A stretch of 64,000 nt of DNA from Erythrobacter oryzae (GTDB taxonomy: Bacteria; Pseudomonadota; Alphaproteobacteria; Sphingomonadales; Sphingomonadaceae). This document shows, piece after piece, positions 1 through 64,000 of the stretch (within the stretch, counting starts at the first letter, position 1; each line of letters begins with the position of its first letter). The translations under genes and the position numbers were made by a program. The stretch lies in the NCBI RefSeq assembly GCF_030271515.1, contig NZ_JASCXI010000004.1, positions 310,001 to 374,000 on the forward strand, given 5' to 3'. The notes under the pieces are model-generated. The model ran no database searches. It was not told where the DNA came from and saw only the letters and a list, made by a program, of their open reading frames with translations.

Positions 1-738
1 GTCGGCGAGCCCGACCGGCCGCCGAGCCGCATGGGCATCTCGATCGGCGATACCCTGTGCGCGACCTATGGCTGCATGGGCGTGCTTGCCGCGCTCCACC
101 ACAGGTCGAAGACCGGCGAGGGTCAGGTGGTCGATTCCGCGCTTTACGAGGCGGTGTTGCAGGTGATGGAAGGCCTCGTGCCCGAATATGACCGCAACGG
201 CGTGATCCGCGAACGCTCGGGCTCGGTGCTGAAGGGCATCGCGCCGTCGAACGTCTATACCTGCAAGGACGGCAGCTACATGATCGGCGGCAATGGCGAC
301 GCGATCTTCGCGCGGCTCTGCCAGGCGATGGGCCGCCCGGAACTGGCGCAGGACGAGCGCTATTCGACCCACATCGCGCGCGGGATCCATCAGGACGAAT
401 TGGACGCGCTGGTCAACGCATGGACGAGCACGCTGACGGTCGACGAGGTCGATGCGCTGATGACCGAATACTCGATCCCCGCAGGCCGCGTCTACCGCGC
501 GCCCGAAATGCTCGCCGATCCGCACTTTCAGGCGCGCGAGGCGATCATCGAGGTCGAGACCCAGAAGCGCGGCAAGATCAAGATGCAGAACGCCTTCCCC
601 AAGCTCTCGAAGACCCCGAGCACCATCCGCCGCCCTGCTCCCGCAGCGCCCGGGCAGGACAATGCCGAGGTCTTTGCCGAAAGGCTCGGGATGGGTGCCG
701 AGGAGCTTGCGCGGCTGGCTGAGGCCGGGATCATCTGA
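1..738 (+). CDS. CaiB/BaiF family CoA-transferase, 5'-truncated by window edge
   Basis: This is the C-terminal part of a class III (CaiB/BaiF) CoA-transferase, a family that moves CoA between carboxylic acids such as carnitine, formate or succinate derivatives. The reading frame is open from base 1, so the true start lies outside the window; the ATG at 31 is internal. Family features seen are the PP-x-R-MGISIGD stretch, followed by a region in the style of VDSALYEAVLQ and a C-terminal region rich in R-P-A-P-x-x-G-x-D. The catalytic Asp of the N-terminal domain is not in the window. The stop codon overlaps the next start (TGATG), so the two genes are probably translationally coupled. The substrate cannot be read from the sequence. 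Confidence 0.9.
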   Translation, partial: VGEPDRPPSRMGISIGDTLCATYGCMGVLAALHHRSKTGEGQVVDSALYEAVLQVMEGLVPEYDRNGVIRERSGSVLKGIAPSNVYTCKDGSYMIGGNGDAIFARLCQAMGRPELAQDERYSTHIARGIHQDELDALVNAWTSTLTVDEVDALMTEYSIPAGRVYRAPEMLADPHFQAREAIIEVETQKRGKIKMQNAFPKLSKTPSTIRRPAPAAPGQDNAEVFAERLGMGAEELARLAEAGII

Positions 739-1373
739 TGGGAGGCCCTTCGGCATCGGACAATTACGCAGGGGTCTATGAGGGGCGGCTCCAGCCCGGC
801 AGCCGCCCTGCCCTGCTTATCGTCGATGTCGTGATGGCCTACCTGACCGAGGGCTCGGCGCTTTTCATGGAGACCGCTGTCGCGGCGCGTGACAGCAATG
901 TCCGGCTCGCGGTGGCCGCGCGGGCGGCGGGCGTGCCGGTGGTGTTCACCAATGTCAGCTACAAACCGGACGGGTCGGACGGCGGGGTGTTCTACCGCAA
1001 GGTTCCTGCGCTCGCGGCCTTCATCGAGGGCTCGCCGCTGGGCGCCTTCCCGCCCGAGCTCACCCCCCAACCCGGCGAGGCCGTGTTCACCAAGCAATAT
1101 CCCAGCGCCTTCTTCGGCACCCGGCTGGCAGAAGGGCTTCGTGCCGAGGGGATCGATACCCTGCTGATCACCGGCTATTCGACCTCCGGCTGCGTGCGCG
1201 CCTCGGCGCTCGATGCGATGCAATACGGCTTCGTGCCGCTGGTGGTGCGCGAGGCCTGTGCCGACCGCCATCCGGCCCCGCACGAGGCGAACCTGTTCGA
1301 CCTTCAGGCCAAATATGCCGAGGTCATCTCCGAGGCCGAAGCGCTGGCCTATCTGGGCGGGCACACGGCCTGA
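738..1373 (+). CDS. Isochorismatase-family cysteine hydrolase (N-carbamoylsarcosine amidase-like)
   Basis: The 211-residue protein belongs to the isochorismatase-like (cysteine hydrolase) superfamily, which cleaves C-N bonds in carbamoyl or amide compounds, or vinyl ethers. The catalytic triad is visible: Asp30 in LLIVDVV, Lys119 in FTKQYPS and Cys152 in STSGCVRAS. The length fits the N-carbamoylsarcosine amidase subgroup. The start ATG overlaps the stop of the CoA-transferase by one base, so the pair forms an operon. The substrate is unknown; pairing with a CoA-transferase suggests degradation of a carboxylic acid with an amide or carbamoyl group, which is inference only. Confidence 0.85.
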   Translation: MGGPSASDNYAGVYEGRLQPGSRPALLIVDVVMAYLTEGSALFMETAVAARDSNVRLAVAARAAGVPVVFTNVSYKPDGSDGGVFYRKVPALAAFIEGSPLGAFPPELTPQPGEAVFTKQYPSAFFGTRLAEGLRAEGIDTLLITGYSTSGCVRASALDAMQYGFVPLVVREACADRHPAPHEANLFDLQAKYAEVISEAEALAYLGGHTA

Positions 1374-1387
1374 ATTTTGCTGCGACG

Positions 1388-1404
1388 GGGTCTCGGACAG
1401 ACCC
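1388..1404 (+). terminator. Short stem-loop after the hydrolase gene
   Basis: GGGTCT and AGACCC form a perfect 6-bp stem around a 5-base loop, 15 bases after the hydrolase stop. There is no T-run, so termination is a weak inference. Confidence 0.3.
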
Positions 1405-1436
1405 TCGCACATCCGCAAAAATCCGCTTCGCCAACA

Positions 1437-1455
1437 CTTGGGAAATTCTCCCAAG
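1437..1455. repeat. Inverted repeat in leader of small-protein genes
   Basis: CTTGGGA and TCCCAAG form a perfect 7-bp inverted repeat around AATTC. It could be an operator or a weak terminator between the hydrolase gene and the small-protein pair. Confidence 0.4.
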
Positions 1456-1558
1456 CTTTCGTTCGGCTTAACGCCGCGTTGGCTGCGCGCAAGCTGCGGA
1501 ACCGCAGAATTCCGGCATTTTTCGAGTTTGGCACGGTCGATGCAAGGTATCTGGCATC

Positions 1559-1575
1559 CCCGGGACGGTCCCGGG
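1559..1575. promoter_or_regulatory. Perfect palindrome just upstream of the small-protein pair
   Basis: CCCGGGAC-G-GTCCCGGG is a perfect 8-bp inverted repeat with a 1-base centre, ending 31 bases before the first small gene. It is either an operator or a strong hairpin in the mRNA leader. The sequence alone does not decide. Confidence 0.4.
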
Positions 1576-1606
1576 AAACACCGAAAACGCCAACAGGAGA
1601 CTTCAC

Positions 1607-1720
1607 ATGTACGCCAACGAAACCGCCAACCGCTTCTTCGCCGCCGCTTTCTCGGTCGTGATCTCGGCAGCCTTCTTCGCTTACGCGATCATCCCCGCCA
1701 GCCCCTCGCTCGTCGCCTGA
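1607..1720 (+). CDS. 37-residue single-span membrane protein, copy 1
   Basis: This small gene encodes a 37-residue protein that begins MYANETANRF and ends IIPASPSLVA. A short polar N-terminus is followed by one hydrophobic segment (about residues 10-29) and an Ala-Ser-Pro tail. It has an AGGAG ribosome binding site 8 bases before the ATG. The next gene encodes an equal-length paralogue, and the shared pattern MYA-x-(E/D)-TA-x-R plus AYAI-(I/V)-PASP-x-L-x-A shows that both are translated and under selection. I do not recognise a named family. An inner-membrane micropeptide, perhaps a regulator of a membrane complex, is one possibility. Confidence 0.7.
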   Translation: MYANETANRFFAAAFSVVISAAFFAYAIIPASPSLVA

Positions 1721-1752
1721 TCGACCTGCAACCAGACCAAAGGACCACGACC

Positions 1753-1866
1753 ATGTACGCTTCCGACACCGCCGCCCGCCTCGCTTCCGCTGCCTTCGCC
1801 GTTGTCCTGACGGTTGCCAGCCTCGCCTATGCGATCGTCCCGGCGAGCCCGACGCTGATGGCCTGA
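1753..1866 (+). CDS. 37-residue single-span membrane protein, copy 2
   Basis: This is the tandem paralogue of the preceding gene, also 37 residues, starting MYASDTAARL and ending IVPASPTLMA. It lies 32 bases downstream with its own AAAGGA ribosome binding site. Most differences are conservative in the hydrophobic segment (F/L, I/V), while the N-terminal MYA and the AYAI-x-PASP tail are kept. This is what a functional duplicated micropeptide would show. No known family is recognised. It converges on the TonB receptor gene 19 bases away. Confidence 0.7.
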   Translation: MYASDTAARLASAAFAVVLTVASLAYAIVPASPTLMA

Positions 1867-1885
1867 TCGGGTCGGGAGGGTTCAA

Positions 1886-4084
1886 TCAACCCTTCCACCC
1901 GATCGAGACAAAGAAATTACGCGGCGCGCCGGGATCGAACCCGCCGCCGCCGCCGGGGCGGACCCGGCTCGCATAGTCCGCATCGAACAGATTGTTCACC
2001 CCCGCCCCGATCGTGAAGCCGCCCGCGACGGGCCATTCGACCGAGGCATCGAACACCTCGTAACCGGGCAGGAAGAAGTCCGCGACGTTGTTGTCCGACC
2101 CCTGCTGATCGCCGACCGAGGTGAAGGTCAGCGCCGCGCGCGACCCGTCCTTGCCGATCCAAGCCAGCACCGAGCGCAGCAGATGCCCCGGCGCATATTG
2201 CGGGGTGAAGCCCGCCGCCACGCCATCGGTGAACTCGGCATCGAGCAGTTGCAGATTGGTCGAGAGGCGCACGGTGTTGTCGCTCTTCGCGAAACCGTCC
2301 GGCCCGACGAGATCGAGCCGCACCGCCAGGTCGATCCCCTGGTTGCGCATGTTCCCGACATTCTGCCGCCGCGCTCCGCCCGCGCCGACCGTGCCGAAGG
2401 GCGGCGAGGCCGGGAGCGGCCCGGCGAGAAAACCGACCTGATCCTCGAACTCCACGCGGAACAGCCCCGCATCGATCCGCACTGCCGGAATGGGCTCGGC
2501 CTGCACCCCGCCCTCGATGGTGAAGGCATAGGAGGCCTCGAAGGTCCCCGCCGCGTCGATCCCGGCCTGGAAGGTCACGCCGTCATTGTAGAGCAGCGGC
2601 TTGAAGGCGCGGCTGGCATTGGCGACGAAGCGCAAGGTGGGCGACGCGTCCCACGTCACCCCGATCCCGTAGAGCGGGACGGTCTGTGTGTCCTCGCGGT
2701 TGCCGAGCGTGCCGTTGGCCGCGCCCGGCCCGCCGCCGGTGGCGCTGCCGACGCCGAGGTCGAGCGTTTCGACCACCCGCTGACGCAGGCGCTCCAGACG
2801 GAAGCCCGGGACGATCTGCACATCGCCGAAGCCCAATTTGACCTCGCCGAACACCGCTGCCGTATCGCCGCTGCGCTGCGCCCGCGCGAGCGCGCCTGCG
2901 GTGCCGACGAAATCGGTATTGCTCGCGCCCTTGTCGACGAAGACCGGCGCATCCGAAGTGTGGCCGAGCACGCCGATGGTCAGCGAGTGCTGGCCCTGCC
3001 CGCCGAAATCGCGCCGCGCGCGCAGGTCGATGCCCGCAGTGTCGAATACCTGCAACTGGCGGATCAGCACGTTGGCGTCGGGTGTCACCTGGCCGAAGCT
3101 GCCACCCGCCTGACGCCAGCTTTCGCGCTCGAAGCGGCTGTAGAAGGCGCGCGCGGTGACGAGGGTGTTCTCGCCCGCCTGCCATTCGACCGCGAGGCTC
3201 GGTGCAAAGCGCTCGATCCGCACGCGGTCGCGCGAGAGCGAGCCGTCGCGGCGGTCGGCCTCGAGGCGGGCGCGGGTGAGGCCGCCGGGCTCGCCGAAGC
3301 GGCCGGTGTAGTAATCGAGGCTGAGGGTCGCGGTGACATCCTGCCCCAAGTAATGGCCGCGCAGGCGTGCGGTGGTCTGTTCGTGATCGGAATTGACGCG
3401 GCGCGGGCCGTCGCCTTCGGCGTAGTGGATGAAACCGTCGGCGGCGAGCGTGCCGTCCGAGGCGGCAAGGCTGGCGTAGCCCTGCCGCGCGTCCCAGCTG
3501 CCTGCGGTCAGCCGCGCCTCGGCGCCGACGCCGGCCTCGCGGCGCGGGCCCTTGAGCACGTAGTTGATCGCACCGCCCGGCTGCGGGCCGTAGAGCAGGC
3601 CCGAGGCGCCGCGGATGAATTCGATGCGCTCGACCGTCTCCAGCGGCGGGGTGAAGTAGCCCGCAGGGTAGGAATACATGTCGGGCACGGCGGGCACGGC
3701 GTCTTGCAGGGTGAGGACGTTCCAGCTCTCGTGCGGCTCGCCGAGGCCACGATAGGAAAGTGAGGCCCAAGAGCCGTTCGAGACCTCCGAGACCAGCAAC
3801 CCCGGAATGTCGGCGAGCGCGACGCGCAGGTTGCGGGTGGGCACCGGCGGGATGTCGCCCAGCACCGCGATGTCGCCGAGCTTGCCCGCGAAGATCAGCG
3901 TCCCCGACTGGTCGGGCAAGCGGTCGCCATCACGGTCGGCGGTGACGATGATCGAGGTGGCCTGACCGGGGCCGCCCGATTCCGCACCGCCTTCCGGGGC
4001 CTCGCCGTTCGCCAGCGCGGGCGCGGCGGTGGTGGCGAGCAGAAGCGCAGCAAGCGAGGGGGCGGAAGGCAGGCGAGGGGACAT
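1886..4084 (-). CDS. TonB-dependent outer-membrane receptor, iron-type
   Basis: The 732-residue protein is a TonB-dependent receptor: a signal peptide (MSPRLPSAPSLAALLLA..APALA), a plug domain with the IRGASGLLYGPQPGGAINY motif, and a beta-barrel ending in a C-terminal ...NFFVSIGWKG strand. Such receptors import ferric siderophores or ferric citrate using TonB energy. I chose the ATG at 4084 because it gives a clean signal peptide and has GGAG six bases upstream; an in-frame ATG at 4147 would add 21 residues and lies inside the Fur-like box. That box supports an iron-uptake role. The exact ligand is unknown. Confidence 0.88.
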   Translation of the reverse strand: MSPRLPSAPSLAALLLATTAAPALANGEAPEGGAESGGPGQATSIIVTADRDGDRLPDQSGTLIFAGKLGDIAVLGDIPPVPTRNLRVALADIPGLLVSEVSNGSWASLSYRGLGEPHESWNVLTLQDAVPAVPDMYSYPAGYFTPPLETVERIEFIRGASGLLYGPQPGGAINYVLKGPRREAGVGAEARLTAGSWDARQGYASLAASDGTLAADGFIHYAEGDGPRRVNSDHEQTTARLRGHYLGQDVTATLSLDYYTGRFGEPGGLTRARLEADRRDGSLSRDRVRIERFAPSLAVEWQAGENTLVTARAFYSRFERESWRQAGGSFGQVTPDANVLIRQLQVFDTAGIDLRARRDFGGQGQHSLTIGVLGHTSDAPVFVDKGASNTDFVGTAGALARAQRSGDTAAVFGEVKLGFGDVQIVPGFRLERLRQRVVETLDLGVGSATGGGPGAANGTLGNREDTQTVPLYGIGVTWDASPTLRFVANASRAFKPLLYNDGVTFQAGIDAAGTFEASYAFTIEGGVQAEPIPAVRIDAGLFRVEFEDQVGFLAGPLPASPPFGTVGAGGARRQNVGNMRNQGIDLAVRLDLVGPDGFAKSDNTVRLSTNLQLLDAEFTDGVAAGFTPQYAPGHLLRSVLAWIGKDGSRAALTFTSVGDQQGSDNNVADFFLPGYEVFDASVEWPVAGGFTIGAGVNNLFDADYASRVRPGGGGGFDPGAPRNFFVSIGWKG

Positions 4085-4129
4085 CGGGACTCCGGATCGG
4101 GTCGGAAGGGGAGGCCCGCATTTCTTGCT

Positions 4130-4148
4130 ATTGCGAATGATTGTCAAT
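4130..4148 (-). promoter_or_regulatory. Fur-box-like operator
   Basis: ATTGCGAATGATTGTCAAT is a 9-1-9 imperfect palindrome (7 of 9 pairs) resembling alphaproteobacterial Fur/Irr-type sites. It sits 46-64 bases before the chosen receptor start, so iron repression is likely. This is a pattern match by eye only. Confidence 0.55.
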
Positions 4149-4173
4149 CTTTATTTCGGCTGAAATAGCGCCC

Positions 4174-9036
<4,863 letters not shown>

Positions 9037-9040
<4 letters not shown>

Positions 9041-10302
9041 AGCTTGAGGCGCGCCATCATGTCGCGGGTAACCAGCACCACGCCCTTTTCCGACACGCGG
9101 AAGCGGCGCGCGTCGAGTTCGGGATCCTCGCCGATCACGAGGCCCTCGGGAATGCGCACCCCGCTGTCGATGATGACCCGGCTGAGCCGCGCACCGCGCC
9201 CGATGTTGCAATAGGGCAGGATCACCGCCTCCTTGACGTTGGAATAGCTGCCGATCTTGACGCCGGTGAACAGGAGGCTGCGGCGCACTTCGGAGCCTGA
9301 GATGATGCAGTCCCCCGACACCAGCGAGGACACGGCAAAGCCGCGCCGCCCGTCCTCGTCATGGACAAACTTGGCAGGCGCGGCGACCACCGCGTCGGTC
9401 CAGATCGGCCAGTCGCGATCGTAGAGGTTGAGCTTGGGTACCGTATCGGTGAGGTCGAGGTTCGCCTCGAAATAGGCGTCCAGCGTCCCGACATCGCGCC
9501 AGTATTCCTCGATTTCCTCGGCGGCGCGGATGCAGGAATTGGTGAAGCGGTGCGCGACCGCTTTGCCGTGCTTGACGATATAGGGAATGATGTCCCCGCC
9601 GAAATCGCGCTTGGAGTTCGGATCGTCGGCATCGCGGCGCAGCTGTTCGAACAGGAAATCGGTGTTGAAGACGTAGATCCCCATCGAGGCCAGCGCCATG
9701 CCCTCATTGCCCGGAATGCCGGGGGGATCCTTGGGCTTCTCGACGAAGGCGGTGATGGTGTCCTTGTCGTCGACCTGCATGACGCCGAACCCGGTCGCTT
9801 CCATCCGCGGCACGACCAGACAGCCCACGGTCACGTCCGCGCCCGAATTGACGTGCTGCTGCAGCATCAATTCGTAGTCCATCTTGTAGATGTGGTCGCC
9901 CGCGAGGATCACCATGTACTTGGGCGCGAGGCTGGCGATGATGTCGATGTTCTGGAACACCGCGTCGGCGGTGCCTTCGTACCACTGGTTTTCCGACACG
10001 CGCTGGCTCGCGGGCAGGATGTCGAAGCTCTCGTTGCGCTCGGGCCGCAGGAAGGTCCAGGCGCGCTGCATGTGGCGGATGAGCGAGTGGGCCTTGTACT
10101 GCGTTGCCACCCCGATGCGGCGGATACCGGAGTTGATCGCGTTCGACAGCGCGAAGTCGATGATGCGCGATTTGCCGCCGAAATAGACCGCAGGCTTGGC
10201 GCGCCGGTCGGTCAGTTCCATCAGTCGGCTGCCGCGCCCTCCGGCGAGCACATAGGCCATCGCGTCACGCGCCAGCGGCCTCCCAGACGTTCTCTCGATC
10301 AT
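9037..10302 (-). CDS. glgC: Glucose-1-phosphate adenylyltransferase GlgC
   Basis: GlgC makes ADP-glucose from ATP and glucose-1-phosphate, the committed step of bacterial glycogen synthesis. The 421-residue protein starts [13 protein letters not shown] and has the nucleotide-binding LAGGRGSRL loop, the [11 protein letters not shown] activator/substrate region, the GTADAVFQN motif and a C-terminal left-handed beta-helix. The length matches the family (about 430). A purine-rich GGGGAGAG precedes the ATG at 10302. A 35-base gap separates it from glgB, the only junction in this operon that is not overlapping. Confidence 0.95.
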
Positions 10303-10337
10303 CCCATTCTCTCCCCAGAGTTGGTTGTTGTTGTGTG

Positions 10338-12500
10338 TTATCCGGTGAATTGCAGCATTATCGTGGCAAGCGGCGGGAGCACGATGTTGGCTCCGCCGCC
10401 CGATGCAGTGACCTGCCCCATGTTGCCCTGCCCGCTGCCGCCGTAGATCGCGGCGTCGGAATTGAGCACCTCGGCCCACACCCCGTCATGCGGCAGCGGC
10501 ACGCGGTAGTGGCTGTGGAGCGCGGGTGTCATGTTGGCGATCACCGCCACCGGCGCCTCGCCGGGGGCCTTGCGCAGCCAGGCGAAGACCGAGTTGTCTG
10601 CATCGTCGGCGATCAGCCATTCGAAGCCCTCGCCCTCGCAATCGCGCGCGTGGAGCGCGGGCGTCGCGCGATAGAGGCGGTTCAAGTCGCGCACGAGGTC
10701 GGCGACGCCGCGGTGGGCGGGCGCGTCCATCAGCTCCCAGTCGAGGCTGCGCTCCTCGCTCCATTCGCGGCGCTGGGCGAACTCCTGCCCCATGAACAGG
10801 AGCTTCTTGCCAGGGTAACCCCACATCATCGCGTAGTAGGCGCGCAGGTTCGCAAACTGCTGCCAGTCGTCCCCGCTCATCTTGCCGAGGATCGTGCCCT
10901 TGCCGTGCACCACCTCGTCATGGCTCAGCGGCAGGACGAAATTCTCGGAGAAGGCATAGACAAGGCCGAAGGTGATCTCGGCGTGGTGGTATTTCCGGTG
11001 GATCGGATCACGCGCCATGTATTGCAGCGTATCGTGCATGAAGCCCATGTTCCACTTGAACCCGAAGCCGAGCGCCGTGCGCGGGCCTTCGTCGAAAGCG
11101 GGCTGCGAGACTCCGGGCCATGAGGTGGATTCCTCGGCGATGGTCATCACGCCTGAGTGCGTCCCGTAGAGCGCCTTGTTGGTGGCGCGCATGAACTCGA
11201 CCGCCTCCCAGTTCTCGCGGCCGCCCTCGGCATTGGGGATCCACTCGCCGTCCTTGCGGGAATAGTCGCGGTAGAGCATCGAGGCGACCGCATCCACGCG
11301 CAGCCCGTCGACATGGTATTGCTCGGCCCAGAACAGCGCGTTGTTGACGAGGAAGCTGCGCACTTCCTTGCGCCCGAAATTGTAGATCGCGGTGTTCCAG
11401 TCGGGGTGGAACCCGAGGCGCGGGTCTTCGTGCTCGTAGAGCGCGGTGCCGTCGAAGCGGGCGAGGCCGTGCTCGTCGACGGGGAAGTGCGCGGGCACCC
11501 AGTCGATCAGCACGCCGATCCCGGCGCGGTGCGCGCCGTCGACGAAGCGCGCGAAACCCTCGACATCGCCGAACCGGGCCGACGGGGCGTAGAGCCCGGT
11601 GGTCTGGTAACCCCAGCTGGGGTCATAGGGGTGCTCGGAGACCGGCAGGAACTCGATATGGGTGAAGCCCATGTCGGCAGCATAGGGGATCAGGCGCGCG
11701 GCCATTTCGTCCCAGGTGAGGAACCAGCCGTTATCATCGCGCTGCCACGAGCCGGGGTGGACTTCGTAGATCGATATGGCCTCGCGCCGGGGATCGACGC
11801 TGGCCCAGTGCTGGCGGTGGGCATCGTCGCCCCATTCGCGCTTGCCGGGCTTGGCGACGATCGAGGCGGTCTTGGGGCGCAGCTCGCTGGCGAAGGCGAA
11901 GGGATCGGCCTTCAGGGGTTGCACTGTGCCGTCGGGGCCGGTGATGCGGTATTTGTAGGCCGCGCCCTCGCCGATGTCGGGGATGAAGATCTCCCACACC
12001 CCTATATCGACGCGGCGGCGCATCATGTGTGCGGCAAGATTCCAGCCGTTGAAGTCACCGACGAGGGTCACGCTGCGCGCATTGGGCGCCCACACCGCGA
12101 AGTGGACGCCGCTCGCGCCCTCATGCTCGATCACATGCGCGCCGAGCTTGTCGAACAGGCGGAAATGCGTGCCCTCGGCGATCAGGAAATCGTCCATCGG
12201 GCCGAGCACCGGGCCGAAGGAATAGGGGTCGGTCACCCACCACTCCGCGCCGTTTCCCCGACAGCGGTAGCGAACCGGCTTGGGCTTGCCCCTGAGCTTG
12301 CCCTCGAACAGCGGACCATCGACCCGCGTCATCTTGCCGAGCCGCCCGCCCTTAAGCGAGAACGCCTCGGCCTCCTCGGCCCCGTGCAGGATCGCGCGGG
12401 CAAAGGTGCCTTCGGGGCCATCATGCGGCCCGAGCAGCGAGAAGGGATCGGCGTGCGAGCCGTCCAGCAGCGCAGCGAGGGCCTCTGGCGGCGGCTTCAC
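10338..12500 (-). CDS. glgB: 1,4-alpha-glucan branching enzyme GlgB (GH13_9)
   Basis: GlgB cuts alpha-1,4 chains and rejoins them as alpha-1,6 branches. The 720-residue protein has two N-terminal CBM48-type regions and a GH13 barrel. Key residues from the start used here are Asp403 ([10 protein letters not shown]), Glu456 (MTIAEEST) and the His-Asp pair 527-528 ([11 protein letters not shown]). I chose the GTG at 12500, which overlaps the glgP stop as GTGA like other junctions in this operon; a TTG four codons upstream is possible. The length equals the E. coli enzyme (728) within a few residues. Confidence 0.94.
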
Positions 12501-14911
12501 TTCACGCCCCAAATCTCACGCGCATATTCGCCGATGGTGCGGTCGGACGAGAACCAGCCGACATTGGCGATGTTCATGATCGCCGACTTGCGCCAGCCTG
12601 CGCGGTCCTCCCACCGCGCATCGACGTCGCGCTGGGCGGCGGCATAGGCATCGAAATCTGCCGCGACCATGAACCAATCGGAATTATAGAGCGCGTCCAT
12701 CAGCCCGGCATAGCGCGCCGGATCGTCGGGGCTGAACACCCCGCTGGAGATGGCGTTGACCGCCTGGCACAATTCGCGGCTGCCCTCGATCACCTCGCGC
12801 GGGTTGTAGCCCCCGGCGCGCTTGGCGGCGACTTCTTCGGCGGTGAGGCCGAAGATCACGATGTTCTCGGGCCCGACATGCTCCATGATCTCGATATTCG
12901 CGCCGTCCAGAGTGCCGATGGTGAGCGCGCCGTTGAAAGCGAACTTCATGTTCCCCGTGCCCGAGGCTTCCATCCCTGCGGTCGAAATCTGCTCGCTGAG
13001 GTCGGCCGCCGGAATGATCCGCTCGGCCAGGCTGACGTTGTAGTTGGGAACGAACACCACTTTCAGCATCTCGCCCACGGAAGGATCGGAATTGATCCGC
13101 CGCGCGATATCATTGGCGAGTTTGATGATGAGCTTGGCGTTGTGATAGGTCGGCGCGGCCTTGCCGCCGAATATCTTGACCCGCGGCACCCAGTCACGCT
13201 CGGGATGGCTGCGGATCTGGTCGTAGAGCGCGACTGTCTCGATCAGATTGAGCAGCTGGCGCTTGTATTCGTGGATACGCTTGATCTGGACGTCGAACAG
13301 CGCGTCGGGATCGAGCCGCAAGCCCGTCATCTCGCGCAGGTGGTTGGAGAGGTCGACCTTGTTGGCGCGCTTCACCTCGTCGACCCGCTCGCCCAGCGCC
13401 GCATCGCCTGCCATCGCGGCAAGTTCGGAGAGCTTCTCCGCATCGGCGATGAACTCGCTGCCAATGGCCTCGCGCACCAGACTGGTGAGGCGCGGGTTCG
13501 ACTGATGCAGCCAGCGGCGCGGGGTGACGCCGTTGGTCTTGTTGTTGATCCGCTCCGGATAGAGCTTGTGGAGATCGGCGAAGACCGTCTCCTTCATCAG
13601 CCCCGTGTGCAGCGCCGCCACCCCGTTGATCGAATGCGCGCCGACGAAGGCGAGGTTCGCCATGCGCACGCGGCGCTCGCCATGCTCGTCGATCAGCGAG
13701 ATCGCGGCGATCGCGGCATCGTCCATCCCCGCGCGCCGCGCCTCGCGCAGCACCTTGGCGTTGATCGCGTAGACGATCTGCATGTGACGCGGCAGCAGAC
13801 GTTCGAACAGCGGCAGCGGCCAGCTTTCGAGCGCCTCGGGCAGCAGCGTATGGTTGGTGTAGGCGATCGTCGCGCGGGTCACGTCCCATGCCTCGTCGAA
13901 GGTGAGGTGATGCTCGTCCATCAGCAGGCGCATCAGCTCGGCCACCGCGACCGAGGGGTGGGTGTCATTGAGCTGGATTGCGGCCTTGTCGGGCAGCGTG
14001 CGCACGTCGCCGCAATACTGGACGTGGCGGCGCACGATGTCCTGGATGCTGGCGCTCGAGAAGAAGAACTCCTGCCGCAGCCGCAGCTCCTGCCCGGCGG
14101 GGGTGGAATCCGCCGGATAGAGCACCCGCACCAGCGTATCGGCCCGCACCTGCGCGGCGAGCGCGCCCGCGTGGTCGCCCGCGTTGAAGGCGGCGAGCTG
14201 GATCGGGTCGAGCGCGTTGGCGGTCCACAGCCGCAGAGTGTTCACCCGCTTGCCCTGCCAGCCGACCACCGGCGTATCGACCGCAGTCGCCTCGATCTTC
14301 TCGGCCGGAGACCAGCGGATCGCGCCCTGTTCGCTCGTCACCTCCCCGCCGAAGCCGACGAGATAGGAGCTCTCGCGCCGCTCGAACTCCCACGGGTTGC
14401 CGTGGGCGAGCCAGGTCTCGGGCAGCTCGACCTGCCAGCCATCGTCAATGCGCTGGCGGAACATGCCGTTGATGTAGCGGATGCCGTAGCCGAAGGCGGG
14501 GATGTCGAGGCTGGCGAGGCTCTCCATGAAGCACGCCGCGAGCCGCCCCAGCCCGCCATTGCCGAGCGCGGCGTCGGGCTCGAGCTCCTCGAGCCGCGCC
14601 AGATCCATGCCGTGTTCCCGCAGCGCCTGCTCCATCTCGCGCGTGACGCCGAGGTTCGACAGCGCGTCGCGCAGCAAGCGGCCAATCAGGAATTCGAGGC
14701 TGAGGTAATAGACCCGCTTTGCCCCCGTCTCGTGCGCCGCCGAAGTCGAGGCGAACCAGCGGTCGATGATGTCGTCGCGCAGCGCGAGCACGCTCGCTTC
14801 GTACCAGTCATGCGGCTTGGCGGCCTTCTCGGTCTTGCCGACGCGGTGCCGCAGCGCGCCCATGATGCGCGCATCGAGATCCTGGGACTTGCCTTCGGGG
14901 CGGTTGGTCAC
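12497..14911 (-). CDS. glgP: Glycogen/alpha-glucan phosphorylase GlgP (GT35)
   Basis: GlgP releases glucose-1-phosphate from glycogen ends using pyridoxal phosphate. The 804-residue protein carries the family motifs YYLSLEFLIGR, NGGLGRLAACF and the PLP-lysine region EASGTGNMKFAFNG. The start is the GTG at 14911 (VTNRPEGKS), preceded by AAGGAG with 10-base spacing; an ATG at 15004 would add 31 low-complexity residues. It is the first gene of the leftward glg operon, so glycogen breakdown and synthesis enzymes share one transcript. Confidence 0.93.
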   Translation of the reverse strand: MTNRPEGKSQDLDARIMGALRHRVGKTEKAAKPHDWYEASVLALRDDIIDRWFASTSAAHETGAKRVYYLSLEFLIGRLLRDALSNLGVTREMEQALREHGMDLARLEELEPDAALGNGGLGRLAACFMESLASLDIPAFGYGIRYINGMFRQRIDDGWQVELPETWLAHGNPWEFERRESSYLVGFGGEVTSEQGAIRWSPAEKIEATAVDTPVVGWQGKRVNTLRLWTANALDPIQLAAFNAGDHAGALAAQVRADTLVRVLYPADSTPAGQELRLRQEFFFSSASIQDIVRRHVQYCGDVRTLPDKAAIQLNDTHPSVAVAELMRLLMDEHHLTFDEAWDVTRATIAYTNHTLLPEALESWPLPLFERLLPRHMQIVYAINAKVLREARRAGMDDAAIAAISLIDEHGERRVRMANLAFVGAHSINGVAALHTGLMKETVFADLHKLYPERINNKTNGVTPRRWLHQSNPRLTSLVREAIGSEFIADAEKLSELAAMAGDAALGERVDEVKRANKVDLSNHLREMTGLRLDPDALFDVQIKRIHEYKRQLLNLIETVALYDQIRSHPERDWVPRVKIFGGKAAPTYHNAKLIIKLANDIARRINSDPSVGEMLKVVFVPNYNVSLAERIIPAADLSEQISTAGMEASGTGNMKFAFNGALTIGTLDGANIEIMEHVGPENIVIFGLTAEEVAAKRAGGYNPREVIEGSRELCQAVNAISSGVFSPDDPARYAGLMDALYNSDWFMVAADFDAYAAAQRDVDARWEDRAGWRKSAIMNIANVGWFSSDRTIGEYAREIWGVK

Positions 14912-15140
14912 GCGGGCCACACTCCTTGGTTGAACCAGCGGGGGAGGAGCGTGCCCGACGGATCCTTCGCCGCCACCCATACCCCCCGGCAATGGATTGC
15001 ACACTAATCAGGTGCGCCGCATTGCAGCAATCGAAGATGTGGCCTGACATTCCTATTCATGCGCCGAATTGGCAAATGCGCGGCCGCCAAGGCTTGCCAG
15101 ACGGGGCCAAGCGCCCGATGCGTGGGGCCAGGAGGCGGCG
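14912..15140. promoter_or_regulatory. Divergent promoter region of glg operon and malQ
   Basis: This 229-base gap must hold promoters for both the leftward glg operon and rightward malQ. It contains a perfect 11-base palindrome, ATTGCAGCAAT, at 15021-15031. No clear -35/-10 pair could be assigned. Confidence 0.4.
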
Positions 15141-17126
15141 ATGGACCGATTGCACGCGCTGGCTGAGGCGGCGGGGGTGGCCCGCGAGTGGACCGATGTC
15201 GAGGGCCGGCATCAGGTCGTGACCGACGACGCGCTGGCGGCAGTGCTGACGGCGCTCGGGCACGAGGCGGCGAGCGAGCGGCAGATGGTGCGCAGCCTCG
15301 CCGTGATCGACGAGCAGCGCCGGGGGCTCGCTGCCATGCTGGTCGCCGATTGCGGCGGGGCGATCACCCTGCCCTTCCCCGTCACGCACGCCGAAGCCAC
15401 CGGGGAAGACGGCGGCACCCGCGCGCTGGCGGTGGAGGGCGACCGGCTGATGGCTCCGCAGGCGCCGGGCTATTACGACCTGGCGGTTGGCGGGCGCACG
15501 ACGCGGCTTGCGGTGGCCCCGGCGCGCTGCCCGCTGCCGCCGCAGCCCGGGGGCGCGCGGCCGTGGGGGGTGTCGGTGCAGATCCCAGCGCTGCGCGGTG
15601 CGCGCCCTTCCCCCTTTGGCACCTTCGGCGAACTCGCCGAGGCTGCGCGCGCCTTCGCTGCGGGCGGCGCGGATGCGCTGGCGATCAATCCCGTCCACGC
15701 GCTGTTTCCCGGGCATGGCAAGGGTTACAGCCCCTATTCGCCCTCGAGCCGCCTGTTCCTGAACGGCGCGCTCGCCGACCCGGTACTGGCGGACCTCCCG
15801 CCCCTGCCCGCCGACGAAGACTCCCCGCCGCTGATCGACTGGGCCGAGGCCTTGCCGCGCCGCCTCGCCCAGTTGCACGGCGTGTTCGCCGCACTCGACC
15901 CCGCCCGCCGCGCCGCCTTCACCGCGACCGACGAACCGATGCTGCGCCGCCACGCGCTGTTCGACGCGCTCGACTGCCATTTCCGCGCGGCCACCGGCGC
16001 GCATGGCTGGCGCGACTGGCCCGCCGCCTATCACGACCCTGCGGGCGAGGCCGCGCTCGGCTTTGCTGCCGCGCACGCGGACGAGATCGCCTTCCACCTC
16101 TTCGTCCAGTCCCTGACGCGGGCAGGGCTCGATGCCGCACAGGCCGCCGCCACGGGCGCTGGCATGGCCATCGGGCTGATCGGAGACCTCGCCGTCGGTG
16201 TCGATCCCTCGGGGAGCGACGCCTGGTCGATGCGCCACGCGATGCTGGACGGCCTCACCATCGGCGCGCCGCCCGATCCGCTCGGGCCGCTGGGGCAGAA
16301 CTGGTCGATCACCGGCTTCTCGCCCGATGGCCTGCGCGCGAGCGCTTACGAACCGTGGATCGCCATGATCCGCGCAGGCCTCGCGAGCGGCGGGGGCCTG
16401 AGGATCGACCACGCCTTCGGCCTCGCCCGGCTCTGGGTGATCCCCGAGGGCGGCGCGACGCAGGACGGGGTCTACCTTGCCTACCCCTTCGAAGACCTCA
16501 TCCGCCTCGCCACCTTGGAGGCGCACCGTGCGGGGGCCTTCATCATCGCCGAGGACTTGGGCACCGCCCCTTACGGTTTCACTGGCGCGGTCACTTCGCG
16601 GGCGATGCTGGGGATGCGGGTGCTGTGGTTCGAGCGTGCCGCCGATCACGGCTTCATCGGCGCAGGCGACTACGAGCCGCTCAGCGCCGCGATGAGCGGG
16701 ACGCACGACACCGTCACCGTCGCGGGCTGGTGGCGCGGGCGCGATCTCGACTGGGCGGAGACACTCGGCCGCCTGCCCGAAGGGCTCACCCGCGCCGAGG
16801 CCGAAGCGATCCGCGAATGGGACCGGGGCCTCTTGTGGTCGACCCTAAATCACACCGCACCGCGCCCCGCTCCCGACGACCCCGCACCGGTGGTCGATGC
16901 AGCGATTGCCCACATCGCGCGCACGCCCTCGGCGCTCGCGCTGGTGTCGCTCGAGGACATGCTGGGGCTCGAGGAACAGCCCAACCTGCCCGGCACCGTC
17001 GAGACCCACCCCAACTGGCGCCGCCGTATCGCCATCGCCGCCGGGGAGCTGCACGAAGACCCGGAGGTCGCACGCCGCTGCGCGATCCTGACGGAGACGA
17101 GGGCGCCCGGCGGCCCGGAAGCCTAA
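15141..17126 (+). CDS. malQ: 4-alpha-glucanotransferase MalQ (GH77)
   Basis: MalQ (amylomaltase) disproportionates maltodextrins, recycling the short glucans left by GlgP and GlgX. The 661-residue protein has GH77 motifs: the nucleophile region GGLRIDHAFGLARLW, the acid/base region FIIAEDLG and the third carboxylate in SGTHDTVTVAGWW. The start at 15141 (MDRLHALAEA) has GGAGG six bases upstream; an in-frame ATG at 15069 lacks this. It is divergent from the glg operon and completes the glycogen pathway. Confidence 0.92.
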   Translation: MDRLHALAEAAGVAREWTDVEGRHQVVTDDALAAVLTALGHEAASERQMVRSLAVIDEQRRGLAAMLVADCGGAITLPFPVTHAEATGEDGGTRALAVEGDRLMAPQAPGYYDLAVGGRTTRLAVAPARCPLPPQPGGARPWGVSVQIPALRGARPSPFGTFGELAEAARAFAAGGADALAINPVHALFPGHGKGYSPYSPSSRLFLNGALADPVLADLPPLPADEDSPPLIDWAEALPRRLAQLHGVFAALDPARRAAFTATDEPMLRRHALFDALDCHFRAATGAHGWRDWPAAYHDPAGEAALGFAAAHADEIAFHLFVQSLTRAGLDAAQAAATGAGMAIGLIGDLAVGVDPSGSDAWSMRHAMLDGLTIGAPPDPLGPLGQNWSITGFSPDGLRASAYEPWIAMIRAGLASGGGLRIDHAFGLARLWVIPEGGATQDGVYLAYPFEDLIRLATLEAHRAGAFIIAEDLGTAPYGFTGAVTSRAMLGMRVLWFERAADHGFIGAGDYEPLSAAMSGTHDTVTVAGWWRGRDLDWAETLGRLPEGLTRAEAEAIREWDRGLLWSTLNHTAPRPAPDDPAPVVDAAIAHIARTPSALALVSLEDMLGLEEQPNLPGTVETHPNWRRRIAIAAGELHEDPEVARRCAILTETRAPGGPEA

Positions 17127-17154
17127 CCCGGCTTTGCAAGGCAGCGCATTCGGC

Positions 17155-18579
17155 TCACCCCACCCAGCTGCCATGGAAGGACAGCGGCAAGGCCACCTCG
17201 CTGCGCCATGAAACAACGGGGCCATCGGCCACGCGGCGGGCGTCGAAGACGTGGAGTTCGCTTGCGCCTGCCGCAAGGTTGAGCGTCGTGCCGATCAGGT
17301 GATCGCCCGCGGGGACGAACTCCTCGACCAGCTGCTGCGCCCCGAAGTCGAAGCGGTCGGCGGTCCCCCTCTCCCAGTCCCAGATCCCGACCGCGCGGGC
17401 GAAGGGCCGCTCGTTGCTGTAGTCGCCGACGAACACCGTCTTGCTGCGCTGAAGGCCCGCGATCTCGGGGGCGGCGCGGGGGAATTCGGCGGTGACCCCG
17501 GCCGCAGAGAGGTCAGCGCGACCGTCGGGACGCAGGGTGACGAGGGTCAGCGCGGGCATCTCGCTGTGCTCGCGCCGCCCCTCGACCAGCGCTGCGGCGC
17601 CGAGCACCGGAAAGGCCGGGTCCTTGTGGAAGCACCCGTCGAAGCGGATCGTGCCGTCCGCATCCTCCCACGCATCGCCCAAGTGGAAGAAAAACAGCGG
17701 CGGCAGTTCGTATTCGCGGCGCTTGGTAAGGTCGTCCTTGTCGATCACCAGCACGCGGCTCCCGCGCTCGGGCTGCCATTCTAGGCTGCGCAGGTAGGGC
17801 ACATTGGGCGAGGTCTGCACCCAGGGCTGGCACAGGATCACGAGGTGGCGCGCCGTGGCGGTGAAATCGTGCATGTAGCTTGCCATCGGCAGGCGGATGG
17901 TCTGGCCCGCCTCGAACTGGCCATTCGCGGAAAGCCGCCAGATGAAGGCATGATCGCCGCCCGATCCGATGTTCCAGATGCGGCCCGAAGGCTCGATGCG
18001 GGGGTGGGCGAGGAAGGGCATCTGCGCGAGGTCCGGCCGGAAGGTCACCGGCCCGCGCGTCGCCAGCGTCTCGGGGTCGAGTGCGAAGGGCGATCCGGCC
18101 TCCCACAGCGCCAGCAGCTGGCCGCCCGCGGCAATGACATGGGTGTTGGCTGCGTTGGCATCATCCGGCCCGCCGAGCTCGTTGCCGGGGCGCGGCGGCG
18201 TGCCGAAGCCGGGCTGGACGATCGCGCCCAGCCGCTCCTCGAGCCGCCGCTTGGGCGTGTCGACGAAGCGCGCGGCGAGGCTCGCGCTGTCGCCCTTGAT
18301 ACGCCATGCACGCACCAGCCCATCGCCATCGAACCAGTGCGTGACTGCGCTCGCCCCGCGCCGGAAGCGCGCGGGGCCGTTGCGGTAGAGCGTTCCGGCC
18401 GGAGCGGGCGCCTTGCCGTGGAGCCGGGTGAGCGGCTGCGGGGCGATGTCGCCCATCACGTCGGTGAGGCCCAGCGTCCAGTCCGCAGCGGGCTTGACCT
18501 GCGCAGCGAGCATGGAGGGCATGGCGGCGGCCCCGGCAGCAAGCATCCCGCGGCGGAGCAGTTCACGGCGGTCGAGCAT
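17155..18579 (-). CDS. Carotenoid oxygenase (RPE65/lignostilbene dioxygenase family), Tat-type signal
   Basis: This 474-residue protein belongs to the carotenoid cleavage oxygenase family, seven-bladed propellers with Fe(II) held by four histidines. Candidate ligands are visible in FLAHPRIEP, YMHDFTATARH, FFFHLGDAWED and the C-terminal SFHGSW. The N-terminus MLDRRELLRRGMLAAGAAA looks like a twin-arginine export signal, suggesting periplasmic action. The substrate could be a carotenoid, apocarotenoid or stilbene. The start is the ATG at 18579; an upstream open stretch overlaps the lipoprotein gene. It lies 13 bases after the DUF2141 gene, so both are one operon. Confidence 0.88.
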   Translation of the reverse strand: MLDRRELLRRGMLAAGAAAMPSMLAAQVKPAADWTLGLTDVMGDIAPQPLTRLHGKAPAPAGTLYRNGPARFRRGASAVTHWFDGDGLVRAWRIKGDSASLAARFVDTPKRRLEERLGAIVQPGFGTPPRPGNELGGPDDANAANTHVIAAGGQLLALWEAGSPFALDPETLATRGPVTFRPDLAQMPFLAHPRIEPSGRIWNIGSGGDHAFIWRLSANGQFEAGQTIRLPMASYMHDFTATARHLVILCQPWVQTSPNVPYLRSLEWQPERGSRVLVIDKDDLTKRREYELPPLFFFHLGDAWEDADGTIRFDGCFHKDPAFPVLGAAALVEGRREHSEMPALTLVTLRPDGRADLSAAGVTAEFPRAAPEIAGLQRSKTVFVGDYSNERPFARAVGIWDWERGTADRFDFGAQQLVEEFVPAGDHLIGTTLNLAAGASELHVFDARRVADGPVVSWRSEVALPLSFHGSWVG

Positions 18580-18592
18580 CTTTCTTGCCCCT

Positions 18593-19072
18593 TTACTTGA
18601 TGGTGATGCGGATGGTGTTCGCCCCGGCGACGACCGGGAAACGCGCGGCCTCCCAGCGCGGCGGGCCGCCCTGCACCTTGGCGTTGTTCGAGAAGGCATA
18701 GGGCTCGAGCGGCATGCCGAAGGGGTTGGTGCCCATCTTGCCGTCGCTGTCGATGTCGTGGAACGCCTTCACCGCATAATCGCCCGGCGCGAGGCCCTCG
18801 AAGCTGGCGACGGCCGTCGTGCCATCGACCGGGACCGCGGCGACGCGCACCGGAGCGCCGTTCTGGTCGTGCGCCGCGGCATTGTCGAAGACGCTCAGCA
18901 TGATCTGGCCCTTGGGGGTCTCGATTCCTTCGAAGCGGATCGCCAGGCTTGCGGCCGCAGCCCGCGCGACCGACGGCGAGGGAGCACCCGGGTCATTGAT
19001 CGAGATCGCGCACCCGCCCAGCGGCGGCGCGGCGGCGGCGATCAGCAGCGGGGTGACGAGGCGGAAAGTCAT
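18593..19072 (-). CDS. DUF2141 family lipoprotein
   Basis: The 159-residue protein has a lipoprotein signal (LIAAAAPPLGGC, lipobox cysteine about residue 21) and a DUF2141 domain, recognised by GQIMLSVFDN, GDYAVKAFHDIDSDGKMGTN and GMPLEPYAFSN. The DIDSDGKMGTN loop resembles a calcium-binding loop, as is usual in this family of unknown function. DUF2141 genes often accompany carotenoid-related genes in marine bacteria (family knowledge), which fits the downstream carotenoid oxygenase. It probably starts the operon. Confidence 0.82.
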   Translation of the reverse strand: MTFRLVTPLLIAAAAPPLGGCAISINDPGAPSPSVARAAAASLAIRFEGIETPKGQIMLSVFDNAAAHDQNGAPVRVAAVPVDGTTAVASFEGLAPGDYAVKAFHDIDSDGKMGTNPFGMPLEPYAFSNNAKVQGGPPRWEAARFPVVAGANTIRITIK

Positions 19073-19188
19073 TGGTCGGTTCTCCTTGATCCCGGCCCTT
19101 GCGAAGCGGGCCTTGCGAGACCCCCGATGCCCTCGCTAAGGCACGGCGTCGCGGCCACTTTCGCAAGCTGCGCCGCCGGATACGCGAG

Positions 19189-20049
19189 ATGAACCCGCCT
19201 GCATTTCACGCTTCGCCAAATGCACATCCGCTGCGCGCCCGCGCGCTGCGCGGTCTGGGAATCGGGCTGGCCGCAGCGGTGGTGCTGGCGGTGCTGGGGG
19301 CGATGAACACGGGGCAGGCGCCCTTCGGCTACCGGCTGCTCTACTGGGCGAGCGTGATCCTGCCCGGCTCGCTGCTAGGGATCGCCGTGCAGACCGCGGT
19401 GAGCGCGTGGGGAGCCTTGAACGGGCGGCGCTGGACCGAGATCGCGGTGGTCGCGCTGCTGGTATCGGTGCCGCACACCTTCATGGTGATCGTCGCGACC
19501 GCGCTGTTCTTCGGGCTCGACGCGATCACGCCGGGGGTGGTGGTGTTCTTCGGCCTGACGGTGCTGATGGTGGCGCTGGTGCTGACCACGATCAACCACC
19601 TTGCCGTGCCGCCCGCGGCAGAGCCGGCCTATCCCTCCCCTCCCGCGGTGCCCGCCGCCGCTCCGGTCAATGCGGCTGTGCCGGAGCACCCCGCAGCCGA
19701 TGCGGCGCCATCCCTCCCCGTGCTGCCAGAGCTGCCCGAACTCATCGCCGAGAAGCTCCCCGTGCGCCTCAGGCAGGCGCGGCTGATCGCGATCGAGGCC
19801 GAGGACCACTATTTGCGCATCCACACCGATGCCGGAAGCGACCTCGTGCTGATGCGCATGACCGACGCCTGTGCGCTACTGCACGAGGCGGCGGGCGTGC
19901 GGGTCCACCGCAGCTGGTGGGCAGCGCGGGCCGCGGTCGAGACGCTGGCGCGGCGCGAGGGCAAGGCCGAACTGACGCTGCAAGGCGGGCTCACCGTCCC
20001 CGTCAGCCGCGCCATGCTGGCCAGCCTTCGCGACCAGGGCTGGGGCTAG
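19189..20049 (+). CDS. Membrane-anchored LytTR-domain transcriptional regulator
   Basis: The 286-residue protein has four predicted membrane spans (about residues 20-130), a Pro/Ala-rich linker, and a C-terminal LytTR DNA-binding domain (about 190-286) with the signature IAIEAEDHYLRIHT and VRVHRSWW. LytTR regulators bind direct repeats; the membrane-anchored type is common in sphingomonads. The start at 19189 (MNPPAFHASP) avoids a basic extension from 19099. It is divergent from the DUF2141/carotenoid oxygenase operon, a natural candidate target. The target is not shown by the sequence. Confidence 0.87.
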   Translation: MNPPAFHASPNAHPLRARALRGLGIGLAAAVVLAVLGAMNTGQAPFGYRLLYWASVILPGSLLGIAVQTAVSAWGALNGRRWTEIAVVALLVSVPHTFMVIVATALFFGLDAITPGVVVFFGLTVLMVALVLTTINHLAVPPAAEPAYPSPPAVPAAAPVNAAVPEHPAADAAPSLPVLPELPELIAEKLPVRLRQARLIAIEAEDHYLRIHTDAGSDLVLMRMTDACALLHEAAGVRVHRSWWAARAAVETLARREGKAELTLQGGLTVPVSRAMLASLRDQGWG

Positions 20050-20134
20050 CCCCGCCCGGCGACATTGTCCCCCTGGCCCCGGCGATGCGTTTCATCATTC
20101 GGACGCCACGCACCCGCAAATTGCGTTGCCAATC

Positions 20135-20152
20135 ACTGAACATATGTTTAGT
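20135..20152 (+). promoter_or_regulatory. Shared palindromic operator, site A
   Basis: ACTGAACATATGTTTAGT, 8 of 9 pairs symmetric, centred 43 bases before the metal-dependent hydrolase gene. Sites with nearly the same sequence lie at 27093, 27126, 29590 and 30325. The likely ligand is the TetR protein encoded at 29618-30259. Confidence 0.75.
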
Positions 20153-20186
20153 TTGACGCCAAAGAATCACGCGTCGGAGAGCCCTG

Positions 20187-21011
20187 ATGGAAGAAATGAC
20201 GATCCGGCGGATGGAGTTTGCCTTCCGCCCCGACATGGATCTGGTGTTCGTCAAGGACGATCCCGAGATGTCCTTCATGTTCCTCGGCGCGTGGATGATG
20301 CTCCCCTATCTCGAGCCGTTCCTGATCCGCACCATGCGCGACGCGCTGCCGCTGATCCGCGATCCGCAGATCAAGGAAGACCTCAAGCGCTTCTGCGCGC
20401 AGGAGGGCGAGCACTACAAGCAGCACGCCCGCGCCAATGAACTCATCCGCGCGCTGCACCCTTCCTACGAAGCGCTGCTACCGCTGGAGAAGGAGCTTGA
20501 TGCCGAACTCAAGGCCTTCACCCGCGACAAGCCGCTGAAGTTCAAACTCGCCTACGCCGAAGGCTTCGAGAGCATGACCAGCGCCATGTCGCGCGCGCAG
20601 TTCGAAGTGGGGCTCTATGACCGCACCGACAGCCCGCTGGCAGACCTTGCCAAGTGGCACGTGATGGAGGAGCTCGAGCACCGCACGGTTGCCTTCGACG
20701 TCTACGAACATATCGTCGGCAGCTGGTTCTACCGCATGAAGCAGAGCCTGTGGTCGCAGAAGCACTACATGGGCTGGGTGAAGCGCTTTCAGGCGGTGCT
20801 GGTCGCGCCGCAGGGCGAGCTGTTCGCGGCCTACAACACCCCCGAGATCGCCGCGCGCCGCAAGGCCTTCAACAGCCATTACCTGAAGCGCGGCATCCCC
20901 CGCGTGCTGGCGACCTATATGCCCTGGTACAACCCCGCCAAGGTCGACCTGCCCGAGCAATTCCAGACCGCGCGCGAGCACTATTCGCGCACCGCCCTCA
21001 CCACCGCCTGA
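20187..21011 (+). CDS. Metal-dependent hydrolase family protein (PF10118-like)
   Basis: The 274-residue helical protein resembles the predicted metal-dependent hydrolase family PF10118. Likely metal ligands are in QEGEHYKQH (about 72-79) and WHVMEELEHRTVAFDVYE (about 157-174), an arrangement like ferritin-type di-iron proteins. Real activity in the family is not established. It is the first gene of a rightward operon with the cupin, the dehydrogenase and an epoxide-hydrolase-like gene, and lies behind operator A, so it is probably induced with the rest of the catabolic island. Confidence 0.8.
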   Translation: MEEMTIRRMEFAFRPDMDLVFVKDDPEMSFMFLGAWMMLPYLEPFLIRTMRDALPLIRDPQIKEDLKRFCAQEGEHYKQHARANELIRALHPSYEALLPLEKELDAELKAFTRDKPLKFKLAYAEGFESMTSAMSRAQFEVGLYDRTDSPLADLAKWHVMEELEHRTVAFDVYEHIVGSWFYRMKQSLWSQKHYMGWVKRFQAVLVAPQGELFAAYNTPEIAARRKAFNSHYLKRGIPRVLATYMPWYNPAKVDLPEQFQTAREHYSRTALTTA

Positions 21012-21027
21012 GACGACGGACACACCC

Positions 21028-21573
21028 ATGGAACAGACTCCGATTGCCATTCCGGCCGCCCTGCAGGAATTCCTCGCCCGCGTGATGGCGCGGCCGATCG
21101 TGCCGACCCATTCCGACCAGCAGACCATGCATGTCGGTGCGGACGAGCTGCCGTGGATGGAGGCGGGCGACGGCAGCGCGCTCCAGCTGCTCCACGTCGA
21201 TCTCAACCAGAACCTGTGGGTCTCCAAGTCGCGCATCCCGCCGGGCTACCGCGTGCCGACCCACTACCACACCGGCCTCGTCTTTGCGGTGACGCTGCAG
21301 GGGCGCTGGTTCTATGCCGAGACCCCCGAGGCGGTGAATTCGCCCGGTTCCTACCTGTTCGAGCCCGCCGGATCGCTCCACACCCTGTGCACGCCCGAGG
21401 ATCAGGATGGCGACACCATCGCCTGGTTCGCGATCTACGGCGCGAACATCAATGTCGACGGCGAACACAAGATCACCTCGATCATCGACGCGCGTGCAGC
21501 GCTGGAACTCTACACCGGCTATTGCGAAGCGCTGGGCCTCGATACCTCCAAGCTGATCGTCACGGGGGCCTGA
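21028..21573 (+). CDS. Cupin dioxygenase, 2,4'-dihydroxyacetophenone dioxygenase-like
   Basis: The 181-residue single-domain cupin resembles 2,4'-dihydroxyacetophenone dioxygenase, an Fe(II) enzyme that cleaves a C-C bond beside a carbonyl group. Candidate metal ligands are His79 and His81 in PTHYHTG and His118 in AGSLHTL. It follows the hydrolase gene by 16 bases and precedes the dehydrogenase by 3 bases. The true substrate could be another alpha-hydroxy ketone; only the fold and ligands are supported by the sequence. Confidence 0.8.
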   Translation: MEQTPIAIPAALQEFLARVMARPIVPTHSDQQTMHVGADELPWMEAGDGSALQLLHVDLNQNLWVSKSRIPPGYRVPTHYHTGLVFAVTLQGRWFYAETPEAVNSPGSYLFEPAGSLHTLCTPEDQDGDTIAWFAIYGANINVDGEHKITSIIDARAALELYTGYCEALGLDTSKLIVTGA

Positions 21574-21576
21574 GCG

Positions 21577-22608
21577 ATGCGCGCGGCTGTGATGCGAGAC
21601 CGGGCCTTCACCATCGAGGACCGGCCCATGCCCGTCCCCGGCCCGGGCGAGGTGCTGCTGCGCACCCGGCTTTGCGGGATCTGCGGTTCGGACCTCCACC
21701 AGTTCAAGCACGCCCGCGAGATCGACGCGACCGCCCGTGCGCTGGGGGCACCGGGGCAGGATCTCGACAAGGGCATGGTGCTGGGCCACGAATATGTCGG
21801 CGAGGTGGTCGCCTTCGGGCCTGATACGGCGCAGGCGTTGGCGGTGGGTGACCGGGTGGTCTCGGTTCCCTTCCTGCTGCGCGACGGCGCGCCGGTGCCG
21901 ATCGGCGCCAATGTCGAGGTCGACGGGGCCTATGCCGAATACTTCCTCGGCACCGAGGCACTGCTGCTCAGGATCCCCGAAGGTGTCCCCGATGCCGCCG
22001 CCGCGCTGGTCGAGCCGCTCGGAATCGCTGTCCACGCGGTCGCCAAGTCGGTGCTGGGCGAGAGCGACATGCCTTGCGCGGTGCTCGGCTGCGGGCCCAT
22101 CGGGCTTGCGATTATCGCGGTACTCAAGATGCGCGGCGTCACCAACATCGTCGCCTCGGACTTCTCGCCCAAGCGGCGCGAACTCGCCAGGCAGATGGGG
22201 GCGAGCGAGGTCGTCCACCCTGCCGAACGTCCCGTGTTCGAGGCGCTGGGCCTCGCCGCGCCCGCCATCGTGTTCGACTGCACCGGCGTGCGCGGGGTGC
22301 TCTCGCAGACGATCAACACCGCGCCGGTCGGCTCGCAGATCGTGGTCGCCGGTATCCCGCAGGGCGAGGACAGCTTCAACCCGATGGTCGCCATCGCCAA
22401 GGAGCTGAACCTGCAATTCGTGCTCTACTACACCCCCGCCGAATTCGCCGAGGCGCTGGTGGCAGTGGCCGAGGGCGAGATCGACTGGCAACCGCTGGTG
22501 ACCGGCACGGTCGGGCTCGAGGGAATCGCCGAGGCCTTCACCGCGCTCGAAGACCCCGAAAGGCACGCCAAGATCATGATCGACCCCTGGAGCGACGCGC
22601 GGCTGTGA
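21577..22608 (+). CDS. Zinc-type alcohol dehydrogenase family, lacking structural-zinc lobe
   Basis: The 343-residue protein is a medium-chain dehydrogenase/reductase similar to butanediol or sorbitol dehydrogenases. The catalytic zinc site is present (Cys36 in LCGICGSDLH, His71-Glu72 in GHEYVGEV, Glu in VEPLGIAVHA), as is the NAD-binding VLGCGPIGLA. The four-cysteine structural zinc lobe that usually follows GDRV is missing; the stretch reads VVSVPFLLRDGAPVPIG. It likely oxidises a secondary alcohol to a ketone in the catabolic route. Its stop overlaps the next start. Confidence 0.88.
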   Translation: MRAAVMRDRAFTIEDRPMPVPGPGEVLLRTRLCGICGSDLHQFKHAREIDATARALGAPGQDLDKGMVLGHEYVGEVVAFGPDTAQALAVGDRVVSVPFLLRDGAPVPIGANVEVDGAYAEYFLGTEALLLRIPEGVPDAAAALVEPLGIAVHAVAKSVLGESDMPCAVLGCGPIGLAIIAVLKMRGVTNIVASDFSPKRRELARQMGASEVVHPAERPVFEALGLAAPAIVFDCTGVRGVLSQTINTAPVGSQIVVAGIPQGEDSFNPMVAIAKELNLQFVLYYTPAEFAEALVAVAEGEIDWQPLVTGTVGLEGIAEAFTALEDPERHAKIMIDPWSDARL

Positions 22609-23486
22609 CACCGGAGACGCTGACCCTCACCCATGCGGGTCTCGCCTTCACGGCCCATGCGGCAGGCGCGGGGCCGGTGGTGCTGATGCTCCACGGCTTC
22701 CCCGATACGCCCGCCACCTTCGCCCACCAGCTGGGCGCGCTGGCCGAAGCGGGATATCGCCCTGTTGCGGTGACGATGCGGGGCTACGAGCCATCGTCAC
22801 AGCCCGAGGACGGCGATTATCACGCTGTGCGCATGGCCGAGGATGTGACGGCCTTCGCCGCCGCGCTCTCGGATGGGCCGGTGCATCTGGTCGGCCATGA
22901 TTGGGGCGCGAACATTGCCTATGCCGCCGCCAGCCTTGCGCCAGAACGCTTCGCCTCGCTGACCACCATCGCGGTGCCCCACCCCGTCCGCTTCGGCGAG
23001 GCTTTTGCCGCCAATGCCGAACAGCAGGCGCGCTCGGCCTATATCCTCGCCTTCCAGACGCCGGGGTTCGAGGAGCAGATCATCGCCGATGACTGCGCCT
23101 ATCTTGAAGCCCTGTGGCGTGCGTGGTCGCCCGGGTGGGACATTCCTGCGCAGCTGCTCGCGGCGATGAAGGCGACGTTCCGCCAGCCCGGCGTCGCGCG
23201 CGCGGCGCTCGAATACTACCGGCAGGCCTTCGATGCCGTCTCGCCCGCCGCGCAGGAAACCGCCGCGCTGCTCACCCGCCCGATCACCGTCCCGACCCTC
23301 GGCATCTGCGGGGCGGAGGACCAGTGCATCACGCAGGACGTGTTCCTCGGCGCGATGCGCGAGAGCGATTTTCCCGGCGGGCTCGAAACCCGCTCCATCC
23401 CCGGCGCAGGGCACTTCTGCCACGCCGAGGCGCCCGAAGCGGTGAACGCGGCGCTGCTGGACTGGTTCGCGCGCCACCCGGCTTGA
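22605..23486 (+). CDS. Alpha/beta hydrolase, epoxide hydrolase-like (Asp nucleophile)
   Basis: The 293-residue alpha/beta hydrolase has the oxyanion motif HGFPDTP (residues 30-36) and the nucleophile elbow VGHDWGAN, where Asp99 replaces Ser. This Asp-Trp elbow is typical of epoxide hydrolases and haloalkane dehalogenases. The catalytic His is in GAGHFCHAE near the C-terminus. The start is the GTG at 22605, overlapping the dehydrogenase stop as GTGA. It ends the operon that begins behind operator A. Confidence 0.85.
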   Translation: MTPETLTLTHAGLAFTAHAAGAGPVVLMLHGFPDTPATFAHQLGALAEAGYRPVAVTMRGYEPSSQPEDGDYHAVRMAEDVTAFAAALSDGPVHLVGHDWGANIAYAAASLAPERFASLTTIAVPHPVRFGEAFAANAEQQARSAYILAFQTPGFEEQIIADDCAYLEALWRAWSPGWDIPAQLLAAMKATFRQPGVARAALEYYRQAFDAVSPAAQETAALLTRPITVPTLGICGAEDQCITQDVFLGAMRESDFPGGLETRSIPGAGHFCHAEAPEAVNAALLDWFARHPA

Positions 23487-23517
23487 CGCGTCGCCGCGTT
23501 GAGCGCGCGCTATCGTC

Positions 23518-24312
23518 TCAATTCGACCCGGGCGAGACTGCGTCGAGGAAGGCACGGAGTGCTGTGGCCGTTGCATCGGGCTGATCATTGTGCGCACAAT
23601 GGCCGGCTCCGGCAATGATCTGCCGGATGGCGTGCGGGTGCTGCCTCATAAGCCCTGCCCACCCGGCATCGAGGCCCGGCGCGTTGGCATCCTTGTCCCC
23701 CCGCAGCAGCATCAGCGGCATGGCAAAGCGCTGCTCCGGACGCGGCACAAAGCTCTGGAACAGCGCGTCGCTGATGGCGAGGAACACAGGCTTGGTCGTG
23801 CCGCCCAGCGCGCGCAGCACCTCTGCCTGGCCTTGCGGTGTCGCCGCGCAGGCTTGCGCGAACTGGCGGCAGAGGCGCTGCCAAGGCAGCAGACGCCATG
23901 CGGCCAGCAACGCGGCGCGCTGCACCGGACCGACCGGCGCAGGCTGATGGAATGGCGCAAAACACCCGTAGGCGACCAGCGAGAGCACCCGCTCCGGCGC
24001 GCTCGCGGCAAGCCACTGGGCAACCAGACCGCCAAAAGAAAAGCCGACGAGGTCGGCCGCTTCGATCCCGGCGGCATCCATCGCTGCAAGGCAGCGCTGC
24101 GCCATGGCGGCGGGCGCATAGTCCTCGGCTGGCGGCGTTCCGCCATGGCCGGGCATGTTCCACACAAGCACGCGGCGCTGCCGGGCCAGCGCATGGGCAA
24201 GCTCCAGCATATTGGCAGCATCGAGCCCAAGGCCGTGGCACAGCACCACCGCCGGCGCATCGGGCGGGCCGAAAGTCTCGAACAGCCGCGCCGGGGCCGC
24301 CCCTTGCGCCAT
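23518..24312 (-). CDS. Alpha/beta hydrolase, enol-lactonase-like (Ser nucleophile)
   Basis: The 264-residue protein has a VLCHGLGLD oxyanion loop and the nucleophile elbow VGFSFGGLVAQ (Ser92), with the catalytic His in GAGHCAHNDQP. It resembles 3-oxoadipate enol-lactonases and related C-C or ester hydrolases. The start overlaps the MaoC gene stop by one base (TGATG), so the two proteins are made together. It converges on the epoxide-hydrolase-like gene. The exact substrate is unknown. Confidence 0.84.
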   Translation of the reverse strand: MAQGAAPARLFETFGPPDAPAVVLCHGLGLDAANMLELAHALARQRRVLVWNMPGHGGTPPAEDYAPAAMAQRCLAAMDAAGIEAADLVGFSFGGLVAQWLAASAPERVLSLVAYGCFAPFHQPAPVGPVQRAALLAAWRLLPWQRLCRQFAQACAATPQGQAEVLRALGGTTKPVFLAISDALFQSFVPRPEQRFAMPLMLLRGDKDANAPGLDAGWAGLMRQHPHAIRQIIAGAGHCAHNDQPDATATALRAFLDAVSPGSN

Positions 24313-24767
24313 CAGCAGAATTGCATCCCCAGCCAGTCGGCGATCAGCGCGGGCTTGTCCTGCCCCTCGATCTCGACCGTCACTTCGGTGGTGACGAGAT
24401 AGCGCCCGCCGCCCTTTTCCTCGAACGCCTTCAGCCGGTGCCGCGCGCGGATGCGGCTGCCCGAGGGGACGGGCTGGAGGAAGCGCACTTTCTCGAAGCC
24501 GTAGTTCACCCCCATCTTGATCCCCTTCAGCACGATGGCGCCCTCGGGCTGCATCGATGCAAGCAGCGACAGGGTGAGAAAGCCGTGGGCAATCGTGCCG
24601 CCGAAAGGCGTGGCGGCCGCCGCGACCGGATCGACGTGGATGAACTGGTGATCTTCCGTCACCTCGGCAAAGGCGTCGATCCGCGCCTGGTCGACGCGCT
24701 TCCAGTCCGAGGCGCCCAGATCGGTGCCCACCAGCGCGGCGGCGGCTTCAGGGTCAAGCAATTGCAT
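24312..24767 (-). CDS. MaoC-type hotdog enoyl-CoA hydratase
   Basis: The 151-residue hotdog-fold protein has the R-hydratase motif TEDHQFIHVDP with catalytic Asp39 and His44, followed by GTIAHGFLTLSL. MaoC-like enzymes hydrate trans-2-enoyl-CoA to (R)-3-hydroxyacyl-CoA. This stereochemistry matches the (3R)-dehydrogenase-like SDR at 32603. It is the first gene of a two-gene unit with the alpha/beta hydrolase. None of the island's shared operator is seen in front of it, so it may be controlled separately. Confidence 0.88.
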   Translation of the reverse strand: MQLLDPEAAAALVGTDLGASDWKRVDQARIDAFAEVTEDHQFIHVDPVAAAATPFGGTIAHGFLTLSLLASMQPEGAIVLKGIKMGVNYGFEKVRFLQPVPSGSRIRARHRLKAFEEKGGGRYLVTTEVTVEIEGQDKPALIADWLGMQFC

Positions 24768-24799
24768 GGGGGACTCCTCGATATGCGTGACAGGCAGGC

Positions 24800-24835
24800 A
24801 AAAAGGCAGCGTCAGACTGCTGGTCCGACGCTGCC
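24800..24835 (-). terminator. Intrinsic terminator of TonB receptor gene
   Basis: On the minus strand a perfect 9-bp stem (GGCAGCGTC / GACGCTGCC, 24805-24813 and 24827-24835) is followed by TTTTT. It lies 29 bases after the receptor stop. Confidence 0.8.
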
Positions 24836-24864
24836 CCAGTCCGGTTCATGGGAAGGCGAACCGA

Positions 24865-27027
24865 TCAGAAGTCGATGGCGAAGCGCGCACCGATCCGGCG
24901 CGGGAAATTGGGCTGCACGCCCAGCGGCCCGTTGACCACCGCCACACGGTTGTTGGTGAGGTTCTCGGCGAAGACGAACAGCTTCCAGCCGCCCTTCTCC
25001 AGCCCCGCGCGCAGGTTCAGCTCATCGAGCTGATCCGAGGCAAGGCCGCTCGAATCGAGCTGTTCGGCGCGGTAGACATAGCCCGCCGAAAGGCTCGCCT
25101 TCGCGTCCCACGCGGCGATGTCCCAGCGATAGCTGGCGCTGAGGTTGAGGCTGCTGTCGGGCACGCCGGGGATCGGCGATCCGGGCGCGGCCAGCGGGTT
25201 GAAGGCGACGATCGCGGGCAGCACCGAGGTGAACTCGCTGTCGTTGATGTTGCCCACCGCCTGGAGCTGGAACCCGCGCACCGGCTCGAGCGTCAGGCCC
25301 AGATCGATCCCCCGGCTGCGCGCGTCGCCGCCGTTGGAGAGGGTCGCAACCCCGGTGATGGTGGTCTGGAGCTGGATGTTGGTCCAGTCGATCGTGTAAG
25401 CGGCAATATCGAAGGTGATGAGCCCATCGGCAATACGCCCCTTGGTTCCGATTTCGTAGCTCCACACCACGTCCGGCTGAATATCGGTCGGCACCGTCAC
25501 ACCCAGCGCCGCGCTTGCCGAGGCGGCCTGCGCCGGGGTCTGGAACGATCCGCTGCGGAAGCCCTTGGCGATGTTGCCGTAGACCAGCACATCGTCGGTC
25601 ACCTTGAACGACAGGTTGAAGCGCGGATTGAAGGTGTCGAAGGTCGCACCGTCAGCCGGGGCGGCGGTGTTGGTGTAGCGATCACGACCCGAAGTGGTTC
25701 GCTTGTCCTCGAAATAGCGGCCGCCCACGGTTGCCACCAGACGCTCGTCGAACAGGGCATAGGACAGCTCGCCGAAGATGGCGAAGGCTTCGGTTTCGAT
25801 CTTGCCGGTCGAATTGATGTTGAACGGCGGGAAAGGGGCAGCGCAGGGCACGATCAGGCCGAGGCAGATGTCGCTCTCGATCTGGCCGTTGCTGTAATAG
25901 CCGCCGACGAGCCAGGTGAAGGGCCCGTCGCCATTGGAGGCGAGACGGATTTCCTGCGTGAAAGCGGTGGTGTCGAAGCGGGAATCGTTGCGCAGGATGC
26001 CGCCCGCGAGGAACGAGGCGTCGAAATCGAGCACGGAGTCGATGTAGGATGTCGAGCTGGTCAGCTTCGCGCCGCCCAGATCGGCGTTGATGACACCCGA
26101 CAGCAGCGTGAGGTTGGTCTTGATGTAGTTCGGGCGGTTGTCCGGCCCGGTGGTGTCGTTGAAGCGCGGCGGATCGACATCGTCCATCGCGTTGCGGAAA
26201 TCGAGCGTGTTCTCGACCCGCCATGCGCCCAGCTCGACCTCGACCGCATCGCTCACCCGGATGCCGAGCTTGCCGCGGATGTTCCACGATTCCTGATCGT
26301 TGACATTGCGGCGGGTGACATTGAACCCGCCCGCGCCGTCCGAGCGCGCCAGATCGGCAAAGCCGCCGACGGATTCGTAACCGCCGCTCACCCGCAGCGC
26401 GATCTTGCCCTCGGCAATCGGCACGTTGACCACGCCGTCGACGGCGTAGCTGCCCTCGCCCCCGGCGGTGGTCGAGCCTTCGATCTGCGCGCGGCCGAGC
26501 ACGTCGTCGTAATCCGGCGCGGCGGTGATCATGCGGATCGTCCCGCCCATCGCGCCCTGCCCGTAGAGCGTGCCCTGCGGGCCACGCAGCACTTCGACCC
26601 GCTGGAGATCGAACAGCCGCGCAGGAGGCGCGAGCTGGAGGTTGGGCACGCTGAAGGGCACGTCGTCGACATAGTAGCCGACGGTCGCATCCCCCGTGGT
26701 GCCGCTGGCGATGCCGCGGATCTGGATCGTCTCGAAACCCGGCGCGGTGCGCGAGACGCTGGAGGCGCCCGGGATCGCTTCGATCAGGTCGTTGAGTTCC
26801 TTGGTGCCCTGTTCCTCGAGCTGCTCGCCCGAGATTGCCTGGATCGCGAGCGGCACATCGGTCAGCGCCTGTTCGCGCTTCTGCGCGGTGACGATGATTT
26901 CGCCGGGCTCGCTTTCGTCGGCACCGGCATTGTCTTGCGCAAGGGCCGGCGCGGCGCACAGCGCCACCGCGAGCGCGGCCATGCCGGCACTGCCCTGCAA
27001 CGGACGTGAATTGTTCAAGCGAGCCAT
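24865..27027 (-). CDS. TonB-dependent receptor of the catabolic island
   Basis: The 720-residue protein has a signal peptide (MAALAVALCAAPALAQ), the TonB-box-like region EIIVTAQKREQALTDVPLAI, a plug domain with GFETIQIRGIASG and LYGQGAMGGTIRMITA, and a 22-strand-type barrel ending ARFAIDF. This TAQKR class is expanded in sphingomonads for uptake of aromatic, terpenoid or steroid compounds rather than iron. GGGGAGG precedes the ATG. Two copies of the shared operator lie 74 and 107 bases upstream, tying substrate import to the degradation genes. Confidence 0.92.
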   Translation of the reverse strand: MARLNNSRPLQGSAGMAALAVALCAAPALAQDNAGADESEPGEIIVTAQKREQALTDVPLAIQAISGEQLEEQGTKELNDLIEAIPGASSVSRTAPGFETIQIRGIASGTTGDATVGYYVDDVPFSVPNLQLAPPARLFDLQRVEVLRGPQGTLYGQGAMGGTIRMITAAPDYDDVLGRAQIEGSTTAGGEGSYAVDGVVNVPIAEGKIALRVSGGYESVGGFADLARSDGAGGFNVTRRNVNDQESWNIRGKLGIRVSDAVEVELGAWRVENTLDFRNAMDDVDPPRFNDTTGPDNRPNYIKTNLTLLSGVINADLGGAKLTSSTSYIDSVLDFDASFLAGGILRNDSRFDTTAFTQEIRLASNGDGPFTWLVGGYYSNGQIESDICLGLIVPCAAPFPPFNINSTGKIETEAFAIFGELSYALFDERLVATVGGRYFEDKRTTSGRDRYTNTAAPADGATFDTFNPRFNLSFKVTDDVLVYGNIAKGFRSGSFQTPAQAASASAALGVTVPTDIQPDVVWSYEIGTKGRIADGLITFDIAAYTIDWTNIQLQTTITGVATLSNGGDARSRGIDLGLTLEPVRGFQLQAVGNINDSEFTSVLPAIVAFNPLAAPGSPIPGVPDSSLNLSASYRWDIAAWDAKASLSAGYVYRAEQLDSSGLASDQLDELNLRAGLEKGGWKLFVFAENLTNNRVAVVNGPLGVQPNFPRRIGARFAIDF

Positions 27028-27092
27028 CGGTGATCCTCCCCTCGAGATGCGCGGCGCCGGTTCGTGCGACCGGTCGTCCGCAATGCGCTATC

Positions 27093-27110
27093 GCTAAACA
27101 TATGTTCAGT
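27093..27110 (-). promoter_or_regulatory. Shared palindromic operator, site B
   Basis: On the minus strand it reads ACTGAACATATGTTTAGC, identical to site A in 17 of 18 bases. It is centred 74 bases before the TonB receptor start and 33 bases (about three helical turns) from site C. Confidence 0.75.
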
Positions 27111-27125
27111 CCGACGCAAGATCAA

Positions 27126-27143
27126 ACTGAACATATGTTCTGT
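27126..27143 (+). promoter_or_regulatory. Shared palindromic operator, site C
   Basis: ACTGAACATATGTTCTGT, 8 of 9 pairs symmetric. It lies just past the enoyl-CoA hydratase stop and 107 bases (centre) before the TonB receptor start, so it probably acts with site B on the receptor promoter. Confidence 0.7.
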
Positions 27144-27928
27144 CATTCCCCGGTGAAGTCCGGCGGGCGCTTTTCGAAGAACGAGGCCACGCCCTCGCGG
27201 AAGTCGGCCGTTCGGGTGGCGAGCAACCACTGGTCGGCATCGGCGTGCATCACCGCCTGATCGAGTGCGCCGGCATAGGCATTGGCGCTGCGCTTGATCA
27301 TCTGCACCGCGATCGGGGGGAGCGCCGCGTATTTGTGCGCCAGCGCCTCGGCCTCGGCGGCGAGCTCGGTCTCGGGCACCAACCGGTCGAAGAAGCCCCA
27401 ATCGCGCATGGTCTCGGCATCGAACAGGTCGCCGGTCATCACCATGGTCTTGGCGCGCGAGAGACCGACGGTCTGGATCGCCAGCGGCAGGGCATGCCAC
27501 ATCAGGTTGATGCCGAGCTTGACCTCGCCATACCCGATCCGCGCGCCCGGTGTGCCGAGGCGGAAGTCGCAAGCCGTGGCGATGCAGGTCGCCCCGCCTG
27601 TGGCGATCCCCTGCATCGCGCAGATGACCGGCTGATGGATCTCGCGGATTGCCCGCATCAGCAGCGCGCCCGCTTCGGCGGTGCGGCGCAGGTGGACGGT
27701 GGGAGGCGCCTCGCCGCCCATCTGGCTGATATCCGCGCCCACCGAGAAATGCGCCCCTTCGCCCCGGATCACCACCGCGCGGATGTCGGGCTCGTCGCGC
27801 AAGCCCTCAGCGATGGCGCGCAGCCGCAGCAGCATCGCCGGGGTGAGAGCATTGCGCTTGTCGGGCCGGGCAAGGACGATCGTGGCAATCGCGCCTGCGC
27901 GCTCGATACGGATGTGCTCTTCGCTCAT
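27143..27928 (-). CDS. Enoyl-CoA hydratase/isomerase family (crotonase)
   Basis: The 261-residue crotonase-fold protein has the oxyanion-hole segments HFSVGADISQMG and GIATGGATCIATACDF. Where the classic hydratase has two catalytic Glu residues, here the corresponding region reads GYGEVKLGINLMWHALP, so one acid (in GEVKLG) is kept. It may therefore hydrate, isomerise or cleave an acyl-CoA. Its ATG overlaps the ligase stop as ATGA, so the ligase product is probably passed on to it. Confidence 0.9.
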   Translation of the reverse strand: MSEEHIRIERAGAIATIVLARPDKRNALTPAMLLRLRAIAEGLRDEPDIRAVVIRGEGAHFSVGADISQMGGEAPPTVHLRRTAEAGALLMRAIREIHQPVICAMQGIATGGATCIATACDFRLGTPGARIGYGEVKLGINLMWHALPLAIQTVGLSRAKTMVMTGDLFDAETMRDWGFFDRLVPETELAAEAEALAHKYAALPPIAVQMIKRSANAYAGALDQAVMHADADQWLLATRTADFREGVASFFEKRPPDFTGE

Positions 27929-29535
27929 GCTGCGGCCTTTTCCTCGAGGCGGCGCTTGAGCGCCTGCTTGTCGATCTTGCTGTTGGGAAGCTTGGGCAGT
28001 TCGGGCTCGAAGCTGAAGCTCTTGGGGATCTTGTAGTTGGCGAGCCGGGCCTTGAGAAAGTCCTTGAGCGCCTCGGCATCGAGCGCCGGATCGCTGGTCT
28101 CGATGAAGGCGTGGCCGACCTCCTGGAACACCGGATGGGCGACCGGCAGCACGGCTGCCAGCGTGACCGCGGGATGCTCGTTCAATGCCAGTTCGATCTC
28201 GACGGGATAGATGTTGTAGCCGCCCGACTTGAACATCTCCTTCAGCCGTCCGACGAAGGAGATGTTGCCGTCGGGCTGCTCGACCCCGATGTCGCCGGTG
28301 CGCAGGTAACCGTCGGCGGTGAAGGCCTCGGCGGTGGCTTCGGGGCGGTTGAAATAGCCGCTCATACAATAGGGTCCGGAGACCTGGATTTCCCCCGCAG
28401 TGCCCGGAGGCAGGGCCTTGCCGTCGGCATCGCCGATCCGGATCGTGGCTCCGGGCAAGGCGCGGCCGAAGGTCTCGGCCATGATCTTCGGGGACGCGCC
28501 GTCATCGGTCGAAGTGACGATTCCGCAGGTCTCGGTCTGGCCATAGACGTTGTACATCTTGACGCCGGTTGCATGGACGGGCTTGAGCAGCGCCTCGGCG
28601 GTCGCGCCGCCGCCGAACACGATCAGCCGGTACGACCCGAGCCGCACCGCGCCCGCGTCGCCCTGAGCGGCGAGCATCGCGAAACTGGTGGGGCTGGCGA
28701 CGAGGTAGGTGAGCGCCTCGCGCGCGGTGATTTCGGCGATGGCGGGAAGATCGACCCGGTGGTGGAACACGATCTTTCCGCCATAGGCGAAGACGTTCAT
28801 GCACACGTTGTTGAGCGCGCCCACATGGTTGATCGGGGCGACGCTGATCGTGCTCTCCAGCCCGTCATCCATCCAGCACAGGTTGCAAAGCGCCGCCGCC
28901 ATGATCGCCCGGTGCGAGAGCATCGCGCCCTTGGGCTTGCCGGTGGTACCTGAAGTATAGACGATCACGGCGATGTCCTCGGGATCGACCGCGGCGCGCC
29001 GGGCGGCTAGATCGACGTCGGCCACGCTCTCGCCACCCGCGAGGAAGGCGGCGAAGCTCTCGGCCCTGCCAGTGGGCGCCCCGAAGCTGACGAAGCGTTC
29101 GACCGCGGGGCCGACCTCCTGCAATTCGGCGCCATAGGGGCGGCCTTCATATTCGCTCACCGTGAACACCAGCCGCGGGGCCGCATCGGCGAGCAGATAG
29201 GCATATTCGGGCAGCTGGTAGCGCGGGTTGAGGCCCATCCACACTGCGCCCACCGAAACGCTGGCGAGATAGGTCAGCCAGAATTCGAGACTCGGCGGCA
29301 CCATCGTCGCGACACGGTCGCCGGGGCGGATGCCTGCGGCGATCAGCCCGCGCGCGATGGCATCGACCTGCGCGGCAAGGTCGGCATAGGTGAGGCGCGT
29401 GTCGCCATCGACCGCCGCTGTCTGACCCGGGATCGCCGCCGCATGGCTCGCCAGCAGGTCGTGGATGCGGGTGCAGGCCAGCTGGCGTGCGTATTTGGTC
29501 TGGTTGGCTGCCCAGATGTGCTCGATCGGCTGCAT
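27925..29535 (-). CDS. Acyl-CoA ligase (AMP-forming)
   Basis: The 536-residue adenylate-forming enzyme activates a carboxylic acid to its CoA thioester using ATP. Motifs are the P-loop YTSGTTGKPKGAMLS, YNVYGQTET, the hinge region TGDIG...GRLKEMFKSGGYNIYP, and the catalytic Lys near the C-terminus in LPNSKIDKQAL. The start at 29535 (MQPIEHIWAA) has AAGGA upstream; earlier in-frame ATG at 29598 falls within operator D. It leads a two-gene operon with the enoyl-CoA hydratase and has operator D 63 bases upstream. Confidence 0.92.
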   Translation of the reverse strand: MQPIEHIWAANQTKYARQLACTRIHDLLASHAAAIPGQTAAVDGDTRLTYADLAAQVDAIARGLIAAGIRPGDRVATMVPPSLEFWLTYLASVSVGAVWMGLNPRYQLPEYAYLLADAAPRLVFTVSEYEGRPYGAELQEVGPAVERFVSFGAPTGRAESFAAFLAGGESVADVDLAARRAAVDPEDIAVIVYTSGTTGKPKGAMLSHRAIMAAALCNLCWMDDGLESTISVAPINHVGALNNVCMNVFAYGGKIVFHHRVDLPAIAEITAREALTYLVASPTSFAMLAAQGDAGAVRLGSYRLIVFGGGATAEALLKPVHATGVKMYNVYGQTETCGIVTSTDDGASPKIMAETFGRALPGATIRIGDADGKALPPGTAGEIQVSGPYCMSGYFNRPEATAEAFTADGYLRTGDIGVEQPDGNISFVGRLKEMFKSGGYNIYPVEIELALNEHPAVTLAAVLPVAHPVFQEVGHAFIETSDPALDAEALKDFLKARLANYKIPKSFSFEPELPKLPNSKIDKQALKRRLEEKAAA

Positions 29536-29589
29536 GGCCCGTCCTTCGCTTGGAACCCCTCGCGGTGCATCATAAGCGAAAGTGCAGAG

Positions 29590-29607
29590 ACTGAGCAATT
29601 GTTTAGT
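29590..29607 (+). promoter_or_regulatory. Shared palindromic operator, site D
   Basis: ACTGAGCAATTGTTTAGT matches site A in 15 of 18 bases and keeps the palindrome. Its centre is 63 bases before the acyl-CoA ligase start. Confidence 0.65.
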
Positions 29608-29617
29608 TTATGGAGGC

Positions 29618-30259
29618 CTACTTGTCTGGCCGCACGCCGCGGTAGATCAGGTCGATATAGGCCTTGTGCCGCCGCCGCCACAGCTCGCGGTCGAAGCCCG
29701 ATTTACCGAGCACCCGCTCGACATAGGGCTCGAGCAGCAAGGTGCCGAGTTCGAGATACATCACCAAGAGCGGCAGCCACAGCCGGTCGACATCCGGGCG
29801 GATATTGCCGTCGGCGTCCGAGCGGTCCACCGCCGTGCGCGCGACGTTGTAGAAGCGGTCGAACAACCCTGCCCCCCAGTCCGATCCCTCGAGCAGCGCG
29901 CGGCGCATATAGGCCTTGGTGAGATCCCAGTCGTCGATGTGGCGATTGATCCAGTTCTCCGTGAATTCAACCGATTGCGCGATGCCTTCGTCCGCGTTGG
30001 CGGGTGCGGGGCGCTGTTCGAACAGCACTTCCTCGAACTGTTCGATGAAATAGCGGTCGACCGCCTCGCGCAGGCCCTCCTTGGAGCCGAAATGGTGGTT
30101 GATGAGCCCGACCGAGACATCCGCCGCCGCCGATATGTCGCGTACGGTGATCCCGTCATAGCCCTTGTCGGCGAACATCCGCATCGCGACCTTGATTAGC
30201 CGCAGCTTGCCGTTCGCCTGTTCGGCGGGTTTCGCCGATTTTGCTGCGCGTTTCGCCAT
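29618..30259 (-). CDS. TetR family repressor, likely master of the catabolic island
   Basis: The 213-residue protein has a basic N-terminal tail (MAKRAAKSAKP) and a TetR helix-turn-helix at about residues 20-65 (AMRMFADKGYDGITVRDIS, then VSVGLINHHFGSKEGL). The C-terminal half is a helical ligand domain. The start at 30259 is set by GGAGGG upstream. It is divergent from thiolase with operator E between them, and sits beside operator D. Five near-identical palindromes of TetR size in this region make autorepression and island control likely. The inducer may be the substrate or its CoA ester. Confidence 0.9.
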   Translation of the reverse strand: MAKRAAKSAKPAEQANGKLRLIKVAMRMFADKGYDGITVRDISAAADVSVGLINHHFGSKEGLREAVDRYFIEQFEEVLFEQRPAPANADEGIAQSVEFTENWINRHIDDWDLTKAYMRRALLEGSDWGAGLFDRFYNVARTAVDRSDADGNIRPDVDRLWLPLLVMYLELGTLLLEPYVERVLGKSGFDRELWRRRHKAYIDLIYRGVRPDK

Positions 30260-30324
30260 CACTGTCCCTCCAAGCCCGCACCGCCCTAGCACGCTGAACA
30301 GAATCGGGCCACAGCTTGCACTAT

Positions 30325-30342
30325 GCTGAACATTTGTATAGC
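30325..30342 (+). promoter_or_regulatory. Shared palindromic operator, site E
   Basis: GCTGAACATTTGTATAGC is the most diverged copy (14 of 18 to site A). Its centre lies 32 bases before the thiolase start and 74 bases before the tetR start, a position able to control both directions. Confidence 0.65.
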
Positions 30343-30365
30343 TACCTCCGCAAAGGGAGAGCCGC

Positions 30366-31571
30366 ATGACCGACATCGCCATCGTTTCCACCGCCCGCAC
30401 CGCGCTCGCCAAGTCGGTGCGGGGGAGCTTCAATGCCACCCATCCGATCGTGCTCGCGGGCCATGCGCTGAGCCACGCGATGACGCGCGCGGGCGTCGAT
30501 CCGGCCGAGGTCGAGGATGTGATCCTCGGCGTGGGGATGCCCGAGGGGGCGACGGGCTTCAACATCCCGAGAAACGCCGCGATCAAGGCGGGCTGCCCGG
30601 TCTCGACCAGCGGGGTGACGGTCAACCGCTACTGTTCTTCGGGGCTTCAGGCGATCGCCTTCGCCGCCAACCGCATCCTTGCCGAAGGCGTGCCGGTGAT
30701 CGCGGCGGGCGGTGTCGAGTCGATCTCGATGGTGCAGCTCTCGGGTCACATGAACATGCACGGCGCGGTCGAGCCGGGGCTGTTCGCCAGCCACCCGGCG
30801 CTGTGGATGAGCATGATCGAAACCGCCGAGATCGTCGCCGAACGCTATGGCGTGACCCGCGAGGCGCAGGATCAATACGCGCTCGAAAGCCAACAGCGCA
30901 CCGCCGCCGCGCAGGCCTCGGGCAAGTTCGATGACGAGATTGTGCCGCTCACCACCACCTGGAAATCGCTCGACAAGGCGACGGGCGAGACCACCGATGT
31001 CGAGGTCACTGTCTCTCGCGACGAGTGCAACCGGCCGGAGACGACGCTCGACTCACTCGCCGGACTTAAGCCGGTGCTCAGGAACGGCATGACCATGGCC
31101 GAGGGCAAGACCGTCACCGCCGGCAATGCCAGCCAGCAATCGGACGGGGCGAGCGCGGTGGTGATGATGTCGGGCGCCGAAGCCGCGCGGCGAAACATCG
31201 AGCCGCTCGGCTTCTTCCGCGGCTTTGCCACCGCGGGCTGCGAGCCTGACGAGATGGGCATCGGCCCGATCTACGCCGTCCCGCGGTTGCTCGAACGGCA
31301 CGGCCTCAAGGTTTCAGACATCGGCCTGTGGGAGCTGAACGAGGCCTTCGCCAGCCAGGCGCTCTATTGCCGCGACACGCTCGGGATCGATCCGGCGCTC
31401 TACAACGTCAACGGCGGGTCGATCAGCGTCGGCCACCCCTATGGCATGACCGGCGCGCGCTGTGTCGGCCACGCGCTGATCGAGGGCAAGCGGCGCGGGG
31501 CGCGCTATGCGGTGGTGACGATGTGCGTGGGCGCGGGGATGGGCGCGGCGGGCCTGCTCGAGATCGCCTGA
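30366..31571 (+). CDS. Thiolase (acetyl-CoA C-acyltransferase)
   Basis: The 401-residue protein is a degradative-type thiolase that splits 3-ketoacyl-CoA into acetyl-CoA and a shortened acyl-CoA. Catalytic residues are seen at Cys90 (NRYCSSGLQ), His357 (GGSISVGHPYGMTG) and Cys387 (TMCVGAGMGAAG). The length fits the family. It opens a rightward unit with three short-chain dehydrogenase genes and has operator E directly in front. Its partners in beta-oxidation are the ligase, hydratases and (3R)-type SDR of the same island. Confidence 0.95.
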   Translation: MTDIAIVSTARTALAKSVRGSFNATHPIVLAGHALSHAMTRAGVDPAEVEDVILGVGMPEGATGFNIPRNAAIKAGCPVSTSGVTVNRYCSSGLQAIAFAANRILAEGVPVIAAGGVESISMVQLSGHMNMHGAVEPGLFASHPALWMSMIETAEIVAERYGVTREAQDQYALESQQRTAAAQASGKFDDEIVPLTTTWKSLDKATGETTDVEVTVSRDECNRPETTLDSLAGLKPVLRNGMTMAEGKTVTAGNASQQSDGASAVVMMSGAEAARRNIEPLGFFRGFATAGCEPDEMGIGPIYAVPRLLERHGLKVSDIGLWELNEAFASQALYCRDTLGIDPALYNVNGGSISVGHPYGMTGARCVGHALIEGKRRGARYAVVTMCVGAGMGAAGLLEIA

Positions 31572-31578
31572 GGCCATC

Positions 31579-32589
31579 ATGGCGCGCGTGCTCGTCACGG
31601 GAGGGCCGGGGTTCATCGGGCGGCGGGTTGTCGCGCGGTTCCTTGCGGCCGGGTGGGATGTCACCAGCTTCTCGCTCCCCGGAGAGGCGCCGCCTTCTGC
31701 GTGGGGCACGCGCGTGCGCATGGCCTATGGCGACCTTGCCGACCGGGCGGCGGTCGAAGACGCAGCGCAAGGGTGCGACCTCGTGATCCACCTCGCCGCT
31801 CCCGTCGGGGTCGCGGGCCGCTACCAGTGGCAATGGGACGTCATCGCCGAGGGCACCCGCAATGTCTGCGAGGCCATTGCGGCCGAGGGGGGGCGCGCGG
31901 TCGTCGCCTCCTCGATCGCGGTCTACGGCACGCTGATCCAGACGCAGGTCTGCCGCGAGGAGGACGGCCACGGGCCGTGGGCGGGCGCCTATGGCCGCGC
32001 CAAGCAGGGGCAGGAGATCGTCGCCAGCGAAGTCGCAGAGCGCACCGGGATGCCGCTGACGCTGATCCGTCCGGCCAATGTCTACGGCCTTGGCGGGGCG
32101 AGCGCTTGGGGTGACCGGCTGCTCGAAGCCATCGCGGCAAGCGGCGGGGCGGTGTTCGGGGATGCGGAAGCCAACGACGCTGGCCTTGTCCATGTCGAGA
32201 ACCTCGCCGACGCGCTCTTCCTCGCCGGAACCCGGCCCGAAGCATCAGGGCGCACCTTCAATGTCTGTGACGCAAACGGCGTCACCTGGCGGCGCTTCAT
32301 GGACGACATGGCGGCCGTGGTCGGCAAGCCCCCGCCCCCGATGATCCCGCTCGATGCGGCGCTGGCGGTGGTGGCGGCGAATGAGGAACCGGCGAACCTC
32401 GTCGAACCGCGCGATCCCGCCCTGCCTTCAATGGAGGGGCTCAACCTCGTGGGCTTCTCCAATCGCATCGACGCGGGCGCGATCCGCCGCGAGCTCGGCT
32501 GGGCCCCGCAGGTGACTTACCCCGACGCAATGGCCGCCATCGCCCGCGAATGGGCGGCGCGGACACCCCTCACCCCCTCAGAACTTTGA
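31579..32589 (+). CDS. NAD-dependent epimerase/dehydratase family (extended SDR)
   Basis: The 336-residue extended SDR has the NAD-binding TGGPGFIGRRV loop at residues 7-17 and the catalytic AYGRAKQ (Y-x3-K) motif with SSIAVYG upstream. Members act on sugars, 3-beta-hydroxysteroids or other alcohols. In a catabolic island, with neither sugar-nucleotide nor polysaccharide genes nearby, a hydroxyl oxidation on the substrate is more likely than sugar epimerisation; this is inference. It follows the thiolase gene by 7 bases. Confidence 0.85.
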   Translation: MARVLVTGGPGFIGRRVVARFLAAGWDVTSFSLPGEAPPSAWGTRVRMAYGDLADRAAVEDAAQGCDLVIHLAAPVGVAGRYQWQWDVIAEGTRNVCEAIAAEGGRAVVASSIAVYGTLIQTQVCREEDGHGPWAGAYGRAKQGQEIVASEVAERTGMPLTLIRPANVYGLGGASAWGDRLLEAIAASGGAVFGDAEANDAGLVHVENLADALFLAGTRPEASGRTFNVCDANGVTWRRFMDDMAAVVGKPPPPMIPLDAALAVVAANEEPANLVEPRDPALPSMEGLNLVGFSNRIDAGAIRRELGWAPQVTYPDAMAAIAREWAARTPLTPSEL

Positions 32590-32602
32590 CCGGAGAGCAG
32601 CA

Positions 32603-33523
32603 ATGACCATCAGATTCGACAACCGCGTCGCCATCGTCACTGGCGCAGGCGCAGGCCTCGGACGCAGCCATGCGCTGGGGCTGGCCGCGCGCGGGGCGAA
32701 GGTGGTGGTCAATGACTACGGCGGCGGCTCCGGCCCCGATGGCGGAACCTCTGCGGGGGCGGAAGAGACCGTCGCCCTGATCCGCGCCGCTGGCGGCACC
32801 GCGATGGCCCACGGCGCCGACGTCGCCAATCCCGAACAGGTCGCCGACATGGTCGCCAGGGCGGTCCGCGACTGGGGGAGCGCCGACATCCTCGTCAACA
32901 ATGCCGGGATCCTGCGCGACACCAGCTTCGCCAAGATGACGCTGGCCGATTGGGAGGCGGTGATCCGCGTCCACCTCACCGGCTCGGCGATCTGCACCAT
33001 GGCCTGCTGGCCGCACATGAAGGCGGCCAACTATGGCCGGATCGTGATGACCAGCTCGTCCTCGGGCATCTACGGCAATTTCGGCCAGTCGAATTACGGC
33101 GCGGCCAAGATGGCGGTCGTCGGCCTGATGAACGTGCTCCACATCGAAGGCGCGAAGAACAACATCCGCGTCAACACGCTCGCTCCGGGCGCGGCGACGC
33201 AGATGACCCGCGACCTGCTGCCGCCCGCCATCGTCGCGCTGATGGAGCCCGAGGCGGTGACGCCGGGGCTGCTCTACCTCGTCAGCGAGGACGCGCCCTC
33301 GCGCGTGATCCTCGATGCGACCGCCGGCGGCTTTGCCCGCACGGTCATCATGGAAACCTCTGGCATCTACCTCCCGCCCGAAGACTGCACGCCTGAGAAC
33401 GTCGCGGCGCAGTTCGCCGCGATCAGCGACGTGAGCGGGGCCGAGGCCTACGAACAGGGCGGACAGCAGGTAACGAAGTTCATCACCAAAGCCGCGACCG
33501 CGCTGGGCGTCAGCCTCGGGTGA
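32603..33523 (+). CDS. SDR similar to (3R)-hydroxyacyl-CoA dehydrogenase domain of MFE-2
   Basis: The 306-residue SDR has TGAGAGLGRSHALG, the NDYGGG-type loop, NNAGILRD, and the catalytic SSSSGIYGNFGQSNYGAAK tetrad region with the C-terminal extension typical of the (3R)-hydroxyacyl-CoA dehydrogenase part of peroxisomal multifunctional enzyme 2. It would oxidise (3R)-hydroxyacyl-CoA to 3-ketoacyl-CoA for the thiolase, and pairs logically with the MaoC hydratase. A gap of 13 bases to the previous gene suggests one transcript. Confidence 0.87.
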   Translation: MTIRFDNRVAIVTGAGAGLGRSHALGLAARGAKVVVNDYGGGSGPDGGTSAGAEETVALIRAAGGTAMAHGADVANPEQVADMVARAVRDWGSADILVNNAGILRDTSFAKMTLADWEAVIRVHLTGSAICTMACWPHMKAANYGRIVMTSSSSGIYGNFGQSNYGAAKMAVVGLMNVLHIEGAKNNIRVNTLAPGAATQMTRDLLPPAIVALMEPEAVTPGLLYLVSEDAPSRVILDATAGGFARTVIMETSGIYLPPEDCTPENVAAQFAAISDVSGAEAYEQGGQQVTKFITKAATALGVSLG

Positions 33524-33598
33524 GCGCAGGCGGCGCGGCTTTACGCCGGATGCGCGCCGTGCAAAGCTTCGGGCTCTGGAATAAAGGGGAGAGGGCCC

Positions 33599-34570
33599 AT
33601 GACCACACCGCAGGAACCGATCGCATCGCCTTTCGGATACCGCTCGACCGCGCTTGAGGTGACCAGGGGGATCGATCTTTCGGGCAAGACCGCGTTCGTC
33701 ACGGGGGGCTATTCGGGCCTTGGCACCGAAGTGGTCCGCGCGCTGGCCGCAGCAGGCGCGCGCGTGCTGGTGGGGGCGCGGCGGCCGGACAAGGCGGCCG
33801 AAGACCTCGCCGATGTGGCGGGGGAGGTCGAGATCCTCGCGCTCGATCTTGCCGATCCGGCCTCGATCGACGCGTGCGCCGCGCAAGTGACGGAGCGCAC
33901 CGGACCCCTGCACATCCTCATCAACAACGCCGCGATCATGGCCTGCCCGCTGGCCCGCGATGCGCGCGGGTTCGAAAGCCAGTTCGCGGTCAACCACCTC
34001 GGGCACTTCCAGTTCACCGCGCGGCTCTGGCCGCTGCTCAAGGCTGCCGGGGGTGCGCGCGTGGTGTCGGTCTCCTCGATCGGCCACCGGCTCCATGGAC
34101 TGGTGCTGGAAGACCTCCACTTCGAACATCGCCCCTATGACAAGTGGCTCGCCTATGGGCAGGCCAAGTCGGCAAATGCGCTGTTCGCACTTCATCTCGA
34201 CACACTGGGCCAGGCCCACGGCGTGCGCGCCTTCGCGGTGCATCCCGGCGGCATCGCCACCCCGCTCCAGCGCCACCTTACGATGGACGAGCAAAAGGCG
34301 ATGGGCTGGTACGACGAGGCCGGCACCCTGAACGCCATGTTCAAGACCCCGGCCGAAGGCGCTGCGACATCGGTCTGGTGCGCCACCTCGCCGCTGCTCG
34401 AGGGCATGGGCGGGGTTTACTGCGAGGATTGCAATATCGGCGCGATGGCCGGAGACCCGCCACCGCGTGCGAGCGGCGTGTGGCCGCATATTCGCGATGC
34501 AGACCTTGCCGCAGGCCTGTGGGCGAGGTCCGAAGCGATGACCGGTGCTGCTTTCGGGAGCGAGCATTGA
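33599..34570 (+). CDS. SDR family oxidoreductase (retinol dehydrogenase/WWOX-like)
   Basis: The 323-residue SDR has the coenzyme motif TGGYSGLGTEV, an RRPDK region that suggests NADP preference, NNAAIMACP, SSIGHR and the catalytic YGQAKSANALF. It resembles the group that includes retinol dehydrogenases and protochlorophyllide reductase-like enzymes. The substrate is unknown. It lies 75 bases beyond the previous SDR, with AAAGGGGAGAGG as ribosome binding site, and is the last gene of the island. Confidence 0.86.
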   Translation: MTTPQEPIASPFGYRSTALEVTRGIDLSGKTAFVTGGYSGLGTEVVRALAAAGARVLVGARRPDKAAEDLADVAGEVEILALDLADPASIDACAAQVTERTGPLHILINNAAIMACPLARDARGFESQFAVNHLGHFQFTARLWPLLKAAGGARVVSVSSIGHRLHGLVLEDLHFEHRPYDKWLAYGQAKSANALFALHLDTLGQAHGVRAFAVHPGGIATPLQRHLTMDEQKAMGWYDEAGTLNAMFKTPAEGAATSVWCATSPLLEGMGGVYCEDCNIGAMAGDPPPRASGVWPHIRDADLAAGLWARSEAMTGAAFGSEH

Positions 34571-34594
34571 GCCCGCTGATGACTGCAAGCGGGC
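34571..34594 (+). terminator. Possible stem-loop terminator of the catabolic island
   Basis: GCCCGCT and AGCGGGC form a 7-bp stem immediately after the last SDR stop, without a T-run. Its position suggests an end of transcription before the ECF-controlled region. Confidence 0.35.
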
Positions 34595-34637
34595 GGACAA
34601 CTGCCTGACCGGCTTTGCGTGATCGGCTGCGGCATCC

Positions 34638-34664
34638 GGGAATAACTCCTCACGACAATCCGTT
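34638..34664 (+). promoter_or_regulatory. ECF-type promoter P1
   Basis: GGGAATAA, exactly 15 bases, then CGTT. The element ends 41 bases before the beta-hydroxylase-like gene. Four more promoters with the same elements and spacing occur at 37682, 37726, 43180 and 43239. Confidence 0.7.
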
Positions 34665-34705
34665 CTTGCCCTGATCGCGATAATCGCAGGACGGGAGGTC
34701 GCCTC

Positions 34706-35311
34706 ATGAAATATTTCAGGCTGGTTCGGGAGCGGATCGACACCGCCCCCCTGCTTGCCGAAATCGCCGCAAACACAGGCGCCTTCGAGGCGCATCGCGG
34801 GCGGCAGGAGAAGGTCACGGTGCAGCGCGAGGCGCTTGCGATACCCCTGCGCGGCGTGCGGGCATCGGCCATCGGCGAACGCCAGCGGCGCGATGTCCAT
34901 GAAACCCGGTGGACCAGCGGTTCGCCGCAATATCCGCTCGCCCGCGCTTTTCTGAAGTCAATCGCGCGCGATCTCGATGGCGAGCTGTCACGCGCGAAGA
35001 TCGTCTGCCTGCCGCCGGGTCACCGCGTCTATCCGCACATCGACCGGGGCGAATATTACCGCCTGCGCGACCGCTATCACCTCGTGCTCAAGTCATCGGG
35101 CTCGTGGATGCGTGCGGGCGACGAGGAGGTGCGGATGCGCAACGGAGAATTGTGGTGGTTCGACAACGACCAGCTGCACGAGGCCCGCAATGACGGGGAT
35201 GACGACCGGATCCACCTGATCTTCGATCTGCGCCCGCGCGATGGTGCGGCGCTGGTCACGGCCGGCGCGGCAGGTCGCGATCTGCCGATGCCTGACGCGC
35301 GAGCGCACTGA
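34706..35311 (+). CDS. Aspartyl/asparaginyl beta-hydroxylase-like protein
   Basis: The 201-residue protein has the aspartyl/asparaginyl beta-hydroxylase jelly-roll fold (PF05118-like). The metal and oxoglutarate-binding pattern is visible: His-x-Asp in VYPHIDRGEYY, then the LWWFDNDQLHEARN region and a later R-x-HLIFD arginine/His pair. Such Fe(II)/2-oxoglutarate enzymes hydroxylate residues in proteins or free amino acids. It stands alone behind ECF promoter P1. Its 3' end overlaps the convergent gene by 56 bases. Target proteins are unknown; the Asp-rich subtilase nearby is an obvious candidate. Confidence 0.82.
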   Translation: MKYFRLVRERIDTAPLLAEIAANTGAFEAHRGRQEKVTVQREALAIPLRGVRASAIGERQRRDVHETRWTSGSPQYPLARAFLKSIARDLDGELSRAKIVCLPPGHRVYPHIDRGEYYRLRDRYHLVLKSSGSWMRAGDEEVRMRNGELWWFDNDQLHEARNDGDDDRIHLIFDLRPRDGAALVTAGAAGRDLPMPDARAH

Positions 35312-35918
35312 GCCGGGCCGGGCTGGCGGCGGGTCCCGACAGGGCGGCGACCAGCTCGACCTCGCGCTTGCTGCCGCGCAGGTAGTTGATGCTGACCCGG
35401 CGGATGTAATGGCCGAGCTCGGGCGCGTAGTCCCATTCGCGCCGCTCGATCAGGCGCATCGTGGTCGATGAATAGCGGTCGCACACCACCGGAACCGCTT
35501 CGAAGGAGCCGGCCTTGACGGTGAAGCCGCGCAGCTTGCCGGACTTGCACACCCACAGGGCGACCGACCGCCTGAGCGCCGCCTCGGGGCTGGTGCGCGT
35601 CTCGCTCACCACGCGAAAGCGGACCGAGCGCGGGCGGGCCATCGGCCAGATCGCGTCGGGATTGCCGTGCACCTCGCGCCTGCCGGTGCCCCTGCCGCTG
35701 CGCCATGCCAGCACCGGCACGATGAAGTTGCGGCTGCGGGTGTAGCTCGGACCGGATAGGCCGGCCCAGATGACCGTGTCCCCGCGGCTCTCGACCACGC
35801 GTTCGACCCGCCCGTCGGAAAAGACGAAGGCATCGCCGCCCTCGTATTGCGGGAGAGCAATGGGGGAGGGTAACGCCGTGGCGGCGGCCGCTGCTGCGGC
35901 GACCAGGCTCAGGGTCAT
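35256..35918 (-). CDS. Secreted hypothetical protein coupled to the subtilase
   Basis: I do not recognise the family of this 220-residue protein. It begins with a hydrophobic Ala-rich segment (MTLSLVAAAAAAATALPSP) that reads as a signal peptide. Two cysteines (in WVCKSGK and VVCDRYSS, about 30 residues apart) could form a disulphide, and several beta-rich stretches follow. The ATG overlaps the subtilase stop as ATGA, so it is cotranslated and probably works with the protease, for example as inhibitor, chaperone or cofactor. Its 3' end overlaps the convergent beta-hydroxylase-like gene. Confidence 0.72.
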   Translation of the reverse strand: MTLSLVAAAAAAATALPSPIALPQYEGGDAFVFSDGRVERVVESRGDTVIWAGLSGPSYTRSRNFIVPVLAWRSGRGTGRREVHGNPDAIWPMARPRSVRFRVVSETRTSPEAALRRSVALWVCKSGKLRGFTVKAGSFEAVPVVCDRYSSTTMRLIERREWDYAPELGHYIRRVSINYLRGSKREVELVAALSGPAASPARLSALARQASADRDLPRRP

Positions 35919-37618
35919 GGCCGCTCCCCGATCAGGCCCACGCCGTAGATCGGATCGCGTCCGCGCGGGCCCAGATCGCGGGCCTCGCCCTCGAGCGCCT
36001 GCACCGCGCGGCGCGAGGCGGCCGTGTCGGGTGTGCGCAGCCGGGCAGCGAGCCTTGCAGCGACGATCGGGGAGGCAAAGGAGGTGCCGGTCGCATCGCG
36101 CAGCGCGCCCTTGTCGTCGATCGCCGCGACCGCGACGCCGTGCGCGGCGAAATCTACATAGCCGCCGCGATTGGCATAGCGGTAGACCCGATCCTGGGCA
36201 TCGACCGCCGTCACGCCGACCACGCCCTCGTAGGCACCGGGGAACACCGGAGGGGCCGCGGGGCCGTCATTGCCGGCCGCCGCGACGATGATGTGGCCCT
36301 GTCCCGCGATCCGCGCGATCGCCTTGGCAACGGCAGGGTTGCGCGGGCCGGACAGGCTGATGTTGATCACCGGCACCTTGCGCGCCGCGAGCCAATCGAG
36401 CGCCTTGATCAGCGCGAAGCTCGATCCGGCTGTCTCGCGCGGGCCGCTGAAGATGTCGGCGACGTAGATCCGGGTGGCGCGGTCCGGGTTGCCCTTTGTT
36501 CCCGAAACCAGATAGGCGACCGCTGTGCCGTGCAGCCGGGCTTCGGTCTGCTTGCCGTTGAAGGCCTGCTGGGTTAGCTGCACATGCTTGAACTGGGCGA
36601 GATCGCCGGCGACGCCGGTGTCGATCAGTCCGATTTCGCAGCCGCAGGCCACACGCGGCGGCGCGGCCTTCCCGCGCGCCTTGCGGGTGCGGGTGGCGGC
36701 GCTGTCGAACAGGTGGTTGAGGCCGATGCTGTCGGGATCGCCGAGCGCGTCCAGCGCATCGCGGGCAGCCTCTCCGGTGATCTGCGGCGGGCCGCGCAGC
36801 AGCAGCAGCGTGCCATCGACCGAGGCCAGCTGCTCGCGGGCGACGACCTCGAAGCCCTGCCCCTCGAGCAAGGCGAGGTCATCCTCGCTCAGATCCAGCG
36901 CGACGAATTCCCCGCGGCGGTAGCGGAAGCCCTCGTCGTCGGTGTCGATCCGGTCGCGCAGGTCGAGTTCGGCGCGCGTGGCAGCGCTTTCCGCGCCGGG
37001 CAGATCCCACGAACCGAGGTTGTCGTCGCTGTCATCGCCCTTGTCGTCGGCCTGGTCGTCGTCGCTGTCATCATCGTCATCGTCGTCGCCGCGGTCTTCG
37101 GCATTGCCCTTGCCGGAATTGTCGACCTTGTCGGCATCATCATCGTCGTCCGACTTGCCGGATCCGGAGTTGTCGTCGTCAGAGGCGTCGTCGTCGCTGC
37201 CGCTACCCCCCTTGCCGGAGCTGTCGCTGTCATCGTCGTCGCCGCCGTGGCCGGAGTTGCCGCCGTCGTCGCCCGAGCCGCTGCCGCTGTCATCGGAACC
37301 GCCATCGCCCGAGCCGCCATCGCCATCGTCGGAGCCCCCGGAATCGACGTCGTCGGGACCGCCCGCATCCGGGTCGCCTGTGTCCGGATCGCCCGCATCG
37401 GCATCCCCGTCCGCCCCGGGGTCGGAGCCGGGATCGGCATCGTCCGGGTCGGTGACATCATTGTCCGCACCCGGATCGACAGCATCGTCATCGCCGCCGT
37501 CGTCGTCGTCGCTGCCCGGCCCCTGCGCAAACAGCGGCGCGGACAGCGGCGCGCCGGTTTGGAGGCCATGCACGGCCAGCAGCACAAGCACAGCAAACAA
37601 GGGCATTCTCGAACGCAT
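35915..37618 (-). CDS. Secreted S8 subtilisin-like protease with long Asp-rich linker
   Basis: The 567-residue protein is a subtilase (S8). It has a signal peptide (about 1-31), an extremely acidic low-complexity segment of Asp, Gly and Ser (about 36-200), a small prodomain-like region (about 235-300) and a catalytic domain (about 320-567). The triad is Asp333 (GLIDTGV), His363 (LHGTAVA) and Ser513 (GTSFASP), with oxyanion Asn450 (AAAGNDG). The acidic segment may bind calcium or keep the protein soluble. It is transcribed from ECF promoter P2, back to back with the sigma factor. Confidence 0.92.
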   Translation of the reverse strand: MRSRMPLFAVLVLLAVHGLQTGAPLSAPLFAQGPGSDDDDGGDDDAVDPGADNDVTDPDDADPGSDPGADGDADAGDPDTGDPDAGGPDDVDSGGSDDGDGGSGDGGSDDSGSGSGDDGGNSGHGGDDDDSDSSGKGGSGSDDDASDDDNSGSGKSDDDDDADKVDNSGKGNAEDRGDDDDDDDSDDDQADDKGDDSDDNLGSWDLPGAESAATRAELDLRDRIDTDDEGFRYRRGEFVALDLSEDDLALLEGQGFEVVAREQLASVDGTLLLLRGPPQITGEAARDALDALGDPDSIGLNHLFDSAATRTRKARGKAAPPRVACGCEIGLIDTGVAGDLAQFKHVQLTQQAFNGKQTEARLHGTAVAYLVSGTKGNPDRATRIYVADIFSGPRETAGSSFALIKALDWLAARKVPVINISLSGPRNPAVAKAIARIAGQGHIIVAAAGNDGPAAPPVFPGAYEGVVGVTAVDAQDRVYRYANRGGYVDFAAHGVAVAAIDDKGALRDATGTSFASPIVAARLAARLRTPDTAASRRAVQALEGEARDLGPRGRDPIYGVGLIGERP

Positions 37619-37681
37619 CGCCTCTCCCCACGCGCGGGTCGCAGAATATCACGCAGCCGCCGGATTGACCATTGATGAGGA

Positions 37682-37708
37682 TACGGTTCACAGAGTGACT
37701 TTATTCCC
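37682..37708 (-). promoter_or_regulatory. ECF-type promoter P2
   Basis: On the minus strand GGGAATAA (37708-37701), 15 bases, then CGTA (37685-37682), 63 bases before the subtilase start. The -35 element forms a 9-bp inverted repeat with that of P3. Confidence 0.68.
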
Positions 37709-37725
37709 GCGACTTTTTATGGCTC

Positions 37726-37752
37726 GGGAATAATCCCGACCGCCGAACCGTT
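37726..37752 (+). promoter_or_regulatory. ECF-type promoter P3 (autoregulation)
   Basis: GGGAATAA (37726-37733), 15 bases, then CGTT (37749-37752). The -10-like element ends six bases before the sigma factor ATG, so transcription may begin at or next to the start codon. Confidence 0.68.
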
Positions 37753-37758
37753 TTCGCC

Positions 37759-38283
37759 ATGAGCCACCCGATGAATGCCGACGAGCAGACAAGACAAGCG
37801 CTGGTTGCGCTACTGCCGCGTCTGCGCCGGTTTGCACGGGTGCTCACGGGTAATCTGGCCGATGCCGACGATGTCGTGCAGACGAGCCTGGAGAAAGCGA
37901 TGCTGAATTGGGATCAGTGGCAACCCGGCACCCGGCTCGACAGCTGGATGTTCCGGATCGCCCGCAACACCTGGATCGACGACCGCCGCCGCGCGCACAA
38001 CCGCGCCGGGCATGACGACATCGACGCCCTGATGGACATAGCCGGCGATGACGGCGTGGCGCTGGTCGAGGCAAGCGATGCCGCGCGCAAGGTGCGCGCC
38101 GCGGTCGACCGCCTGCCGCCCGATCAGCGCGATGTGGTCGCGCTGGTGATGCTCGAGGAGTTCAGTTACCGCGACGCGGCCGAGGCGCTCGATCTGCCGA
38201 TCGGCACGGTGATGAGCCGCCTGTCGCGCGCCAAGGCGGCGCTGGCCAAGGTACTCGCCATGCCCGAGGGGATGGTGCAATGA
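37759..38283 (+). CDS. ECF RNA polymerase sigma factor
   Basis: The 174-residue protein is a group 4 (ECF) sigma factor. Region 2 (about 15-85) contains DADDVVQTSLEKAM and LDSWMFRIARNTWIDDRRR; region 4 (about 115-165) contains LPPDQRDVVALVMLEEFSYRDAAEAL and GTVMSRLSRAK. It should direct polymerase to the GGAATAA-N15-CGT(T/A) promoters seen around it. Its stop overlaps the anti-sigma start as ATGA. The ATG at 37759 would give a nearly leaderless mRNA from P3; Met5 at 37771 is an alternative start. Confidence 0.93.
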   Translation: MSHPMNADEQTRQALVALLPRLRRFARVLTGNLADADDVVQTSLEKAMLNWDQWQPGTRLDSWMFRIARNTWIDDRRRAHNRAGHDDIDALMDIAGDDGVALVEASDAARKVRAAVDRLPPDQRDVVALVMLEEFSYRDAAEALDLPIGTVMSRLSRAKAALAKVLAMPEGMVQ

Positions 38284-39074
38284 CCGCCGCCTTCACCGAT
38301 ACCCAGCTCGCCGCCTTCCTTGACGGAACGCTGGAGGACGATGGGCTCGCCCAAGCGATCGAGGCGGCGATCAACGCCGATCCTGCGCTCGCCGAACGGG
38401 CGATCGCGCTCGCCGAGGGCGGTGATGATGCCGCCGCGCAGACGGTGCGCGATGCCTTTGCGCCGGTGCTCGACGCGCCGGTCCCGGCCCGCCTGACCGA
38501 GGCGCTCGCCGCGCCGGGTGGTGCCGAGGTCGTCAATCTCGCCGACCGGCGCGAACAGACCCGCGCGCTGCCTCAGCCTGCCAACGACACCGGCAGCGGC
38601 TGGCGCTGGCCGCAGTTCGCAGGCCTCGCCGCCAGCCTCGCGCTTGGCGTGATGATCGGCGGGCCGCTGCTGGGCGGACGCGAGGGCGCATCTGGGGGCG
38701 ATCCGGGCGCGCTGCTGCTCGCCAATGCCGAGGTCTCGGCGATGCTCGATGCCGCCCCCAGCGGGCAGGCGCAGGATCTTGCCGCGCTCGGACAGGGAGA
38801 GGTGGTGCTGACCTTCCGCAACAGCGCGGGCGCCTTGTGCCGCCAGTTCACCATCACCGCGCCCGGTGGGGCTGCCACCAGCGACGCGCTGGCCTGCGCG
38901 GCCAAGGGCGGGGACTGGCAGGTCGAGGCTTATGGCCGCCGTGCGGCTCCGGTGGGCGAGATGAAGCTCGCGGGCGGCGATGCGGCGGTGGGCGTGGTGG
39001 CTGCGGTCGACGAACAGATCGCGGGCGATCCGCTGATCGGGCCCGAGGAGCTGGCCGAGCTCAAGCGGAAATAG
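38280..39074 (+). CDS. Membrane anti-sigma factor
   Basis: The 264-residue protein has an acidic N-terminal cytoplasmic part (AAFLDGTLEDDGLAQAIEAAINADPALAERA is the style of anti-sigma zinc-less domains), one membrane span at about residues 118-135 (FAGLAASLALGVMIGGPLL), and a periplasmic domain of about 120 residues with two cysteines (GALCRQF and LACAAKGG). Translational coupling to the sigma gene supports an anti-sigma role. The periplasmic domain is probably the sensor. The signal is unknown. Confidence 0.85.
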   Translation: MTAAFTDTQLAAFLDGTLEDDGLAQAIEAAINADPALAERAIALAEGGDDAAAQTVRDAFAPVLDAPVPARLTEALAAPGGAEVVNLADRREQTRALPQPANDTGSGWRWPQFAGLAASLALGVMIGGPLLGGREGASGGDPGALLLANAEVSAMLDAAPSGQAQDLAALGQGEVVLTFRNSAGALCRQFTITAPGGAATSDALACAAKGGDWQVEAYGRRAAPVGEMKLAGGDAAVGVVAAVDEQIAGDPLIGPEELAELKRK

Positions 39075-39102
39075 GCGGGCCGGGGGATCCCCGGCCCTGC
39101 CG

Positions 39103-40173
39103 TCAGATGATGAAGGCGATCTCCATCACCGCGGCCACGCCCTTGTTCACACCGGCGAGCAACTGCTCCTCGCGGAACCGCACCACATCAGCGCGCAGCT
39201 GGACGTTGGGGTGGAGCTGGTAGAACCCGCCCGCCCCGATCAGCCGGTTGCTGCGGTCCGAGGCCTTGGTGTAGGCCGCGCTCGCCGCGACACCCCATTC
39301 GGGGGTCACCCAGCCCACGCCGCCGTTCACTTCCCACTGATCGAACCCGCGATCGAGCCGGTTGGAATCGCCGCGGTCGACATAGGCGCCGCCGATCCGG
39401 AACGGCCCCCGGCGCGCTTCGGCCCCGAGGCTCCAGCTGTCGAGGTCGGCGCGGGTGGTCAGCGGATCGGCCTCGCCTGTGGCATAGCCTGCGCTCGCCC
39501 CCAGGATCCAGTCGCCCACCGGCTGCTGATATTGCAGCCCGAATTCGAAGGCATTGTCGAGCGCGATCCGTTCGCGCGAGTCCACGGCGGCCGAATTGCG
39601 GCGCACCTTGGGCGACCATGACACACCGCCGCGCAGACCCCCGACCGGCGGCGAGAGGTAGATCACCTTGAAGGCGTCCTGCGTATCGAGCGCGCGCAGC
39701 AGCGCCTGACTCCCCGCATAGCGCGAGAACTCGCCGCGCACCTGCCCCAGCGCCACCAGCGGCGCGGCAAAGGCGAGCGTGTCGGCCGGGCCATCCTGCA
39801 GGCCGACCTCGATCCGGCCATAGTCGGTTGCGGCAAAGGCGTAGATCTCCCCCGCCTCGAGCACTTCGGAGGCGCGGCGGCGGCTGTTCTGTTCGACATT
39901 GAAGCCGATCAGAACCCCGCCGGGCGAGGTCCATTCGGCATTGAGCCGTGCGAAGAGATCGATCTTGGCATCGGGTGAGTCGGTGGCGGGATCCCGGTCC
40001 TCGAACACCGCGCCCTGCGCCGCTGCGCCGGCAGTCAGGCGGATGTCGAAGCCCTGCCACTGCACCTCAAGCGGTCCGAGCCCCTCATCGGCCCGCGCGC
40101 TCGATGCCCCCGCCAGCGTCAATCCCGCCAGCACGCCGCAGCCCAGCCTGCGCAAACCCCCCAAATTCGGCAT
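39103..40173 (-). CDS. Gram-negative porin
   Basis: The 356-residue protein has a signal peptide (GVLAGLTLAGASSARA) and a general porin barrel: a first-strand region EVQWQGFDIRLTAG, alternating hydrophobic pattern, the LQDGPAD/FAAPLVALG loop region and a C-terminal VMEIAFII strand ending without the classic Phe. It probably forms a diffusion channel in the outer membrane. It is the last gene of the leftward unit beginning at 43143, 53 bases after the hydrolase gene, and may have an additional promoter there. Confidence 0.85.
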   Translation of the reverse strand: MPNLGGLRRLGCGVLAGLTLAGASSARADEGLGPLEVQWQGFDIRLTAGAAAQGAVFEDRDPATDSPDAKIDLFARLNAEWTSPGGVLIGFNVEQNSRRRASEVLEAGEIYAFAATDYGRIEVGLQDGPADTLAFAAPLVALGQVRGEFSRYAGSQALLRALDTQDAFKVIYLSPPVGGLRGGVSWSPKVRRNSAAVDSRERIALDNAFEFGLQYQQPVGDWILGASAGYATGEADPLTTRADLDSWSLGAEARRGPFRIGGAYVDRGDSNRLDRGFDQWEVNGGVGWVTPEWGVAASAAYTKASDRSNRLIGAGGFYQLHPNVQLRADVVRFREEQLLAGVNKGVAAVMEIAFII

Positions 40174-40226
40174 ATCCCGCTCTTTTCTTTATGGCCCCTC
40201 GGGGCATGGCTAATTGAAAACGATTG

Positions 40227-41021
40227 CTACAGCAACGCCTGCGCGGCGATCTTCAGCAGCCCGCCCTCGGTCACGCATTGATGAAAATCATGGCTCATGC
40301 CCGGCAGTGTCAGCAGCGTGGGGGTGCTGTCCTTGCCCTGTGCCTCGGCATAGCTGCGCAGCGCGCGGGTGTAGCACCGCGCGCGGCGCAGGCGGTTGCG
40401 GCCCTGGCGCAGGTTGATGATCTCGTCCTGCCGGACCGAGGCGTCGACCCGCGTGTCGCGGTTGCCGACGATCACCGTGGTCGGGATGTCGAGGAACTCC
40501 GGCCCGACAATCGCCCCGCCCTTCCCGTCGCCGATGCCGTGGGGGTAGGCGATGTCGGTGTGCGGCATGCAATACCACCCAGCCGAAACCACGCACAGGC
40601 GCCGCACCCGGCGGGGATGGAACAGGGCAAAGCGGTGCGCCATCTGCGCGCCGCCCGAAAAGCCGAACAGCGCGAAACGATCGGCCGTGATGCCGTATTC
40701 GGCAGCAAGGTCGTCGAGCAGCGCGATAAGCGCGTGGTCGGCGAGCACCTGTCCGCTCTTGCGCGCCACCAATTGCTGATACTGGCCGAACGCCTCGCGG
40801 GTGAACAGCGGGGCGATGATCGTCGTCCCGGCAAAGGCGGGGTCGAGCGCAAATCGCATCGCGATCTCGGCAGCGTTGCGGCTGATGCCGTGCACCGCGA
40901 CCAGCACCGGCTGACCGGGCCTGACATTGGCGATGTAGCAATCGGGCATCGCCCCGTGGCTGGCAGGGCGGAAGCGCGGCTGGGAGGCGGGCGCGACCAG
41001 GTCGGGCTTCAGGAAGGGCAT
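40227..41021 (-). CDS. Alpha/beta hydrolase, esterase/depolymerase-like
   Basis: The 264-residue protein is a serine alpha/beta hydrolase with the nucleophile elbow FGFSGGAQMAHRF, the oxyanion region VAVHGISRNAAE, an acid candidate in GNRDTRVDAS and the catalytic His in GMSHDFHQC. It resembles feruloyl-esterase/poly-hydroxyalkanoate-depolymerase-like proteins. There is no signal peptide, so it should act in the cytoplasm. The ATG overlaps the preceding stop by one base (TGATG; a GTG one codon upstream is possible). Its substrate may be the molecule handled by the ABC-like membrane protein. Confidence 0.82.
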   Translation of the reverse strand: MPFLKPDLVAPASQPRFRPASHGAMPDCYIANVRPGQPVLVAVHGISRNAAEIAMRFALDPAFAGTTIIAPLFTREAFGQYQQLVARKSGQVLADHALIALLDDLAAEYGITADRFALFGFSGGAQMAHRFALFHPRRVRRLCVVSAGWYCMPHTDIAYPHGIGDGKGGAIVGPEFLDIPTTVIVGNRDTRVDASVRQDEIINLRQGRNRLRRARCYTRALRSYAEAQGKDSTPTLLTLPGMSHDFHQCVTEGGLLKIAAQALL

Positions 41022-42058
41022 CACGACACTCGCTCCTGCGTCAAAGGAGTTGATGGCGGCGCAAGCGCGGCGCGCGGCGCGGCGGAGGATTCGAGCTCGC
41101 GCGCCCGCGCCGCGCGGCTGCGCGCCGTCCCCGAGCGGCGCGAGCGCTTGCGGGGCGGGGCGCTGGCGATCAGGCCGGCGAGCCGGTCGAGCGCGATCCG
41201 CCCGCCGATCCGCGCGTGGAGCGCGCGCACGCTCTCCAGCAGCCGGGCGGCGATGAAGCCGATCACGGTCAGATGTCCGGCGATCCCGGCATGGCCGCCG
41301 CGCCCCCCGGCTTGCCACACCAGCACGAGCGCGGCTGCCAGTCCGGCGAGCGTTGCGACAGCCTCCATCGCGCCGATCGCGGCCGCGCGCGTCACCGAAG
41401 CATGCGCCAGCGTGGCAGAGAGCGAGGCGAGTTTGCGGGTGCCATTGCCCTTGCGCGGCGGCGCGCTCTCGAGATCGGCGCGCACCTTGCGCACCATGAA
41501 GCGGTTGAGCCGCCCGCGCTCGCGACGCTGCACCAGAATCGCGCGGGACAGCGGCAAGGTCAGCAGCAGGATGACCGCCGTGCCGATCAGCAGAGGAAAC
41601 AGGCCGATGCGTAGTTGCGGCATGGTGAGGGCGACCCACAGGCCCGCCGCTCCGGCTGCCGTTGCGCTGGTCCACAGCCGCACCGATCCGCGCAAGGCGT
41701 AATTTCGCAGCGACGCCATGTCGTTGATAAGACCGGTGAGCCAGCGCGCGCCGCCCTCGCCCGCATTTGCGCCGCGCCAGCGCACCACCGCAGCGTAGAG
41801 CGCGGCGCGGCAATCGGCGACATAGCCTTGCGCGAAGCTCTCGCCGACCCAGCGCTGGAGCAGCAGCGCGGTGGCAGCCGCACCCGCGATGCCCGCACCT
41901 GCCGCCAGCGCCGAGGGCGCAGGGACGGGGCTGGAGAGCAACTGGTCGAGCTCGGCTGCAAACAGCACCACCAGCAGCGCCTCGCCGATCGCCAGCGTAA
42001 CCAGCGCCGCGGCAAGACCGCGACGTCGCCCTGCCAGAAGCCTCGGGGCAGAGGTCAC
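41021..42058 (-). CDS. ABC exporter transmembrane domain without ATPase domain
   Basis: The 345-residue protein resembles the six-span type-1 ABC exporter membrane domain: several hydrophobic spans (about residues 12-32, 42-62, 125-145, 150-170, 240-262, 270-290) and the characteristic ARWLTGLINDMASLRNY coupling-type region. The protein ends after the membrane part with a basic tail (PPRKRSRRSG); no Walker A, signature or Walker B motif follows, and none is encoded in the flanking genes. The GTG start overlaps the P-loop gene stop. It could use an ATPase from elsewhere or have lost transport function. Confidence 0.75.
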   Translation of the reverse strand: MTSAPRLLAGRRRGLAAALVTLAIGEALLVVLFAAELDQLLSSPVPAPSALAAGAGIAGAAATALLLQRWVGESFAQGYVADCRAALYAAVVRWRGANAGEGGARWLTGLINDMASLRNYALRGSVRLWTSATAAGAAGLWVALTMPQLRIGLFPLLIGTAVILLLTLPLSRAILVQRRERGRLNRFMVRKVRADLESAPPRKGNGTRKLASLSATLAHASVTRAAAIGAMEAVATLAGLAAALVLVWQAGGRGGHAGIAGHLTVIGFIAARLLESVRALHARIGGRIALDRLAGLIASAPPRKRSRRSGTARSRAARARELESSAAPRAALAPPSTPLTQERVS

Positions 42059-43143
42059 GCGGCGACCCGCAATCCGGGCGCGCTGAAGGCGATGCGCGCG
42101 GCCGCCACCGGATCGCGCAAGCTGGCAAGATCGGCGAGTTCGATCCCCGTCGCCATCGCCGCCTCGCGCGCGGCGAGCGGAGAGGCCGTGACCAGCCCGG
42201 AAATCGCCAGGGGCTCGATTCCGCGCCGGGTCAGCCACTCGCAGCCGAAAGCCGCGCCCATCGCGTCGGCGGCGGCGAACAGGAAGCCGTCGAACCAGCC
42301 GCGGGCATGACCGGTCAGGGCCAGCGCGGCGGTCTCCCGCTGGAGCAGCCCGTCGGCGATCTCGACCACCGCGATATCCATCCCCGCCGCGCCGAGACGG
42401 GCGAGCAGCAGCTGCGCGACATCGCCCAGATCCTCGTCGGACACCCCGAAGGTCGAGGCATGGCCTGCATCGGTGAAATCGAGCGCCAGCGCCGCCCCGG
42501 CATCGCGCATCGACCACAGGTCCCCGCCCGACCCGGTGCCGGTGAGCTTGGCCACGCCGACATTGAAGCCTGCGCGGCTCAAGCCGTGGATCAGCCCGCT
42601 GACGGTCGTGGTCTTGCCCGCGTTCATCGAGCTGCCGACCACCGCGATCACCCGGGCCGGGCGCGCGGACGGCGGCGGCGCGAGGGCGAAATCGGCAAGA
42701 TTGACCGCCTGCCCATCGGCCCGCATCAGCGCGCCGATCACCTCGATCTTCGTGGCGGGCTTGATGCCCGCGTGACGCGAGGAGACCAGCGCTGCCACCC
42801 CGCCGCCTGCGACCAGATGGCATGGCCCAAGGTTGTCGGGGACATAGGCCTCGAACTGGTCGGGTGCGTAGCGGTTGCCGTAGGCGACGATGATCTCGTC
42901 CCCCTCGTAGAGATCGCCGCGGCGGCCGTGGACATTCTCGAGCCGGCGGTGCTGGCCGAGGCCGGTGACCCGCGCGAGGATGAGGTCGCCCGGCTGCGGT
43001 CGGCGGCCCGATCGCACCAGCCGCGATGCCGCCGCCAGATCGACATTGCGCGTGGTGAAAGCGCGCTTGGCTGCCGCGAGCCGCCGCTCGAGCCGCTCGC
43101 CATAGGCCACCCCGTCGAGCGACTGGAAGTCATGGATGGTCAT
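42055..43143 (-). CDS. P-loop NTPase, DUF1611/dethiobiotin-synthetase-like
   Basis: The 362-residue protein has an N-terminal beta-rich region (about 1-150) with ARVTGLGQHRRLE and VPDNLGPCHLVAGGGVAAL, then a P-loop domain with VVGSSMNAGKTTTVSGLIHGL (Walker A, about 169-176). The fold style is that of the dethiobiotin synthetase/CobQ or DUF1611 group, where nucleotide binding supports a ligase-like or transferase reaction. I do not know its exact function. It is the first gene of the four-gene unit under ECF promoter P5. Confidence 0.7.
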   Translation of the reverse strand: MTIHDFQSLDGVAYGERLERRLAAAKRAFTTRNVDLAAASRLVRSGRRPQPGDLILARVTGLGQHRRLENVHGRRGDLYEGDEIIVAYGNRYAPDQFEAYVPDNLGPCHLVAGGGVAALVSSRHAGIKPATKIEVIGALMRADGQAVNLADFALAPPPSARPARVIAVVGSSMNAGKTTTVSGLIHGLSRAGFNVGVAKLTGTGSGGDLWSMRDAGAALALDFTDAGHASTFGVSDEDLGDVAQLLLARLGAAGMDIAVVEIADGLLQRETAALALTGHARGWFDGFLFAAADAMGAAFGCEWLTRRGIEPLAISGLVTASPLAAREAAMATGIELADLASLRDPVAAARIAFSAPGLRVAA

Positions 43144-43179
43144 TGGCTTGTCTCCTCATGGCTGGGCTTGCCCGATGCT

Positions 43180-43205
43180 AACGGAGGGGGGGCGCCGCTT
43201 ATTCC
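43180..43205 (-). promoter_or_regulatory. ECF-type promoter P5
   Basis: On the minus strand CGGAATAA with the GGAATAA core at 43205-43199, 15 bases, then CGTT (43183-43180), 36 bases before the P-loop gene start. Confidence 0.65.
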
Positions 43206-43238
43206 GCAGCGCGCGGAAAAAACTTTGTCGGGGTCGGC

Positions 43239-43265
43239 GGGAATAAGTGACGGGGCTGTCCCGTT
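43239..43265 (+). promoter_or_regulatory. ECF-type promoter P4
   Basis: GGGAATAA (43239-43246), 15 bases, then CGTT (43262-43265), 54 bases before the OprO/P-like porin gene. It is back to back with P5. Confidence 0.7.
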
Positions 43266-43319
43266 GGCAGCGGGACGGCCCGTGTTCGGGTCGGCCTTGC
43301 AGCAACAGGACACCGAGAC

Positions 43320-44510
43320 ATGACCAAGCACCCGTTCCGCCCCGCCGCATCGCTGCGCGCCATCGCGCTTGCCGCAGGCCTTGCCGCCCTTGGTGCCGGG
43401 AGCGCGGCCTGCGCCGAAGAGGTCGCCGATGCCAGCGCCGACGAGGACGGCCTGACGCTCAAGACCGGCGATATCGAATTCAACCTCGGCGGCAGGCTCC
43501 ATCTCGATGCTTCGGTGTTCGAGCACGGCCTCACCGACGGCAGCGACGCCGACGTGCGCCGCGCGCGGCTCGAGTTCTCGGCCAAGTTCGGGGATGTGGT
43601 GACGGTGCGGGTCGACCGCGAATTCGCGCAGGCCGATGGCTGGCGCAACCTGTGGCTGGCGGTCGAGCCGGTCGAGGGGCTGGAGATCAAGGGCGGCAAC
43701 ATGATCGTCCCCTTCAGCATGGAGGACATGCAGAGCTCGAACACGATGCCGCTGGCCGAACGATCGCTGGCCAATTCCTTCTCGCCCGGCTTCGGCCTCG
43801 GCGGCAGCGTCAAATATGCGGGCGAAAGCTTCACCATCGCCGGCGGCTACTTCACCGATGCGCTCGACGACGAGGTCGGGCAGTCGCGGGTGCGCGGCGA
43901 TGGCTATGTCCTGCGCGCGACCTTCGCCCCCGTCCGCGAGCGCGACAGCTTCCTGCATCTGGGCGCGGCCTATGAACACCGTTCGTTCAACGCCGCCGAA
44001 CCGCCGCGCTTCACCGCGATCTCCGCCTCGAGCCTTGCCCCCAATCTTGCATCGACCGGCGCGCTTGCAGGCGCGCGCACTCTCGACGCCTATAATGCCG
44101 AATTCGCCTATTCCCGCGGGGGCTTGCAGGTGCAGGCGCAGTACATCGCCGCCACCATCGATCGCGTCGCGGCACCCGGCCTCGATTTCAATGGCTGGTA
44201 TGTCGGGGCGGGCTGGCTCGTCACCGGCGAGCGCTACGGCTATTCGCGCGCCAGCGGCGTGCCGAGCGGGGCGCGGATCGGCAAGAAGGGCGGCGCGGTC
44301 GAACTCAACGCGCGCTACAGCCGTGCCGATCTCGACGATCCGGCATTGGACCGCGGAACCGCCACGATCCTGACCGCGGGGGCGACCTGGTACATCACCC
44401 GTAACATCCGGGTTCTCGCCAACTACGCGCACACCCGCACGGCCGGCAGTGCGCTGGTGCCCGATGCCAGCGGCAATCTCGGCTTGGTGCGCTTCCAGCT
44501 GGCATTCTAG
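43320..44510 (+). CDS. Phosphate-selective porin O/P-like outer-membrane protein
   Basis: The 396-residue protein has a signal peptide (AIALAAGLAALGAGSAACA) and an OprO/OprP-type barrel: GDIEFNLGGRLHLDASVFE, RRARLEFSAKFGDVVTVRVDREF, a GNMIVPFSMEDMQSSN loop and a terminal LVRFQLAF strand ending in Phe, the BAM recognition residue. Despite the family name many members transport other anions or solutes. It stands alone behind ECF promoter P4, divergent from the P-loop unit, so two porins belong to the same predicted regulon. Confidence 0.87.
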   Translation: MTKHPFRPAASLRAIALAAGLAALGAGSAACAEEVADASADEDGLTLKTGDIEFNLGGRLHLDASVFEHGLTDGSDADVRRARLEFSAKFGDVVTVRVDREFAQADGWRNLWLAVEPVEGLEIKGGNMIVPFSMEDMQSSNTMPLAERSLANSFSPGFGLGGSVKYAGESFTIAGGYFTDALDDEVGQSRVRGDGYVLRATFAPVRERDSFLHLGAAYEHRSFNAAEPPRFTAISASSLAPNLASTGALAGARTLDAYNAEFAYSRGGLQVQAQYIAATIDRVAAPGLDFNGWYVGAGWLVTGERYGYSRASGVPSGARIGKKGGAVELNARYSRADLDDPALDRGTATILTAGATWYITRNIRVLANYAHTRTAGSALVPDASGNLGLVRFQLAF

Positions 44511-44684
44511 CCGCGGTTGCGCATCGCATCAGGGTCGCGATCTGCTCCGGATGCCGGCATGCCACGTCGAGGCATCCGAAAGCGGAGAGGCGGCTATTGC
44601 CGCGGGCTTATCGGTGCACCGGGTTGAGTTCTGGCCCGAACGGGCGTCCGCAATGGTTCGAGATTGCTCAAATCGACGGGCAGC

Positions 44685-44774
44685 TGGCGGAGAGGGTGGG
44701 ATTCGAACCCACGTTACCGTTGCCGGTAAACCGCATTTCGAGTGCGGCGCATTCGACCACTCTGCCACCTCTCC
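44685..44774 (-). tRNA. tRNA-Ser (anticodon CGA)
   Basis: The minus strand folds as a class II tRNA: acceptor GGAGAGG at the 5' end, anticodon loop CTCGAAA with anticodon CGA, a long variable arm (about 16 bases), the T-loop GGTTCGAATCC, and an encoded 3' CCA. It reads UCG serine codons. The extra arm and the 90-base length with CCA are typical of serine tRNAs. Confidence 0.96.
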
Positions 44775-44955
44775 GCGAGGCCTGTCGCGCGTATCGCGGG
44801 CCGCGCGGTCGGAGGCGGCTGGCGACAGGAAGCGCGCCCGTTAGCCCAAGGTTTCGCCCTTGCCAAGGGGGGGCGGCGCACAAAATGCGGGCATATCTGG
44901 CACACCCGGCCCGCGCGCGCTTGTTTTGCGTCGGCAAAGGTCCATATTGCTCCTC

Positions 44956-45336
44956 ATGGAACGTGCTGAGTTCTTCTCGAGCCAGGCCGGACGCACCATC
45001 ATCGCGCCGCGCCAGACCCGCGCCCGCTTCGGGATCGGCGATGTGGTCCGCCACCGCCTGTTCGCCTTCCGCGGCGTCGTCTTCGACATCGATCCGGTCT
45101 TCGCCAATTCCGAAGAGTGGTACCAGTCGATCCCCGAGGACATCCGCCCGCGCCGGGACCAGCCCTTCTACCACCTGCTCGCCGAGAACGAGGATTCCTC
45201 CTACGTCGCCTATGTGAGCCAGGGCAATCTCGTCGCCGACGCCGAGGGCGGCCCGGTCGACCATCCCACGGTCCGCCAGCTGTTCGACAGCTTCAAGGAC
45301 GGCCGCTACCGGATGCGGCGCTCGCTCACACATTGA
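44956..45336 (+). CDS. hspQ: Heat shock protein HspQ
   Basis: The 126-residue protein matches HspQ, a small protein that binds hemimethylated DNA in E. coli and acts as a Lon activator. The features are the N-terminal AARFGIGDVVRHRLFAFRGVVFDIDP-like region (here RARFGIGDVVRHRLF), EEWYQSIP and the FYHLLAENEDSSYVAYVSQ segment. The ATG at 44956 (MERAEFFSSQ) was chosen; no strong ribosome binding site is seen. It lies between the tRNA gene (opposite strand) and a membrane protein gene. Confidence 0.88.
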   Translation: MERAEFFSSQAGRTIIAPRQTRARFGIGDVVRHRLFAFRGVVFDIDPVFANSEEWYQSIPEDIRPRRDQPFYHLLAENEDSSYVAYVSQGNLVADAEGGPVDHPTVRQLFDSFKDGRYRMRRSLTH

Positions 45337-45363
45337 CAACCTTGCCCTGCTAGAAGCGGGGCA

Positions 45364-45987
45364 ATGAGCGAGGCAGGCACCCCCGACAACACCGCGATGG
45401 CCCGACTGCGGCAGGCGCTCGAGCGCGAGCTCGGCCCCGGCGAGACGGTCGAATGGCACGGCTGGCAACAGGCGCGGGTCGATCCCAAGCAGTTCCTTTC
45501 CTACGTCTTCTCGGTGCCGTGGACAGCGTTCTCGCTGGCCTGGACGGGCATCGCCACCGCCGCCGTCGCCAGTGGCGGGGCCGAGGATGTGGGGTTTGTC
45601 GCCTGGGCCTTCCCGCTCTTCGGCGTGCCCTTCGTCGCGGTCGGCGCATGGATGCTCTCGCGCCCCTTCGTGCCCCTGTGGGAGAGGGGCCGCGTGCTGC
45701 ATGTCGTGACCGACCGGCGGGTCATGAAGCTCGTCATCGGGCGCGAGCTTTCGGTCGATACCCTCCCCGCTGACCGCATCGGCCCCGCCCAGCGCCGCGA
45801 GCAGAGCGACGGATCGGGCTGGCTCCGCTTGCCCGTCCGGATCGGGCGCGACAGGGAGGGGGACCGCGAGATCGAATACTTCGATATTGGCCCCATCAAC
45901 GATGTTGCGGCTGCCAACGCGGCGATTGCGCGGATCGCGCGGGCCGCCCCGTCCGGCGCAGGCAGCGCGTCCGCGCTCAGCTCTTGA
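45364..45987 (+). CDS. Two-span membrane protein with PH-like domain, unknown function
   Basis: The 207-residue protein is not assigned to a named family. It has a cytoplasmic N-terminus (residues 1-45) with LGPGETVEWHGWQQ, two membrane spans (about 50-70 and 78-98), and a C-terminal domain that begins VTDRRVMKLVIGRELSVDTLPADRI. The pattern TDRRV and DTLPADRIGPA resembles bacterial PH domain (YdbS-type) proteins. It follows hspQ by 27 bases and overlaps the 3' end of the convergent permease gene by 11 bases. Confidence 0.75.
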   Translation: MSEAGTPDNTAMARLRQALERELGPGETVEWHGWQQARVDPKQFLSYVFSVPWTAFSLAWTGIATAAVASGGAEDVGFVAWAFPLFGVPFVAVGAWMLSRPFVPLWERGRVLHVVTDRRVMKLVIGRELSVDTLPADRIGPAQRREQSDGSGWLRLPVRIGRDREGDREIEYFDIGPINDVAAANAAIARIARAAPSGAGSASALSS

Positions 45988-46879
45988 GCTTCCAGCCCGA
46001 GCGCAGCAGCGCGTAAACCCCGGCCGCCAGCACGCCGTTCAGCACGAGCAGCCCGAGCCCCGCGGCCGCCACATGCGCGCCGTCCCCCATGTCACTCTGG
46101 CCGAGGAAGCCATAGCGGAAGCCCGAGATCACGTAGAAGAACGGATTGCACCGGCTCACCGTCTGGAACACCCCGTGGAGGTTGTCGATCGTGTAGAACG
46201 TGCCCGACAGCAGCGAGAGCGGCGCGATGATGAAATTGGTGACCGCCGCGTTGTGATCGAACTTCTCGGCCCAGATCGAGGTTGCGAGGCCCACCGTCGC
46301 CAGCAGCCACGCCCCCATCAGGCCGAACCACACCACCGCCCACAGATGCGCCGCGCCCAGCGACACGCCCGGCCACAGCGCCATCGCCAGCGCCACCGCG
46401 CAACCCACCAGCACCGCCCGCGTGACGGCCGCGCCAAGGATCCCCGCCATCAGCTCGCCCGAAGACAGCGGCGGCATCAGGTAGTCGATGATCGTCCCCT
46501 GCATCTTGCCGCCCAGCAGCGAGAAGCTCGAATTGGCGAAGGCGTTCTGCATCATCGCCATCACGATCAGCCCCGGCGCTACGAAGCTGGCGAAGGACAC
46601 GCCCAGCACCTCGCGCCCCTCACGGCCCAATGCGACGCTGAAAATCACCAGAAACAGTAGCGTCGTGAAGGCCGGAGCCCAGATCGTTTGCGTCTGCACC
46701 TTGAGAAACCGGCGCACCTCCTTCATATAGAGCGCCGAGAGCCCCACGCGATTGACGCCCGTGATCACGGGAACACCGCGCGGGGTGAACCGGAAGCTCC
46801 CACCGGTCTTGTCATCCGCCGTCACATCCGTCACGGGAGCGGCATTGCCGGAGGGGTTTGCAGTTGCGTTGTCAGCCAT
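45977..46879 (-). CDS. ABC-2 type transporter permease
   Basis: The 300-residue protein is an ABC-2 type permease with six membrane spans (from about residue 65 to 295) and family elements ALYMKEVRRFLKVQTQTIWAP, MMQNAFANSSFSLLGGKMQG and the FYTIDNLHG...NPFFYVISGFRYGFLG region. Such permeases export drugs, lipids or polysaccharides together with a cytoplasmic ATPase. The ATPase gene is not next to it. The start is the ATG at 46879; a longer open frame upstream overlaps gcrA in antisense. A 76-base divergent gap separates it from gcrA. Confidence 0.9.
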   Translation of the reverse strand: MADNATANPSGNAAPVTDVTADDKTGGSFRFTPRGVPVITGVNRVGLSALYMKEVRRFLKVQTQTIWAPAFTTLLFLVIFSVALGREGREVLGVSFASFVAPGLIVMAMMQNAFANSSFSLLGGKMQGTIIDYLMPPLSSGELMAGILGAAVTRAVLVGCAVALAMALWPGVSLGAAHLWAVVWFGLMGAWLLATVGLATSIWAEKFDHNAAVTNFIIAPLSLLSGTFYTIDNLHGVFQTVSRCNPFFYVISGFRYGFLGQSDMGDGAHVAAAGLGLLVLNGVLAAGVYALLRSGWKLKS

Positions 46880-46955
46880 GGGCACGGTGCCTAGGCTGCA
46901 CCCTCGCCGCTGACAAGCACCCGCACCCGCCGGGCACAGGAACAGGTAGAACACT

Positions 46956-47663
46956 ATGAGCTGGACAGACGAGCGCATCGCAACGCTCCGCAAGATGTGG
47001 GAAGGCGGCGCGACTGCCAGCGAGATCGCCACCGAACTGGGCGGGGTCAGCCGCAATGCGGTGATCGGCAAGGCGCATCGCCTCGGATTGAAGGCGCGTC
47101 CCTCCCCCGTGAAGGCGAACGAGAAGAAGAAGCCCGCCGCCGCGCCCGCGGCCAAGAAGCCGGCTGCACCCGCTCCCGCCGCTGCGCCCCGGGCGCCCGA
47201 ACCGGCAGAGCGCGCCGCTCCGGTCGAGGCGGCCGAGCGTCCCGCGCCCCGCAGCCCCGCCCCCGCCCCGCGCGCCGAGGCTCCGGCTGCCGACGCCGCC
47301 GCGCCCGCTGCTCCGGCGGAGAACCTCCCCAAGATCGTCTCGGTCGGCCCCGGCGGCTTCCTGCGGCAGGGCCCGGGCGACCAGCAGGCCCCGATCCCGC
47401 CCGCCCCGCCGCGCCGCCTCGTGCCGGCCAAGCCGAGCCCCGAGATCGCCGGCAAGACCAGCCTGCTCGACCTGTCGGACAAAGTCTGCCGCTGGCCGAT
47501 GGGCCACCCGGGCGAGCCCGACTTCCACTTCTGCGGCGAGCAGGTGAACCCGGGCTTCCCCTATTGCGTCGAGCATTGCGGCCGCGCCTATCAGGCGCAG
47601 CTGCCGCGCGGCGTGCGCCGCCCGCCCCCGCCGCTGCCCTTCGGCGGACCGAGAGTTCGGTAA
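46956..47663 (+). CDS. gcrA: Cell-cycle transcription regulator GcrA
   Basis: GcrA is an alphaproteobacterial cell-cycle regulator that binds sigma-70 holoenzyme at m6A-marked GANTC promoters. The 235-residue protein starts with the classic SWTDERIATLRKMWEGGATASEIATE helix-turn-helix and GGVSRNAVIGKAHRLGL (about 1-45), then a long Ala/Pro linker (about 46-155), then the sigma-interacting domain with LSDKVCRWPMGHP, HFCGEQV and YCVEHCGRAYQ. Three Cys/His groups suggest zinc binding or structural cysteines. This gene supports alphaproteobacterial origin. Confidence 0.95.
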   Translation: MSWTDERIATLRKMWEGGATASEIATELGGVSRNAVIGKAHRLGLKARPSPVKANEKKKPAAAPAAKKPAAPAPAAAPRAPEPAERAAPVEAAERPAPRSPAPAPRAEAPAADAAAPAAPAENLPKIVSVGPGGFLRQGPGDQQAPIPPAPPRRLVPAKPSPEIAGKTSLLDLSDKVCRWPMGHPGEPDFHFCGEQVNPGFPYCVEHCGRAYQAQLPRGVRRPPPPLPFGGPRVR

Positions 47664-47752
47664 CGCCTCCGAGTCGCCGGTGGCTCCGTTCAGCTTCGCA
47701 CCTGCGAGGCTGCCGTAGGAGACACATGAGACACTGTATAATGCCAAATTTT

Positions 47753-47795
47753 CCCCCTCCGCATACGCTCCCTTCCACGGGAGTGATGCGGGGGA
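47753..47795 (+). other. Imperfect long hairpin in gcrA-DUF481 gap
   Basis: In the 273-base gap after gcrA, nested inverted repeats (CTCCC/GGGAG inside GCAT/ATGC inside a C-run/G-run) can form a long hairpin. A TATAAT hexamer sits at 47737-47742, just upstream. It may be a terminator or part of a small RNA; no T-run follows. Confidence 0.35.
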
Positions 47796-47936
47796 GAAAG
47801 GGCGGCTGATCGGCATGAACACAGGCTGCGACAAGCAAGGTGCTGTAGGAAAGTGTTTTCTGCGCCCGCGCGCGGCAAGGCTTGCCCTCGCCCTCCACTG
47901 AACGCTAGTGAGGGTCGAACCGAAGGGAGCGCTACC

Positions 47937-48893
47937 GTGAGTGCGGGACGGATCGTCAGCTTCACCATCGCCGCTGCCCTCGCCGGGGTTGCCCAGCCTG
48001 CCCTCGCCGAGCTTCCCGAGCCCGTGCGCGCCATGATCGACGCCGCGATTGCCACCGGGGACGAGGGCAAGGTGCGCACCGTCGCGGACATCGCCAAGCA
48101 GACCAACCCGGCCGATACCGCCGAGATCGATGCCATCGTCGCCAACTTCAACACCGCCCTCGCCGCGCGCAAGAAGGCCGAGGAGGAGGCCAAGCTCGCC
48201 GCGTTGCGCGAGGCCGACCTGTTCGACAACTGGAGCGGCCGGGGCGAGCTCGGGGGCTTCCGCTCGACCGGCAACACCTCGAACACCGGCCTCACCGCCG
48301 CGCTCTCGCTCGACCGGCAGGGGATCAAGTGGCGCCACCGGTTGACGGGCCGCGCCGACTACCAGCGCGCGGGCGGGGTCACGACGCGCGAGCAGTATCT
48401 CGCGCGCTACGAGCCCAACGTGAATGTCTCGGACAATTTCTACGTCTACGCCCTCGCCCAATACGAGGCCGACCGCTTTCAGGGCTTCGATGCGCGCTAC
48501 GCGATCTCGGGCGGGATGGGCTATCAGGCGATCAAGGCCAAAGACGTCCAGCTATCCCTGAAGGCAGGCCCGGCCTACCGCGTCACCGAGTTCACCGACG
48601 GACGCAGCGAAAGCCGCATCGCCGGGCTGCTCGCGCTCGATTTCGACTGGCAGATCACCGACCGGCTAAAGCTGACGCAGGACACCAATGCGGTGGCCGA
48701 GACCGGGGGTTCGGCGGTAGCGATCATCGATTCGCGCAACACTTCGATCGATCTCGTGACCGGGCTCGACGCGGCGATCGCGAGGAAACTGAAGGCGCGG
48801 TTCTCCTATGCAGTCGAATATGACAGCAACCCGGCGCCGGGCGCGGTGCAGACCGACACGCTGAGCCGCGTGACGCTGATCTACGATTTCTGA
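47937..48893 (+). CDS. DUF481 (YdiY-like) outer-membrane protein
   Basis: The 318-residue protein has a signal peptide (IVSFTIAAALAGVAQPALA), a helical, charged region (about 25-95, KKAEEEAKLAAL), and a DUF481 beta-barrel recognised by GRGELGGFRSTGNTSNTGL and the C-terminal SRVTLIYDF. The family is of unknown function. The GTG start at 47937 has AAGGGAG seven bases upstream; an in-frame ATG at 47853 gives no signal peptide at its N-terminus. Its 3' end overlaps the convergent spermidine-synthase-like gene by 13 bases. Confidence 0.85.
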   Translation: MSAGRIVSFTIAAALAGVAQPALAELPEPVRAMIDAAIATGDEGKVRTVADIAKQTNPADTAEIDAIVANFNTALAARKKAEEEAKLAALREADLFDNWSGRGELGGFRSTGNTSNTGLTAALSLDRQGIKWRHRLTGRADYQRAGGVTTREQYLARYEPNVNVSDNFYVYALAQYEADRFQGFDARYAISGGMGYQAIKAKDVQLSLKAGPAYRVTEFTDGRSESRIAGLLALDFDWQITDRLKLTQDTNAVAETGGSAVAIIDSRNTSIDLVTGLDAAIARKLKARFSYAVEYDSNPAPGAVQTDTLSRVTLIYDF

Positions 48894-49561
48894 GCGAACC
48901 AGATGATGTGATGCGCGCCCTTGTTGTTGGGGCGCGAGCGGACGTTCCATTCGGTCACTTGGAGCCCGGTATCGTAGAGGCGCTTGCGGAAGGCCGGATC
49001 GGGCCCCGCTGACCACACCGCGAGAATGCCGCCGGGCTTCAAGGCATCGCGCGCCTTGGCGAGGCCGGTGCGCGAATAGATCCGGTTGTTGGCATCGCGC
49101 ACGATCCCGTCGGGGCCGTTATCGACATCGAGCAGGATCGCATCGAACTTGTCGCAGGTGCCGTCGTTCGCGTCATCGATCAGCGCGGCGACATCGCAGA
49201 TCTTCAGGTCGAGCCGCGGGTCCGACAGGCCCTCCCCCGTCAGCGCCACCATCGGCCCCTTGGCCCAGTCGATGATCACCTCGGAAATCTCGGCCACGAC
49301 GATCTGCGCCTTGGGGCCGAGCTTGGCGGCGGCGGCGCGGTAGGTGAAGCCCATGCCGTAGCCGCCGATCAGGATGCGGGCGTTGGCCTTGCCCAGCCGG
49401 TCGATGGTGAGATCGGCCAGCTGCTCTTCCGAGAACCGCATCCGCGTGCTCATCAGCTCGTTGCGGCCCATCACGATCATGAAGTGACCGGCATGGGTGT
49501 AGAGTTCGAGGGTGACGCCGTCCTCGATCTGGGTGGTGTCTAGAAGTTCGCGCTGGAGCAT
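48881..49561 (-). CDS. Spermidine synthase-like methyltransferase-fold protein
   Basis: The 226-residue Rossmann protein resembles spermidine synthase: GGYGMGFTYRAA in place of the usual GGG-D-G loop, VAEISEVIIDWAK, and LLDVDNGPDGIVR. The spermidine synthase catalytic Asp region (YDVI-x-D) here is DAILLDVDNGPD. The short length (spermidine synthases are about 280) and missing N-terminal beta-sheet suggest a methyltransferase or polyamine-transferase relative without proven activity. It lies 72 bases downstream of the pnp stop on the same strand, beyond the pnp terminator. Confidence 0.8.
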   Translation of the reverse strand: MLQRELLDTTQIEDGVTLELYTHAGHFMIVMGRNELMSTRMRFSEEQLADLTIDRLGKANARILIGGYGMGFTYRAAAAKLGPKAQIVVAEISEVIIDWAKGPMVALTGEGLSDPRLDLKICDVAALIDDANDGTCDKFDAILLDVDNGPDGIVRDANNRIYSRTGLAKARDALKPGGILAVWSAGPDPAFRKRLYDTGLQVTEWNVRSRPNNKGAHHIIWFAQKS

Positions 49562-49581
49562 CGGTGCAAATCCAAAAGCAA

Positions 49582-49607
49582 GGCCGCCCGGATCGCTCCG
49601 GGCGGCC
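49582..49607 (-). terminator. Terminator of pnp
   Basis: A perfect 10-bp stem (GGCCGCCCGG / CCGGGCGGCC) around a 6-base loop, followed on the minus strand by TTGCTTTTGG. It lies 27 bases after the pnp stop. Confidence 0.75.
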
Positions 49608-49633
49608 TCTTGTTCATACCTCAGGAGAGGCGA

Positions 49634-51925
49634 TTAGTCCTTCAGGAAGTCGGGCAGGCCGGCAGGGCCGCTGTCACGCTCGCGCCCGCCGCGGTCACCG
49701 CCGCCGCGACCACCACGGTCGCCGCCACGGCCACGGTCGCCGCCGCCGCGGGGCCCGCGACGGTCGCCGCGATCACCACGGTCGCCGCGCGGTTCACGCG
49801 GTTCGCGGGGCGGACGGGTGTCTTCCAGCTCTTCGCCGGTTTCCTGGTCGACCACGCGCATCGACAGGCGGACCTTGCCGCGCTGGTCGATCTCGAGGAC
49901 CTTGACCTTCACTTCCATGCCTTCGGAGACGACATCGGTGGGCTTTTCGACCCGCTCGTTGCGCATCTCCGAGACGTGGACGAGACCGTCCTTGCCGCCC
50001 ATGAAGTTCACGAAGGCGCCGAAATCGACGATGTTGACGACCTTGCCGTTGTAGATCTTGCCGACTTCGGCTTCCTCGACGATGCCGAGGATCCACTTCT
50101 TCGCCGCTTCGATCTCGTCGAGGTTCGAGGACGAGATCTTGATCACGCCTTCATCGTCGATGTCGACCTTGGCGCCGGTTTCGGCGACGATCTCGCGGAT
50201 CACCTTGCCGCCGGTGCCGATGACGTCGCGGATCTTCGACTTGTCGATCTGGATCGTCTCGATGCGCGGCGCGTGCTTGCTGACTTCGGTGCGGGCACCG
50301 GTCAGGGCCTTGGCCATTTCGCCCAGGATGTGCTGGCGGCCGGCCTTGGCCTGCTCCAGCGCCTTGGCCATGATCTCCTGCGTGATGCCGGCGACCTTGA
50401 TGTCCATCTGCATCGTGGTGATGCCTTCGGCGGTCCCGGCGACCTTGAAGTCCATGTCGCCGAGGTGGTCTTCATCGCCCAGAATGTCCGAGAGGACAGC
50501 GAATTCGTCACCTTCGAGGATCAGGCCCATCGCGATGCCCGAAACCGGAGCCTTCACCGGAACGCCCGCGTCCATCATCGACAGACAGCCGCCGCAGACG
50601 GTCGCCATCGAGGACGAGCCATTCGACTCGGTGATGTCGCTGAGAACGCGGATGGTGTAGGGGAAGTCTTCCTTGCTCGGCAGCACGGGGTTGAGCGCGC
50701 GCCAGGCGAGCTTGCCGTGACCGACTTCGCGGCGACCCGGCGCGCCGAAGCGGCCCACTTCACCGACCGAATAGGGCGGGAAGTTGTAGTGCAGCATGAA
50801 GCTGGAATAGCTGAGGCCTTCCAGACCGTCGATCATCTGCTCGCTGTCCTTGGTGCCCAAGGTGGTGGTGCAGATCGCCTGGGTCTCGCCGCGGGTGAAG
50901 AGCGAGGAGCCGTGGGTGCGCGGGAGGAAGCCGACGATGGCTTCGATCGGGCGGACCTGATCGAGCTTGCGGCCGTCGATGCGCTGGCCATCCTTGAGGA
51001 TCGCGGTGCGCACGATTTCGGCTTCGAGCTTCTTCATCAGCTTGCCCGCGACCATCTGGGTCTGGCCGCCTTCGTCCGCGAACGCCGCCTTGGCCTTGGC
51101 CCGGGCTTCGTTCAGCAGGTTCGAACGCTGCGACTTGTCGGTGACCTTGTAGGCCGCCGCGATGTCGGCACCGATCAGCTCCTTGAGCTTGGCCTTCATG
51201 TCGGCGGTGTTGTCGCTGGTGTCGACGTCCCACGGATCCTTGGCGGCCTTCTCGGCGAGGTCGACGATCGCGCCGATGACCTTGCGGATCTCGTCATGCG
51301 CAAACATGACGGCGCCGAGCATTTCGTCCTCGGTCAGTTCCTTGGCTTCGGATTCGACCATCATCACCGCGTTGTGGGTCGCGGCGACCACGAGGTCGAG
51401 ACGGCCTTCGGCGAGCGCCTTGTCCTGCTTCGGGTTGAGGACATATTCGCCATCGATGTAGCCGACGCGCGCGGCGCCGATCGGGCCCATGAAGGGCACG
51501 CCCGAGATGGTGAGCGCAGCCGAAGCCGCGATCATCGCGACGATGTCAGCCTCGGTCTCGCCGTCGAACGACAGGACCTGCGCGATCACGTTGATCTCGT
51601 TGTAGAAGCCTTCGGGGAACAGCGGACGGATCGGACGGTCGATCAGGCGGCTGGTGAGCGTTTCCTTCTCGGTCGCGCCGCGTTCACGCTTGAAGAAGCC
51701 GCCGGGGATGCGCCCAGCAGCCGAGAACTTTTCCTGATAGTGGACGGTGAGCGGGAAGAAGTCCTGCCCTTCCTTGACGCTCTTGGCGGCGGTCACGGCG
51801 CACAGCACCACGGTTTCGCCATAGGTGGCCAGAACGGCGCCATCGGCCTGACGGGCAATACGCCCGGTTTCCAGAGTGAGGGTCTTTCCGCCCCACTCCA
51901 GCGATACGGTTTTCGTGTCGAACAT
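49634..51925 (-). CDS. pnp: Polyribonucleotide nucleotidyltransferase (PNPase)
   Basis: PNPase degrades RNA 3' to 5' phosphorolytically and belongs to the degradosome. The 763-residue protein has two RNase PH domains (the first from [16 protein letters not shown], the second around [22 protein letters not shown]), a KH domain ([14 protein letters not shown]), an S1 domain ([27 protein letters not shown]), and an Arg/Gly-rich C-terminal tail of about 50 residues ending LPDFLKD. The tail is longer than in E. coli, as in many alphaproteobacteria. It is the last gene of the translation block. Confidence 0.97.
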
Positions 51926-52068
51926 TGGTTTTCCTTCTGACCCGCGCGGCCATATTGCCGGGCGGGGCCTCATGTGCCGGGGAAACAACCGTCCCGGTCC
52001 GGTGCGGGGCACTGGTCTGGCCCCGGGGCGATGCAGACCGGATGCCTACCAAGCCCCATATGCAGAAA

Positions 52069-52089
52069 GGGCGGCCCTTTGAGCCGCCC
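52069..52089 (-). terminator. Hairpin between rpsO and pnp
   Basis: GGGCGGC and GCCGCCC form a 7-bp stem with a 7-base loop, followed on the minus strand by TTTC. It lies in the 177-base rpsO-pnp gap, a place where such hairpins commonly give partial termination or RNA processing. Confidence 0.5.
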
Positions 52090-52102
52090 CCTCGCAAAAC
52101 TC

Positions 52103-52372
52103 TTACTTACGCAGACCCAGCTTCTGGATCAGGGCGTTGTAGCGCTCGACATCCTTCTTCTTGAGGTAGGCGAGCAGCGTGCGACGCTTGTTGACCATCA
52201 TCAGCAGGCCACGACGCGAGTGGTTGTCCTTGTGGTGATCCTTGAAGTGCTCGGTGAGGTTGCGGATGCGCTCGGTGAGGATCGCGACCTGGACTTCCGG
52301 GCTGCCGGTGTCCTTGGGATCACGGGCGTTCGAGGTGATAATTTCCTGCTTCTTTTCGGCGGTCACCGACAT
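52103..52372 (-). CDS. rpsO: 30S ribosomal protein S15
   Basis: S15 binds 16S rRNA early in small-subunit assembly. The 89-residue protein is the exact family length, with [27 protein letters not shown], the [28 protein letters not shown] core and a Gly-Leu-Arg-Lys end. In many bacteria S15 also represses its own mRNA. It lies directly between truB and pnp, the conserved order. Confidence 0.98.
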
Positions 52373-52384
52373 GATATTCTCTTT

Positions 52385-53305
52385 CTACTCAGCGACATCG
52401 GGAAGGTTGAACCCGCGCACGACCGTGGCTGTGCCATCCGAAATTTCCATCAGCGCCACCGGGACGGAGCCCAGCTTGGCGAGGTAGAGCCCGGATGAAT
52501 GGGGCATGCCAGACAGCACCCGGCCCTGTCGGACCGCCTGCGCGCTTGTCTGGTCGAGGCTTAGGGCCGGGATGTCGTCCAGCCCCGCCTCCAGCGGCAG
52601 GAGGAGGTGTTCAAGGCCCCGCCCCTTAGCGCTTTCCTCCATGAAGTCCAGCGAAATCGCCTGTTCCTCGCGGAAGGGCCCGGCCTTGATGCGGCGCAGA
52701 TAGGTGACATGGCCGCAGGTGCCAAGGGCATGGGCGATGTCGCGTGCGAGGCTGCGGATGTAGGTGCCCTTGGAGACGTGGGCGACGAGAGTTGCATCGT
52801 CCAGCGTGCCCTGCCCTTCGACACGGGTGACGGTGAGCGAATGGATCGTGACGGCACGCGACTTCAGCTCAACCGCCTCCCCTGCCCGCGCCAGATCATA
52901 GGCGCGCTGGCCGTCGACTTTGAGCGCGGAATAGGCGGGCGGCACCTGCTCGATCGGCCCGGTGAAGCGGGGGAGGACCGCCTCTACCTCCGCCAGCGTC
53001 GGCCGCACATCGCTGGTCGCAATCACGGGCCCCTCGGTATCGAGCGTGTCGGTCTCCTCGCCGAACCGGATCGTGAAGGCGTAGATCTTGTCGCTGTCCA
53101 GCATCCGCCCGGCGAGCTTGGTCGCCTCGCCCAGCGCGATCGGCAGCACGCCTTCGGCCAGCGGATCGAGCGTGCCCCCATGCCCGACCTTGGTTTTCGC
53201 ATAGCCGTTCTGCCGCAGCACGCGCTTGACCGCGCTCACGCCTTGCGTGCTGCCCATCCCCTTCGGCTTGTTGAGGATCAGCCAGCCTGACAGCGGCGCG
53301 CTCAT
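52385..53305 (-). CDS. truB: tRNA pseudouridine(55) synthase TruB
   Basis: TruB makes pseudouridine 55 in the T-loop of tRNAs. The 306-residue protein has the nucleophile motif GHGGTLDPLAEGVLPIALG (Asp in GTLDP), the GWLILNKPKGMGSTQ start and KGTYIRSLARDIAHALG. The ATG at 53305 overlaps the tdk stop as ATGA; an earlier in-frame ATG at 53338 adds an unlikely 11 residues inside tdk. It sits in the conserved rbfA-truB-rpsO-pnp order, but tdk has been inserted before it. Confidence 0.95.
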   Translation of the reverse strand: MSAPLSGWLILNKPKGMGSTQGVSAVKRVLRQNGYAKTKVGHGGTLDPLAEGVLPIALGEATKLAGRMLDSDKIYAFTIRFGEETDTLDTEGPVIATSDVRPTLAEVEAVLPRFTGPIEQVPPAYSALKVDGQRAYDLARAGEAVELKSRAVTIHSLTVTRVEGQGTLDDATLVAHVSKGTYIRSLARDIAHALGTCGHVTYLRRIKAGPFREEQAISLDFMEESAKGRGLEHLLLPLEAGLDDIPALSLDQTSAQAVRQGRVLSGMPHSSGLYLAKLGSVPVALMEISDGTATVVRGFNLPDVAE

Positions 53306-53877
53306 CCGTTCAGGGCTTCCGAAAAATGCTTGCGGCACAGCGCGACATAGCGGTCGTTGCCGCCGATCTCGGTCTGCTGCCCCTGCCTGACCGCCGCGCC
53401 GCTTTCATCGACCCTGAGGTTCATCGTCGCCTTGCGGCCGCAGTGGCACACGGCCTTGAGCTCCACCAGCGCGTCCGCGATCCCCAGCAGGACCGCCGAG
53501 CCGGGGAACAGCGCCCCCTGAAAATCGGTCCTGAGGCCATAGCACAGCACTGGTATCCCGCCCTCGTCCGCCAGCCGTGCGAGCTGCCACACCTGCTCCG
53601 CCGTCAGGAACTGCGCCTCGTCGACCAGCACGCAATCGAGCGGCTCCACCTTGTGCGCGGCGCTGACGACCGCCCACAGATCGGTTTCGGGCGTGAACTT
53701 GTGCGCCTCGCTCTCGAGCCCGATGCGGCTCCTCACCATGCCCTGCGACCGGCTGTCGAGCGCGGCGGTCCACAGCATGGTGCGCATCCCGCGTTCGCGG
53801 TAATTGAAATCGGCCTGCAACAGGTGCGAGGATTTGCCTGCATTCATGCTGGCGTAGTAGAAGTAGAGCTTGGCCAT
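53302..53877 (-). CDS. tdk: Thymidine kinase (type II)
   Basis: The 191-residue protein phosphorylates thymidine for the salvage pathway. It has the P-loop ASMNAGKSSHLL (about 9-17), the Walker B-type DCVLVDEAQFL, the lid region YGLRTDFQGALF and zinc cysteines in CHCGRKATMNLR and CRKHF. The length fits the family. It overlaps truB by four bases, so it is translated together with it. This position between rbfA and truB is not the usual location. Confidence 0.95.
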   Translation of the reverse strand: MAKLYFYYASMNAGKSSHLLQADFNYRERGMRTMLWTAALDSRSQGMVRSRIGLESEAHKFTPETDLWAVVSAAHKVEPLDCVLVDEAQFLTAEQVWQLARLADEGGIPVLCYGLRTDFQGALFPGSAVLLGIADALVELKAVCHCGRKATMNLRVDESGAAVRQGQQTEIGGNDRYVALCRKHFSEALNG

Positions 53878-53957
53878 CGCGGCTGCCTATCGCTTTGCTG
53901 CGCTACGGGCGAGCGCGATGTGAACCTTTTGCGCAAGTCATGCGTATCGGAGATTGT

Positions 53958-54542
53958 ATGAACCGCGCCCGTCCCCTCACCCGCCTTCTGCCGCTGCCGC
54001 TGCTGGCCGCCTTCGCGCTCGCCAACACGGCGAGCGCCCCGCAGCGATACACGCTCGATGCTTCGGCCAGCAATGTCTCGGCCAAGGTTCCCTTCTTCGG
54101 ACTCGCCAGCAAGACCGCCAAGTTCCCGCGGATGGAGGGTGCGGTGACGATCGTCCCCGGCGCGCCCGAGAAAGCGATGATCGACGTGACCTTCGATGCG
54201 ACCGCGATCCAGGCGCCCGACAGCGTCACGCTGGCGCGGCTGCGCGGTGACAAGTTCTTCTGGGTCGAGAAATACCCCACGATCCGCTTCACGGGCCGCT
54301 CGCTCAAGCTCGCGAGCGCGACCAAGGGCACGGTGTCAGGCGATCTGACCGCGCGCGGCGTGACGAAGCCGGCGACGCTCGCCGTGACCTTCGATGCCGA
54401 TCCGGTGCGCAATGTCGGCAAGCCCATCAGCTTCACCGGAACGACGACCATCGACCGGCGGCAGTTCGGGATGACGAGCTACCAGCTGATCGTCGGCAAC
54501 AAGGTCGACATCACGCTGAAGGCGCGGATGGTGCCGCGTTAG
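53958..54542 (+). CDS. YceI-family lipocalin-like periplasmic protein
   Basis: The 194-residue protein has a signal peptide ([18 protein letters not shown]) and a YceI domain: [36 protein letters not shown]-like [12 protein letters not shown], and the [18 protein letters not shown] signature. YceI proteins bind isoprenoid-type lipids in a barrel. Unlike classic members the His of the first strands (HSxxxFxxxH) is absent. GGAG precedes the ATG at 53958. It is the only rightward gene in the translation block and converges on rbfA with a 4-base overlap. Confidence 0.88.
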
Positions 54543-54943
54543 TCGTCCTCGTCCGCGAGATCGCGCGCCACCTTGGGGTCGCGCAGCAGCGCCTCGATGC
54601 GGTCGGCCTCGGCGAAGCTCTCGTCCTTGCGGAAGCGCAGCTTGGGGGCGAATTTGAGGCCCAAGCGCTGAGCGACCTCGCGCTGGAGGAAGGCGGTGTT
54701 CTGCCTGAGGGCATGGACGACTTCCTCGTCGCCGGCCCCCAGCAAGGGCTTCACATAGGCCGTCGCGTGGCGCAGGTCGGGGGTCATGCGCACCTCGGTG
54801 ACCGAGATGTGCGAAGCGCTCACCACATCGTCATGCACCTCGCCGCGCGCGAGCAGTTCCGAGAGGATATGCCGCACCCGCTCGCCCACCTTGAGGACGC
54901 GGACCGATTGCTGTTCGGCGGTGAAGGGTTGTTTGGCGGCCAT
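54539..54943 (-). CDS. rbfA: Ribosome-binding factor A
   Basis: RbfA helps maturation of the 30S subunit. The 134-residue protein has a KH-like domain with [40 protein letters not shown] and [26 protein letters not shown], a near-perfect match to the family pattern. It ends with an Asp-rich tail. Its stop overlaps the yceI-like gene on the other strand by four bases. Confidence 0.95.
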
Positions 54944-54947
54944 GGCG

Positions 54948-55505
54948 TCAGGTCATCTTCGACAGGAGGTTCTTGAGCGAGTTCATGTTGCGCGCCGTGC
55001 CCTTGCAGCGGAGCCTGCGCTCCAGCGTCTTGTTCGACAGGTCCGACACGCCCACCCCGTGGACATAGTCGAGAAACAGCACGCGGTCACCCATCGCCAA
55101 CCGCTCGCCGCCCCGGGCGCGGTGGTCCGCCACAAGCTGATCGAAATCCGCGCGGTCCGGTTGCCGGCTCAGGAAGATCGAGTGGACCATCTTGTCCGAT
55201 CCATGCTGCGGACCGGTGCCGTGGAACGGGTTTTCGTCAATCGCGGCGCGGACCTCTTCGCGAGTGCGGACCATGGCGCAGGATTTGAACCCGTAGCGCG
55301 CGGCAATCACGCTTTCGAGCGCGGCTTCGATGCCGGCCGGATCGCGATTGTCGCTCAGAACGACATTGCCGCTGGCTGCAACCGTCACGACGTCGCGAAA
55401 CCCGGCCTCCTCCAGCGCAAGCTTGAGATCGGCCATTGCGATCCGGTTGCCGCCCACATTGATGCTGCCCAGCAGCGCCAGATAGCGCCGGTCCCCCTCG
55501 GGCAT
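54948..55505 (-). CDS. DUF1697 family protein
   Basis: The 185-residue protein matches DUF1697 (pattern [34 protein letters not shown], and [19 protein letters not shown]). The family function is not established; it folds as a ferredoxin-like alpha/beta protein. The start overlaps the thioesterase stop by one base (TAATG), and rbfA follows after four bases, so it belongs to the infB transcript as an insertion. Confidence 0.85.
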
Positions 55506-55948
55506 TATCGCTTCATTCCTGACTCGGTCGGCGTCGGCTTTGCCGTGGGAATCGCGGTCGAGGTGGCGCGGGCGTGGATCGTGCCATCCTCCCCGCGTAG
55601 CTCGCCTTCGAGGAACACCACCCGCTGCCCGGCTTTCACCACCCGGCCGGTGCCGATGATCGTCGCGCCCTCGGGGATCAGGCGGATGAGGCTCATCGAA
55701 ATCTCGAGGTTGAGCGGCGCCATGACGCCGCCGGTGGCCGCGACGTAGGCATAGCCCATCACGTCATCGAGATAGCCAGCTACCAGTCCGCCCTGCACGC
55801 CGCCGCGCCAGGTGCAGACCTCGCGCTTGACGGTGAAGCGCATGGTCGCGGTCTGGGTCGCCTCGTCGAAGCTGACGAACTCGGAGCCCAGCAGCGCGGT
55901 ATGGGGGGATTGGACCCACGAGCCCTCTCCCGGTTCATACTCTCCCAT
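55505..55948 (-). CDS. PaaI-type hotdog thioesterase
   Basis: The 147-residue hotdog-fold protein resembles PaaI-type acyl-CoA thioesterases (pattern VCTWRGGVQGGLVAGYLDDVMGYA followed by NLEISMSLIRLIPEGATIIGTGRVVKAGQRVVFLEGEL). The helix with GGLVAGYLDDVMG holds the catalytic acid in this family. The N-terminus (about 20 residues) is unusual and polar. It lies 21 bases after infB and precedes DUF1697 with overlap, so both are guests in the translation operon. Confidence 0.82.
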   Translation of the reverse strand: MGEYEPGEGSWVQSPHTALLGSEFVSFDEATQTATMRFTVKREVCTWRGGVQGGLVAGYLDDVMGYAYVAATGGVMAPLNLEISMSLIRLIPEGATIIGTGRVVKAGQRVVFLEGELRGEDGTIHARATSTAIPTAKPTPTESGMKR

Positions 55949-55969
55949 GCAAGACCTCCTCTAAGCGGC

Positions 55970-58522
55970 TCACAGCGTCCGCTCACGCTCCTCGACCGAG
56001 AAGACTTCGAGGTTGTCGCCCGGCTTGATGTCGTTGGTATCCTCGAGCACCACGCCGCATTCGAGACCGGCGCGCACTTCGTCCACGTCGTCCTTGAAGC
56101 GCCGCAGCGAGGCGATCTTGGTGGCCGAGACAATGACGTCCTGACGGGTGAGACGCGCGAACAGACCCTTGCGGATCGCGCCTTCCAGAACCAGCAGACC
56201 CGCTGCCTTGTCCTTCTTGCCCGCCGGGAAGACCTGCTTGACCTCGGCACGGCCCACAACGGTTTCGATCCGCTCCGGCCCGAGCTCGCCCGCCATCTCC
56301 TTGGCGACCGCGTCGGTGAGGTGGTAGATGACGTCGTAATACATCATCCGCACGTTATCGCGCTTGAGCAATTCGCGCGCCTTGGCGTTGGGACGCACGT
56401 TGAAGCCGATGATCGGCGCCTTCGATGCCCCCGCCAGCAGCACGTCGCTTTCGGTGATCGCGCCCACGCCCGCATTCAGCACGCGCACCTTGATCTCGTC
56501 GTTCGAGAGGTTGTGGAGCGCGTTGACGATCGCTTCGACCGAACCCTGCACGTCGGCCTTCACCACCACCGGGAATTCGATGACGTTCGAGGTGAGGCCT
56601 GCAAACATCGTGTCGAAATTGGTCGGCGCGAGTGCGGTGCGCTTTTCGGTCGCGAGTTCCTGACGATACTTGGCGACCTCGCGGGCGCGCTGTTCGTTTT
56701 CGACCACGGTGAGGTTGTCGCCCGCCGAGGGCACCCCGCCAAGCCCGAGCACTTCGACCGGCATCGAGGGGCCGGCTTCCTTGAGCTGCTGGCCCTTGTC
56801 GTCGACGATCGCGCGAACCTTGCCGCTCTGCGTGCCGACCACGAAGGTGTCGCCGCGCTTGAGCGTCCCGCGGGTGACGAGCACGGTCGCAACCGGCCCG
56901 CGGCCCTTGTCGAGTTGGGCCTCGATCACGGTCGCCTCGGCATCGCGGTCGGGACGGGCCTTGAGTTCGAGCAGTTCGGCCTGCAAGTTGATCGCGTCGA
57001 TCAGCTTGTCGAGCCCCGCGCCGGTCTTGGCCGAGACTTCCACGTCCTGCACGTCGCCCGACATCGCCTCGACGACGATCTCGTGCTCGAGCAAGCGTTC
57101 GCGGATCTTCTGCGGGTTGAACTCGGGCTTGTCCGACTTGGTGATCGCGACGATCATCGGCACGCCGGCCGCCTTGGTGTGATTGATCGCCTCGATCGTC
57201 TGCGGCATCAGCCCGTCGTCACCCGCGACCACCAAGATCACGATGTCGGTGACGTTCGCCCCGCGCATCCGCATCTCGGTGAAGGCCGCGTGGCCCGGGG
57301 TGTCGAGGAAGGTGATCTTCGACTTGTCCTTGGTGGTGATCTGGTAGGCACCGATGTGCTGGGTGATGCCGCCGGCTTCGCCCTTCACGACGTCGGTGCC
57401 GCGCAGGGCATCGAGCAGGCTGGTCTTGCCGTGGTCGACATGGCCCATGATCGTCACCACCGGCGGACGCGGCTTCTGCGTCTCGATCGGATCTTCATCC
57501 GCGCTGCTGTCGATATCGACATCGCTCGCGGAGACGCGAGTGATGTTGTGGCCGAACTCCTCGACCAGCAGCTCGGCGGTGTCCTGGTCGATGGTCTGGT
57601 TGACCGTGACCATCATGCCCATGTTGAACAGCGCCTTCACGAGGTCGGCGCCCTTCTCGGCCATGCGGTTGGCGAGTTCGCTGACGGTGATCGCCTCGGG
57701 GACGACCACATCGCGCACCTGCTTCTCGCGCGGCTTCGACGGGCCACCCTGCCCGCGGCGCTCCTTCTCGCGGGCACGCTTGAGCGCGGCGAGGCTGCGC
57801 GCACGGCGGCCTTCGTCCTCGTTCAAGGCACGGGTGACGGTGAGCTTGCCCGAGCGGCGGTTGTCCTTGCCCTCGTCGGCAGGGGCGGCGCGCTTGTCGT
57901 CCTTCTTCTTGGGTTTGGCTTCGACAGCGGCGGGCCGCTTGGGCTCGGGACGCTCGACGGGCGTGAAGCGGCGCGCGGCGGGGACGGCAGCACTCGGCGC
58001 CGGGGCGGCGGCGGCATCATCTGCGGGTGCCGAGCGAGCCTCGTCCGCCGGCGCGGCCTCGGATTCGGGTGCGGCAGGGGCTTCGGCGCGGGCGCGCGCG
58101 GCCTCTTCCTCGGCGCGGGCGCGATCCTCGGCGCGGCGACGCTCTTCTTCCTCGCGCTCGCGGGCTTCGGCTTCCTCGCGTTTGCGGGCTTCCTCGGCGA
58201 GACGCAGGCGTTCCTCTTCGGCTTCCAGCTGGAGGCGCTTCACACGCTCCTGCGGGGTCTCGCCCGCAGGGGCAGGACGCGCGGGGGCCGGAGGGGGCGG
58301 CGGGGGCGGCGGGGGGGGCGCTGCCACCACAGGTTCTGGAGCGGGCGTCGGCGCGGCAGGCGCGACCTCGCCGGGCTTGCCGAGCACGCGGCGGCGCTTG
58401 ACCTCGACCACCACCTTGTTGGTGCGGCCGTGGCTGAAGGTCTGCTTGACCTCGCCCGCATCCACCGACCGCTTGAGGCCGAGGGGTTTGCGGGTGCGCT
58501 GGGTGTCGTTGTCGTCGCTCAT
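55970..58522 (-). CDS. infB: Translation initiation factor IF-2
   Basis: IF-2 places initiator tRNA on the 30S subunit as a GTPase. The 850-residue protein has an N-terminal half rich in Ala, Pro, Glu and Arg (about 60-250) and a conserved N-terminal [17 protein letters not shown]. The GTPase domain starts with [16 protein letters not shown] (G1), then [12 protein letters not shown] (G3) and TKSDKPEF (G4 region). The C-terminal domain ends with [32 protein letters not shown]-like sequence. It follows the ylxR-like gene by 9 bases. Confidence 0.97.
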
Positions 58523-58531
58523 TATCGCTCG

Positions 58532-59311
58532 TCAGTCCTTCACGTATTCGTCAATATGCGCCGCCCCGCCCTCCAGCAGATCGGCGTCGCCGGATGCATC
58601 CCGGCCTGTCCTGTTCGTCGCCTTCGTCCCGTCGTTCCCGGCATAATGCACCAGCCGGGAGACCGCCTGGAGCACGCGCTCTGCGGCGCGCATATCGCCG
58701 GGATGGCCGGCGACCCCGAGGTGGACCACGTTGTCGCGGCCCAATGCCACAGACAGCGCGGTGCGGTCTAGGGGCAAGACTTGCCCGCGCTCACCCGATC
58801 CTTCGGCGTCGTTGCCGACGCGCCAGGCCTGATCGAGCTTGCGCCGACCGTCCTCGCTGGAGTCGCTGGCGTGGAGCAGCACGGCAATCCGGCCGCTGCG
58901 GGCCTGCTCCTCGATCCGGGCCGAGCCCATCACGATATTGCCGCTGCGCAGTTCAAGCCCCAGCCGGTCGCCGAGATGGCGCGCCAGCGCCGCCTCGACC
59001 CGTGCGGGGAGATCGTCGGGAATGGTGAGAGGCGCACCCTTGAAGGCGCGCATCAGCGCTTTCCTGAGGTGGCCATCGGCGAGCGCTTCTTCAAGCTCCG
59101 CGCGCGTCACCCCGATCCACGCACCCCGCCCGGGGGCCTTGGCCGCAGCATCGGGCAGCACCAGCCCGTCGGGCGATATCGCCAGACGCACAAGGCCATC
59201 CCGCGCCGAGGTCTCCCCGGTGAGGATGCAACGCCGCTCGCTCTCCGCCTTGGCGGAGGGCGACGGCCTAGCGATGTCGGACGTCAGGCGCTCATTGGGT
59301 GGAGTCCGCAT
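58532..59311 (-). CDS. YlxR-L7Ae fusion RNA-binding protein
   Basis: The 259-residue protein combines a YlxR (DUF448) domain (about 25-95, with [19 protein letters not shown] and PGRGAWIGV) and an L7Ae/L30e-like RNA-binding domain (about 115-210, [25 protein letters not shown]). Such fusions are common in alphaproteobacteria. The ATG at 59311 lies 20 bases inside nusA with GAGGAGG upstream, so translation is coupled. It stands between nusA and infB as usual. Confidence 0.88.
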
Positions 59312-60920
59312 GGGCGGCCTCCTCAACGGGTTCGTCTTCGAACCAGTGCGCGCGCGCAGCCATGATGATCTCGTTGCCCTGCTCTTCCGAGAGGCCGTAT
59401 TCGCCGAGCACGCCGCCCTTGTCGGTCTCGCGCTGCGGACGACGCTGCGGCGGGCCGCTGGCATCGTTGTTGCGGCGACGCGGGGCTTCGCGCTTCTTGG
59501 CGATCAGCTCGTCGGTGGCAAGGTCGGCGAGATCGTCGAGGGTCTTGATCCCCGCCTTGCCGAGCGTGACCAGCATCGCTTCGGTGAGGTGCGGGATTTC
59601 GGCGAGGGCATCCTCGACGCCCAGACCCCGGCGCACTTCGCGGTGCGCGGCTTCCTGACGCTCGAGCGCTTCGAGAGCACGGCTCTGGAGTTCCTCGGCG
59701 AGTTCCTCGTCGAAGCCTTCGATGCTCGCGAGTTCGGCGAGGTCGACGTAAGCCACTTCCTCCAGCTCGGCGAAGCCTTCGGCCACCAGCAGCTGCGAGA
59801 GGGTTTCGTCAACGTCGAGCTCTTCTTCGAACATCTTCGAACGCTCGGCGAATTCCTTGGAGCGCTTCTCGGAAGCCTCTTCCTCGGTCATGATGTCGAT
59901 CTGGTGGCCGGTGAGCTGGCTCGCCAGACGCACGTTCTGGCCACGGCGACCGATCGCGAGGCTGAGCTGATCGTCAGGCACCACCACTTCGATGCGGCCA
60001 TCATCCTCGTCGAGCACCACGCGGCTGACCGTGGCGGGCTGGAGCGCGTTGACCACGAAGGTCGCGGTGTCTTCGCTCCACGGGATGATGTCGATCTTCT
60101 CGCCCTGGAGTTCCTGCACGACGGCCTGCACGCGGCTGCCCTTCATGCCGACGCAGGCGCCGACCGGGTCGATGGACGAATCGCGGCTGATCACGCCGAT
60201 CTTGGCGCGGCTGCCCGGATCGCGGGCGGCGGCCTTGATCTCGATGATGTTGTCGTAGATTTCGGGCACTTCCTGCGCGAACAGCTTCTTCATGAAGTCG
60301 GGGTGCGCGCGGGAAAGGAAGATCTGGGGCCCGCGGTTGTTGCGCTCGACCTTGGTGATCAGCGCGCGGACACGCTCGCCGACGCGGGCAGCTTCGCGCG
60401 GGATCTGCTGGTCGCGGCGGATCACGCCCTCGGCGCGGCCGAGGTTGACGATCACGTGGCCGAATTCGACCGACTTGATCACGCCGGTGATGACTTCGCC
60501 CTGACGATCCTTGAATTCCTCGAACTGGCGCTCGCGCTCGGCATCGCGGACCTTCTGGAAGATCACCTGCTTGGCCGATTGCGCGTCGATGCGGCCGAGG
60601 TCGACCGGGGGCAGCGGGTCGACGATGAAGTCACCGACCTTGGCGCCCGGCTGGAGCTTTTCGGCCTGCTTCAGATCGACCTGCTTGAAGTAGTCCTCGA
60701 CCACGTCGACCACCTCGACCACGCGCCACAGCGTCAGATCGCCGGTCAGCGGATCGAGCTTGGCGCGGATGTCGTTTTCCGCGCCGTAGCGGTTGCGCGC
60801 CGATTTCTGGATCGCCTCTTCCATCGCCTCGATGACGATCGACTTGTCGATCATCTTTTCCGAGGCGACCGCGTTGGCGATCGCGAGGAGTTCGGCCTTG
60901 TTGGCGGAAATGGCACTCAT
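59292..60920 (-). CDS. nusA: Transcription termination/antitermination factor NusA
   Basis: NusA binds RNA polymerase and modulates pausing, termination and antitermination. The 542-residue protein has the N-terminal domain (1-130), an S1 domain (about 135-205, GEVITGVIKSVEFGHVIVNLGRAEG), KH1/KH2 (about 225-345, SSIDPVGACVGMKGSRVQAVV and LAIGRRGQNVRLASQLTG) and helix-hairpin-helix acidic repeats (about 380-480). The length is typical. Its ATG overlaps the rimP stop by one base. Confidence 0.97.
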   Translation of the reverse strand: MSAISANKAELLAIANAVASEKMIDKSIVIEAMEEAIQKSARNRYGAENDIRAKLDPLTGDLTLWRVVEVVDVVEDYFKQVDLKQAEKLQPGAKVGDFIVDPLPPVDLGRIDAQSAKQVIFQKVRDAERERQFEEFKDRQGEVITGVIKSVEFGHVIVNLGRAEGVIRRDQQIPREAARVGERVRALITKVERNNRGPQIFLSRAHPDFMKKLFAQEVPEIYDNIIEIKAAARDPGSRAKIGVISRDSSIDPVGACVGMKGSRVQAVVQELQGEKIDIIPWSEDTATFVVNALQPATVSRVVLDEDDGRIEVVVPDDQLSLAIGRRGQNVRLASQLTGHQIDIMTEEEASEKRSKEFAERSKMFEEELDVDETLSQLLVAEGFAELEEVAYVDLAELASIEGFDEELAEELQSRALEALERQEAAHREVRRGLGVEDALAEIPHLTEAMLVTLGKAGIKTLDDLADLATDELIAKKREAPRRRNNDASGPPQRRPQRETDKGGVLGEYGLSEEQGNEIIMAARAHWFEDEPVEEAAHADSTQ

Positions 60921-61483
60921 CAGTCGTCTGCCTTCTCTGTATCTTCGATGAGTTCGTCGGCCCCGCTGGTGTCCAGCGGGCGGGTGGCGGCGATCAGCGC
61001 GTCGGTGAGGACGAGCTTCGCGGAATGGATTGCGGCGAGCGGCAGGCGGACATCGCCCGCCTTCACTTCCTTGACGAGGACCATACCATCCTCGAGGCCC
61101 CCGAGCACGCCCTTGTTGACGCGCTGGCCGTCATGGCCCTTGTCCATGACGATGCGCACTTCGTGGCCGGCCCAGTTGGCAAAGTCCTTCTCGCGCGTCA
61201 GCGGGCGGTCGATGCCCGGCGAGCTGACTTCGAGATGATAGGCCCCTTCGACTAGTTCCTCCCCCGCCTCTTCCGCCGCGTCGATCGCGTCGGAAATGCG
61301 GCGCGACAGGGCGGCGCACTGGTCGAGCACCAGCTGGCCGGTGGCCGGGTCCTCGGCCATGATCTGGAGCGCCATGCCGCCGTCACCGGCTTCGGACGGC
61401 ACCATCGCCACGCGCACCAGTTCGAAGCCCAAAGCGGTCGCTTCGGGCTCGATCAGCTGGGTCAGGCGGGCAATATCGGCCAT
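60920..61483 (-). CDS. rimP: Ribosome maturation factor RimP
   Basis: RimP is needed for 30S assembly. The 187-residue protein begins MADIARLTQLIEP and has the family pattern GFELVRV, LDQCAALSRRISDAID and the YHLEVSSPGIDRPL motif, followed by a C-terminal SH3-like domain. The ATG at 61483 was chosen over one 35 codons upstream because it fits the family N-terminus. The 143-base gap upstream to the PilZ gene holds the likely promoter of the whole translation operon, though no clear -10 was assigned. Confidence 0.93.
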   Translation of the reverse strand: MADIARLTQLIEPEATALGFELVRVAMVPSEAGDGGMALQIMAEDPATGQLVLDQCAALSRRISDAIDAAEEAGEELVEGAYHLEVSSPGIDRPLTREKDFANWAGHEVRIVMDKGHDGQRVNKGVLGGLEDGMVLVKEVKAGDVRLPLAAIHSAKLVLTDALIAATRPLDTSGADELIEDTEKADD

Positions 61484-61626
61484 GCATTCTTTCGTTAGCG
61501 GATCATTGCAGCAACGCGGTTTCGGGCCGGCCCCGCGAGGCGCCAGCATCCAAACCTTGTTGTGACAATGTCGGGATTGGCGCTGCACCTAGTCGCCTTT
61601 GCCCGCTTTGGCAAGCCCTTCGCGTT

Positions 61627-62034
61627 CTAGGGTTCGCCCGAAACCCAGCGCCGCACCTGATCGCGCAGGGTCTGGCGTTCGCGCTGCTCGAAGGCCTCCG
61701 CAAAGCGGCGGATCGCGAGCACCTCGGCCTCGCTGATCGGGTCGTCGAAGGCGACCGCGTTGATCCCGCCATCTCCGAGACGCTCGCTGCGCACCACCAT
61801 GCCGAACAATTCGAGCCGACCGATCTCGATATAGCCCGACTTCCGCGTCGGTGCGGGGCTTTCAAGGGCGATCCGCGCGCCGCTGCGCGAGATGTCGAGC
61901 AGGATGCAGCCCTGCGTGGCGGTGACCGAGACGAAGCGCGCCGGGATCGCCAGACGCAGGCGTGCGGCGGCGCGGCGGCCGACTGTCGCCGCCGCCGCGT
62001 CCTGCGTCAGGGAGGTTTCATGCCCGGTTACCAT
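61627..62034 (-). CDS. PilZ domain protein, copy 1
   Basis: The 135-residue protein is a single PilZ domain, the c-di-GMP receptor fold. It has the N-terminal GRRAAARLRLAIPARF, which fits the RxxxR motif, and CILLDISRSGARIAL, which fits D/NxSxxG. The second half lacks other domains. The paralogue at 62121 has equal length. Its effector target is not encoded next to it. The start at 62034 (MVTGHETSL) follows an ATG-free region; an ATG at 62094 is possible but unsupported. Confidence 0.83.
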   Translation of the reverse strand: MVTGHETSLTQDAAAATVGRRAAARLRLAIPARFVSVTATQGCILLDISRSGARIALESPAPTRKSGYIEIGRLELFGMVVRSERLGDGGINAVAFDDPISEAEVLAIRRFAEAFEQRERQTLRDQVRRWVSGEP

Positions 62035-62120
62035 GACGGGCGCGAGGCTAGCGGAAGGGTGGTGAACGTCCGGTCGGGCGGGGCCCGGGGGCAATACCTA
62101 GACGGGCGCCGCCCGCCCGG

Positions 62121-62528
62121 TCACTTCGGCCGCTCGTCTCCGGTTTCGCCGCTCACCCATTTGCGCGCGGTCTCGATCAGCGCGCGCTTCTCGCGCTCCT
62201 CGAAGTTCTCGTGGTAGCGCCGGGTCTCGAGCACGATTGCGTCGGTCAGCGGCTCGTCGAACTGGAGCGCATTGAGGCCGAATTCGGTGCGGGTGACGAT
62301 CGCGAAATGGTTGATCATGCCGCAACGCAGGATCGCGCCCTCGCCCTCGCGCATCGCCTCGAGGATCGCGACCTGCGCGCCGGTGCGCGATAGGTTGAGC
62401 AGGATGCAGGTATGCACCTTCTCGACCGCGATCAGCTGGGCGGGCAGGCTGAGCCTGAGGCGCGGAGCCGAGCGCCGGCCGACTTGCAATGCCGGTCCAT
62501 CGGTCGGCTGAGGCTTCGGATCCGCCAT
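62121..62528 (-). CDS. PilZ domain protein, copy 2
   Basis: This is the second PilZ protein, again 135 residues from the ATG at 62528 (MADPKPQPTD), which has GGGGAG upstream; a longer frame from 62684 adds a low-complexity tail. The domain has GRRSAPRLRLSLPAQL (RxxxR) and CILLNLSRTGAQVAI (NxSxxG). The C-terminus is GARKWVSGETGDERPK-like, similar to the RRWVSGEP end of copy 1. Tandem equal-length copies suggest recent duplication followed by divergence of c-di-GMP response. Confidence 0.83.
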   Translation of the reverse strand: MADPKPQPTDGPALQVGRRSAPRLRLSLPAQLIAVEKVHTCILLNLSRTGAQVAILEAMREGEGAILRCGMINHFAIVTRTEFGLNALQFDEPLTDAIVLETRRYHENFEEREKRALIETARKWVSGETGDERPK

Positions 62529-62874
62529 CCCTTGCTCCCCGCGCAGGTAATCCGGCGACGCGCGGCCGCCCGTATCGGGGGCAAGCGATTGGGCGCCGGA
62601 AACCGGTGCGACCGACGTTAGCTTACCCGAAGCGGGCGTCGGTGACAAAGAGACGGGGGGCATGGCGGAAATCTCGGGGCGCATGTCAACGCGCGCTCCG
62701 TCGCATGGGGGCGCACGACAGGCGCGGTTCGCCCGCGCCGTAACGCAGAGCGCCGAAATTTCTCGGGAAATATTCGGATAGCCTCAGCACTTTGTCGATC
62801 TGCCCCAAGTGGACTTGGAGCAATAATCGAAAAGACTTTCAAATCCGTTAGAAAGCCGCTCCGGCGGCGGCCCG
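62529..62874. other. Gene-free stretch between PilZ copy 2 and pspF
   Basis: This 346-base stretch has no convincing gene. It holds a perfect 14-base palindrome CCAAGT-GG-ACTTGG (62805-62818) shortly after the pspF stop, which may be a small terminator or operator. The rest is the likely promoter region of the PilZ pair; no -35/-10 could be assigned with confidence. Confidence 0.4.
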
Positions 62875-63924
<1,050 letters not shown>

Positions 63925-64000
63925 GTCCAAACTATAGTGAAATTCCCCAATGCTTGGCAATAGAGACCAACGCTCCGTCCGCCCCGAACGCGAAAAACCG

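Follow-up and report, generated by a model that had tools for sequence, protein, structure and literature searches.

A predicted ECF26-type sigma factor regulon with 15-base promoter spacers in Erythrobacter oryzae

Introduction

Five sites of one promoter-like architecture precede genes in a stretch of 64,000 nucleotides of the Erythrobacter oryzae genome (hereafter the window), and one of them stands before an operon for an ECF sigma factor and an anti-sigma factor. Is this local sigma factor the one that reads the sites, and does it belong to a group already described? A first-pass annotation, made from the letters alone, had proposed an autoregulated local regulon for which it knew no described ECF group.

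Two known systems come into question. Promoters of the general stress sigma factor EcfG (ECF15) start with GGAA and end in GTT, with a GGAAC core; EcfG is under PhyR/NepR control and its regulon is large and scattered.

For group ECF26, the published consensus combines a GGAATA -35 element with a GT -10 element, and the divergent arrangement of an ECF26 sigma gene and a serine protease gene is reported to be widely conserved (PMC6180224). In Sinorhizobium meliloti, the mapped RpoE6 promoters of SMa0142, ecfR6 and SMa0148 read GGAATA(A/G)-N14-CGTT, a pattern that the RpoE6-linked promoters of SMa0139 and SMa0187 do not match (PMC6180224, Table 1).

Results

Promoter-like sites in the window and the genome

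The five sites were all confirmed, with the following positions and strands:

34638-34664, plus strand: promoter 1, GGGAATAA-N15-CGTT, upstream of the Asp/Asn beta-hydroxylase gene (34706)
37682-37708, minus strand: promoter 2, GGGAATAA-N15-CGTA, upstream of the S8 protease gene (37618, minus)
37726-37752, plus strand: promoter 3, GGGAATAA-N15-CGTT, upstream of the sigma/anti-sigma operon, same place in relatives
43180-43206, minus strand: promoter 4, CGGAATAA-N15-CGTT, upstream of the P-loop/ABC/hydrolase operon (43143, minus)
43239-43265, plus strand: promoter 5, GGGAATAA-N15-CGTT, upstream of the Porin_O_P gene (43320)

Each lies in front of a gene, as proposed. Four share the -35 element GGGAATAA, also as first reported, and the fifth, at 43205, has CGGAATAA; the -10 element is CGTT in four sites and CGTA in one, and each of the five spacers is 15 bases long. 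The 26-base pattern itself occupies 34639-34664, 37727-37752 and 43240-43265 on the plus strand and 37682-37707 and 43180-43205 on the minus strand. Four of the sites form two back-to-back pairs in divergent gaps. GGAATAA-N15-CGTW is thus found five times in the window, against a mean of 0.01 in 100 dinucleotide shuffles (shuffle maximum, 1), which bears out the original view that the spacing is unlikely to arise by chance. A looser pattern, GGAAT-N14..20-CGTW, retrieved the same five sites and one more, with about three expected; the excess over chance therefore belongs to the full exact pattern and not to the loose one.

The genome-wide search proposed as a check returned six exact sites in the whole genome (3,559,918 bases, 7 contigs), each upstream of a gene and pointing towards it, with unlike halves; the reversed pattern gave none in the same genome, and neither did the GGAATAA-type pattern with N14. 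No site falls inside any likely gene (the antisense open frames that some of them overlap are taken as spurious), so that the frequent occurrence inside coding DNA named beforehand as fatal to the regulon is not seen in these 3.56 Mb. The sixth site (G000:C3:474865-474890), on another contig, fronts the gene for a 54-residue secreted peptide. The only homologue found for this peptide, and its only good tblastn match among the fetched loci, is in Asticcacaulis (L117), behind a promoter of the same type, GGAATAA-N15-CGTC; the rest of the 385 class genomes gave none, with a short query that makes detection hard. In the family sample, 62 of 149 genomes (own included) carry at least one exact match, with a maximum of three outside the E. 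oryzae genome.

Genes of the locus

The genes concerned are:

34706-35311, plus strand: Asp/Asn beta-hydroxylase-like protein (AspH), 201 aa, target 1 (Pfam PF05118, 5.9e-16)
35256-35918, minus strand: hypothetical protein, 220 aa, probably exported (open reading frame; no Pfam match)
35915-37618, minus strand: S8 (subtilisin-type) serine protease, target 2 (PF00082, 3.7e-20)
37759-38283, plus strand: ECF sigma factor, start probably ATG 37771 (PF08281, PF04542)
38280-39074, plus strand: anti-sigma factor, 264 residues, overlapping the end of the sigma gene (no Pfam match)
39103-40173, minus strand: Gram-negative porin (Porin_4), convergent with the anti-sigma gene (PF13609, 3.1e-26)
40227-41021, minus strand: alpha/beta-hydrolase-like protein, third gene of the target-4 operon (frame reading)
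41021-42058, minus strand: membrane part of an ABC exporter, second gene of the target-4 operon, start uncertain (no Pfam match)
42055-43143, minus strand: P-loop protein (SIMIBI-type, DUF1611/dethiobiotin-synthetase-like), first gene of the target-4 operon
43320-44510, plus strand: phosphate-selective-type porin (Porin_O_P), target 5 (PF07396, 2e-47)

At its N-terminus, the S8 protease has a probable signal peptide and an acidic stretch rich in D, S and G. The gene for the 220-aa protein comes next and is probably carried on the same transcript; a homologue adjoins S8 in L092-L097, L099 and L100, and L101 has a homologue without an S8 match. Judged by eye, the anti-sigma factor has a cytoplasmic N-terminal part, one likely membrane helix and a periplasmic C-terminal part, and in L172 and L173 its tblastn matches coincide with genes annotated as anti-sigma. 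The Porin_4 gene has no site upstream here and is not counted as a target.

The P-loop protein has MobB and DUF1611 Pfam matches that are weak and under the cut-off. Its AlphaFold2 model (mean pLDDT 93.9) points to SRP-type GTPases and dethiobiotin synthetases in the PDB, with TM scores of 0.32-0.39 of the query among the best 50 matches listed; since these matches are partial, its substrate cannot be named. The second gene of the operon is the positional homologue of exporters with PF00664 (L153, L114) and PF00005 (L114 only), and no ATPase part was seen at 41021-42058 itself. For the hydrolase, a PF01738 match to the L117 homologue is weak and stays under its cut-off. NCBIfam contains no equivalog over cut-off for nine proteins, and for the sigma factor only a superfamily model over cut-off among the best 25 of 82 families. 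A literature search for DUF1611 together with ABC transporters yielded no relevant paper, judged by title. In several cyanobacterial, Vibrio and Azoarcus-type loci, the P-loop/ABC-exporter module is accompanied by histidine kinase/response regulator genes.

The ATG at 37759 lies just 6 bases downstream of CGTT. An in-frame ATG at 37771 is kept in the five N15-clade relatives inspected (L093-L097), one of which (L097) has a stop codon ahead of the equivalent ATG; the N14 relatives inspected (L103 and L115; n=2) differ around this position. This comparison makes 37771 the likelier start. The operon first given as 37759-39074 does have its upstream site, then, with a sigma gene that probably begins 12 bases later.

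Conservation of the sites in other loci

The comparison with related genomes, also suggested at the outset, covered 80 named loci with the P-loop protein, a site being counted if it lies at most 330 bp upstream. Where the locus also contains the sigma gene, 20 of 24 P-loop genes have the site upstream; where it does not, 6 of 56 do. These counts are not independent, because the sigma-bearing loci are nearly all of one class. The sigma-bearing loci without a site there are L101, L158, L164 and L165; those with a site yet no sigma match are L092, L102, L133, L151, L159 and L171, L133 and L159 being from Desulfobacterota. Erythrobacter colymbi (L092) has kept the target promoters, the sigma gene being missing from its copy, and in genome G033 a decayed P-loop operon still has its N15 pair, in a 19.5-kb stretch that contains no match to the sigma factor. 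Of the 45 family sigma matches, 19 regions were fetched, and in all of them the S8 and sigma genes diverge. The motif stands before the AspH homologue in five of eight other loci (N15 in L095, L097 and L101; N14 in L115 and L151) and is absent upstream in L099, L154 and L169; for Porin_O_P, it is present in 2 of 17 other loci (L092, L095). The presence of the motif before orthologous genes in many sigma-bearing alphaproteobacterial loci supports the proposal of a local regulon with autoregulation.

Relationship to ECF26 and RpoE6

The sigma factor is 45.8% identical over 95% to that of the S. meliloti pSymA RpoE6 locus (L172, strain R28). This locus carries exactly the SMa0142, ecfR6 and SMa0148 promoters cited above, all with N14, as well as an S8 gene divergent from the sigma gene and an anti-sigma gene downstream. 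In E. oryzae, the six GGAATAA-N15-CGTW sites agree with the ECF26 consensus, an anti-sigma gene whose product has one membrane helix (by eye) lies directly downstream of the sigma gene, and the S8 gene (35915-37618, minus) is divergent from it. The 14-base spacer of RpoE6 is not found, since it is 15 in six of six sites. Of the traits expected of EcfG, neither a GGAAC core nor neighbouring PhyR/NepR genes were seen: the core is GGAATAA and the neighbour encodes a membrane-type anti-sigma factor. That the motif differs from that of EcfG was therefore correctly recognised, and it fits the RpoE6 promoters mapped in S. meliloti. The reading of a local ECF regulon is well supported. As judged from motif and gene order, the system probably belongs to ECF26, with S. 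meliloti RpoE6 as the closest type; an undescribed ECF group is rejected, and the earlier statement that no described group fits is not supported, ECF26 having both the consensus and the divergent serine protease (PMC6180224).

Sulfite, the signal suggested by other ECF26 literature, was considered and rejected: no sulfite oxidation family of the RpoE1/RpoE4 type occurs directly behind the six sites, and without sorT-, cytochrome- or azu2-like genes there sulfite is not a safe guess.

Spacer length and a palindromic site in a sister clade

With spacers of 10 to 20 allowed, 35 site-to-gene spacers were of 14 bases, 29 of 15 and 3 of other lengths, in counts that are not independent (G113 was entered twice, as L068 and L100). 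The spacing had been described as kept to the base; this holds within the E. oryzae genome, where all are 15, and does not extend to relatives, which have 14 or 15, so that the exact value is a property of the lineage. The choice between 14 and 15 appears largely to follow the sigma tree: N15 characterises the clade of the window and N14 the neighbouring clade and Rhizobiales, with exceptions. On a tree of 57 sigmas, promoter type changes 7 times; 200 shuffles gave a mean of 25.7 changes and no value as low as this. The exceptions are the sigma promoter of L101, N14 despite its N15 clade, and, outside this clade, L117 (Asticcacaulis) with N15 and L128 (Sphingopyxis), which is mixed; L143 and L168 combine N15 at the P-loop gene with N14, and L106 has one N15 among N14. 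A 19-sequence alignment, inspected by eye, showed no consistent indel between sigma2 and sigma4 to account for the difference. In the sigma4 motif GT-x-X-SR, the residue before SR is M in 28 of 28 GGAATA-type sigmas and in none of 27 palindrome-type sigmas.

The latter form a sister clade, in which the gap between sigma and S8 protease genes contains a perfect 32-base palindrome, GGATKAAACG-N12-CGTTTMATCC. It occurs in 33 of 149 family genomes, as a single copy in each and always with N12. On either strand it reads as 7 bases, N15 and CGTT, with GGATKAA as the -35 element. Directional copies lacking the last bases of the palindrome occur 31-54 bases before one small gene in all six genomes read, and this gene encodes one small exported protein family, for which reason the palindrome is probably a symmetric two-way promoter. 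Each arm would serve as -35 for one strand and simultaneously as -10 for the other, making a single symmetric ECF promoter that drives the sigma/anti-sigma genes in one direction and the S8 protease gene in the opposite one. Half-site and word searches of the literature turned up no description of this palindrome, by titles among the matches listed.

Discussion

What the sequences show directly is the sites, their rarity, their conservation before orthologous genes and the agreement of promoter type with sigma clade and sigma4 residue; we infer that the local sigma factor reads these sites. We estimate at about 0.86 the probability that an ECF26-type regulon of the S. meliloti RpoE6 type has its core here, with a sigma factor that recognises GGAATAA-N15-CGTT. 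By analogy with the family, the membrane anti-sigma factor (38280-39074) would keep the sigma factor bound and release it once inactivated by an envelope signal. Free sigma would then bring RNA polymerase to GGAATAA at -35 and CGTT at -10, 15 bases apart, and transcribe its own operon, giving positive feedback together with a co-made inhibitor. It would also transcribe the divergent exported S8 protease and the following gene, the Asp/Asn-hydroxylase and Porin_O_P genes, the operon for the P-loop ATPase/GTPase, ABC exporter part and hydrolase, and the 54-residue secreted peptide gene on the other contig. The S8 protease may work in signalling or envelope quality control, and the P-loop/ABC part may make or export something.

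Other readings are improbable to different degrees. The sites could serve another ECF sigma factor encoded elsewhere, the local one being a mere neighbour, as the G033 pair and the E. colymbi promoters without a sigma gene might suggest. We consider this unlikely, since the genome has a single match to the sigma factor at E<=1e-30 (more distant ECF sigmas are present), two of the sites occupy the sigma/protease gap, and sigma and sites are strongly associated across loci. That EcfG itself uses them is rather less credible: despite the shared GGAA and GTT ends, the sites have GGAATAA and not GGAAC, and the small number of sites, six in all with five clustered at the sigma gene, contrasts with the large scattered EcfG regulon. 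Motif type moreover tracks the clade of the local sigma, even if cross-reading does happen, 27 RpoE6 target genes overlapping the RpoE2 regulon in S. meliloti (PMC6180224).

Operators for a repressor or activator, in place of promoters, would account for the back-to-back pairing of four of five sites and for the perfect palindrome of the sister clade. This is very improbable in view of the unlike halves and gene-facing orientation of six of six sites, of a layout equal to the mapped S. meliloti promoters save one base of spacing, and of the consistent placement of the directional copies before their small gene. A chance clustering of a short motif, for which its occurrence in 62 of 149 family genomes could speak, has a negligible probability given the shuffles and the conservation before orthologous genes.

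Under the ECF26 reading, an orphan-looking sigma system gains a described group and a predicted regulon of six promoters. It also links a widespread, little-studied P-loop/ABC-exporter module to an ECF sigma factor in alphaproteobacteria, versus histidine kinase/response regulator genes in several loci of other groups. The one-base, regulon-wide spacer shift, largely tracking sigma phylogeny, offers a natural system for studying how ECF sigma factors measure the -35/-10 distance. We regard it as fairly probable that in this ECF26-like family promoter layout and sigma factor have changed together from clade to clade, the layout being GGAATA-N14, GGAATA-N15 or a palindrome at which each polymerase binding chooses one output. 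If so, the two-way promoter would make the output of sigma, anti-sigma and protease depend on one choice of polymerase orientation.

Comparison with known systems

The sister sphingomonad loci resemble the window in their sigma factor (~42-54% identical), anti-sigma factor, divergent S8 gene and promoters of 7 bases, N15 and CGTT. They differ in the GGATKAA -35 element, in the one symmetric site between divergent genes and in sigma4, with T/N/S/A instead of M; the P-loop operon was not matched in the regions fetched. With EcfG/ECF15, the window shares the GGAA...GTT promoter type, whereas the GGAAC core, PhyR/NepR control and large regulon are EcfG features.

Bidirectional promoters of Escherichia coli likewise owe to symmetry the binding of RNA polymerase in two orientations, but there the symmetry lies in a shared -10 element (PMC12825309), whereas in the sister clade -35 and -10 would both lie inside the palindrome. 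S. meliloti RpoE1 and RpoE4, which respond to sulfite, belong to the same group, ECF26, and use the same GAA...GT promoter type; in the part of the source consulted, a divergent S8 protease is not mentioned for them (PMC3511301).

The closest known system, RpoE6-EcfR6 of S. meliloti, has in common with the window an anti-sigma gene downstream, a divergent S8 gene, here a predicted target, GGAATA(A/G)-N-CGTT promoters and autoregulation, predicted here and argued for that system too (PMC6180224). It has an extra promoter within rpoE6 that drives ecfR6 (PMC6180224). The candidate regulon of E. oryzae would thus differ from the known RpoE6 type in its spacer, 15 bases instead of 14, and in most of its targets: glyoxylase-superfamily and hypothetical genes in S. 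meliloti (PMC6180224), and the P-loop/ABC/hydrolase operon, AspH and Porin_O_P in the window.

Promoter sites and genes of the window

The first-pass annotation had proposed a local ECF regulon read from five GGAATAA-N15-CGTW sites (N15, a spacer of 15 bases), and a motif search of the window recovered all five to the base, with a spacer of 15 in every one. The full pattern has a mean of 0.01 matches in the shuffled window against 5 observed; the looser GGAAT-N14..20-CGTW finds the five sites and one other where 3 are expected and, being near its expectation, leaves the strength of the case resting on the full pattern. The genome-wide search suggested at that stage returned six exact matches and none for the reversed control. 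The sixth site (L001, on another contig) precedes a gene for a secreted peptide of 54 residues, its end lying 57 bases ahead of the start. One or more N15 sites are present in 62 of the 149 family genomes (own included), among which the genome studied here alone has more than three. The N14 version has zero matches in this genome and reaches five in the family genomes G041 and G002.

Pfam identified the Asp/Asn hydroxylase (AspH), S8 protease, ECF sigma, Porin_4 and Porin_O_P proteins. The anti-sigma factor has no Pfam match, and is collinear with annotated anti-sigma factors, with a tblastn match. A P-loop protein with weak Pfam matches to MobB/DUF1611 is encoded by the leading gene of the minus-strand operon; its predicted structure is confident (pLDDT 93.9) and partly similar to SIMIBI-class enzymes, e.g., dethiobiotin synthetase, a likeness that does not fix the substrate. 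A literature search on DUF1611 found nothing relevant. The open frame 44529-44768 was rejected as a spurious gene; it runs across a tRNA gene.

44685-44774, minus strand, tRNA-Ser gene (anticodon CGA), adjoining the Porin_O_P gene

Acidic D/S/G-rich stretches, perhaps involved in cation binding, occur in unrelated products of the clusters: the S8 protease, the outer-membrane-like F21 protein and a small Vibrio protein (F32).

Window, about 36940-37560, acidic D/S/G-rich stretch
L155:9419-9835, acidic D/S/G-rich stretch
L103:8838-9824, acidic D/S/G-rich stretch

Conservation of the regulon

A scan of GTDB species genomes, using the window P-loop protein aligned with two relatives as query, yielded 313 relatives, and loci were taken for the best 80, with Erythrobacter colymbi the closest (94%). 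With the pattern relaxed to GGAATA[ATG]-N14/15-CGT[TAC] and gene starts extrapolated from tblastn, the 330 bp upstream of the P-loop gene contain a site in 20 of the 24 loci with a sigma match versus 6 of 56 without, these loci not being phylogenetically independent. The strict site precedes AspH in 5/8 other loci, the outer-membrane-type protein F21 in 5/9 and Porin_O_P in 2/17; in most of the remaining Porin_O_P loci, the porin gene is downstream of the hydrolase gene in the same direction. The sixth-site peptide has one homologue (61%), in the Asticcacaulis locus L117, where an ECF/S8/P-loop locus lies a few kilobases away from its gene. GGAATAA-N15-CGTC is present at this gene and at all three units of the locus (sigma, S8 and P-loop operon), which checks the sixth target independently, although in one case. 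Two Desulfobacterota loci (L133 and L159), with no sigma match within the stretch, also carry GGAATAA-N14-CGTT ahead of the P-loop gene.

In E. colymbi (L092), the counterpart of window 37506-38626 is absent.

L092, about 14513-14517, deletion site, with about 1.1 kb lost compared with the window

The deletion takes out the sigma gene, both gap promoters and the starts of the protease and anti-sigma genes; the promoter pair at the P-loop/porin gap is retained. If real, this is a natural sigma deletion; alternatively, it may reflect an assembly fault. In G033 (L084, about 5173-9970), in a stretch without a sigma match, the P-loop/ABC/hydrolase operon has decayed (the P-loop gene is split over two frames, the Porin_4 match is shortened and transposase-like ORFs were seen by eye) and yet retains its back-to-back N15 promoter pair.

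The P-loop/ABC-exporter pair is widespread, being found in cyanobacteria, Vibrio, Azoarcus and one Chloroflexi MAG. Two-component regulator genes adjoin it in many, not all, loci of L105-L171 (families concerned: F0, F5/F6 and F18/F30); the pair has histidine kinase and response regulator genes as neighbours, in place of the sigma, in several loci from cyanobacteria, Vibrio/Pseudoalteromonas and Azoarcus/Rhodocyclaceae, an assignment made from family clusters and confirmed with Pfam for L155 and L114 alone.

Spacing and the sigma tree

When spacers of 10 to 20 were allowed in the window, L066-L085 and L092-L173 (G113 counted twice), site-to-gene assignments fell on N14 (35) and N15 (29), with 3 elsewhere. 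On a tree of 57 sigmas, promoter type requires 7 changes against a shuffled mean of 25.7 (0/200 shuffles as low). N15 is found in 8/9 members of the window's clade (support 96/95; L101 is the exception), and N14 in 6/6 of the Novosphingobium-type clade and 11/11 of the Rhizobiales clade including S. meliloti. Outside these clades, Asticcacaulis has N15 and Sphingopyxis L128 is mixed, so that N15 is not limited to the window's clade. Mixtures are also seen in L143 and L168, which combine N15 at the P-loop gene with N14, and in L106, with a single N15 among N14 sites. An alignment of 19 sigmas, read by eye, revealed no consistent indel accounting for N14 versus N15.

At the sigma4 position preceding SR, 28/28 sigmas of GGAATA type (N14 18, N15 9, mixed 1) have M, and 27/27 sigmas associated with a palindrome described below have T, N, S or A; the two sigmas without assigned promoter have T. 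This counts as one switch, not 27, because the palindrome sigmas form one clade. G002 encodes one sigma of each type, each paired with its own promoter type.

A symmetric site in the sister clade

A GGAA[TC]...CGT site is absent from the sigma/protease gap in 16 of 19 family sigma regions. Reading of the gap revealed a perfect palindrome, GGATKAAACG-N12-CGTTTMATCC, between the sister ECF sigma gene and the divergent S8 protease gene.

L176:3625-3656, palindrome (other loci, e.g., L069, L070 and L073; genomes, e.g., G001, G002, G011, G033 and 29 more)

With N8-12 allowed, it occurs in 33/149 family genomes, once per genome; N1-30 returned the same 33 sites, every one N12, and the reversed control none. 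Coordinates compared by hand place all 33 at 21-67 bases from the sigma match. A check of 30 sigma loci found the palindrome in 23, once as a close variant; another 4 carry a GGAATA site, and the remaining 3 have nothing but a looser form.

Read as a promoter, the palindrome is GGATKAA-N15-CGTT on both strands, a layout like that of the window promoters with a different -35 element. It could also be an operator, and directional copies bear on this choice. Besides the palindromes, GGATKAAAC-N13-CGTTT has eight sites in seven of the 33 genomes: one at the second sigma gene of G071, and seven, in six genomes, all less than 3 kb from the palindrome. In 6/6 genomes read, the CGTTT lies 31-54 bases upstream of the start of a small exported protein (108-117 residues, core like IAGIEN.WF.YRIDI.EAQ.EL.SDLRRA; L175, L176, L177, L178, L179 and L180), encoded past the protease gene in L177 and past the anti-sigma gene in the other five genomes; the seventh site (L176:4962) lies ahead of a gene for a different exported protein. 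The MATCC continuation is missing from all seven. Directional sites lacking MATCC ahead of genes argue against an operator and for -35 and -10 elements in the palindrome halves. The palindrome thus probably acts as an ECF promoter that is symmetric and bidirectional. In E. coli, symmetric promoters have been described (PMC12825309); a look for the word ECF in the main text of that paper found none.

Proposed mechanism and comparison with known systems

The motif, its rarity, its conservation and its covariation with the sigma factor are established at the sequence level, and a local regulon read by the window sigma, as first proposed, is well supported. An envelope signal would release the sigma from its anti-sigma factor; the sigma would then directly transcribe the site-bearing genes, including its own operon in positive feedback. 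The S8 protease may act in signalling or envelope care, and the P-loop/ABC/hydrolase operon may make or export a product.

The first-pass annotation knew of no described ECF group for this system; such a group exists, the window system being ECF26-like. In the parts of the literature consulted, ECF26 of S. meliloti has the consensus -35 GGAATA / -10 GT, the divergence of rpoE6 from a serine protease is a widely conserved arrangement and rpoE6 autoregulation is argued (PMC6180224). The pSymA locus L172 (strain R28), whose sigma is 45.8% identical to the window sigma over 95%, carries the published SMa0142, ecfR6 and SMa0148 promoters letter for letter, all N14; the SMa0139 and SMa0187 promoters of the same table fall outside the pattern (PMC6180224). 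Other ECF26 members respond to sulfite, according to the part consulted (PMC3511301); nothing in the window system points to such a response. We found no description of the target set, the N15 lineage or the sister clade's symmetric site in the literature searched.
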